Below, one piece after another: positions 1 through 34,826 of a DNA stretch of 34,826 nt. A program made the position numbers and the translations under genes. Numbering within the stretch: the first letter of the stretch is position 1; each line of letters opens with the position of its first letter. Location: the NCBI GenBank assembly GCA_948433885.1, contig CAOJEC010000011.1:1-34826 (forward strand), in the 5' to 3' direction. Under the pieces are notes generated by a model, which was given only the letters and a program-made list of their open reading frames with translations, searched no databases and was not told where the DNA came from. Source of the stretch: an uncultured bacterium (GTDB lineage Bacteria > Bacillota_I > Bacilli_A > RF39 > UBA660).

Positions 1-45
1 TTTTCAATAATTTTTTTTATAACTAAAGACTTTTCGTCAGAAATT

Positions 46-54
46 TGGTACAAT
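46..54 (+). promoter_or_regulatory. Extended -10 promoter for the UPF0158 operon
   Basis: TGG followed by TACAAT gives a TGn extended -10 element about 37 bases before the ATG at 92. No good -35 is visible, which an extended -10 can tolerate. A strong ribosome binding site (GAAAGGAGT, 74-82) follows. Confidence 0.45.
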
Positions 55-91
55 TTAATTATCAAGAACTTTTGAAAGGAGTACGATTTTT

Positions 92-496
92 ATGAAAGTA
101 AAATTAAGTGAAGTAATTGATGCTTTAGACTTTACAAACGATGAAATTGAATACTATTATAATCCAACTAATGGAGAAATATTTATGTCAAATATTGGAG
201 ATTATGAAAATTTAAATGAAGATGAGTTAGATGAACTATTTGAAAAATCTATTGTATTACCCACTAGATATGATATTAATGAATATGAAATGATGGAAGA
301 TTTTGCAGAAACTATTGAAGATACTAGACTTCAAAATCAATTATACATTTCTCTAAATGGTAGTGGTGCATTTAGAAGGTTTAAAGATACTTGTATCAAT
401 TTTGATATTATTGACGATTGGTATAAATTTAGAGATGCAAAATATAAAGAAATTGCTATAAATTGGTGCAAAGAGAATAACATCAAATTTGAATAG
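92..496 (+). CDS. UPF0158 family protein
   Basis: A 134-residue acidic cytosolic protein. The block LPTRYDINEYEMMEDF, then NGSGAFRRFKDT, DDWYKFRD and a C-terminal IAINWCKEN is the characteristic pattern of the UPF0158 family, whose biochemical role is not established. Length is close to that of the family core (about 130-150 residues). The start is the first ATG, with GAAAGGAGT about ten bases upstream. It is first in a tight operon: the next gene begins 10 bases after the stop. Its place beside a SWIM protein, a RhuM protein and a metallopeptidase on a mobile element suggests an accessory role, but that is inference. Confidence 0.85.
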   Translation: MKVKLSEVIDALDFTNDEIEYYYNPTNGEIFMSNIGDYENLNEDELDELFEKSIVLPTRYDINEYEMMEDFAETIEDTRLQNQLYISLNGSGAFRRFKDTCINFDIIDDWYKFRDAKYKEIAINWCKENNIKFE

Positions 497-506
497 GAGA
501 TGAATC

Positions 507-2063
507 ATGAAGAAGTTTTTAAGAAATTATAATTTTGAAGATTATTTTGATTCACTTATACTATCTCGTGGAAAAAGTTACTATAAAGAAAATAGAATAT
601 TAGATATTTGGTGTCAGCAAGATTTAGTAACTGCTTATATAGATGGCTCCGAAATATATAGAATTGAAATAAGAGCAAATGATAAAGAATTAAATAATTT
701 TTATTGTTCCTGTCCATATTCAGAAGATGGTGAATATATGTGTAAACATATTGCTGCTGTTCTTTATTATTTAGAAGAGAATGATATTCCAGAATTAGAA
801 ATTTCAAATAAAAAGAAAGTAAAAAGAGAAAAAAACAAATCTGAACTTTCTAAAATATATGATGAAATGAATTATGAACTAAGAAAAATAAGTGATAGAA
901 GTGGATTTGTTAATTATTATAATGGAAGATATTTTGTGGATTTAGTTTCTAATGTATCTAATTACGTAGATGGTTTTATAGATAATGAAGAGTATAACAA
1001 TGCTTTTGAACTAATTAAATACACCTATAGATTTATAAAAGATACTTTTATGGATGGATCTAATGGTGAATTTCAAAATTCATTATATTTAATTAATGAA
1101 AGTGCTAGTAAACTTTTATATAATGATGAATATTTTAATATCTTCTTATATTATACTCAAGATATAGCATCAAGTAATTCTTTAGATGATTTTTCAGATT
1201 CCCCACTACATGCTTTTATTTTATATGTTCATGATAAAGAATCAGCTAAAAAAGTTGTTAAAATATTGGATGAAATTGAATTAAGTACTTATGGAATCTT
1301 TGTTAGTCAAACTCTAGATAAAATTTCATTAACTTATGATTTTATTAATAAAGATGATGCTATAAAAATGTGTTATGAAAATATTGAACATTACGGAGTA
1401 AAAGAATTATTAATTAAATATTTAAAAAATGATAATAAAATAGATGAAATAATACGAATATTAAAAGATGATATTAAAAATCATATAAGAAAAGATATGG
1501 CTTATGACAAATTACTAGATATTTATGATGAATATGGTATACAAGAAGAAAAGAAAAAAATATTACCTGAGGTTATCATAGAAACAAATAGTTTTGCAAG
1601 GTATAAAGAACTAAAAGATATGTATAGTGATTCTGAATGGGATTCTGTAAAAGAAAAAATAATATCTAAAATTAAACATAATAATAGGGATATTTTAGAA
1701 GATATTTATATGGAAGAAAATGAAACTAATAAATTATTTGAATTATTGAAGGAAAATCCTAATATATATAGATTAGCAAAATATCAAGATGCAGTAAAAG
1801 ATAAATATAGTAAAGAATTATTAAATTTTTATAAACCACAAATACTTGAAGAATCAAAAAGAGTATCAGATAGAAAATGGTATCAAGAATTATGTCATTA
1901 TATCAGAAAAATGAAAGAACTTGATAATTCTGATGATTTTATCTTTGATATGTTAAAGGAAATGTATCCTAATTATAGGAGTAAACGAGCATTTAAGGAA
2001 GAAATAATGAATGTTTTAAGTCATAAAAATAAACAAAGATTTTATGAATTAATAGAAAAATAG
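507..2063 (+). CDS. SWIM zinc-finger domain protein
   Basis: A 518-residue protein with a SWIM zinc finger near the N-terminus: C67-x-C69, then C79-x-H81 in FYCSCPYSEDGEYMCKHIAA. SWIM fingers bind DNA or protein partners. The remaining 430 residues are rich in acidic, lysine and leucine residues and appear almost entirely helical, probably a helical-repeat solenoid; no nuclease or helicase motif is seen. An SD of type AGGAGATGA precedes the ATG, and it is second in the operon after the UPF0158 gene. Stand-alone SWIM proteins of this size are common in Bacillota but uncharacterised. No SNF2 helicase partner, often found with SWIM proteins, occurs nearby. Confidence 0.8.
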   Translation: MKKFLRNYNFEDYFDSLILSRGKSYYKENRILDIWCQQDLVTAYIDGSEIYRIEIRANDKELNNFYCSCPYSEDGEYMCKHIAAVLYYLEENDIPELEISNKKKVKREKNKSELSKIYDEMNYELRKISDRSGFVNYYNGRYFVDLVSNVSNYVDGFIDNEEYNNAFELIKYTYRFIKDTFMDGSNGEFQNSLYLINESASKLLYNDEYFNIFLYYTQDIASSNSLDDFSDSPLHAFILYVHDKESAKKVVKILDEIELSTYGIFVSQTLDKISLTYDFINKDDAIKMCYENIEHYGVKELLIKYLKNDNKIDEIIRILKDDIKNHIRKDMAYDKLLDIYDEYGIQEEKKKILPEVIIETNSFARYKELKDMYSDSEWDSVKEKIISKIKHNNRDILEDIYMEENETNKLFELLKENPNIYRLAKYQDAVKDKYSKELLNFYKPQILEESKRVSDRKWYQELCHYIRKMKELDNSDDFIFDMLKEMYPNYRSKRAFKEEIMNVLSHKNKQRFYELIEK

Positions 2064-2078
2064 AAAGCTGGTGAAATA

Positions 2079-3056
2079 TTGAAAAACAATATAATTATAT
2101 ATGTATCAAAAGACGGCAATGTAAAAGTCGATGTTAATATACTGCAAGATGATATTTGGATGAGTCAAGATGTTATGGCTAATCTTTATGATACTACTAA
2201 AAATAATATTTCAATGCACTTAAAAAATATTTTTGATGAAGGTGAGCTACAAAAGGATTCAGTTGTTAAGAAATTCTTAACAACTGCTAATGATGGTAAA
2301 AACTATAATGTCTTACACTATAATTTAGATGCCATTATTGCAGTTGGTTATAGAATTAACTCTAAAAAAGCAACTGAATTTAGAATATGGGCAACTAAAG
2401 TTTTAAAAGAATATATGATTAAAGGATTTGCTTTAAATGACGAAAGATTAAAAAATAATGGTGAAAGCCCGTATTTTGAGGAATTGCTTGCTAGAATTCG
2501 TGATATTAGGTCATCTGAAAAAATATTTTGGAGAAAAGTATTGGATATTTATGCAACTTCAATTGATTATGATCCTAAGGATAAATTATCAATCAAATTT
2601 TTTAAAACTGTGCAAAATAAAATGCATTACGCTACGCATGGCAACACTGCTGCAGAGATAATTTTTACTAGAGTTGATTCAGAAAAAGAAAATTTAGGCC
2701 TTACTAATTTTAAAGGAAATATACCTACAAAGTCTGAAACTGAAATTGCTAAAAATTATTTAACTGAAGAAGAGCTTAATATCTTAAATAGAATGGTATC
2801 TGCTTATTTAGATGTTGCTGAAATTAATGCTTTGGATAGACATGTAATGACTATGCAAGATTGGATAAATGAATTAGATACATTCTTAAAGATGACAAGG
2901 AAAGATATTTTAAAAGATAGTGGAAAAATATCACATGAAGAAGCTTTGAAGAAAGCACATAAAGAATATAATAAATATATGGAAAAACACTTAACACAAG
3001 CAGAACAAGACTATTTAGAAATATTAAACAAAGAAGTTGAAGAAATTGATAAATAA
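2079..3056 (+). CDS. rhuM: RhuM family protein
   Basis: A 325-residue protein matching the RhuM family, named for a Salmonella pathogenicity-island gene. Recognisable segments are the N-terminal DNA-binding-like block (DDIWMSQDVMANLYDTTKNN, then HLKNIFDEGEL), the YNLDAIIAVGYRINS motif, FRIWATKVLKEYMIKGF, and the later EIFTR/NYLTEEEL/MTMQDW region. The function of RhuM is unresolved; relatives are frequent on islands, phages and beside toxin-antitoxin genes. The start is TTG at 2079, with a GGTGA-type SD a few bases upstream and no good ATG nearby. It begins 15 bases after the SWIM gene, so the two are almost certainly cotranscribed. Length is normal for the family, with no sign of decay. Confidence 0.85.
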   Translation: MKNNIIIYVSKDGNVKVDVNILQDDIWMSQDVMANLYDTTKNNISMHLKNIFDEGELQKDSVVKKFLTTANDGKNYNVLHYNLDAIIAVGYRINSKKATEFRIWATKVLKEYMIKGFALNDERLKNNGESPYFEELLARIRDIRSSEKIFWRKVLDIYATSIDYDPKDKLSIKFFKTVQNKMHYATHGNTAAEIIFTRVDSEKENLGLTNFKGNIPTKSETEIAKNYLTEEELNILNRMVSAYLDVAEINALDRHVMTMQDWINELDTFLKMTRKDILKDSGKISHEEALKKAHKEYNKYMEKHLTQAEQDYLEILNKEVEEIDK

Positions 3057-3066
3057 TGGAATGGTG

Positions 3067-3783
3067 ATGAAAGTGAGTAAAGTTTTAGAAACTAATTTAT
3101 GCAAAATAAATTATTCAGAAAGTTTAAAAGAATTGGCAGAGGCAACTATTCAATTACTTGAAGGAAAGATAATTGAATATAAATTGTTTTTTGATATATC
3201 TACTAATGAGCAGATAATTGTTAATTATTTTGATACTGTAGAAGAATTTAGAGAATTTATATATGAAATTAGAGGTGAAAGGGATTCATTGCCTGAATAT
3301 GCTAGAGGAACTTATGATAATGGAATGGTTAATGCGTGTGTGAATCCTAAATTTCAATTAAAAAGATTATATATTGCTAGTCATGAGTTATTTCACATAT
3401 TATATATGAAATATGTATTAAACAATGATTATTCAAAAAGAATAGTTTGGTATGATGAAGGTATGGCACAATTTATGTCAGGAGAAAAAGATTCGTTAAC
3501 TGATGAAAATTTTAAAGACTTTTATTTAAATGTAAGGGAAAAAACAAAAGTAATCCCACAGATAAATAGTTTAGAGCATGGAGATTTTTTTGTTAATGAA
3601 GACTATAATGGTTATGATTTAAGTTATTTATGTATAAAATATTTATCAGAAGTGTTAAGTACAGATCAATTTAAAGATTTAATGTCCGATTTTTCAAAGA
3701 TTACTCAATTTGGTTATGATGTTATTCAAAAAATGTTTAGTTATTATGATGAAAAGTTAGAAAACACAATTGTAAAAAAATAA
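3067..3783 (+). CDS. Putative zinc metallopeptidase (peptidase MA-like, HExxH)
   Basis: A predicted gluzincin-type metallopeptidase. It has HELFH (two zinc-binding His and the catalytic Glu) followed after 20 residues by WYDEGMAQF, whose Glu would be the third ligand, the arrangement of the peptidase MA-like superfamily. There is no signal peptide, so it is probably cytoplasmic. The frame is open from an ATG at 3037 that overlaps rhuM; ATG 3067 (or GTG 3073) after the rhuM stop is preferred, but the choice is uncertain because the SD is weak. It is last in the four-gene operon and is followed by a hairpin with a T run. The substrate is unknown; a protease beside a DNA-binding-like protein could be a regulatory or toxin-type effector. 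Confidence 0.7.
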   Translation: MKVSKVLETNLCKINYSESLKELAEATIQLLEGKIIEYKLFFDISTNEQIIVNYFDTVEEFREFIYEIRGERDSLPEYARGTYDNGMVNACVNPKFQLKRLYIASHELFHILYMKYVLNNDYSKRIVWYDEGMAQFMSGEKDSLTDENFKDFYLNVREKTKVIPQINSLEHGDFFVNEDYNGYDLSYLCIKYLSEVLSTDQFKDLMSDFSKITQFGYDVIQKMFSYYDEKLENTIVKK

Positions 3784-3793
3784 ATTAAAATTT

Positions 3794-3841
3794 AATCATC
3801 CTATAAGATTTAGAAAAATTTAAAAATTAGGATGATTTTTT
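3794..3841 (+). terminator. Terminator of the cargo operon
   Basis: Nine-base arms AATCATCCT (3794-3802) and AGGATGATT (3829-3837) form a perfect stem with a long A-rich loop, followed by T residues. It lies 11 bases after the peptidase stop. The same CATCCT/AGGATG core recurs in the hairpin at 3883-3901. Confidence 0.6.
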
Positions 3842-3882
3842 GTGTTTAAAATTATTAATATTATTAGTCTTGCCCTATATAT

Positions 3883-3980
3883 CATCCTACAAAGTAGGAT
3901 GAATTTTGCAAGTGCAAAATCAGTTTTGTGTATATGCAGTTCCTTATGTAATAAGGGTTTAATTGCATATGATACACAAA
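3883..3980. other. Cluster of stacked hairpins, possible structured RNA or transfer/replication signal
   Basis: Three consecutive inverted repeats occupy about 100 bases without a convincing gene. Hairpin 1: CATCCTAC-AAA-GTAGGATG (3883-3901). Hairpin 2: ATTTTGCA-AG-TGCAAAAT (3903-3920). Hairpin 3: TTTGTGTATATGCA (3925-3938) pairs with 3964-3980 with a three-base bulge, and encloses a nested stem CCTTA-TGTAA-TAAGG (3942-3956). The weak open frame over this stretch (3842-4027) has no SD and looks fortuitous. Such packing is seen in structured RNAs, oriT regions, single-strand origins and transposon ends; the sequence alone does not decide which. Confidence 0.55.
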
Positions 3981-4115
3981 CTTCTTATCCTGCTATTTCA
4001 TATTTATTAAATTATGAATCTTTTTAGGATGGTAGACAAAACTTTCTATACTTTATAAGTTGACTCTTCTTTTTAAAGGAGGTATCATGCATCATGCAAA
4101 AAGGAGATGATGTTT

Positions 4116-4151
4116 ATGAAGATTATAATGGAGGTTTATGATAGTAAGTAA
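4116..4151 (+). CDS. Possible 11-residue leader peptide
   Basis: ATG at 4116 follows a good SD (AAGGAGATGA, from 4100) and opens an 11-codon frame ending TAA at 4149-4151. It overlaps the start of the next small ORF and the inverted repeat at 4147-4191. It may be a translated leader that controls downstream translation, or chance. Confidence 0.25.
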   Translation: MKIIMEVYDSK

Positions 4152-4245
4152 TATTGTTAGGTATATTATAGATATACCAAATAATATTACTAAAACAAAA
4201 ATTAATGCCATAGAATTTATTGGAGGTATTAAACTCTATGGTTAA
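4138..4245 (+). CDS. Small ORF (35 residues) in the recombinase leader
   Basis: A 35-codon frame from ATG 4138 to TAA 4245, beginning MIVSNIVRYIID. GGAGG lies only three bases before the ATG, which is tight spacing. Its stop overlaps the start of the next small ORF by 8 bases, consistent with translational coupling. Much of its coding sequence is the long inverted repeat at 4147-4191, so the DNA or RNA structure may matter more than the peptide. No family is recognised. Confidence 0.35.
   Translation: MIVSNIVRYIIDIPNNITKTKINAIEFIGGIKLYG
4147..4191. repeat. 19-base near-perfect inverted repeat with 7-base loop
   Basis: Arms 4147-4165 and 4173-4191 pair at 17 of 19 positions around TTATAGA. 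Being this long and upstream of the recombinase it could be an operator for an element-encoded regulator, an excision-factor site, or an mRNA hairpin that gates recombinase translation. Confidence 0.6.
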
Positions 4246-4417
4246 ATACAAAGTTAATTTAAAGTTTAAAGAAAATGGAAAATCTTTAAATGAAACAATA
4301 ACTAATGTATTAAAAATAGAACTAGAGAAAAAGATTAATGCGACTTGCAATGTTTTTAAAAAGGAGTTACCATTCAATCATACTCATTATTCCCAAAGTG
4401 AAGGGAGTAGTAATTGA
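4238..4417 (+). CDS. Small conserved-type ORF upstream of the recombinase (59 residues)
   Basis: Starts at ATG 4238 with GGAGGT about ten bases upstream and runs to a TGA that ends at 4417, one base into the recombinase ATG (4417-4419). This arrangement strongly suggests coupled translation. The protein starts MVKYKVNLKFKENGKSLNE, with a predicted beta strand followed by a long helix. Small proteins of this general type, with a phrase like FKENGKSLNE, are in my experience found before resolvase-type recombinases in Bacillota mobile elements; a role as accessory or directionality factor is inference. An in-frame TTG at 4220 is rejected as start because it would place the SD inside the gene. 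Confidence 0.6.
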   Translation: MVKYKVNLKFKENGKSLNETITNVLKIELEKKINATCNVFKKELPFNHTHYSQSEGSSN

Positions 4418-5982
4418 TGATAGGGAATAGTAGTTTTAAAGTAGGAATATATATAAGATTATCAAGAGATGATGGAAATATTGAATCTGATAGTATTGTT
4501 AGTCAAAGAAGTTTGCTTAATCAATATGTTAAAGAAAATAACTATAATATTGTAGAAGAATATGTAGATGATGGATTCACTGGAACTAATTTTGAAAGAC
4601 CATCCTTTAAAAGGATGATTAAAGATATTGAACTTGGTAAAATTAATATGATTATCACGAAAGATATGTCTAGACTTGGTAGAGATTATATTGGAACCGG
4701 TGAACTCATTGAAAAGTATTTTCCAAATAAAAATGTAAGATATATTGCTATTAATGATGGTATTGATACTTTTATAGATAATACCAATAATGACATAGCC
4801 CCCTTTAAAGCCATAATGAATGATATGTATGCTAAAGATATTTCTAAAAAAGTTAAGACAAGTCTTCATTCAAGAATGAAAGAGGGTTTATATGTATCTG
4901 GAAGATGCCCTTTTGGTTATATGAAAGATCAATCAAATAAAAATCATTTAGTTATAAACGAACAACAAGCAGAAACTGTTAAACTAATATTTGATTTAGC
5001 ACTTAAAGGTAATACATATCATTTTATAGCACAAGAATTAACTAAAAGAAAAATTAAAACACCAGCATCTTACTACAACTATGTTTGGAATACTAAGTGT
5101 ATAAATACAAATTGTATATCACAACAATATGGAGTATGGGTTGATACAACTGTTAAAGCCATTCTCACTAATCAAATATATGTAGGAGATACAGTCCAAG
5201 GTAAAACTAAAAAAATTAATTATAAACTTAAAAAGACAGTTAAAAATAATCCTAAAGACTATATAATAGTTGAAAATACACATGATGCAATCATTGATAG
5301 AGATACTTTTAATTATGTTCAAACACTTTTACCTAAAAATGTGAAAAGACCAGAGAAGAAAAGATTTTATCTATTAGATGGACTTTTATACTGTGGAGAT
5401 TGTAAACATAGAATAACTATCCGATATCAAAATAAAACTGGTAGAAGTTATACGACTTGTGATTATTATAGAACATATTCTAAATATCATGTATGTACAA
5501 CTCATACCAATAATTATGAAGTATTAGAAAATGTTATTTTAGATAATATAAAAGATGTATGTAAAAAGTATTTAGACAAAAATAAAATAAAAGATTCTAT
5601 TGGTAATATCGAGTTTGAAGATGATACCTTAAAAATAAAAAAACAAATTGAAAGTTTAGAACTAGCAAACAATAAACTAACCGAAACATTAGATAAAAAT
5701 TATATGAATATGTTAAAAGGTATTATTGATGAAGAACAATACATAAGAATAAGTGAAAGTTTAAAAAAAGAAATAGAAAGTAATAAATCAAGTATTGATA
5801 ATATAAAAAATGAACAAACAAATGAAAATAAACTAGATAACCAAAAGATAGAAAAATATATAAATGAATTTTTATCACTTGAAAATCCAACTAGGGAATT
5901 AATAATTAATTTGGTAGAAAAGATTTATATCTATCAAGACAAAACGATAGATATTATATTTACATTTAAAAATGTTACATAA
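4417..5982 (+). CDS. Large serine recombinase (TnpX/TndX-type site-specific integrase)
   Basis: Catalyses integration and excision of the element by the serine recombinase mechanism. The resolvase N-terminal domain (about 1-155) starts KVGIYIRLSRDDG with the nucleophile Ser16 and contains FTGTNFERPSF and SRLGRDYI. The recombinase domain follows (GLYVSGRCPFGYMKD, about 150-270), then a zinc ribbon (LLYCGDCKHRIT, with later CDYY and VCTTH cysteines), then a coiled-coil C-terminus. At 521 residues from ATG 4417 it is complete and free of stops. The SD AAGGGAG is about ten bases upstream. Its stop lies within about 15 bases of the LysM junction, as expected for a recombinase next to its own attachment site. 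TnpX and TndX are the nearest characterised relatives; the exact subtype is not certain. Confidence 0.93.
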   Translation: MIGNSSFKVGIYIRLSRDDGNIESDSIVSQRSLLNQYVKENNYNIVEEYVDDGFTGTNFERPSFKRMIKDIELGKINMIITKDMSRLGRDYIGTGELIEKYFPNKNVRYIAINDGIDTFIDNTNNDIAPFKAIMNDMYAKDISKKVKTSLHSRMKEGLYVSGRCPFGYMKDQSNKNHLVINEQQAETVKLIFDLALKGNTYHFIAQELTKRKIKTPASYYNYVWNTKCINTNCISQQYGVWVDTTVKAILTNQIYVGDTVQGKTKKINYKLKKTVKNNPKDYIIVENTHDAIIDRDTFNYVQTLLPKNVKRPEKKRFYLLDGLLYCGDCKHRITIRYQNKTGRSYTTCDYYRTYSKYHVCTTHTNNYEVLENVILDNIKDVCKKYLDKNKIKDSIGNIEFEDDTLKIKKQIESLELANNKLTETLDKNYMNMLKGIIDEEQYIRISESLKKEIESNKSSIDNIKNEQTNENKLDNQKIEKYINEFLSLENPTRELIINLVEKIYIYQDKTIDIIFTFKNVT

Positions 5983-5998
5983 AAAGTGTATCTGGAGA
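5983..5998. other. Putative attR: element/LysM gene junction
   Basis: To the right, in frame with the LysM gene, GGA GAC ACT TTA TGG encodes the LysM Gly-Asp-Thr-Leu-Trp core. To the left, the sequence reads out of LysM register and is recombinase 3' flank. Large serine recombinases of the Tn4451/Tn5397 group use a GA central dinucleotide; a GA occurs here in GGAGAC. The exact crossover cannot be placed without the left end. Confidence 0.55.
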
Positions 5999-6599
5999 CA
6001 CTTTATGGACTATAGCCAAAAACAATAATATGACCGTCGACGAACTAAAAAGAATTAACAATCTAACTTCCAACTCATTGACGATAGGTCAAAGACTTAA
6101 ATTAACTAGTAAAGATCAAGCAATAACACCTACTGAACCAGAAGATACATCATCGATCTATACGGTTAAAAAAGGAGACAGTCTATATGCTATTGCTAGT
6201 AAATACGGAATGACTGTCGACGAACTTAAAAGACTCAACAATTTGACTTCAAATACATTATCTATAGGACAAAAATTGAAAATCAAAAGTGTCGAACCTC
6301 AACCAAATGAAACGACACATACTATCAAAGCTGGAGATACTCTCTATTCCATTGCTAGAACATATGGAACCACAGTCGAAGCAATTAAGCAAGCAAACAA
6401 TATGATTTCAAACAACTTGACAATAGGAAGAGTGCTAATCATACCTACTGAATCGGCATACAACACCTACACCGTTAAGGCCGGAGATACATTATACGGA
6501 ATAGCTCTTGCTAATGGAACGACTGTTGAAAAGATAAAAGATATCAACAACTTGACAAAAAATAATTTATCTATAGGACAAAAATTACTGTTACCATAA
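5991..6599 (+). pseudogene. 5'-truncated multi-LysM protein gene (right half, split by the element)
   Basis: The frame encodes four LysM repeats and no start or signal peptide. Repeat cores are GDTLWTIAKNNNMTVDELK, GDSLYAIASKYGMTVDELK, GDTLYSIARTYGTTVEAIK and GDTLYGIALANGTTVEKIK, each followed by an NN(L/M)(T/I).N.L(S/T)IG(Q/R) segment. LysM modules bind N-acetylglucosamine polymers in peptidoglycan or spore cortex. The first repeat lacks its usual TVK lead-in and begins at Gly-Asp, exactly at the element junction. ATG 6030 lies inside repeat 1, has no SD and would cut the domain, so it is not a real start. The 5' half, probably with a signal or enzymatic domain, should lie beyond the left end of the element. 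Composition is core-like, unlike the recombinase beside it. Confidence 0.85.
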
Positions 6600-6604
6600 A
6601 GCAG

Positions 6605-6630
6605 AACTCACTTGATTAAAAGTGAGTTTT
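6605..6630 (+). terminator. Terminator of the LysM gene
   Basis: AACTCACTT / AAGTGAGTT stem with a GATTAA loop and a T run, 5 bases after the LysM stop. A diverged sister copy follows the second LysM tail at 8412-8439. Confidence 0.75.
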
Positions 6631-6858
6631 ATCATACAAAACCAGCCTAATTTAAACTTTCTTTTAAAGAAAGAGTTCGAGTCCATCAAAGACCAGTCTA
6701 AGGCATCATTTTCATACTTTAATTGTCTTATTCATTCGATTGAGATCAAATATAGTAATCGAAGCTTAACTCTATTGGACAACAACTGTTAATCTTATAG
6801 TTAACAATTATTAGCTCATATCATTTAACACATTATAGAGTAATAATTCAAATTTAGC
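6631..6858. other. Non-coding stretch without a recognised gene
   Basis: No credible coding frame or SD. It contains three TCGA sites (near 6677, 6737 and 6760), so it is more core-like than the decayed ATPase that follows. A short repeat TGTTAA..TTAACA occurs near 6786-6807. It may be a degraded core gene remnant. Confidence 0.3.
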
Positions 6859-6884
6859 AGTTATTACGATTGATCGTAATAACT
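6859..6884. promoter_or_regulatory. 26-base perfect palindrome (operator candidate)
   Basis: AGTTATTACGAT and ATCGTAATAACT flank a TG centre (12-base arms, no mismatch). Its last base touches the -35 box of the promoter at 6884-6912, a typical operator position for a dimeric regulator. No T run follows, so it is not a terminator. Confidence 0.55.
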
Positions 6885-6912
6885 TTACAAGAATATTAAA
6901 TTAATATATAAT
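6884..6912 (+). promoter_or_regulatory. Sigma-A-type promoter before the ATPase pseudogene
   Basis: TTTACA, 17-base spacer, perfect TATAAT, 20 bases before the ATG at 6932. The SD AAGGAAG follows. The promoter is better preserved than the gene it drives, and may now read into the TPR gene at 7420. Confidence 0.6.
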
Positions 6913-6931
6913 ATAATTAAGGAAGATTAAT

Positions 6932-7386
6932 ATGCTTTCAAGAGAGAATTACTTATCTAAAATTAGATGTTTTTATGACTTTAATTTAATTAAAATACTA
7001 GTTGATATATATGATATTCCTGGTAAAGGAATTCTAAAACACTAAATAAGTATTATACTACCGATTTAGGAATTGCCCAAATAAAAAATAATAATCAAGA
7101 ATTTAAAAGTTATGTTGTTTTAGAAAATATTGTTTACAATGAATTAATAAATAGAAACTAAGAAATATATATAGGTAAAACAAAAAACAGTGAGGTGGAC
7201 TTTTTAGCAATGAAAGATGATAAATATGTTTAAGTGACTTATGAAATGAAAGGCAATGATAGTACCATTGAAAGAGAATTTGGAGCATATAATAAAAGAT
7301 AATTATCCAAAATATATATTTCTTTAGATAAGATAGATTTATCGTGGAATGGTATTATTCATTTAAATTGATCGGTTTTCTATTAA
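6932..7386 (+). pseudogene. Decayed AAA ATPase with DUF4143 domain
   Basis: Both ends of an AAA_14/DUF4143 ATPase are visible. The N-terminus (MLSRENYLSKI, about 37 codons) breaks off before the Walker A, and about 250 internal residues are missing. The C-terminal part resumes in another frame near 7048 with KYYTTDLGIAQ, VLENIVYNELINR, EIYIGKTKNSEVDFLA, TIEREFGAYN and ISLDKIDLSWNGIIHLN. In-frame stops at 7159 and 7231 and a further frameshift around 7290-7310 confirm decay. The family is common as lone, frequently transferred ATPases of unknown function. The SD and start are intact, so a 37-residue stub may still be translated. Confidence 0.8.
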
Positions 7387-7419
7387 GTGAAGAGTTTTGA
7401 AAGTAGAAGGTGAAGTAAT

Positions 7420-8286
7420 ATGGATAATAAACTTAATAATATGATTAATGAATTTTTAGCAAATGTCGATGTTAAAGACGCAAACGAGTTAGATGAAAAA
7501 TTACAAGAATTTACGAAAATATATAATGCTGGCGAAATTGAATATGAAAACACAGTACTAGATGATGCTTATGAACTTTTAGAGAAAGCAGAGAATGCTA
7601 AATCTAAAAAACAGGCTATTAAGTATGCAAAAGAAGCATATAATTTATGTCCTGATTGCTTTGATGCAGTATTATTTCAAATTCGTCTAGAAGACAATCC
7701 ATTAAAAAGATGGAGCCTATTGAATGAAGGATTAGAATTTGAAAAAAAGAGATTAGAAAATGAAGGATATTTTAAAAAAGATAATATAGGGCATTTTTAT
7801 GGAATATTTGAAACAAGACCATATATTAGGGGTTTATGTGCTAAAGCCGATTGTTTATTACTAGATGGTAAAGTAAAACAAGCTCGCGAAGTATGTAAAG
7901 AGATTCTTAGATTAAATAAAAACGATAATACGGGTTCTAGATATTTACTCATGGCAATATATGCTTATTTTGAAGAAGAAAGGGACATGATTAAACTATA
8001 TAAAAAATATCCGGAAGAAAACTTAGAAATGTTATTCCCATTATTTATTCTTTATTATAAACAAGGAAATGACGAAAAGGCCAGGGAATATTTAAGTAGA
8101 ATAAATAAAGCTAACCCACATTTTATAAAGTTTTTTAAAGGTACTATAAAAGAACAGGCAAATATACCACTTGGATACTATGCTCAAGGAGATTCATCAG
8201 AAGTTATAATGTATTTTAAAGGACATTATTTCCTTGTAGAAACTTTACACACCATTGATTATTACATATTAGAAAATACGCGGTAA
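7420..8286 (+). CDS. ST7-like tetratricopeptide-repeat protein
   Basis: A 288-residue soluble helical protein. The segment FETRPYIRGLCAKADCLLLDGKVKQAREVCKEILRLNKNDNTGSRYLL resembles the TPR core shared by ST7-like proteins (about residues 128-175); further TPR-like helices follow (LFILYYKQGNDEKAREYL). These are probably protein-interaction scaffolds; the partner is unknown. The SD AAGGTGA precedes the ATG. It is intact although flanked by an ATPase pseudogene and by a LysM fragment that begins 4 bases after its stop. Like the ATPase remnant it is TCGA-poor, so it was probably acquired with it. Confidence 0.65.
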   Translation: MDNKLNNMINEFLANVDVKDANELDEKLQEFTKIYNAGEIEYENTVLDDAYELLEKAENAKSKKQAIKYAKEAYNLCPDCFDAVLFQIRLEDNPLKRWSLLNEGLEFEKKRLENEGYFKKDNIGHFYGIFETRPYIRGLCAKADCLLLDGKVKQAREVCKEILRLNKNDNTGSRYLLMAIYAYFEEERDMIKLYKKYPEENLEMLFPLFILYYKQGNDEKAREYLSRINKANPHFIKFFKGTIKEQANIPLGYYAQGDSSEVIMYFKGHYFLVETLHTIDYYILENTR

Positions 8287-8290
8287 TAGA

Positions 8291-8407
8291 GGCAATACAT
8301 TATACAGAATCGTTCTTGCCAATGGAACGACTGTGGAAAAAATAAAAGATATCAACAACTTGGCAAAAAACAATCTGTCGATCGGCCAAAAATTACTGCT
8401 GTCATAA
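8291..8407 (+). pseudogene. LysM repeat fragment, duplicate of the 3' end of the LysM gene
   Basis: An orphan frame with no start: GNTLYRIVLANGTTVEKI and so on to IGQKLLLS and a stop. It is nearly the same as the last repeat of the gene ending at 6599 (GDTLYGIALANGTTVEKI), with the conserved Asp changed to Asn and mostly third-base differences at DNA level. Homology starts at the Gly codon of the Gly-Asp pair, the same codon where the upstream LysM gene is cut by the recombinase element. It is the tail of a second LysM gene or of a duplication. Confidence 0.85.
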
Positions 8408-8411
8408 AATT

Positions 8412-8439
8412 GCTCACTCGGTAAACAGTGAGCTTTTTT
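8412..8439 (+). terminator. Terminator after the LysM fragment
   Basis: GCTCACT / AGTGAGC stem followed by six T. It is the sister of the terminator at 6605-6630, so the duplicated unit included the 3' flank. Confidence 0.75.
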
Positions 8440-8623
8440 CTAATCCGTATTTTGTACTAGAGAATTCATTGTCATAAATTACCATTTTTGTTATACTCTA
8501 ATTATATTATTAGAATTTACTTATTATTTGAATAAAAAAACAAACTTACTAAAAGTCCGAACACAATTGTGAGCATTTAGGGTAAAACCTTTATTTTAAC
8601 TCTCTATGTCATATTAAATGGTA

Positions 8624-9346
8624 TTAAAAATCCTTTTCCAAATAGCTTTCTCCTGTAGCATAGTCGATCACAATTCCATCCTGAACATTGTACAAATAGA
8701 CGTTGAATTTTATTCCTTCACCATAATCTTCCACTGAATATGCTTCGAGATGTATTCCACTCGCGAGCAAGTTTTCACCTTCAAAGACAGGAGTAGCCCT
8801 ATACAATACGTGGTTCCCTGTCTTTTTTATATAATCTGCAACCTCATTTTCGAACTCCAACATGGCACCCACATTTGTTTGTCTCGTACAAGTTATAAGA
8901 TTTTGTTCATTTGCATTTTCTCCAGTCAGCTGATAGCCGATCAAATGACATCGGTTATATAGATACTTACCACTAACTATATCGTATTTGACTGTATGCC
9001 AACCAGTAGGTTTAACGCCACCTATGCTACCTCTCTCCTCAGTTGGCATAGTCTCTGGCCCCACATTTGCAAAAGCATAAGTACATCTACCTAATTTATC
9101 GAAAGACCCATAAACTTCAAACGAGGTAGTATTTTTATATTCATCCGCGAATTCGGGCTCGTTGTCGTCGATTACCACATATGCTTGATCGGAATAAGGA
9201 GGAATGTTACTCATGTCGAATGATTGGACACTTGAACTTCCACCATACAAATAGTCTTCGATCGAGCAACCGTTCACCATAAAAAGAACTATTATTATAA
9301 ATAAACTAAAAAATACAAATCGTCCAGCTTTTTTAAACTTCGTCAT
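8624..9346 (-). CDS. DNA/RNA non-specific endonuclease, secreted lipoprotein
   Basis: A 240-residue nuclease of the Endonuclease NS_2 / EndA-like type. The segment YNRCHLIGYQLTGENANEQN with LITCTRQTN carries the His (134) and Asn of the beta-beta-alpha metal centre; the classic DRGH is here NRCH, as in other Gram-positive members. The N-terminus has a hydrophobic signal and a lipobox VNGC (Cys27), so the enzyme is probably tethered outside the membrane, where it could degrade extracellular DNA or process it for uptake or nutrition. ATG 9346 is chosen because AGGTG lies just upstream; an in-frame ATG at 9364 has no SD. No competence genes are nearby. It is transcribed opposite to its neighbours. 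Confidence 0.85.
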   Translation of the reverse strand: MTKFKKAGRFVFFSLFIIIVLFMVNGCSIEDYLYGGSSSVQSFDMSNIPPYSDQAYVVIDDNEPEFADEYKNTTSFEVYGSFDKLGRCTYAFANVGPETMPTEERGSIGGVKPTGWHTVKYDIVSGKYLYNRCHLIGYQLTGENANEQNLITCTRQTNVGAMLEFENEVADYIKKTGNHVLYRATPVFEGENLLASGIHLEAYSVEDYGEGIKFNVYLYNVQDGIVIDYATGESYLEKDF

Positions 9347-9507
9347 TACTACACCTACTATCAAATAAATTATACGATATAAAATTTATAAACTAAAGAA
9401 AAAATTCTCAACCAAGCAAAATAATGATAAATCATAACATATCCTTCATATAACGTAACTCTTTAAAGAACATTCTAATTTCTCCAAAAACTTCGGTCGA
9501 ATTTTTG

Positions 9508-9536
9508 TTTACACAATATTGAACTCATGCTATAAT
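9508..9536 (+). promoter_or_regulatory. Sigma-A-type promoter
   Basis: TTTACA, 17-base spacer, TATAAT, ending 18 bases before the ATG at 9554, which implies a very short untranslated leader. Confidence 0.65.
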
Positions 9537-9553
9537 TGGTATGGTGATAAAAT

Positions 9554-10399
9554 ATGGCAACTGACAATAAAAGTGAAAATTTGAAAACGAACAAGAAAAC
9601 TGCTAAAAATAAAAATACTGAAAAATCAAACACGACAGCAAAAAAAGCAACATCTAAAACAAAAACGAAGACTAAAACTGAAAAAACTACAGCTTCCAAA
9701 TCCGCTCCTGCAACTAAAAAAACAAATACTAAAGCAGTAAATACTACTAAGAAAAACAACGGGACTAAGAAGAATGCAGGGACAAAAGTAGAAAACAAAA
9801 CTACGACGACAAATGCAAATGCAAAAAAAACAGTAGAAAAGAAGCCTGCAACCGCAAATACTTCTAAGAAAAAAAGTAATAAGACAGTTAAGAAGAATGA
9901 GACAGTTAAAACTAAAGACAATACAGTCAAAGACAAAACTCAATCGAGTATACCTAAGTTAAAAAAAGAAACTGTCGAAACGAACAAGAAGAAAGGTGTT
10001 CTCGAGTCTACTACGATTACTACCCCTGAAGTAGTGAAAGAATTGCATGTAGAAGAAAAAGTAATCGAAGTAGATCCTAGCACAGCAAAGCCTGTCGAAG
10101 ACCTTTTCGACGTAAGATCAATTTTGGGAGCTCAACTACCGACAGGTACGACAAAAGAAGATAGAAAAAAGCGTAAGAAATTCTATATGAGAGACGCCTT
10201 TGTCTTCGCTACAGTCATCCCAATCCTCGACCTCTTTGCGATGCTCTTCATCGAACCATATAAACCTTTGCTCCTCACCAACACCGAGTGGATAAACTAT
10301 GCAATCACAGTAGGAGCAGACTTCGTACTCATATTCATACTAACATACGTTTTGGATTTCTTATTTGGAGAAGAAGACGTCAAAAAAATTAATAAATAA
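9554..10399 (+). CDS. Lys/Thr/Asn-rich low-complexity protein with C-terminal membrane anchor
   Basis: A 281-residue protein in two parts. Residues 1 to about 140 are extreme low complexity, built from K, T, N and A (for example TKTKTKTEKTTASKSAP), like the basic tails of histone H1-like proteins. A more ordinary linker (about 140-210) ends in a run of KK and RK residues just before two predicted transmembrane helices (about 217-238 and 252-275), with an acidic GEEDVKK end. No enzyme motif is seen. By the positive-inside rule the basic tail should be cytoplasmic, so it may contact nucleic acid, ribosomes or acidic lipid; this is inference. Long reading frames on the opposite strand over 9475-9943 are a by-product of the AAA/ACN codon bias. 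Confidence 0.7.
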   Translation: MATDNKSENLKTNKKTAKNKNTEKSNTTAKKATSKTKTKTKTEKTTASKSAPATKKTNTKAVNTTKKNNGTKKNAGTKVENKTTTTNANAKKTVEKKPATANTSKKKSNKTVKKNETVKTKDNTVKDKTQSSIPKLKKETVETNKKKGVLESTTITTPEVVKELHVEEKVIEVDPSTAKPVEDLFDVRSILGAQLPTGTTKEDRKKRKKFYMRDAFVFATVIPILDLFAMLFIEPYKPLLLTNTEWINYAITVGADFVLIFILTYVLDFLFGEEDVKKINK

Positions 10400-10437
10400 A
10401 ATTTTAAAAACGGTACATCATATTAACAAGGTGAAAT

Positions 10438-11172
10438 ATGAAAACTGTAACTAAGATCATGAGAAGTATTGTCACTTCTCTTTTATTTTTAATCTTGACT
10501 GGAGCAATTGCCGCTCATTTAGTCTTCACAACAATTAAAGTAACAGGACCAACTTTACTAAACATGGTCGATTCTAAGGAGCTTTTGTCGATATACCTCG
10601 AAGAAGAAATCGAGGACTTATCTATCGAAGAAGTGGCCGCTAAATACATAGAAGACTACACCAATTACCTCTTCCATAAGAGAAGCTATCCGAGCCTACA
10701 AACAGTGAACTACTCCCAAGTAAGTGAAGAGAACATAGTAGAAGCCAAAAGAATCATAACGGCTTTAGAAGATAAAATGGACATGCCATACGCCTCAGTT
10801 ACTACTATTCGAGAAGCCAATAAAATACTAGCAAACGGGGCAATTTACCTTCTAATAAATGTGAGCATTTTCCTCCTATATTTATTTATAACCTTCTCGA
10901 CAGGAAGCTTCAAAAAAAGTACCATTCTCATATCCATAGCCTCTATAGTAGGCTCGATCATCACTTTAATTGCTTCATTCGTATTGATCGCGAAACTTCC
11001 ATCCATCGTCGACGAAGCGACCTTACTATACCTAAAAAATATTTTCTCAGATAGTTTTGCATCTGACCTTCGAATTGCCACTTTCTTCTACACGTCCATC
11101 GGAGTGGCCATCTTAGGATCGATTTTTACATATACCAAAATCATCACTCCACGCTTTTCCAAAACAAAATGA
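10438..11172 (+). CDS. Membrane protein of unknown function, four predicted helices
   Basis: A 244-residue protein with one helix near the N-terminus (about 10-32), an acidic extracytoplasmic loop of about 100 residues (SIYLEEEIEDLSIEEVAAKY) and three C-terminal helices (about 134-154, 162-184, 212-232). I do not recognise a family. SD AAGGTG precedes the ATG. It follows the Lys-rich gene by 38 bases and precedes the lipoprotein gene, so all three could be cotranscribed; the second start is also provided with its own -10-like element. Confidence 0.6.
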   Translation: MKTVTKIMRSIVTSLLFLILTGAIAAHLVFTTIKVTGPTLLNMVDSKELLSIYLEEEIEDLSIEEVAAKYIEDYTNYLFHKRSYPSLQTVNYSQVSEENIVEAKRIITALEDKMDMPYASVTTIREANKILANGAIYLLINVSIFLLYLFITFSTGSFKKSTILISIASIVGSIITLIASFVLIAKLPSIVDEATLLYLKNIFSDSFASDLRIATFFYTSIGVAILGSIFTYTKIITPRFSKTK

Positions 11173-11189
11173 AATTTCTATACTAAAAT

Positions 11190-11220
11190 CCTTTCTAAAA
11201 AATATAATTATCTAGAAAGG
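11190..11220. promoter_or_regulatory. Inverted repeat enclosing a TATAAT and overlapping the ribosome binding site
   Basis: CCTTTCTA (11190-11197) and TAGAAAGG (11213-11220) are perfect 8-base arms. The loop holds TATAAT (11203-11208), and the right arm is part of the SD AGAAAGGAAG of the gene at 11229. In read-through transcripts from upstream the hairpin would hide the SD; as DNA it could be an operator. Confidence 0.45.
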
Positions 11221-11228
11221 AAGTTTTT

Positions 11229-12260
11229 ATGAAAAAGTTTAAGTTTTTATTGGTCATTTTAGCAATCATGACCTTCTGTGGATGTGGAAAAACGAAATCA
11301 ACAAATATTATAGAAAAGTTTAAAGATAAAGTTAACAGTACGAAAAGTTACCAAATAGTAGGGTCGATGGAGATCGTTTCAAACGAAGAAACTTTCACTT
11401 ACGATGTCAATGTGGACTACAAATACGACGAATTTTACAAAGTTACACTTCTCAACAAGACGAACGATCACGAACAAGTCATTTTGAAAGATGGAGAATC
11501 GGTGTACGTAGTGACTCCTGCTTTGAACAAAAGTTTCAAATTTCAAAGTGAATGGCCTGCCAACAGCAGTCAAAGTTATCTATTAAAATCGTTATTAAAA
11601 GATATAGAGAGCACTGAAAATCCGGTTGTCGACGAAAATGATGATTATTACATAGTCAATGCCAATGTAAATTATCCGAACAACAACAGTTTGAAAACGG
11701 AAAAAATCTATTTTGACAAAAATGGAGAATTAAAAGAAGTACAAGTCTTAAATAAAGATGGGAATGCCGTAATTCGTATGAAGTTCAACTCTATAAAATA
11801 TTCCGTAAAATTCGACGACGAATACTTCACATTGGACTCATTGATCACGAACACTTGTGAAGGGGAAGACTGTAAAAAAGAAGATTCGAGTGAAACAGGT
11901 GTGATAAAAGACATCATATACCCGCTATATTTACCTGAAGACACACACCTTTCGACGAAAGATACTGTCCAAACTAATGTCGGAGATCGTGTAATAATGA
12001 CCTACGCAGGTGCCAAACCGTTCATGATAATTGAAGAAGCAGCCAAGGCCAACAAAGAAATGGAAGTGACAAGCGTATCCGGCGACCCACTATTCTTGAG
12101 TAATGCCATCGCTGCAGCAGGAGCCAATTCCCTAGAATGGCAAAGTGACAATGTCAACTACTACATAACTAGCACGTACCTTACACAAGACGAAATGAGA
12201 ACGATCGCCGAATCACTGAACACCGCATCCGTCGTCGAAATTCAAGACAGCATAAAATAA
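11229..12260 (+). CDS. GerS/LolA-like lipoprotein with a DUF4367-like C-terminal domain
   Basis: A 343-residue predicted lipoprotein: signal peptide with Cys19 in TFCGCG. Residues about 25-200 resemble the LolA-fold of GerS-type lipoproteins (QIVGSMEIVSNEETFTYDVNVDYKYDEFYKVTLLN, then QVILKDGESVYVVTP and YFDKNGELKEVQVLNKDG). The last 100 residues look like DUF4367 (AGAKPFMIIEEA, then LEWQSDNVNYYITSTYLTQDEMRTIAESL). GerS in clostridia is needed for cortex modification in sporulation; other members act in envelope maintenance. The nearby gerQ gene makes a spore role possible but not shown. SD GAAAGGAAG lies 6 bases before the ATG, inside an inverted repeat. Confidence 0.6.
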   Translation: MKKFKFLLVILAIMTFCGCGKTKSTNIIEKFKDKVNSTKSYQIVGSMEIVSNEETFTYDVNVDYKYDEFYKVTLLNKTNDHEQVILKDGESVYVVTPALNKSFKFQSEWPANSSQSYLLKSLLKDIESTENPVVDENDDYYIVNANVNYPNNNSLKTEKIYFDKNGELKEVQVLNKDGNAVIRMKFNSIKYSVKFDDEYFTLDSLITNTCEGEDCKKEDSSETGVIKDIIYPLYLPEDTHLSTKDTVQTNVGDRVIMTYAGAKPFMIIEEAAKANKEMEVTSVSGDPLFLSNAIAAAGANSLEWQSDNVNYYITSTYLTQDEMRTIAESLNTASVVEIQDSIK

Positions 12261-12267
12261 AAACTTG

Positions 12268-12298
12268 AAAATATATCGACCAACCGATATATTTTTTT
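12268..12298 (+). terminator. Terminator after the lipoprotein gene
   Basis: ATATATCG / CGATATAT stem, six-base loop, run of seven T. Confidence 0.8.
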
Positions 12299-12415
12299 AA
12301 AATTTTAATATCAACGCGACACAAAATCGGTTCTTTCCCAAAATATGCATAATATACACAAGTGAAAACGTAGACCTCATCATTTTATACTTTCGACTTG
12401 TGAAGATATTTACTT

Positions 12416-12443
12416 TTGAACATTATTAATATATAATTATACT
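12416..12443 (+). promoter_or_regulatory. Promoter for the polytopic membrane protein gene
   Basis: TTGAAC, 16-base spacer, TATACT, about 18 bases before the likely GTG start at 12462. A 7-base inverted repeat CACAAGT/ACTTGTG (12357-12363, 12396-12402) lies just upstream. Confidence 0.45.
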
Positions 12444-12461
12444 GAAACGGAGTTGATAAGT

Positions 12462-14045
12462 GTGATATTAAAAAAGCCTTATGCATTTTTGATAAAAAAC
12501 TTTAGATTGATTCACTTAATACTCACAGGACTGATCGGATATCTATTGTTCAGGACATTCAACCTGTACAACTTTTTCTCACGATACGTAGAAAATGTCT
12601 ATGCAACATTGGGCGACGCCTTGCCGAGCAATTACATAACTGTATTTATGTTCTTAGTGTCGATTATAATAATCGTCTTCTCATTGGCGATGTTCTTGTT
12701 GATGAAAAAAAAGGACAAACCTAAAAATTTATACATCGGCCTGAGTTCATATTACATTTTATACTTCATCGGATTGATTCTATACTTCGTGTTATTCAAA
12801 TCTATGGAAACCAGTCAAATGACCATTCGAAATGCGATGATCATCAGGGACTTAACATTCATAATCATCTTTCCACAGGCGGCCTTGCTAATACTCAGTT
12901 TGATAAGAGCGGTCGGATTCGACATAAAGAGATTCAACTTCTCGAAAGACCTCAAAGAACTTGACATCAACGAAGAAGATAATGAAGAGTTCGAGTTCGT
13001 CTTCGGCGTAGATTCTTACAAATATTTCAGATACCTTCGCCGTAGAATAAGAGAATTCAAGTACTATATATTGGAAAACAAGTTCATGTTCACCATACTC
13101 ATGGGTTTGACTTTCTCGATATTGTTCATTTTGACAGTTTTGAATTTCACTGTCTACAACAAAACTTACAACAAAAATCAAAAGATACATGCGAACAATT
13201 TGACTCTCGAAGTTACCAATTCGTACTTGACGGATGTCGATTACAAGGGCGATTTGATCACGGAAGGAAAATACTTTCTCGTCGTCAACATCAATTTCAA
13301 AAACGAAAGTGGCTTATCTACGGTCTTAAACTTGCCTAGCTATGTGCTCGAGACGAAATCGGGAAAAGCGTATCCTACCTTGTCTAGAAGCAGTCACTTT
13401 GTCGATTTGGGACCAGGCTATTCAAAAGAAAAACTAGAAAATGGTAAAACAGCCACATACATTCTAGTATACGAAATCGAAAAACAAGATATAGCAAAAA
13501 AATACACCATGACCATCATCGACGAAGTCGAATATAAAGCAGGAACTTTGAATTCTAAAGAGAAAAAGATCGCATTGAAGCCGCTTTCATATCTCGAACA
13601 AGAAGAAGTCGGCTCATACAAAACTGAAGAACTCATAACCATGTACGAATCGATTTTAGGTAATACATCTCTTCTAGCAACCTCTTACAGCTTTGAAAAC
13701 AAAGTGACCTACAAATACGAAGCGTGCATCAGAACAAATTGCCAAAATGTCACCGACGTAGTAACCGCCGATACGGCCAAAGCAAAAAAATTGCTCGTCT
13801 TGAAAGGAAGACTGAACGTCGACAACAATTCGTCATTTGCTAAAAACTCCAAAACTTCGATGTCATTCTTCGAAGCATTCGCCGAAATCAGATACGACGA
13901 CAAAATTGCACCTGTCACGGATGCTACACCGCGTTCCATCACCGATCAATACATCTTACAAGTAGACGAAAAAGCCGCAACTGCTAAACACGTCGATTTG
14001 ATATTCACGGTACGCAACAAGAAATACATTTTAAATCTAAAATAG
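12462..14045 (+). CDS. Polytopic membrane protein with a large extracytoplasmic domain
   Basis: About 527 residues. Four N-terminal helices (roughly 15-35, 60-82, 93-115, 125-147) are followed by a charged, acidic cytoplasmic stretch (DLKELDINEEDNEEFEF), a fifth helix (about 212-232), and about 290 extracytoplasmic residues. The start of that domain (LTEGKYFLVVNINFKNESG, then VLNLPSYVLETKSGKAYP) has the strand pattern of DUF4352/immunoglobulin-like domains. Function is unknown. GTG 12462 is chosen because the AACGGAG SD is about 9-10 bases away; TTG 12453, in the same frame, is too close to that SD. It is flanked by its own promoter and terminator, so it is monocistronic. Confidence 0.6.
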   Translation: MILKKPYAFLIKNFRLIHLILTGLIGYLLFRTFNLYNFFSRYVENVYATLGDALPSNYITVFMFLVSIIIIVFSLAMFLLMKKKDKPKNLYIGLSSYYILYFIGLILYFVLFKSMETSQMTIRNAMIIRDLTFIIIFPQAALLILSLIRAVGFDIKRFNFSKDLKELDINEEDNEEFEFVFGVDSYKYFRYLRRRIREFKYYILENKFMFTILMGLTFSILFILTVLNFTVYNKTYNKNQKIHANNLTLEVTNSYLTDVDYKGDLITEGKYFLVVNINFKNESGLSTVLNLPSYVLETKSGKAYPTLSRSSHFVDLGPGYSKEKLENGKTATYILVYEIEKQDIAKKYTMTIIDEVEYKAGTLNSKEKKIALKPLSYLEQEEVGSYKTEELITMYESILGNTSLLATSYSFENKVTYKYEACIRTNCQNVTDVVTADTAKAKKLLVLKGRLNVDNNSSFAKNSKTSMSFFEAFAEIRYDDKIAPVTDATPRSITDQYILQVDEKAATAKHVDLIFTVRNKKYILNLK

Positions 14046-14078
14046 AACTGACCCCAAAAAGTCAATTCTATTTTTTTT
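14041..14078 (+). terminator. Terminator after the membrane protein gene
   Basis: AATAGAACTGAC / GTCAATTCTATT stem with one G-T wobble, then a run of T. The stem begins in the stop codon. It lies between convergent genes and could serve gerQ from the other side. Confidence 0.75.
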
Positions 14079-14081
14079 ATT

Positions 14082-14444
14082 TTATTTTTTCAATTCGCTA
14101 GGTCTATAGATGATTTTTTCATCGAACTCCACATAATCCAAATAGATCATCGGTACCAAGATCCAACGACCATCATCCAAACTCATGACCAAGTGATCTC
14201 TTCCGGCCTGTTCGATAATTCCATCGAATATTTTATCCTTCCAATTCACCGAATCGGGGAAAGAAATATAAGTCTTCGCATGACTTCCACGATTGAGTCT
14301 CAAAATGTTTTCGATATAGCTTTGTTCCATAGGCAAATTGTTTGCGTCGTCGACATTTACAATATTGGATGTATAGTTGTTCATCGGTGGCATATTGCCT
14401 TCCTCAGTAGGAAAAGTGGGATTTTGATAATAAGTCCCATTCAT
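14082..14444 (-). CDS. gerQ: Spore coat protein GerQ
   Basis: A 120-residue coat protein. The C-terminal domain QSYIENILRLNRGSHAKTYI, then DGIIEQAGRDHLVMSLDDG and WILVPMIYLDYVEFDE, is the GerQ signature. The N-terminal 40 residues are the usual Asn/Pro/Tyr-rich variable part. In Bacillus subtilis GerQ is a coat protein cross-linked by transglutaminase and needed for CwlJ function in germination. Its presence is the clearest sign that this organism forms endospores. SD AGAGGTGAT is well placed. A sigma-E-like promoter may lie upstream. No cwlJ or tgl gene is in the window. Confidence 0.92.
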   Translation of the reverse strand: MNGTYYQNPTFPTEEGNMPPMNNYTSNIVNVDDANNLPMEQSYIENILRLNRGSHAKTYISFPDSVNWKDKIFDGIIEQAGRDHLVMSLDDGRWILVPMIYLDYVEFDEKIIYRPSELKK

Positions 14445-14463
14445 AAATTTATCACCTCTTTAC

Positions 14464-14493
14464 AATTTTATTAAGCTGCCTCCAAAATAAGAC
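14464..14493 (-). promoter_or_regulatory. Possible sigma-E-type promoter of gerQ
   Basis: On the minus strand GTCTTATT is followed after about 14 bases by ATAAAATT, near the sigma-E pattern (ATATT, then CATACAAT). The match is partial and was looked for because gerQ is a mother-cell gene. Confidence 0.3.
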
Positions 14494-14542
14494 TTATTTT
14501 TCACATCCTATCCTATAAAATAGTAGAGAAAAGGAGAATAAT

Positions 14543-16666
14543 ATGAAAAACAATTTTGATTTGGAAGTAAAAAAGATACTGAAAACAGCTGAAAACGAAA
14601 TGTTCTCGTTGAACCATCCATATGTTGGCAGTGAACACATGCTCTTGGCTATTTTGAAGATGAGTTACCTGAGGGAACTTTTGAAAGAATACTCTCTGAC
14701 ATACGATTCCTTTCGAAATGAACTGATCGCGATCGTCGGTACTTCGCATAAAAAAAGCGAACTGGCATTGTACACACCTCTATTGAAAAGAATAATAAGT
14801 GATGCCATCGACGAGGCGAACGAATCTTCGAATGGCACAGTCAAACCTGAACATTTGCTTATAGGAATGCTCGAAGAAGGTGAGGGTGTTGGAATAAGAA
14901 TTTTGATGAACATGAACATCGATTTAGAAGGAATTTACAACGATCTCATCCACAAAAATTCCAAAAATAAAAAAAACAAGACATCGTTGATTTTGGAAAT
15001 AGGAAAACTTTTGAACACAAAACCAGACGAGCACATATATAAACGTGAAAAAGAAATTTCTACCTTGATCGAAATTCTATTGCGAAAAAACAAGAACAAT
15101 CCTCTATTACTAGGAGAAGCCGGCGTCGGAAAAACGGCCATCGTCGAAGAATTCGCTAGACGCATCGAAAGAGGGGAAGTCCCCGATGCGCTTTCCAACT
15201 ACAAAGTCATCGAACTCGACACGGGCAGTCTCATCTCAGGAACTAGATATCGCGGTGAGTTCGAAGATAGACTAGGCAAGATCATCAAAGAAGTAATCGA
15301 CGAAGGTAACATCGTACTCTTCATCGACGAAATTCATACTTTAGTCAACTGCGGAGGCGCCGAGGGAGCAATAGATGCCGCCAACATACTAAAACCGTAC
15401 ATGGCGCGGGGTTCACTTAAAATAATAGGAGCAACCACCCTCAAAGAATACAAAGACACCATCTACAAAGATAAAGCCCTCGACCGCAGGTTCCAAACGA
15501 TAAATATCGAAGAACCTTCGATCAAAGATACCGAATACATACTAAAAAATATAAGAGAAAACTACGAAAAACATCACAATGTCATCATCTCGGACGAAAA
15601 CATTAAAGACATCATCGCATACTCAGAAAAATACATCTTCAATCGCTACAATCCAGATAAGACAATCGATATTCTAGACTCCGTATGCGCTCATGTTCAA
15701 CTATCTCGTCCGAATAAGAAAAATGCCCTTTCGGAACTCAACAAAAAGAAGGAAAAGTTCTTACATAGCAAAAAGTACAAAGAAGCACTCGAAGTAGAAC
15801 TTTGTATCAAAGACATGACCGAAAATACTAGCAAAATAGAAATAACAAAAAAAGACATTCGCAAAGTCGTCGAATATAGAGCCAACATACCTGTACTTGA
15901 TGTGTGGAGTGAAAACATCATAAAATTAGATCGAGTGATCAAAAGCCACGTATTCGGGCAAGATGCCGCCATCGATTCGGTATGCGAGGCCTTAAAAGAA
16001 AAATATCTAGTCGACAACAGCAAGCCACTTTCCATCCTCCTAGAAGGCCCTTCGGGTACGGGTAAAACTTACCTCGCAAAAGAAGTCGCTAACAACCTCT
16101 TCGGATCGAAACAGTTTCTTCGATTAGACATGAGTGAACTGTCGAATGAGACAGCAGTCAATAGACTTTTAGGCTCTCCTCAAGGATACGTCGGTTATGA
16201 TGACGAATGTCTGCTAACCAAACTCAAAAACCATCCTTACTCTTTGATCCTTTTAGATGAAATAGAAAAATCTTCACCAAAAGTATTGAAAATATTCGAG
16301 GCGATCTTAGAAAACGGTTCCATCGAGACAAACAAAGGTGAAACTCTACATTTCGAAAATGCGACTTTCATCATGACATCGAATACTTATACGAAAGAAA
16401 TCATAGGATTCAATGGAGAAGCTAAAGAAGAAAAAATATCGTCACTAGAAGAATTGAAAAATCGTGTCGAAAGAACGATAACACTCGAAAAAGTCGACGA
16501 ATCATCGGCACGCAAATACATCAAAAGAGAAAGCAAAAATCTCCATCTCACCAAAACTGAAATTGACTCTATCCTAACCAAATCCAATATCAAAGAACGA
16601 GGATTCCGAGGTATTCAAAAAGAATTGAACAAATATAAAATTAGTAAACTATTATCAAAAGTATAG
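14543..16666 (+). CDS. clpC: ClpC-type AAA+ ATPase, compact form
   Basis: A Hsp100 unfoldase expected to feed substrates to ClpP. Order: Clp N-domain repeats (about 1-145, NHPYVGSEHMLLAIL and VKPEHLLIGMLEEGEG); D1 with Walker A GEAGVGKT (191-198), pore loop GTRYRGEF and Walker B LFIDEIHTL; a short ClpC-style middle region with coil (NKKKEKFLHSKKYKEALE); D2 with Walker A GPSGTGKT (502-509), pore loop GYVGYDD, Walker B LILLDEIEK, and an IIGFNGE loop matching the ClpP-docking IGF motif. Sensor-2-like ERGFRGIQKEL ends it. At 707 residues it is about 100 shorter than Bacillus ClpC, mostly in D2 after the IGF loop. No ctsR, mcsA or mcsB is adjacent and no CtsR repeat is seen upstream. Bacillus also has clpC in the same neighbourhood as cysS. 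Confidence 0.85.
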   Translation: MKNNFDLEVKKILKTAENEMFSLNHPYVGSEHMLLAILKMSYLRELLKEYSLTYDSFRNELIAIVGTSHKKSELALYTPLLKRIISDAIDEANESSNGTVKPEHLLIGMLEEGEGVGIRILMNMNIDLEGIYNDLIHKNSKNKKNKTSLILEIGKLLNTKPDEHIYKREKEISTLIEILLRKNKNNPLLLGEAGVGKTAIVEEFARRIERGEVPDALSNYKVIELDTGSLISGTRYRGEFEDRLGKIIKEVIDEGNIVLFIDEIHTLVNCGGAEGAIDAANILKPYMARGSLKIIGATTLKEYKDTIYKDKALDRRFQTINIEEPSIKDTEYILKNIRENYEKHHNVIISDENIKDIIAYSEKYIFNRYNPDKTIDILDSVCAHVQLSRPNKKNALSELNKKKEKFLHSKKYKEALEVELCIKDMTENTSKIEITKKDIRKVVEYRANIPVLDVWSENIIKLDRVIKSHVFGQDAAIDSVCEALKEKYLVDNSKPLSILLEGPSGTGKTYLAKEVANNLFGSKQFLRLDMSELSNETAVNRLLGSPQGYVGYDDECLLTKLKNHPYSLILLDEIEKSSPKVLKIFEAILENGSIETNKGETLHFENATFIMTSNTYTKEIIGFNGEAKEEKISSLEELKNRVERTITLEKVDESSARKYIKRESKNLHLTKTEIDSILTKSNIKERGFRGIQKELNKYKISKLLSKV

Positions 16667-16712
16667 TAAAATACACGTCTTTTGTGGTAAAATCGAGTAG
16701 GAGGGACAAACT

Positions 16713-18116
16713 ATGAAACTATACAACACTTTGAGTCACAAAATCGAGGAATTCATTCCGAACACGCCGGAGGTAGTCAAAATGTACACGTGTGGTCCCA
16801 CCGTCTACCATTTTGCACACATCGGAAATCTACGTACTTACATTGCCGAAGATGTTTTAGAAAAAGCTTTAAAATATACAGGCTACTATGTACAAAGGGC
16901 GATGAATATTACCGACGTCGGTCACTTGACTAGCGACTCCGACTCCGGGACCGATAAGATGGTCGACAGTGCGATCGCCGAACGAAAATCCGTCTTGGAA
17001 ATTGCCGAATTTTATACTGAAGCCTTTTGGAAAGACTGCAAAAGATTGAATATCCGCAAACCGGACGTCGTCTCGAAAGCCACTGATAATATAGATGTCT
17101 ACATAAAGATCATCGAAAAACTTTTGAAAGACGGATTCGCCTACCAATCGAACGGAAACATATACTTCGATATCACTAAACTCGATGATTATTACAAATT
17201 GACGAATCACAAAGCTGACGAAATGGTCACAGGAGTTCGCGATGGAGTAGAAGAAGACACGGGTAAAAGAAATCAAGGAGACTTCGTTCTGTGGTTCACT
17301 AAGAGCAAGTTCCAAGATCAAGAACTAAAATGGGATAGTCCATTTGGCGTAGGTTATCCAGGATGGCACATCGAATGTACGGGAATAAGCATCGAAAATT
17401 TAGGCGAATACCTAGACATTCATTGTGGAGGAGTAGACAATATCTTCCCTCATCATACCAACGAAATTGCCCAATCGGAAAGTTATCTAGGCCATAAATG
17501 GTGTAACTATTGGTTCCATGGTGAACACTTAAACACCAAAAACGCTAAAATGAGTAAAAGCCAAGGAAACATCATCACGGTGAGTACCCTAATAGATGAA
17601 GGTTACAAACCACTTGCTTATAGATACATGTGTCTTAACAGTCACTATAGAAAAATACTAGAATTCACATTCGAATCTCTTAAAGCCAACAATGCAGCTT
17701 ATTTGAAACTTTTAAACCGTATATCCATGATAAAGAGCGAAGGAGATTTTCAAGACTCGGCCTTCAACGATTACAACGAGAAATTTATGAATGCCTTGAA
17801 AGACGATTTGAACACGGCTAATGCGATGACAGTTCTCTTCGATGTCTTGAAAGACGAAAGCCTAACCGGGCTTACAAAACTCGACCTCATAAGATCATTC
17901 GACAAAGTATTGAGCCTCGATTTGATAAGTGAATATCACGAAAAAGAACACCCTCAACACGAAGAAATCATGGCTCTCATTGAAAAACGTGCCGAATTCA
18001 AAAAGCAGCACAAGTTCACTGAAGCCGATGGCATAAGAGGAGAACTCGCCGCTCGTGGAATCGAACTTGTAGACACGAGAGAAGGAACTATATACAAAAT
18101 GACGGAAGTAGATTAA
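16713..18116 (+). CDS. cysS: Cysteinyl-tRNA synthetase
   Basis: Charges tRNA-Cys in the cytoplasm. Class I motifs are plain: TCGPTVYHFAHIGNLR (HIGH at 36-39, with the first zinc Cys in TCGPT) and KMSKS at 279-283. The zinc-site segment GWHIECTGIS and the CGGVDNIFPHH motif are also present. Length 467 is normal. SD GTAGGAGGG is strong. It follows the clpC-like gene by 46 bases, too short a gap for a T-box. Codon usage is typical of the core, with many GTC/ATC/TTC codons before GAN. Confidence 0.97.
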   Translation: MKLYNTLSHKIEEFIPNTPEVVKMYTCGPTVYHFAHIGNLRTYIAEDVLEKALKYTGYYVQRAMNITDVGHLTSDSDSGTDKMVDSAIAERKSVLEIAEFYTEAFWKDCKRLNIRKPDVVSKATDNIDVYIKIIEKLLKDGFAYQSNGNIYFDITKLDDYYKLTNHKADEMVTGVRDGVEEDTGKRNQGDFVLWFTKSKFQDQELKWDSPFGVGYPGWHIECTGISIENLGEYLDIHCGGVDNIFPHHTNEIAQSESYLGHKWCNYWFHGEHLNTKNAKMSKSQGNIITVSTLIDEGYKPLAYRYMCLNSHYRKILEFTFESLKANNAAYLKLLNRISMIKSEGDFQDSAFNDYNEKFMNALKDDLNTANAMTVLFDVLKDESLTGLTKLDLIRSFDKVLSLDLISEYHEKEHPQHEEIMALIEKRAEFKKQHKFTEADGIRGELAARGIELVDTREGTIYKMTEVD

Positions 18117-18131
18117 AAACTCTACTTTTTT
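18107..18131 (+). terminator. Short terminator overlapping the cysS stop
   Basis: AGTAGA / TCTACT 6-base stem with an 8-base loop, then a T run. Weak stem, so partial read-through into the next gene is likely. Confidence 0.45.
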
Positions 18132-18150
18132 CATTTGAGAAAGGAACGAC

Positions 18151-18669
18151 ATGAAAACGAAAAAAATTCTTTTAGGTACTTTACTTGTATTGATCTTAAG
18201 CGCACTTTACCACGACATCTACGAACTATTTCCAAACACGATAACCTCGTTTTTCTTTCCGATCGATGAATCCATATGGGAACACAACAAGATGATTTTA
18301 CTTGCCTTCATAACTTGGGCTATTTTGGAAAAAATCTCGATGAAATCATCGAAAAATTCTTTGTTCAAAAATTTGGTCGCCTGCGTCACAACGATCATTC
18401 TCGTTTTGACAATATTTACACCAGTATTCCTTTTTCTTTTGAATAAAAATGACAACTTATTTGTGACTCTCACGATTTACACCATCTCTATTGTGATCGG
18501 CTTCACTTTGAGCGAAAAGATAGATCTTGCCGATTGTCCAAAACTAGAATTTCTCTCATCGATCGGCTTCGCTTTATTAGTTGTAACTTTTGCCATCATG
18601 ACTTATTATCATCCGAACAATATCTTGTTCGAAGATTATACAAAAATATCCAATCGACAAACACGCTAG
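18151..18669 (+). CDS. DUF6512-like integral membrane protein
   Basis: A 172-residue hydrophobic protein with about five helices. The segment LYHDIYELFPNTITSFFFPIDESIWEHNKM fits the DUF6512 pattern of a helix followed by P(V/I)(N/D)ESxWEH, probably a functional site at the membrane face. Function unknown. SD GAAAGGA precedes the ATG by about 8 bases. It may be read with cysS through the weak terminator. Confidence 0.65.
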   Translation: MKTKKILLGTLLVLILSALYHDIYELFPNTITSFFFPIDESIWEHNKMILLAFITWAILEKISMKSSKNSLFKNLVACVTTIILVLTIFTPVFLFLLNKNDNLFVTLTIYTISIVIGFTLSEKIDLADCPKLEFLSSIGFALLVVTFAIMTYYHPNNILFEDYTKISNRQTR

Positions 18670-18750
18670 ATTGGCCTGTAGAAGTGCATTTTTCTTGCAT
18701 TTTTGACCTTTTTATAGTATCCTTTAGTGATGGAAAGAAGTGACAAACTT

Positions 18751-20553
18751 ATGGATAAAATTATAAATATCGCGGTCGTCGCCCACGTCGATGCCGGAAA
18801 AAGTACACTAGTAGATGCTCTTTTAAACCAAAATGGAGTCTTTCGCGACAATGAAGAAGTAAAAGACTGCGTGATGGATTCGAACGATATCGAAAGAGAA
18901 CGTGGAATAACCATATATTCGAAAAATTGCTCTATAAAATATAAGGATTATAAAATCAATATAGTAGATACACCAGGACACGCCGATTTCTCATCGGAAG
19001 TAGAACGTGTCATCAGAACTGTAGATACCGTCATCTTGATAGTAGATGCCGCCGAAGGACCGATGCCTCAAACTAGATTCGTGCTAAAGAAAGCCCTCGA
19101 ACAAAATTTGAGACCTATACTTTTCATAAACAAAATAGATAAAAAGGACGCTCGTCCTGAAGCTGTAGTCGACATGACATTCGATCTATTCTGTGAATTG
19201 GGTGCATCCGATGAACAATTGGAATTTCCTATCGTCTATGGTACGGCGAGAGACGGAATTGCAAAACTTTCTATGGACGAAAATTCCGATTCTATCGCTC
19301 CACTTTTAGAGACAGTTTTGAACCAATGCGAACCGTACGTAGGAAGCGAATCCGATTCCTTACAATTGCAAATCTCTAACCTCGATTACGACGATTACAT
19401 CGGAAGATTAGGAGTAGGCCGCATCACAAAAGGAAAAATAAAAAGTGGTGAAACTGTGACTCTCGTCAAAAACGATGGAGAAGTCACCAACTTCCGAGTA
19501 TCTAAACTCTTCGTCGAAGAAGGAATCAAAAGAGTCGAAAAGAAAGAAGCATACTATGGAGATATCGTCACTTTGGCAGGTTGTGCTCATATTTCGATAG
19601 GAGATACCATTTGTGAAAATGGAAAATCGGAACCGTTGCCACCTATAGAAATAGAACGACCTACATTAAGTATGAATTTCCTCGTCAATTCGGGACCTTT
19701 TGCTGGAGACAGTGGTAAATTTTTGACGACGAGACATATAAGGGAAAGATTAGAACGCGAACTCGAAACCAACGTTGGACTCGAAGTAGAAGAACTTTCC
19801 GGATCGGACGGCTTCAAAGTAAGTGGACGTGGAGAACTACATTTGTCTATTTTACTAGAAAACATGAGACGAGAAGGTTACGAACTATGTGTCAGCAAAC
19901 CTCAAGTTTTGATCGAAGATAGAGCCGACGGCAAATACGAACCATTCGAAACGGTAATCGTCAACTGTCCAAATGACTATGCAAGTACAGTAATCTCAGA
20001 CCTTCAAGAGAGAAAAGGATTATTGCTCCTCATGAACTCAGATTCCGACAACTTTACACATATGGAATTTTCTGCTCCGACACGTGGATTGATAGGGTAT
20101 AGAAGTGCATTTATTACGAATACTAAAGGTGAAGGTACTATGATACGCAGTTTCGATGAGTATAAACCTTACGCCGGAAGTATGACGACACGTAAAAATG
20201 GTGTCTTAGTTAGTATGGAAACTGGAAAAACTCTCGGTTACTCATTGTTTAATTTGCAAGAACGTGGTACACTTATAGTAGGACCGCAGACGGATGTATA
20301 CATTGGAATGATAATCGGTATTCATAACCGTGATAATGACCTCAATGTAAATCCATGCAAAAATAAAGAAATGTCCAACACGAGAAGCAAATCTGCCGAT
20401 GACGCAATTGCTTTAGTAACACCACGTACATTCAGTTTAGAAGAAGCACTCGAATTTATCGAAGATGACGAATACGTAGAAGTTACTCCAGCAGCCATCC
20501 GAATCAGAAAGGCGATTCTCGATCCTAAAGACAGGTATAGAGTTACCAAATAA
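18751..20553 (+). CDS. bipA: Ribosome-associated GTPase TypA/BipA
   Basis: A translational GTPase that acts in ribosome assembly and stress or cold adaptation. Motifs: P-loop [22 protein letters not shown] and NKIDK in the G domain; then EF-G-like domains II, III and V with the BipA-specific C-terminal domain ([52 protein letters not shown]). 600 residues, normal. ATG 18751 matches the family N-terminus and has a GAAAGAAG SD; upstream in-frame GTG 18727 and ATG 18730 would add 7-8 residues across the SD. A TTGCAT/17/TATCCT promoter-like pair lies at about 18695-18723. Confidence 0.96.
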
Positions 20554-20575
20554 TAAAAGAAAGAGGAGTTAATTT

Positions 20576-21397
20576 ATGGAACGTACCCCTAGCAGCATTC
20601 AAAAAGAAGAATTTAGAAAGACACTCAAATCGACATTGGATGGATTCCTACAAGAAAATCCCAGTAACATCAAAAAACTAGCCGAACATTTAGATATTTC
20701 TGAACAAGAAATACAATATGCTAGTGATAATTATACATTTGTCGATTTGATCACATTTTCTCAAATAGGAACCGCAATAGAAACATTGCGAAAAAAAATG
20801 GAGACAAACATACAGGATCAAATGAAATCAGCTAGAGAAAAACGCAACCAAGAAAATGCCCAATTAGTTAGATCTATCCGAGACAAAATAATGAATTATC
20901 TTCAAATGTTCCCTGACGAAGGATTGGAAAAATTGGCTGCTAAATGTAGTAAAACCCAAGAAGAAGTATTGAACATCTTAGGGAATACAAAAATAAAGGG
21001 ATTAGAATTGTTACAATTGAACAATGCTCTTGAAGAAATAATGAACAATGTAAAATCTACAACTTTCGGTCCAAACGAACCTTCAACGGCAGGTAGTGCC
21101 GTACCCTTCGAAGATGATGCTGAAGCCAATTTCACGACAACCCCACAGCCACAAATAATAGAAGATGCTGAAGGTTACGAAGATCCGACTACGATGCTCG
21201 AAACTATCAAAGAATATACTAAAGATAACAAAACCGCCATATTTACTATCGAACAGTTTAGTCGTCTAACTACTGAAGAAATTGTAAATATCATAAATGG
21301 TCAAACGATTAAAATGAGCGATTTAAACACAATATATGGGGTTGTAGCCACATGCATCATGGCCGAACGCGATGTCAAGGCGTATAATGCAAAATAG
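20576..21397 (+). CDS. Unknown protein with three HTH-like modules
   Basis: A 273-residue soluble protein, begun 22 bases after bipA behind AAGAGGAG, so probably cotranscribed with it. Three roughly 50-residue modules share one pattern (LA..L.(I/T)..E(I/V)..I(L/I)...T.I...(D/E)L): about 23-75 (IKKLAEHLDISEQEIQYASD), about 104-155 (LEKLAAKCSKTQEEVLNILG) and about 222-265 (IEQFSRLTTEEIVNIING). This resembles degenerate XRE-type helix-turn-helix folds. A Lys/Gln-rich coil (80-100) and an acidic, Thr/Pro linker (165-210) separate them. It may bind DNA or RNA, or the modules may be protein-protein units; no family name is recognised. Confidence 0.6.
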   Translation: MERTPSSIQKEEFRKTLKSTLDGFLQENPSNIKKLAEHLDISEQEIQYASDNYTFVDLITFSQIGTAIETLRKKMETNIQDQMKSAREKRNQENAQLVRSIRDKIMNYLQMFPDEGLEKLAAKCSKTQEEVLNILGNTKIKGLELLQLNNALEEIMNNVKSTTFGPNEPSTAGSAVPFEDDAEANFTTTPQPQIIEDAEGYEDPTTMLETIKEYTKDNKTAIFTIEQFSRLTTEEIVNIINGQTIKMSDLNTIYGVVATCIMAERDVKAYNAK

Positions 21398-21420
21398 AAC
21401 GAATGTGTTCTATTTTTTTT
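21393..21420. terminator. Bidirectional terminator between convergent genes
   Basis: AATAGAAC / GTTCTATT stem, 6-base loop, eight T on the plus side; on the minus strand a shorter T run follows. It overlaps the stop of the minus-strand ytqA. Confidence 0.8.
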
Positions 21421-22312
21421 GTCCTTGTTTTATATTGTGATCTCTCAAAAACATTTCGATGTAATTCAAATTCTTAAATTTACCAACTAGCCATTTTGGC
21501 TCTATAAGTTTTTTATTGTCAGGCCCGCTCAATAATCTATGGACGACGACCGCTTTATCCAACATTTCTAATTGTTTTCCTAAAATACGAACATACTCTT
21601 CCTGAGACAATAAAGTAAAATGTTCGCGATCATACAACTCGGCCAACGCTGTTCCTTCTTCGATAAACAACATATGAAACTTTATTCCTTGTACATTTAA
21701 ACTGTTTACATATTTGATAGTCTCGATCATCATCTCTTCGGTCTCGTAAGGCAATCCATTTATCACGTGAACTACGACGTCGATTTTCCGACGCCTCAAT
21801 TCCCGAACACAAGAAGTAAATTCATCGACTGTATGTCCCCGATTTAAAAATTTGAGTGTTTCATCGAAAGATGACTGCAGACCTAATTCTATAGAAAGAT
21901 AAGTTTTTTGATTGATTTCTTCTAACAAATCGTATATTTCTCCAGTAAAAGCGTCACATCTCGTCGATATACATAATCCCACTACCTCGTCAAAGTCCAA
22001 TAGTTCCTCGTATATCTTTCTCAATTCTTTCACATCTGCATAAGTGTTAGTATTCGCTTCCAAAAAAGGTATGAATTTAGCATTGGGCCACTTTTTATAA
22101 AGAGTATCTTTTACTTGCATAAATTGCTCTTTCAAAGAAAGATCTTTATCCCCGATACCGATGCTGCCATTACAAAATATGCAACCACCGAACCCTTTAG
22201 ATCCATCCTTGTTTGGACAATCAAACCCAGCATCGAGACTGACTTTGCACACCTTAAAACCAAATTTTTTTTTGTAAAATTCATCTAAACTTTTATAGTT
22301 TTTTTCTTTCAT
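21410..22312 (-). CDS. ytqA: Radical SAM protein of the YtqA/YhcC (TIGR01212) family
   Basis: A 300-residue radical SAM enzyme. The iron-sulfur motif is the variant C32-x11-C44-x2-C47 inside DAGFDCPNKDGSKGFGGCIF, diagnostic for this family. Further family segments: LSIELGLQSSFDETLKFLNRGHT, VHVINGLPYETEEMM and GIKFHMLFIEEGTAL. Bacillus ytqA lies next to a tRNA wobble-uridine methyltransferase gene and has been linked to tRNA modification; here it stands alone. SD AAGTGATG; the start at 22312 gives the usual N-terminus. Its promoter region is shared, back to back, with the gene at 22408. Confidence 0.88.
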   Translation of the reverse strand: MKEKNYKSLDEFYKKKFGFKVCKVSLDAGFDCPNKDGSKGFGGCIFCNGSIGIGDKDLSLKEQFMQVKDTLYKKWPNAKFIPFLEANTNTYADVKELRKIYEELLDFDEVVGLCISTRCDAFTGEIYDLLEEINQKTYLSIELGLQSSFDETLKFLNRGHTVDEFTSCVRELRRRKIDVVVHVINGLPYETEEMMIETIKYVNSLNVQGIKFHMLFIEEGTALAELYDREHFTLLSQEEYVRILGKQLEMLDKAVVVHRLLSGPDNKKLIEPKWLVGKFKNLNYIEMFLRDHNIKQGQKK

Positions 22313-22355
22313 AATTCATCACTTAGACAATTTTATCATATAATTTAAAAAAATA

Positions 22356-22384
22356 TTTACAATATTTGAAAATGTTATTATAAT
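22356..22384 (+). promoter_or_regulatory. Sigma-A-type promoter in the divergent region
   Basis: TTTACA, 17-base spacer, TATAAT, 23 bases before the ATG at 22408. On the minus strand TTGTAA, 16 bases, TATGAT overlaps it and could serve ytqA, so the two may interfere. Confidence 0.6.
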
Positions 22385-22407
22385 ATTTTTGGAAGAAGGA
22401 GAAGTTT

Positions 22408-23418
22408 ATGAACAACACAGAGATTTTTGAGAAGAAAATGAAAGCCGGAAAAGGCAAACTAATCGTTGGATTAATTCTGATCGTAGTCTGCCTTTTCAAT
22501 GAACTAAGTTTCTATATGGTCATGAAAGGAATCAAAGATGATCCTGTGGCTTTCGAAGATGTAGAAAAAGTAGGGGAGTATACATGTGTCGATGCTATAT
22601 CGGTTTCTGATGGATTTGCCGATTATGGAACAGACACATCTACATCATATTCAGCGTACTACATCTTAGATGAAGACAATTTCTATATTGCCGGTATGAA
22701 CAAAAGCAAATTTAAAGAATTTGATGCCCTCATCGATTATTACACAGAAGGTGAAGAAGACGACGAAATGCCAGATCCAGTACCTGTATGTGGAATAACC
22801 GAAACTGTTCCTACAAACTTGAGAAAATATGGCGTAGAATATTACAACAAATTGTTCCCAGAAAACAAAATAACTTATGCCGATTTTGATGCTAATTTCA
22901 AATATTTCATCAATACGAATAGAGGTCCGGAGGAAGATTTCGCGATCAGTTCTATGGTAGCAGGCATTTTCCTATTAGCGGGAGCCATAGTTTTGGGATT
23001 GTATTTTAGAGATGTTCACAAAACTAAAAAAACTCTCACCAAATATGCTAATGAGATGGACAAAATTAAAATGGAAGTAGGTTCGCCTGAAACTATATAC
23101 GAGCCAAAAGCTAGAATATTCATCACTAATGAGAGAATCATCAATGTAGCAAACGGATTGGAAATTTACGAATTCAAAGATATAGTATGGATCTATCCTC
23201 ATGAATTGAGACAAAATGGTTATACTACTCAACGCTCTATCTACATCGTCACAAGCGATACGAAAGCACACCTCGTCGCAAACATCAACACCAGCAAAAA
23301 GAACAACTTGATGTTCGACGAAATCTACGAATCTTTACTTTTGAGAATGCCAGACGCATTACATGGCTACACACAAGAAAACAAGAATAAAATTAAAGAA
23401 ATGTCCAAGAAGAAATGA
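22408..23418 (+). CDS. Two-helix membrane protein of unknown function, DUF6709-like C-terminus
   Basis: A 336-residue protein with helices at about 18-38 and 183-204, an extracytoplasmic domain of about 145 acidic residues between them, and a cytoplasmic C-terminal domain. That domain contains RIFITNERIINVANGLEIYE and FKDIVWIYPHE, followed by YIVTSDTKAHLV, resembling the membrane-protein families (DUF6709 type) in which a PH-like domain follows two helices. SD AGAAGGAGAAG is strong. Function unknown, possibly envelope sensing. Confidence 0.55.
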   Translation: MNNTEIFEKKMKAGKGKLIVGLILIVVCLFNELSFYMVMKGIKDDPVAFEDVEKVGEYTCVDAISVSDGFADYGTDTSTSYSAYYILDEDNFYIAGMNKSKFKEFDALIDYYTEGEEDDEMPDPVPVCGITETVPTNLRKYGVEYYNKLFPENKITYADFDANFKYFINTNRGPEEDFAISSMVAGIFLLAGAIVLGLYFRDVHKTKKTLTKYANEMDKIKMEVGSPETIYEPKARIFITNERIINVANGLEIYEFKDIVWIYPHELRQNGYTTQRSIYIVTSDTKAHLVANINTSKKNNLMFDEIYESLLLRMPDALHGYTQENKNKIKEMSKKK

Positions 23419-23454
23419 TCTTTGTAAAATATATGTAAAAAATTGTCCCATTAG

Positions 23455-23483
23455 TTGAAATCGAAGCAGTATTCTTGTATGAT
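23455..23483 (+). promoter_or_regulatory. Promoter of rpoZ
   Basis: TTGAAA, 17-base spacer, TATGAT, 24 bases before the ATG at 23508. Confidence 0.6.
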
Positions 23484-23507
23484 TAAGATACTGGAGAGTG
23501 ATTAAAA

Positions 23508-23717
23508 ATGATTTATCCTTCGATAGACAAACTCCTGAATGTAGTTCATTCTAAGTACGAACTCGTGCATGTTATTTCTCAAAGAAGTAAGCAAATGCAC
23601 GAATATGACAATTACCAAATGAACGAGAAGGACTACAAAAGTTCTAAAAACATCGGACGTGCAATGGAAGAACTCGAAAAGGGATTGATTAAAGTTACAA
23701 ATAATACAAATGATTAA
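23508..23717 (+). CDS. rpoZ: RNA polymerase omega subunit
   Basis: A 69-residue protein: MIYPSIDKLLNVVHSKYELV, then RSKQM and KSSKNIGRAMEELEKGLIK match Gram-positive omega, which helps beta-prime fold and RNA polymerase assemble. Length is normal for Bacillota. SD GGAGAGTG. It is not next to gmk, its usual neighbour, and has its own promoter. Confidence 0.85.
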   Translation: MIYPSIDKLLNVVHSKYELVHVISQRSKQMHEYDNYQMNEKDYKSSKNIGRAMEELEKGLIKVTNNTND

Positions 23718-23765
23718 AAAAAACTTGATTATATCTACCGATTATGGTAGAATAATCAGTGTTCT

Positions 23766-23842
23766 GGGGGACTAGCTCAGTTGGCTAGAGCATCTGCCCT
23801 GCACGCAGAGGGTCGCGGGTTCGAGTCCCACGTCCTCCACCA
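23766..23842 (+). tRNA. tRNA-Ala (anticodon TGC)
   Basis: Cloverleaf with acceptor GGGGGAC/GTCCTCC, including the G3-U70 pair that defines alanine tRNAs, a D arm GCTC..GAGC, anticodon stem TCTGC/GCAGA with loop CCTGCAC (anticodon TGC), T loop TTCGAGT, discriminator A and an encoded CCA. Two oddities: C instead of the near-universal U at position 33, and a C50-A64 mismatch in the T stem. A terminator follows. Confidence 0.95.
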
Positions 23843-23854
23843 ATATAGAACATA

Positions 23855-23877
23855 AAGTCCTCAATGAGGGCTTTTTT
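23855..23877 (+). terminator. Terminator after tRNA-Ala
   Basis: AAGTCCTC / GAGGGCTT stem (one G-T wobble), AAT loop, then six T. Confidence 0.75.
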
Positions 23878-23929
23878 CTTTAAATGCTGTGCGAAAGTAC
23901 AACGGCTCATATGCGAAAGGAAGACAATT

Positions 23930-24529
23930 ATGAAAATCGATTTTTCAATTAAAAAATACTTATTCATCTTAATATGCCTAATCGGATTTATCCCTACAAT
24001 AAATGCAGCGACTAACAATGATGTTAGTCAAACAAAAGTTCTCGATTTGAAAGACACTGTAGAAGATATCGACTTAGAATTCAAAGGAACGAACTACAAA
24101 GAAGCCGATGACCAAGTGGTCGTATACCTCTTTCGTATGGAAGATTGCACACACTGTCATGACGCTATTAAATTTTTCAATGATATTGTAGAAGAATACG
24201 GCGATAAATTTAAAATGCGCTCCTTCGAAATAAGTAAAGTCAGTGCCAACAACGAGCTCTATAAAAAAGTATATGAATATTTGAAAATCAAAGAAGGTGT
24301 TCCACTCATTCTGATCGGAGAAAGTGTCTTCCGTGGTTTTAAAGAAGATACGAAAGATAAAATTAAAACAGCTATCGAAAAAAATTATGAAAATAAAATT
24401 ACATACGACATATTCGACGCAATGGAACGCAGTCAAGAAGAGAAGAAAAAACCTGCTTCTATCATCATATTTGCCTTCATAGGATTGATACTCATAATAA
24501 TAATTTTAATATTTGCAAAAAAAGAATAA
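23930..24529 (+). CDS. Membrane-anchored extracytoplasmic thioredoxin-like protein
   Basis: A 199-residue protein: N-terminal signal peptide (cleavage probably after INA-A, near 26), thioredoxin-like domain with redox motif C73-T-H-C76 (FRMEDCTHCHDAIKFF) and the cis-Pro loop GVPLILIG (Pro125), then a C-terminal membrane helix (about 175-194). It probably reduces or oxidises disulfides of envelope proteins. ATG 23930 has AAAGGAAG upstream and begins the signal peptide; the longer frame from 23864 runs into the tRNA terminator. No other thiol-redox gene is adjacent. Confidence 0.8.
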   Translation: MKIDFSIKKYLFILICLIGFIPTINAATNNDVSQTKVLDLKDTVEDIDLEFKGTNYKEADDQVVVYLFRMEDCTHCHDAIKFFNDIVEEYGDKFKMRSFEISKVSANNELYKKVYEYLKIKEGVPLILIGESVFRGFKEDTKDKIKTAIEKNYENKITYDIFDAMERSQEEKKKPASIIIFAFIGLILIIIILIFAKKE

Positions 24530-24536
24530 GTTTAAA

Positions 24537-24562
24537 ATTCACCTGATCTTAGGTGAGTTTTT
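24537..24562 (+). terminator. Terminator after the thioredoxin gene
   Basis: ATTCACCT / AGGTGAGT stem with one wobble pair, GATCTT loop, then T run. Confidence 0.7.
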
Positions 24563-24602
24563 GTTTTCAAATACCCCAAAACAAAAGGTTTTCGGTCCAA
24601 AT

Positions 24603-24636
24603 GTTAACCTCGGTTGACAAATTTCCAACCGGAAAT
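24603..24636. promoter_or_regulatory. Two adjacent palindromes, operator candidates for the XRE regulator
   Basis: GTTAACC-TC-GGTTGAC (24603-24618, one mismatch) overlaps a TTGACA -35-like box (24614-24619). It is followed at once by ATTTCC-AACC-GGAAAT (24621-24636), a perfect 6-base inverted repeat. A TATAAT lies at 24662-24667. Position and symmetry suit autoregulation by the gene at 24686. Confidence 0.5.
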
Positions 24637-24685
24637 GGTAGAACGCAACTATAGAAGCGTGTATAATTTAAGGCGAGGTGAAAAA

Positions 24686-25318
24686 ATGAATCTAGGAAAT
24701 AAATTGTTGTCCCTTAGAAAACAAAAAGGACTATCACAAGAAGAAGTTGCCGATAATTTGGGAGTATCTAGACAAACAGTATCCAAATGGGAAACCGACC
24801 AAAGTACTCCCGACTTTGATAAAATAATTCCTCTTTGTGAATTATACGAAATTACAGCAGATGAACTCTTAAAGGGAGAAACATCGAAAAAAACAAAGGA
24901 AACTAGAGAATCTCTTGATGATGAACGAATGTTAACTAAGAAAGGCAAATTCATTGGCTTTGGAGTATTTCTTTACTTTCTCGCTACTGCTTTCTTTATG
25001 ATGAGTACGGAAGTGGACGGTTACTCACCGATCAATGGACTAGTCGTATTCTTGGTCATATGTGGATTAGCCACCTACTCGATAATATACGGAAATATTG
25101 TTTACAAAAATAAAAATATCAAAAATAAGAAATTACAATCCCGACTATTTCGTCCCATATTTATAATTATAAGTTTACTCGCGACGACCATCTACTTTGT
25201 AGTAAGCTTTACAACTTTCGCGTGGCACATAACTTGGCTGATATGGATAATTTATGCAGCCATAGTAGAAATAGTAAGATTGATATTCATGTTGAAGGAG
25301 GAAAAAGATGAAGAATAG
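24686..25318 (+). CDS. XRE-family regulator with four transmembrane helices
   Basis: A 210-residue membrane-bound one-component regulator. An HTH_3 domain (about 5-62: LSLRKQKGLSQEEVADNLGV, SRQTVSKWETDQSTPDFDKI) is followed by a charged linker and four helices (about 89-108, 117-138, 156-178, 181-203), suggesting direct sensing of the membrane state. The start is ATG 24686 after AGGTG; the longer frame from TTG 24614 lies in the promoter. Its end overlaps the next gene by 11 bases, so the two are cotranscribed and coupled. Confidence 0.85.
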   Translation: MNLGNKLLSLRKQKGLSQEEVADNLGVSRQTVSKWETDQSTPDFDKIIPLCELYEITADELLKGETSKKTKETRESLDDERMLTKKGKFIGFGVFLYFLATAFFMMSTEVDGYSPINGLVVFLVICGLATYSIIYGNIVYKNKNIKNKKLQSRLFRPIFIIISLLATTIYFVVSFTTFAWHITWLIWIIYAAIVEIVRLIFMLKEEKDEE

Positions 25319-26183
25319 ACACATGACAATCGCAGTTATAGTACTTCTCGTCATAGTAGTCATAATTCTCACATCTTTATTGACGATCATGTTAAAAAGA
25401 AATATACATTTTGGAACGAAGACAATTATGAAAGAAAAGATAGTGGACGAAACATATACAGAATCATTTGAAACGATTTCTATCACGGCAGATGCTGCCG
25501 ACGTCGAGATAAAAAATTCGAATGATGAAAAAATACATTTGATCATATACGGTGATGAAGAAAGGACTACCGTTTCTAGTTCATCTTCAAAACTCGAGAT
25601 CGAAACTAAAGCCAAAAGATGTTTTGGAATTTGTTTCGACATAAAGATCACTAAAGTGGAATTGTACATCCCTGAGTTTTATGAAAACGATTTAAAAATC
25701 AAAAACAAGTACGGAGATATAAAGATAGAAGATCTTCCATCCACAAACGCCGAAGTCACCGCAGATTGTGGAAACATAAATATAGACAAAATAGCCAAAG
25801 CACGTATTGAAAATAATTATGGAAATATCTCGATCGACTCTATCGACGAAGCCAAAATAGTCGCCAAATGTGGAGACATCGATATAGAAAATTTGAAAAA
25901 TGGAGATATAACCAATAATTTGGGCGACATAAAAATATCAGAAATCATAGGAAAAGTCGACATCCAAGAAGATTGTGGAAATGTAGAAATTTCATCGATG
26001 ACATTAGAAAAGGATTCTAGTATAGAAAATTCTCTCGGTGACATCACAATAGGCGATACTAACGAAATATATATCGACGCTCGAACTTCACTTGGGGATG
26101 TCAAAATAGATAACAACTTCCACCAATCGGACATTACTCTAAAAATCAAAAACAGTGCCGGAAATATCAAAGTTAGAAATTGA
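25308..26183 (+). CDS. DUF4097-type beta-repeat protein, membrane anchored
   Basis: A 291-residue protein with a single N-terminal helix (about 7-31) and an extracytoplasmic right-handed beta-helix of about 12 short turns, seen as repeated G(D/N)I.I units: YGDIKIEDL, CGNINIDKI, YGNISIDSI, CGDIDIENL, LGDIKISEI, CGNVEISSM, LGDITIGDT, LGDVKIDNN. This is the DUF4097/adhesin-like fold, also found in LiaF-type envelope-stress proteins. SD AAGGAGG is excellent. Being coupled to an XRE-membrane regulator, it is probably its sensory or effector partner, though this is inferred. Two cysteines in RCFGICF and others in the turns may form disulfides. Confidence 0.8.
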   Translation: MKNRHMTIAVIVLLVIVVIILTSLLTIMLKRNIHFGTKTIMKEKIVDETYTESFETISITADAADVEIKNSNDEKIHLIIYGDEERTTVSSSSSKLEIETKAKRCFGICFDIKITKVELYIPEFYENDLKIKNKYGDIKIEDLPSTNAEVTADCGNINIDKIAKARIENNYGNISIDSIDEAKIVAKCGDIDIENLKNGDITNNLGDIKISEIIGKVDIQEDCGNVEISSMTLEKDSSIENSLGDITIGDTNEIYIDARTSLGDVKIDNNFHQSDITLKIKNSAGNIKVRN

Positions 26184-26189
26184 CAAAAT

Positions 26190-26235
26190 AAAAACTATGT
26201 TCCTAACGTATTGTAAGTAGAACATAGTTTTTATA
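26190..26235. terminator. Strong bidirectional terminator
   Basis: A perfect 13-base stem AAAAACTATGTTC / GAACATAGTTTTT with a 17-base loop lies between the convergent DUF4097 gene and thyX. Confidence 0.85.
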
Positions 26236-26238
26236 TTC

Positions 26239-26919
26239 TTATTCTTCTATGAAAGTCAACTCGGCAGGTTTTTGAAAATACATCTCTTCAAATTTTTCGT
26301 TGTATTCCACTGAATCGAAAATTTCGGGCATCTCTTTTTTAAACAGCAATAAAAGTGGTATCAATAGTTGCTGAATTGCTGGATGAGCATGAACTGTCGC
26401 ACGCAATGATAAAATATGCTTCCATTCTCTTATGTTTGCTGTCATTGAAACTTTTGCAGCTGTACTGTGAGGCAACAACATTCTCAATTGATCTGCTGTC
26501 GCTCCAGCTTCACTTAGAGCCAAATACTTCTTTTCAATTTCTTCCATAGATTCTTTCCATAATTCGTACATTGTACTGTTCTCTTCATAATTACATGGCT
26601 TTATAAATTTAATTTGTGCATCAAACTTATCTTTTCCATAATTACAATATCTAGTAGATTCAATCGAAAAAGAAGCAAATCTATGTCTAGTTAAATCCTT
26701 ATAAACACCTATATCGCAAATCATCGTAATCGATATCTTTTCATGTTCTAAAATCGACTCATGGCCTCGATTTATACAATTTTTTAAAAGATTACTATAA
26801 CTTTCATCAGTTATACTGCCCTCAGAACGATAACATGTTCTACAAGCTCTTTCTAATTTTTTCATGATAGCTTTTCCATCGAATTTTTCTACTTCGATTA
26901 TTGGTTCTATAATTTTCAT
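26239..26919 (-). CDS. thyX: FAD-dependent thymidylate synthase
   Basis: Makes dTMP from dUMP using methylene-THF and FAD. The ThyX motif RHRx7S is present as RHRFASFSIESTR (78-90); also GHESILEHE and LRMLLPHSTAAKVSMTANIREW with the C-terminal HPAIQQLL region. 226 residues, normal. SD AGGAGGT. No thyA is in the window. The tetramer binds FAD and dUMP at subunit interfaces. Confidence 0.96.
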   Translation of the reverse strand: MKIIEPIIEVEKFDGKAIMKKLERACRTCYRSEGSITDESYSNLLKNCINRGHESILEHEKISITMICDIGVYKDLTRHRFASFSIESTRYCNYGKDKFDAQIKFIKPCNYEENSTMYELWKESMEEIEKKYLALSEAGATADQLRMLLPHSTAAKVSMTANIREWKHILSLRATVHAHPAIQQLLIPLLLLFKKEMPEIFDSVEYNEKFEEMYFQKPAELTFIEE

Positions 26920-27023
26920 ACCCTACCTCCTATTATAGACAAAATATCATATCTACATTAATTATATATGATCGAAGAAAAACTCGCAAGGCGAATTAGA
27001 AAAAAATTTGACATGATTATTAT

Positions 27024-28610
27024 TTGATAAGAATAGACAATCACATTTTTTTAGCAAGAAGTTATGAAAAAATATATCGCAATAGTGAGAGTTCTATTAA
27101 AATAAATCGAAAAAATTATTCCACTATTAAAAATAGTGATCAAAAAATACCATGTATCGGAACCACATTAGAGATAAGCGATTTTACATCTCTAAAAGAT
27201 GATGTTCCGATAAGTACCACCACATGTGACTATTATTTTTTTGAAGGACAATATGGCATTAATAAATTGTTGCCAGCAGGATCGGTCGTAAGCCTATCCG
27301 AGTTCATAACTTCGCAAAAACCTAGTGCAAGTGATATAGAATTTTGGAGCAGTGACTCCGAAGAAGTTCATAAAGCTTTTGATAATATAGTTTTATCGGA
27401 TCTAATATATAGCTTAGAAAAAGATATTGAAGGAGAAAAAACTACTTATACATTCGAAAATCAATTGAGCAGTTTTAAATGCACATCTACCGATGAAGAA
27501 ATCATAACTCTCTTAGGTTATCGAGCTAGTACTAATCAAGAAGACATTGGATATAACTACGTCTACAATGTTTTTGATAGCAAAATATATTACATTGGTC
27601 TATATAAAGAAGACGCTTTTGTAACAGTCGAAGAATCGCGTGTTGAAGGTGGAAAAACTTTGAGCGAATATAGAAAAATGTTCGGCGGAGACTTCCAATA
27701 CCATGACGATTCTAATAAGAAGATACCTACAGAACAGGAAAATGAAACATCTTTTGATGACAATACTCCACCTAAAGACATTACTAACGAAGAACCATCA
27801 TCGAGTGAAGAACTTCTCACAGTTAAAGATTTAGAAGGAAATCTAGATAAAATAAAAAAATACCAAAATGTTAAAGTTGTAGATCTATCTGCAATTCCAG
27901 ATAAAGATAGTGTTTCACCTTTTTTAGAAAAGGGAATAAAATATCTTTTCATTGATGAAAAAAAAGATCTCATTATATCTATGACTGATGATAAAATTAA
28001 AGAATATTTATTAATACATGAACGTATCGATGGTACTGCATATTTCAGTTTTACGGATGGTGAAAACGGAATAACATGTACATTAAATTATGCTGACTTC
28101 ATATGTACATTAGATGAATTCTTGAATAAGAATGGACTAGAAAATCATGTAAAAGACTCTTATAAGTATGGCGATCTTGCTCAAATTGAACAAGGATTTA
28201 ACTCTAGAACAACACAAAAATATAGTGCGGATGAAATCGTAATCGTCGATTTGGGAGAAAATTTAGAATATCCTAGATACTCTATCTTCCGAAGAAAAAA
28301 AGACGTATATAGAAATCCTCAAGAGACTGCATATATAACTGAACCACAATCTGAAAACCCAGTGTACTATTTTAATTTATCAAAAACCGATAGTATTGCT
28401 GCATCATCATTGAGTTTATCGGAGTTTATACAATCGTGCCTAGATCACAATATAGAATGGGCCACAAAAATTACTTGGCAAGAAGAGTATTCTGACATGG
28501 ATTTAACACTCATCGAAGATATGATAAATGGATATGAAAATTTTGGACTAACCGCCGATATAAAAAACAGTATCGATGGCAAAGTTCTTACATTAAAAGA
28601 ACAAGAATGA
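27024..28610 (+). CDS. Large unknown protein with repeated modules; start uncertain
   Basis: An open frame of 528 codons whose family I do not recognise. No signal peptide or membrane helix is seen. Three places share a (Y/F)-rich strand followed by L(S/D)EF(I/L): DYYFFEGQYG..SVVSLSEFI, TAYFSFTDGE..ICTLDEFL and VYYFNLSKTD..SSLSLSEFI, suggesting a triplicated beta-alpha unit; an acidic linker (SFDDNTPPKDITNEEPSSSEE) separates the N- and C-terminal halves. The only upstream start is TTG 27024, without SD and only 11 bases from a TTGACA -35-like box, and there is no in-frame ATG for more than 200 codons. The gene may be 5' truncated or frameshifted near 27064, where an ATG with an AAGAAG SD opens a 13-codon frame. 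A strong terminator follows. Confidence 0.5.
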   Translation: MIRIDNHIFLARSYEKIYRNSESSIKINRKNYSTIKNSDQKIPCIGTTLEISDFTSLKDDVPISTTTCDYYFFEGQYGINKLLPAGSVVSLSEFITSQKPSASDIEFWSSDSEEVHKAFDNIVLSDLIYSLEKDIEGEKTTYTFENQLSSFKCTSTDEEIITLLGYRASTNQEDIGYNYVYNVFDSKIYYIGLYKEDAFVTVEESRVEGGKTLSEYRKMFGGDFQYHDDSNKKIPTEQENETSFDDNTPPKDITNEEPSSSEELLTVKDLEGNLDKIKKYQNVKVVDLSAIPDKDSVSPFLEKGIKYLFIDEKKDLIISMTDDKIKEYLLIHERIDGTAYFSFTDGENGITCTLNYADFICTLDEFLNKNGLENHVKDSYKYGDLAQIEQGFNSRTTQKYSADEIVIVDLGENLEYPRYSIFRRKKDVYRNPQETAYITEPQSENPVYYFNLSKTDSIAASSLSLSEFIQSCLDHNIEWATKITWQEEYSDMDLTLIEDMINGYENFGLTADIKNSIDGKVLTLKEQE

Positions 28611-28632
28611 TTAACCTTTTAAAAATAAAATG

Positions 28633-28660
28633 ATCCTTCACTTTAAGTGAAGGATTTTTA
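28633..28660 (+). terminator. Terminator
   Basis: ATCCTTCACT / AGTGAAGGAT perfect 10-base stem, TTA loop, T run. Confidence 0.85.
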
Positions 28661-28661
28661 T

Positions 28662-28691
28662 TTGAACAATCGTACATCATCATGATATAAT
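28662..28691 (+). promoter_or_regulatory. Promoter of the Nudix gene
   Basis: TTGAAC, 18-base spacer, TATAAT, 33 bases before the ATG at 28725. Confidence 0.55.
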
Positions 28692-28724
28692 GAAATCGAT
28701 ATAAAATAATAGGAGGTATTATTT

Positions 28725-29213
28725 ATGGACGAAAAAATAGCATTTTATTTCACTGAAGATGGCGAATATGCCCCAAAAGAAGGACTACCTTTCAAAAAAA
28801 GGCACAATGTGGCCGCAATAATCAAATACGAAAAACAATATTTATTTTTGACTTGGTTAGAGACGAATTACAGTTATTCTCTAGTAACAGGGGGGATTGA
28901 AGAAGGAGAAGAAAAAGAAACAGCCATACGAAGAGAAGTGATTGAAGAAACAGGATACACAAATATAAAAAATATAACTCCTATAGACTGTATTAATGTA
29001 TCTAGATTTTATGTGGAACACAAAAAAGAAAATAGAGAAGCCGTGTATTATCCATATTTAGTAGAACTCAACTCTCTAGAAAAACAAGAAATCGATGATG
29101 CCGAAAAGAAAGAACACGCTTCAATATGGATGTCAGAAGATGAATTGGACTTTGCCCCTTTATTTGAAAATCATCGCAAAATGCTAAATGAGGCATTGAA
29201 AACTGGTAAATGA
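28725..29213 (+). CDS. Nudix hydrolase
   Basis: A 162-residue enzyme with a full Nudix box, G56-x5-E62-x7-REVIEETGY (to 78), which binds the divalent metal for hydrolysis of a nucleoside diphosphate linked to X. The N-terminal strand (HNVAAIIKYEKQYLFLTW) and the C-terminal helix are typical. The substrate cannot be told from sequence. SD AGGAGGT is strong. The gene has its own promoter and is intact. Confidence 0.9.
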   Translation: MDEKIAFYFTEDGEYAPKEGLPFKKRHNVAAIIKYEKQYLFLTWLETNYSYSLVTGGIEEGEEKETAIRREVIEETGYTNIKNITPIDCINVSRFYVEHKKENREAVYYPYLVELNSLEKQEIDDAEKKEHASIWMSEDELDFAPLFENHRKMLNEALKTGK

Positions 29214-29248
29214 ATCACTCGAAACTGTCAAAATACATTGATATATAT

Positions 29249-29282
29249 AATCTTATTGATAATCACGTTGACAAATAAGATT
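29249..29282. promoter_or_regulatory. Inverted repeat around a TTGACA box
   Basis: AATCTTATT (29249-29257) and AATAAGATT (29274-29282) are perfect 9-base arms, with TTGACA at 29269-29274 between them. It is an operator candidate in the 289-base gap before the XRE gene. The rest of the gap is A+T-rich with no gene seen. Confidence 0.4.
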
Positions 29283-29502
29283 AATGTGAAACTTTTGGGG
29301 ATAATTTGTATAATTTTTTTACTTACTTCAATCATAAATAGATTATACACATCATCGAAAAAAATGTGAAATGCTCCTTATTCAAAGTAAAGACGATTTA
29401 TTTGAACAATTGAATTAATCTAAAGTGCACTCTCTCTATACCCCGTCAATGTTTTCAAATATTATATGACAAAATAGAAACAGAGTTATTAGGAGTAAAA
29501 GT

Positions 29503-30336
29503 ATGAAATTAGAAAAAATAGGAAAGTTTATTGCAGAAATGAGAAACGAAATGAATCTCACACAAAATCAGTTGGGAGAGCTTCTCGGAGGAATTGACAG
29601 GCGAACAATATCAAAATGGGAAACAGGAAAAATCGCCCCAGACATTTTGTTGTTGGAATCGATAGCAGATAGTTTAAATATAACAGTAATAGAACTCCTT
29701 AAAGGGGAAAAAAGTATTAATGAAAAAATCGAAAAAAATAACACTATGGATTCTATCAAAACATCAGATGAAATATCATATAAAAAAACGAATAGATTAA
29801 ATAATAATGAAGAAGCAATTGATAGTAAAGTCACTGATATAGGACACATAACAACAGAAGCAATTCAGTTTTATAAAAATAAAATTATAAAAATTTTCAT
29901 CAGTATTTTATTTATAATAATTACTATAATTACAATAGTAGTGCTTACTTTAAATTATTATAGATATAACATCATAAATATTGAAGGTAGAAATGAAGAA
30001 TTTTATATATCTGGAACATTGGTATATAACAAAAAAGACTATATTGTTCTAATAAATAATATTTCTTACTCAAACATTTATATGGGAACAGATAAAGAGA
30101 TAAATGCAAAATATTTAAAATTGTCACTTTTAAATAATGATGATTCACTTGTATCATATGAAATTGATGAAAACAATAATCAAAATTATATAAATGACTT
30201 ACTTAAAAATGTTTCAATAAGTTACAATAGTACAAATGAAGATAAAAAAATGTCACTCAAAAATTTAATTCTTCTTATAGAATATACTGACAAAAATGAT
30301 AGTAAGAATTCAATAACTATACCGTTAAATGGATAA
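29503..30336 (+). CDS. XRE-family regulator with one transmembrane helix and an extracytoplasmic domain
   Basis: A 277-residue protein: HTH_3 (about 6-62, NLTQNQLGELLGG and RRTISKWETGKIAPD), a polar linker, one strong helix (about 129-151) and a C-terminal extracytoplasmic domain of about 125 residues, Asn- and Tyr-rich. The layout suggests signalling from outside directly to DNA. SD TTAGGAG lies about 8 bases before the ATG. It precedes a secreted protein gene and two ABC transporter genes and may control them. No family is known for the outer domain. Confidence 0.75.
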   Translation: MKLEKIGKFIAEMRNEMNLTQNQLGELLGGIDRRTISKWETGKIAPDILLLESIADSLNITVIELLKGEKSINEKIEKNNTMDSIKTSDEISYKKTNRLNNNEEAIDSKVTDIGHITTEAIQFYKNKIIKIFISILFIIITIITIVVLTLNYYRYNIINIEGRNEEFYISGTLVYNKKDYIVLINNISYSNIYMGTDKEINAKYLKLSLLNNDDSLVSYEIDENNNQNYINDLLKNVSISYNSTNEDKKMSLKNLILLIEYTDKNDSKNSITIPLNG

Positions 30337-30465
30337 GCGTATTTTTTGCGACATCCTCGCGCACTTTCTATGCTTTATTATATATATGTTCTTTTATAAA
30401 ATGAAGTTATGACACAAAACTTTCTTAATTTTGAAAGATTTGTCATTAGAAGTGAGAAAAGAATC

Positions 30466-30867
30466 ATGAATTTAAAATTATTCTCTTTATTAACAGTAAT
30501 AACTACAGCATTTATAACTAATGTTAGTGCTGTAAGTTCATCTACCATGCAACTTGCTCAAAGCTTAACACCAGATTCAGTTATAAATACTACTGTGTAT
30601 AAACTTACTACAACAAAAAGTAATTCCGTAACTAGACCTGATACTTCAGTTATAAGTGGGTACACAGCATTGCCAAATACAATAACCGACACTGATAATG
30701 GTAGAAAAATGATAGTTACGTTGATGGAAGAAGATCAATATCCAAACGAAGATGATAAAGTTAAGGCCTATACTTGGACTTCCCTGGAAATTCAACTACT
30801 GCAACTGGCAGACTTTTTTAGTACAGTATATCTGATTACTGAGGAGCAAAAATTATGTCGACATTGA
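30466..30867 (+). CDS. Small secreted protein before the ABC genes, possibly frameshifted
   Basis: The frame starts with a clear signal peptide (MNLKLFSLLTVITTAFITNV, cleavage near VSA) and gives a Ser/Thr-rich mature part. As written it runs to a TGA at 30867, overlapping the next gene by 13 bases. The last 28 codons look non-coding: three CTG codons in a row of nine (rare here), and they cover the SD of the next gene. A single-base shift near 30783 would instead give SPGNSTTATGRLF and a stop at 30819-30821, 33 bases before the ABC start. The position before a transporter recalls bacteriocin or signal-peptide loci, but no known bacteriocin family is recognised. The SD (AGTGAG) is weak. Confidence 0.5.
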   Translation: MNLKLFSLLTVITTAFITNVSAVSSSTMQLAQSLTPDSVINTTVYKLTTTKSNSVTRPDTSVISGYTALPNTITDTDNGRKMIVTLMEEDQYPNEDDKVKAYTWTSLEIQLLQLADFFSTVYLITEEQKLCRH

Positions 30868-32735
30868 TAGGGATTAAAAATCTAAATAAAGATTATGATA
30901 AACAAAAAGTTGTAGAAAATTTTAACTATTATTTTGATGATAAGGGCTTCTATGTTCTAATGGGATCATCAGGATGCGGAAAAACAACACTAATCAATTC
31001 GATTATGGGGTTAACTGATTTTAAAGGAGAAATATCTATCAATGAAACAACTTACGAGAATCAAGTTCAATATGATAATATTAAAAATTTTACAGGTTAC
31101 ATTACCCAAGACGTACAACTAATAGAGTATTTAACCATCGAGGACAATATCAAACTGTCTTGCGCAGATGATAAAAAAATACAAGAAATTATAGAACACT
31201 TACACATTGAAAAAATTCTAAAAAATTTCCCCGGAGAAATATCAGGAGGCGAAAAACAACGAGTCGCGATCGCTCAATGTTTAGTTCAAAACAAAAAAAT
31301 AATAATTTTAGATGAACCAACTTCTTCTTTAGATAAAAAGAACAAAATAGAAATCTTTAAACTATTAAAACAGATTAGTAAAGAAAACCTCGTTATATGT
31401 GCAACACACGACAAAGAAATTATAGATTATGCATCTCACATTATCAATATATCTGAAAAATCCTTTAGAAGCATCGAAGATTTCAAAACTACCAAGATTA
31501 TCAAAAATAACAATACATTATCTAAAAGAAAAATAACACCATATATATTTAAACAGCGAAAATATAAAAATCGAGAAAAGAAATCTGAAATTATTATAAT
31601 AGTGGTGTTCATACTGTGTATTTTGACGACATTTCTATGTACAAAAGATCCCGATAAGATTTTAAATTCCATGGTAAATTTATACAATGTCAACTATCTA
31701 AGATTGGAATGTAATGATGAAAAGAAATGTTTAGAAGACTTTAAACGTAATAAAGTTATACATCATTCTTTTATTTACAATTTAAATATTCCACAAGATT
31801 TTGAAAATGAACCAGACGGGGGAACTATAAAACTCGATTATGACCCCACTTTATTAACCTTGCCATATGATAAAGAACTTTTCCCTTATCAAGATGAAAT
31901 ACTCTATGGTAGTTATTTTACAAATGAATATTCGATTATCTTAAACTATGAAGCAGCATACTCGTATAGCCTAATCAATCAGGTCGATATGCAAAATATT
32001 ATCGGAAGGACGATCCATATCGATCTATATGGAAAATCGGCGAACTTCGAAATTGTAGGCATATTTGATAAATTATCTCCTGAAGCTGATAAATATTTAA
32101 ACAGTAACATGTATTTTGAAAGTCAAGCTGAACAAACATTTATAAATGATAAATTTACAAATAACTTCGGAAAACAAGGACAGCCAAAAACGACATACTT
32201 CGTCTATTTTAAAAATAGCAAAGATCTAATAAAATATTATAAACATGGAAACAAAGACTTCATTAAAATTCAAGACATGAACGACTTCTTCGTAGAACAC
32301 AAGATTATGCTAGAGTCGGCCGCAATATATTTATATCCGGCCATTTTAATAAGTATCATAATTAGTGTAGTATTTTACTTTCAAACCAAACTTATCGAAA
32401 TAAAATATAAAGATTATACCTTCAGTATTTATGAATATTATGGATATGATATAAAAGAAGTAAAAAGAGCGTACTTTAGTTATTTAGTTTTAGATATTAT
32501 ACACAAATATTTAATTTCTTGTATATCAGCTATCATTCTATCGAAAATAATCGACGAAATTAACAACCGACTCGTATTCTTTAAATATCAACTATTTAGC
32601 ATCAATATCAATTACATAATAGGAATGCTTTTCTTACTAATATTCGTAGCAACAATAATAGACTATTTCTTCTTTAAAAAGATGAAGACTGTCGGATGGT
32701 ATGAAAACATCAAAAAAGAAAGAGATCTTATATAA
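30855..32735 (+). CDS. ABC transporter, ATPase-permease fusion (MacB/FtsX-type)
   Basis: 626 residues. ABC domain about 1-205: Walker A GSSGCGKTT (37-45), signature ISGGEKQRVAIAQ, Walker B IIILDEPTSSLD, H-loop ATHD. Then a helix (about 241-259), an extracytoplasmic domain of about 220 residues (with ILYGSYFTNEYSIILN and GRTIHIDLYGKSANFEIVGIF) and three C-terminal helices: the layout of type VII, mechanotransducing ABC proteins, here as ATPase first then permease in one chain. Such transporters handle peptides, antibiotics or lipoproteins. SD GAGGAG is strong. It probably forms a heterodimer with the next gene product. Confidence 0.88.
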   Translation: MSTLIGIKNLNKDYDKQKVVENFNYYFDDKGFYVLMGSSGCGKTTLINSIMGLTDFKGEISINETTYENQVQYDNIKNFTGYITQDVQLIEYLTIEDNIKLSCADDKKIQEIIEHLHIEKILKNFPGEISGGEKQRVAIAQCLVQNKKIIILDEPTSSLDKKNKIEIFKLLKQISKENLVICATHDKEIIDYASHIINISEKSFRSIEDFKTTKIIKNNNTLSKRKITPYIFKQRKYKNREKKSEIIIIVVFILCILTTFLCTKDPDKILNSMVNLYNVNYLRLECNDEKKCLEDFKRNKVIHHSFIYNLNIPQDFENEPDGGTIKLDYDPTLLTLPYDKELFPYQDEILYGSYFTNEYSIILNYEAAYSYSLINQVDMQNIIGRTIHIDLYGKSANFEIVGIFDKLSPEADKYLNSNMYFESQAEQTFINDKFTNNFGKQGQPKTTYFVYFKNSKDLIKYYKHGNKDFIKIQDMNDFFVEHKIMLESAAIYLYPAILISIIISVVFYFQTKLIEIKYKDYTFSIYEYYGYDIKEVKRAYFSYLVLDIIHKYLISCISAIILSKIIDEINNRLVFFKYQLFSININYIIGMLFLLIFVATIIDYFFFKKMKTVGWYENIKKERDLI

Positions 32736-32749
32736 GGAGCAAAAATCGT

Positions 32750-32788
32750 ATGAAAAAGAACCAAAAAACATACCACGAATCAAAATAG
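32750..32788 (+). CDS. Possible 12-residue ORF between the ABC genes
   Basis: ATG 32750 after AAGGAG opens a frame of 12 codons, MKKNQKTYHESK, ending TAG. The leader AGGAGCAAAAAT matches the sequence before the first ABC gene (30842-30853), so this may be a leftover of duplication, a leader peptide for the second ABC gene, or a small signal. Confidence 0.25.
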   Translation: MKKNQKTYHESK

Positions 32789-32810
32789 AGCAATAAGCGA
32801 GTTGAATTAA

Positions 32811-34595
32811 ATGATTAAATTAAAAAATATTTATAAAAATTACGGCAAAGAACGAGTACTACAAAATATCAATTTTACTTTTCAAGACAAAAAGATATAT
32901 GTCATTAAGGGAGTAAGTGGATGTGGTAAATCGACGCTTTTAGGAATAATCGCGGGTTTGAATACGGACTACACAGGGAACTATTATTTTGATAATACAC
33001 TTGTAACCAAAAAGAATATAAAAACAATAAGACAAAGAATAGGATATATAAATCAAAAAAGTATGCTTATAAGTAACATAAGTGTCTTAGATAATCTTCT
33101 CTTTATCAAAAATAATAAAACTAAAATAAAACATCTAGCCAATGAGTTTGATGTTTACCATATTCTCCACAAGATGCCAAATGAAATATCAGGTGGCGAA
33201 CGTCAAAGAATAGCTATCATAAGAGCTTTACTTACGAATCCAGATATAATAATAGCTGATGAACCTACTTCTTCATTAGACCAAGAGAATTCACTCAAAT
33301 TTGTAAATTATCTTAAAAAGATTAAAGATAGAACTATCATAATTGCAACGCATAAAGATATTTTCGATCAATGCGCAGATGAGATAATTAACTTGGATTA
33401 TGGCATTATAAAAGAAGAACATTCTCAAAAACACTTTGACGAAATCGTATCTCCTATAAAATCAGTTAACTCTCCTAAATTAAATTTTAAAAATAGCATC
33501 AAATATGTCAAAAAAAGAGCAACTAGAAACAGTTGGATTAAGAATATATTCCTAATCTTTATCTTTTTCATCATATTCGCCACCGTAGGAATTAAGCTAA
33601 ATTTCTATGATGAATATATTAAGTATTCAATGAAAGATTACCCTTATCATGTCATTGATATAGACTCTATTTCTTATGACGAACTGAGTAAAGAAGAGGA
33701 ATTTGAATTATATGAAAACTATACTTATAAAGAAGATGATTTTACTGTATATGAATATTTTCCTTATGAGGATAGTAATTTCAAAATTCCTGGAGTGTTA
33801 GAATTCGGAGAATTCCCTAAAAAAAATACACAAATAATAGTTAATAAGGAATTCATAAATTCTGTAATGCATATTGAAGACTATAAAGATGCTATAGGTA
33901 AATCTTTTATTATTAAGAATCAAGAATATGAAATAAGTGGTATAATTGCGGGTAAAGTAGAGAATACTTTTAACGAAAAAGATTGCAATGCTTACTATAC
34001 AGGAATATCTGGACCTGCTGCATTCATCGATTACGATATTATGAAGGAAATTGGTGTAAAAACAAGAGGATTTTTAGATTATAAAATGTATAAGTATGTA
34101 GGCAAGAACCAGATATACGATAAAAATTATAAATATAAAGATTTACTTTTCATAAGTATGGCATATAGAGTATATGAAAACAGAATAGCTAACACATGTA
34201 GTGTCGCCAATATGTTTGCTGACATATCGTTCATAGCTTTAACTATCCTCAGTTTAATAGGATTTATGTTCATATATAACAAAATAAATTTAGACCTTTT
34301 CTATCGTCAAAAAGAATTTGGCTACTTTATGGCTTTTGGATTAGCAAAAAAAAGAATATATTTTCTAGTTCTATACGAATACATGATAAACATAATCAAA
34401 AACTTATTAACGGGTTGTGCACTCTACTACGTTGCTTCTTGGATAGTTCATTATTACATAGGATTAAACCTTATTATTTCACCATGGTATACTACATTAA
34501 TTACTTTAATAATAATTACATATACCATTTTGGTAATAGTTCTACCACTTAGAAAATATTTAAAAAAGGATATATATAGATTAATGAATAATTAA
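32811..34595 (+). CDS. ABC transporter, ATPase-permease fusion, partner of the preceding gene
   Basis: 594 residues, same layout as its neighbour: Walker A GVSGCGKST (34-42), signature ISGGERQRIAII, Walker B IIIADEPTSSLD, H-loop ATHK (Lys replacing the usual Asp), helix about 242-261, extracytoplasmic domain, then three C-terminal helices (about 472-492, 522-545, 556-578). The paralogues probably arose by tandem duplication and form a heterodimer. The start at ATG 32811 has only a weak SD, so coupling to the upstream short ORF is possible. A terminator follows. The substrate is unknown; the small secreted protein gene just before the pair is one candidate. Confidence 0.88.
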   Translation: MIKLKNIYKNYGKERVLQNINFTFQDKKIYVIKGVSGCGKSTLLGIIAGLNTDYTGNYYFDNTLVTKKNIKTIRQRIGYINQKSMLISNISVLDNLLFIKNNKTKIKHLANEFDVYHILHKMPNEISGGERQRIAIIRALLTNPDIIIADEPTSSLDQENSLKFVNYLKKIKDRTIIIATHKDIFDQCADEIINLDYGIIKEEHSQKHFDEIVSPIKSVNSPKLNFKNSIKYVKKRATRNSWIKNIFLIFIFFIIFATVGIKLNFYDEYIKYSMKDYPYHVIDIDSISYDELSKEEEFELYENYTYKEDDFTVYEYFPYEDSNFKIPGVLEFGEFPKKNTQIIVNKEFINSVMHIEDYKDAIGKSFIIKNQEYEISGIIAGKVENTFNEKDCNAYYTGISGPAAFIDYDIMKEIGVKTRGFLDYKMYKYVGKNQIYDKNYKYKDLLFISMAYRVYENRIANTCSVANMFADISFIALTILSLIGFMFIYNKINLDLFYRQKEFGYFMAFGLAKKRIYFLVLYEYMINIIKNLLTGCALYYVASWIVHYYIGLNLIISPWYTTLITLIIITYTILVIVLPLRKYLKKDIYRLMNN

Positions 34596-34611
34596 TCTCA
34601 AACATTAAGAG

Positions 34612-34657
34612 ACTATAATAATAGCAATTAAACAACTTTATTATAGTTTTTATTTTT
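34612..34657 (+). terminator. Terminator of the ABC operon
   Basis: ACTATAATAA (34612-34621) / TTATTATAGT (34638-34647) stem with a 16-base loop, then a T-rich tail. Confidence 0.75.
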
Positions 34658-34703
34658 ACCATAAAATACTAACTATGGACTTTTTCTGGGGAATAATAAG
34701 GGT

Positions 34704-34752
34704 ATACTTATGGACTACCAAATGTTATAATGTGGTAAAGTGAAATAAGTAT
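34704..34752. promoter_or_regulatory. Extended -10 promoter between inverted repeats at the window edge
   Basis: TGT-TATAAT (34723-34731) is a TGn extended -10. It is flanked by ATACTTAT (34704-34711) and ATAAGTAT (34745-34752), perfect 8-base arms. A TTGACA occurs at 34802. The gene these serve lies beyond the window. Confidence 0.35.
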
Positions 34753-34826
34753 GCATAATTCACTCATTTGCCAATTTGAGTTTAGGTAAAAAAATAACTT
34801 GACAAGAAAAAATCAGAGAATGTGGA

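What the first reader, a model, noticed from the sequence alone, without database searches (positions are those of the whole stretch)
29503..34595. XRE-transmembrane regulator, secreted protein and two ATPase-permease fusions as one locus
A regulator with an outer sensor domain, a small signal-peptide protein and a pair of fused ABC transporters follow each other on one strand. The order resembles peptide signalling, bacteriocin or antimicrobial-resistance loci, but the single-chain regulator and secreted protein match no family I recognise.
Basis: partly seen in the sequence, partly recalled or inferred. Interest (0 to 1): 0.56.

Follow-up and report, generated by a model that had tools for sequence, protein, structure and literature searches.

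The report
Worn-down bacteriocin-immunity-like ABC transporter locus
Next to each other in an uncultured gut-type bacterium lie a membrane-bound gene switch, the stump of a secreted protein and a matched pair of membrane pumps; relatives suggest a self-protection system against a secreted antibacterial protein, of which this copy has lost two parts.

Summary
The four genes are real, on one strand, at the stated coordinates. Both ABC proteins are MacB-like: N-terminal ATPase with intact motifs plus an FtsX-type permease. The regulator is an XRE HTH with one TM helix and a ~125-residue outer domain. Relatives change the picture. The secreted protein (SEC) belongs to an unnamed ~165-residue family; the window copy lacks about the last third, including its most conserved stretch. 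The constant partner of the ABC pair is a third protein, MEM (membrane-anchored, ~280-310 residues): it is encoded next to the pair in 11 of 12 loci and is absent only here. MEM also adjoins SEC in 11 of 11 intact SEC loci, while the ABC loci found by the ABC profile alone carry MEM without SEC. In five further proteins a MEM domain is fused behind an XRE-TM regulator. Best reading: SEC is a bacteriocin-like protein, MEM its anchored binding/immunity partner, the ABC pair clears the ligand from the membrane, and the XRE-TM protein senses it. The window copy is a remnant that kept regulator and transporters. Function is inferred, not shown. New variant of a known kind, seen so far only in one order of small-genome Bacilli.

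The parts
29503..30336 (+). XRE-family HTH (residues 10-65), linker, one TM helix (131-149) and outer domain of ~125 residues: membrane-bound one-component regulator
   Evidence: HTH_3 2.3e-13; TM; homologues with the same outer domain next to SEC/MEM/ABC genes in L050, L055, L079, L126, L127, L132, L163
30469..30867 (+). SEC: secreted protein with Sec signal peptide, truncated (profile positions 5-113 of 164); the longer ORF begins at 30409
   Evidence: hmmsearch E 3.8e-17; no named family
30855..32735 (+). ABC1: N-terminal ATPase fused to FtsX-type permease (MacB-like half-transporter)
32736..32810 (.). 75-nt spacer between ABC1 and ABC2; in nine related loci measured the two genes overlap by 4-7 nt
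32811..34595 (+). ABC2: N-terminal ATPase fused to FtsX-type permease, partner of ABC1
34612..34647 (+). 10-bp perfect inverted repeat followed by a T-rich stretch, possible end of the operon
   Evidence: I3; not reported by the terminator scan, which needs G-C pairs

Best explanation
The locus is a reduced copy of a self-protection module of the bacteriocin-immunity type. In the full form (seen in relatives) a membrane-bound XRE regulator controls an operon of a secreted protein SEC, an anchored outer protein MEM, and a heterodimeric MacB-like transporter ABC1/ABC2. SEC leaves by the Sec pathway and acts as a bacteriocin-like toxin on close relatives. MEM, held to the outer face of the membrane by a TM helix or a lipid, binds SEC or the toxic ligand; the ABC pair uses ATP from inside to drive the ligand off the outer face of the membrane (mechanotransmission, as in MacB, rather than transport from the cytoplasm). 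The XRE-TM protein senses the same ligand with its outer domain and switches the operon on. In the window the regulator and both transporters are intact, SEC has lost its C-terminal third and MEM is gone, so the copy can at most protect or respond, not attack. SHOWN (sequence/tools): gene order, domains, intact ATPase motifs, recurrence of SEC-MEM, MEM-ABC1-ABC2 and XRE-TM neighbours, XRE-TM-MEM fusions, truncation, absence of MEM. INFERRED: toxicity of SEC, ligand binding by MEM, what the pump moves, heterodimer formation, direction of regulation.
For: MEM is encoded next to the ABC pair in 11 of 12 loci and next to SEC in 11 of 11 intact SEC loci. On 385 order genomes MEM (18 genomes at E<1e-10) occurs in 8 of 9 SEC genomes and 9 of 10 ABC1 genomes (p 3.5e-11 and 1e-12; among genomes not used to build the profiles 6 of 6, p 2.4e-10). 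ABC loci found by the ABC1 profile carry MEM without SEC, and MEM occurs in tandem copies (two in L051, three in L129), as orphan and stacked immunity genes do (the parallel is from general knowledge). Five proteins fuse an XRE HTH and TM to a MEM domain (L164 4e-53, L165 2e-49, L166 1e-15; L170 1e-15, L171 3e-17), and two of these genomes (G353, G506) also hold MEM-ABC loci, which ties MEM to sensing. SEC has a Sec signal peptide and occurs without the ABC pair in seven loci, so the pair is not its exporter. Of all NCBIfam models the best for both ATPases is TIGR03608, the lactococcin 972 group, though below its cut-off (148.6 and 157.7 vs 254.85 bits); among the 15 listed plasmid matches to ABC2, one opened (H4) is a lactococcin 972 operon. 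The permease profile finds PsdB, YtrF and MacB among solved structures. Context of relatives: a two-component system beside L083, GntR-ATPase-permease genes beside L129/L130, cell-wall hydrolase genes beside SEC-MEM in five loci.
Against: No assay of any member; SEC matches no known toxin or bacteriocin and its model has no clear structural relative. MEM's model is poor (mean pLDDT 61). The XRE-TM regulator is upstream of the ABC pair in only 4 of 12 loci and many members of its family lie elsewhere (9 of the 16 loci fetched for it have no SEC, MEM or ABC1/2 neighbour). SEC is with the ABC pair in only 5 of 12. The window copy itself has no MEM, so for this copy the model predicts partial function at best.
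Confidence: 0.5

Rival explanations
1. Resistance module against foreign cell-envelope antibiotics (Bce/Bcr/Ytr-like): the XRE-TM protein senses a peptide antibiotic, MEM is a binding lipoprotein and the ABC pair detoxifies; SEC is an accessory (decoy or binder), not a toxin.
For: ABC loci without SEC (L126-L131); two-component system beside L083; GntR-type regulator, ATPase and permease beside L129 and L130; PsdB and YtrF are the best solved-structure matches of the permease profile; BcrR-BcrAB is a working example of a one-component membrane regulator upstream of an ABC resistance operon (PMC3968067, passages).
Against: SEC is always with MEM and in seven loci without any ABC pair, which a pure resistance pump does not explain.
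Confidence: 0.28
2. Secretion or envelope-stress module (AyrRABC- or LolCDE-like): the ABC pair pulls membrane-stuck secreted or lipid-anchored proteins off the membrane, SEC and MEM being clients or sensors.
For: MacB-family pumps include LolCDE (PMC5985334, passages); AyrRABC couples a repressor, a membrane protein and an ABC transporter to release of signal-peptide-bearing proteins (PMC5727409, passages).
Against: Narrow, patchy distribution (10 of 385 order genomes for ABC1) does not look like a housekeeping release system; MEM has no resemblance by Pfam to AyrA's DUF3169 (0 families in 9 members).
Confidence: 0.12
3. Chance neighbours: an XRE-TM gene, an unrelated secreted protein and an ABC pair that share a strand.
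For: The regulator family is widespread and only 4 of 12 ABC loci carry it; the window spacing is looser than in relatives (132 nt regulator-SEC, 75 nt ABC1-ABC2).
Against: SEC with the ABC pair recurs in L050, L051, L052 and L083, the regulator with MEM-ABC in L126 and L127 and with SEC in L050, L079 and L132.
Confidence: 0.08

Closest known systems
Lactococcin 972-type operons (bacteriocin, DUF1430 membrane protein, ABC ATPase), e.g. pneumococcal scbABC and Staphylococcus epidermidis pCSF41498_3
   Same: Sec-exported small protein followed by membrane and ABC genes; ATPases closest to TIGR03608; natural strains that keep the B and C genes but lack the bacteriocin gene (157 of 571 pneumococcal genomes, PMC11796350, passages), like the SEC damage here
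   Different: SEC is not in the lactococcin 972 family, there is no DUF1430 protein, and the transporter is two fused half-transporters with a separate anchored MEM protein
NisI / NisFEG lantibiotic immunity
   Same: Anchored outer protein that intercepts the toxin plus an ABC transporter that ejects it (PMC10257480, passages); MEM plus ABC pair has the same layout
   Different: NisFEG has a separate ATPase and other permeases; no lantibiotic synthesis genes here; homology of MEM to NisI was not tested
MacB family (type VII ABC), incl. Gram-positive YknXYZ
   Same: N-terminal ATPase fused to FtsX-type permease with a large outer domain; YknXYZ protects against the cell's own toxin SDP (PMC5985334, passages)
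   Different: Two different fused half-transporters side by side; MEM has no HlyD/adaptor domain by Pfam
BcrR-BcrAB
   Same: XRE-type membrane-bound one-component regulator encoded upstream of an ABC operon
   Different: BcrR lacks obvious extracellular domains (PMC3968067), whereas this regulator has one TM and a ~125-residue outer domain
AyrRABC secretion-stress operon
   Same: Regulator, membrane protein and ABC transporter linked to exported proteins
   Different: AyrA is a six-TM DUF3169 protein and AyrBC a split transporter (PMC5727409)

Membership tests
Lactococcin 972 bacteriocin operon | Secreted protein matches the lactococcin 972 family | tested here: not met
   No Pfam or NCBIfam match for the window SEC or its relatives
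Lactococcin 972 bacteriocin operon | DUF1430-type membrane protein | tested here: not met
   ABC1, ABC2 and MEM show no DUF1430; permeases are FtsX-type
Lactococcin 972 bacteriocin operon | ATPase above the TIGR03608 cut-off | tested here: not met
   Best-scoring NCBIfam model for both, 148.6 and 157.7 bits against 254.85
MacB-like (type VII) ABC transporter | N-terminal ATPase with intact motifs fused to permease | tested here: met
MacB-like (type VII) ABC transporter | FtsX-type C-terminal permease | tested here: met
   ABC2 47.4 bits vs 25.5; ABC1 22.5, just below; ABC2-permease profile finds MacB, PsdB, YtrF, FtsX in solved structures
MacB-like (type VII) ABC transporter | Four TM helices with a large outer domain between TM1 and TM2 | tested here: met
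   ABC1 four; the simple scan sees three in ABC2 and five in its L083 relative, so met for ABC1 and probable for ABC2
MacAB / YknXYZ with adaptor | HlyD-type adaptor protein | tested here: not met
   0 Pfam families in 9 MEM members at E 0.01; none in the window
Transmembrane transcription regulators (BcrR-like, XRE) | HTH plus TM in one chain, upstream of an ABC operon | tested here: met
BcrR proper | No obvious extracellular domain; response to bacitracin | tested here: not met
   Outer part of ~125 residues after TM 131-149; response to bacitracin not testable
Lantibiotic immunity (LanI/LanFEG) | Lanthipeptide precursor and modification genes nearby | tested here: inconclusive
   None among the window ORFs translated and read; 16 of these were scanned with Pfam and the contig ends after ABC2

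The most novel reading that the evidence does not exclude
MEM is a receptor domain shared between two jobs: as an anchored partner it hands a secreted bacteriocin-like protein (SEC) to a heterodimeric MacB-like pump, and fused to an XRE-TM regulator it reports the same ligand directly to the chromosome. SEC, MEM, the ABC pair and the XRE-TM regulators would then be an undescribed bacteriocin, immunity and one-component sensing system of uncultured gut Bacilli, partly spread as cargo of conjugative elements.
Probability: 0.3. Interest if true: 0.65.

Novelty: new variant of a known kind. Interest (0 to 1): 0.47.

Why it matters
If right, it adds a protein bacteriocin/immunity family from uncultured small-genome gut Bacilli with a feature that makes sensing directly testable: the same outer domain sits on a transporter partner and on a transcription regulator, so ligand, pump and switch can be studied with one binding assay. 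It also shows how such a locus decays: attacker and anchored partner lost, pump and regulator kept.

Tried and rejected
Peptide-pheromone reading: dropped, since SEC relatives are ~165-residue proteins and the search showed no other small ORF needed. ABC pair as exporter of SEC: dropped, because SEC has a Sec signal peptide and occurs without the pair in seven loci. Lactococcin 972 membership: tested and not met. MEM as MacA/YknX adaptor: no HlyD domain by sequence; the fold test is inconclusive because the model is poor (best Z 8.4, rmsd 2.8, 93 residues, chain 3o6u_D; other rows such as IscU and lipoate-ligase C-terminal domains score 4.7-7.6). SEC fold: best Foldseek E 9.3e-3 and best Z 6.5 (4qxl FlhE, 107 residues, rmsd 3.7) among viral jelly rolls and TNF-like folds, all tied, so only 'beta sandwich' is claimed. 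A tail-like stretch of SEC in other reading frames behind the truncation: profile E 0.9, too weak to claim. MEM remnant in the window: best E 0.8 in six frames, and none in the whole own genome (positive genomes show that the profile works). Operators: no shared inverted repeat found between regulator and SEC upstream regions; promoter-like sites are at shuffle level, 44 vs 42.0. Viral contigs: 34 pattern matches, none a relative. Plasmids with SEC and phages with MEM: no match. ABC2 on plasmids: only ATPase-length matches, no record with 80% of the query covered. MEM outside the order: 3 of 198 class genomes, all three in the window's own family; how many of the 198 lie outside the order is not shown. 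PADLOC: the regulator (HTH part) and the ABC ATPases match only through generic HTH or ATPase models; SEC, MEM and SP250 match nothing.

Literature: searches listed no paper on this gene set; the library holds open-licence papers only, so absence from print is not claimed. Papers seen as passages: PMC11796350, PMC5985334, PMC10269533, PMC3968067, PMC10257480, PMC5727409; as outline and abstract: PMC6193735; all others as search listing only.
Full report
What is there. The window is a whole contig (34826 bases, contig C11 of a 1.4-Mb, 62-contig genome, 91.4% complete). Its last 5.3 kb holds four + strand genes: an XRE-TM regulator, a small secreted protein (SEC) and two ABC proteins. Upstream genes are mostly ordinary chromosomal ones (Clp ATPase, TypA/BipA, radical SAM and a NUDIX protein by Pfam); a serine recombinase lies far upstream at 4414-5982. 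The named relatives are uncultured Bacilli, among them MAGs from roe deer reticulum, sheep rumen and rabbit.

The transporters. Both ABC proteins have an N-terminal ATPase with complete motifs and an FtsX-type permease, the MacB or type VII layout. Their ATPases score best with the lactococcin 972 group model TIGR03608 but below its cut-off. ABC1 and ABC2 are 29% identical over most of their length. In nine related loci whose spacing I measured ABC1 and ABC2 overlap by 4 nt (L052: 7 nt), in the window they are 75 nt apart.

Relatives. Twelve loci with the ABC pair were read: the window, L050, L051, L052, L083, L126, L127, L128, L129, L130, L131 and one locus split over two contigs of G429 (L125/L167). 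A gene for MEM (membrane-anchored, ~280-310 residues; N-terminal TM or, by eye, a lipobox in L052, L083 and L127) lies next to the pair in 11 of 12; the exception is the window. In L128 the MEM reading frame is interrupted. SEC is in the cluster in 5 of 12 (window, L050, L051, L052, L083); an XRE-TM regulator lies upstream in 4 of 12 (window, L050, L126, L127). Eleven loci with an intact SEC were read (L050-L053, L077-L080, L083, L084, L132; L082 and L085-L088 are named copies of five of them); all 11 carry MEM next to SEC, and seven have no ABC pair in view, though several of these contigs end nearby. The own genome has no MEM at all but is only 91% complete.

Statistics. On the same-sized sample of 385 order genomes (I take the three samples to be identical because sizes and listing order agree) strong hits were SEC 9, ABC1 10 and MEM 18 genomes. 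SEC with MEM 8 (p 3.5e-11), ABC1 with MEM 9 (p 1e-12), SEC with ABC1 4 (p 2.8e-5). Without the genomes used to build the profiles, ABC1 with MEM is 6 of 6 (p 2.4e-10). I counted as strong E<1e-10 for MEM and E<1e-30 for SEC and ABC1; weaker rows (18 further genomes at E 1e-3 to 1e-6 or so, 37, 7) were left out as generic N-terminal or FtsX matches.

SEC is damaged in the window. The family profile (11 intact members) matches residues of the window protein only at positions 5-113 of 164 (E 3.8e-17). The lost part contains the stretch I[DE]SxxDxxxEL, present in all 11 intact members. The predicted structure of the L083 SEC (mean pLDDT 80.9, strands 138-147 and 164-169 at the C-terminus) puts two strands of the sheet in the lost part, so the window protein should not fold like its relatives.

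MEM links pump and switch. A MEM profile made from 20 sequences finds MEM domains behind an XRE HTH and a TM helix in L164, L165, L166, L170 and L171. G353 and G506 hold both such a fusion and MEM-ABC loci. L163 has an XRE-TM gene followed at once by MEM. This is the strongest hint that MEM is a ligand-binding outer domain and that regulator and transporter answer the same ligand. The short outer domain of the window regulator is a different domain: no MEM-profile match.

Mobility and context. L079 lies next to a type IV coupling protein gene and L055, the paralogous locus in the own genome, behind a TraG-like ATPase; L132 follows genes that look like conjugation genes by eye. SEC-MEM loci L053, L078, L079, L084 and L132 have a peptidoglycan-binding or Rv2525c-like glycoside-hydrolase gene nearby. 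The own genome's second locus (G000:C31, L055) has XRE-TM, two secreted proteins, an ATPase and two permeases in a row.

Mechanism. From MacB-family knowledge (PMC5985334, passages) such pumps act on ligands at the outer face of the membrane. With an anchored partner the layout is that of NisI plus NisFEG (PMC10257480), and loss of the attacker with retention of the protective genes has a natural parallel in scbABC, where 157 of 571 pneumococcal genomes keep only scbBC (PMC11796350); there too the B and C functions are unproven. The one-component regulator upstream of the ABC genes resembles BcrR-BcrAB in layout (PMC3968067). Shown are gene content, domains and associations; toxicity, binding, substrate and regulation are inferred.

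Verdict. The novelty is a three-part SEC-MEM-ABC module with a MEM domain shared by a transcription regulator, known to me from no paper found in seven searches. The window copy is a degraded example.

Noticed in passing
L055 (G000:C31:5000-17361), 5531-10732: Second XRE-TM locus in the same genome: XRE-TM regulator, 259-aa secreted protein, 134-aa secreted protein, ATPase and two FtsX-type permeases, directly after conjugation-type genes (TraG P-loop).
   Followed up: partly
L164 6759-7985, L165 7904-9043, L166 7557-8975, L170 1402-2769, L171 5220-6605: XRE HTH, TM helix and MEM domain fused in one chain.
   Followed up: yes
L050 10496-11242 and 2390-3133, L079 5262-6029, L055 6378-7157: An unnamed ~250-residue secreted protein family directly follows XRE-TM regulators.
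   Followed up: no
L079 6202-8586, L084 2807-5206, L078 11048-12451: Large Rv2525c-like glycoside-hydrolase proteins, the first two also with a peptidoglycan-binding domain, beside SEC-MEM genes.
   Followed up: partly
window 32736-32810: The ABC1-ABC2 spacer contains a good ribosome-binding site and a 12-codon ORF, much like the sequence before ABC1; origin unclear.
   Followed up: no
window 24614-26183: XRE-type regulator gene overlapping a gene for a DUF4097 (toastrack) membrane protein, another regulator/membrane pair on the same strand.
   Followed up: no
L129 1086-4279 and L130 6922-10115: GntR-type regulator, ATPase and large permease genes immediately upstream of MEM-ABC1-ABC2, resembling Ytr-type antibiotic-response operons (resemblance recalled, not tested).
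   Followed up: no
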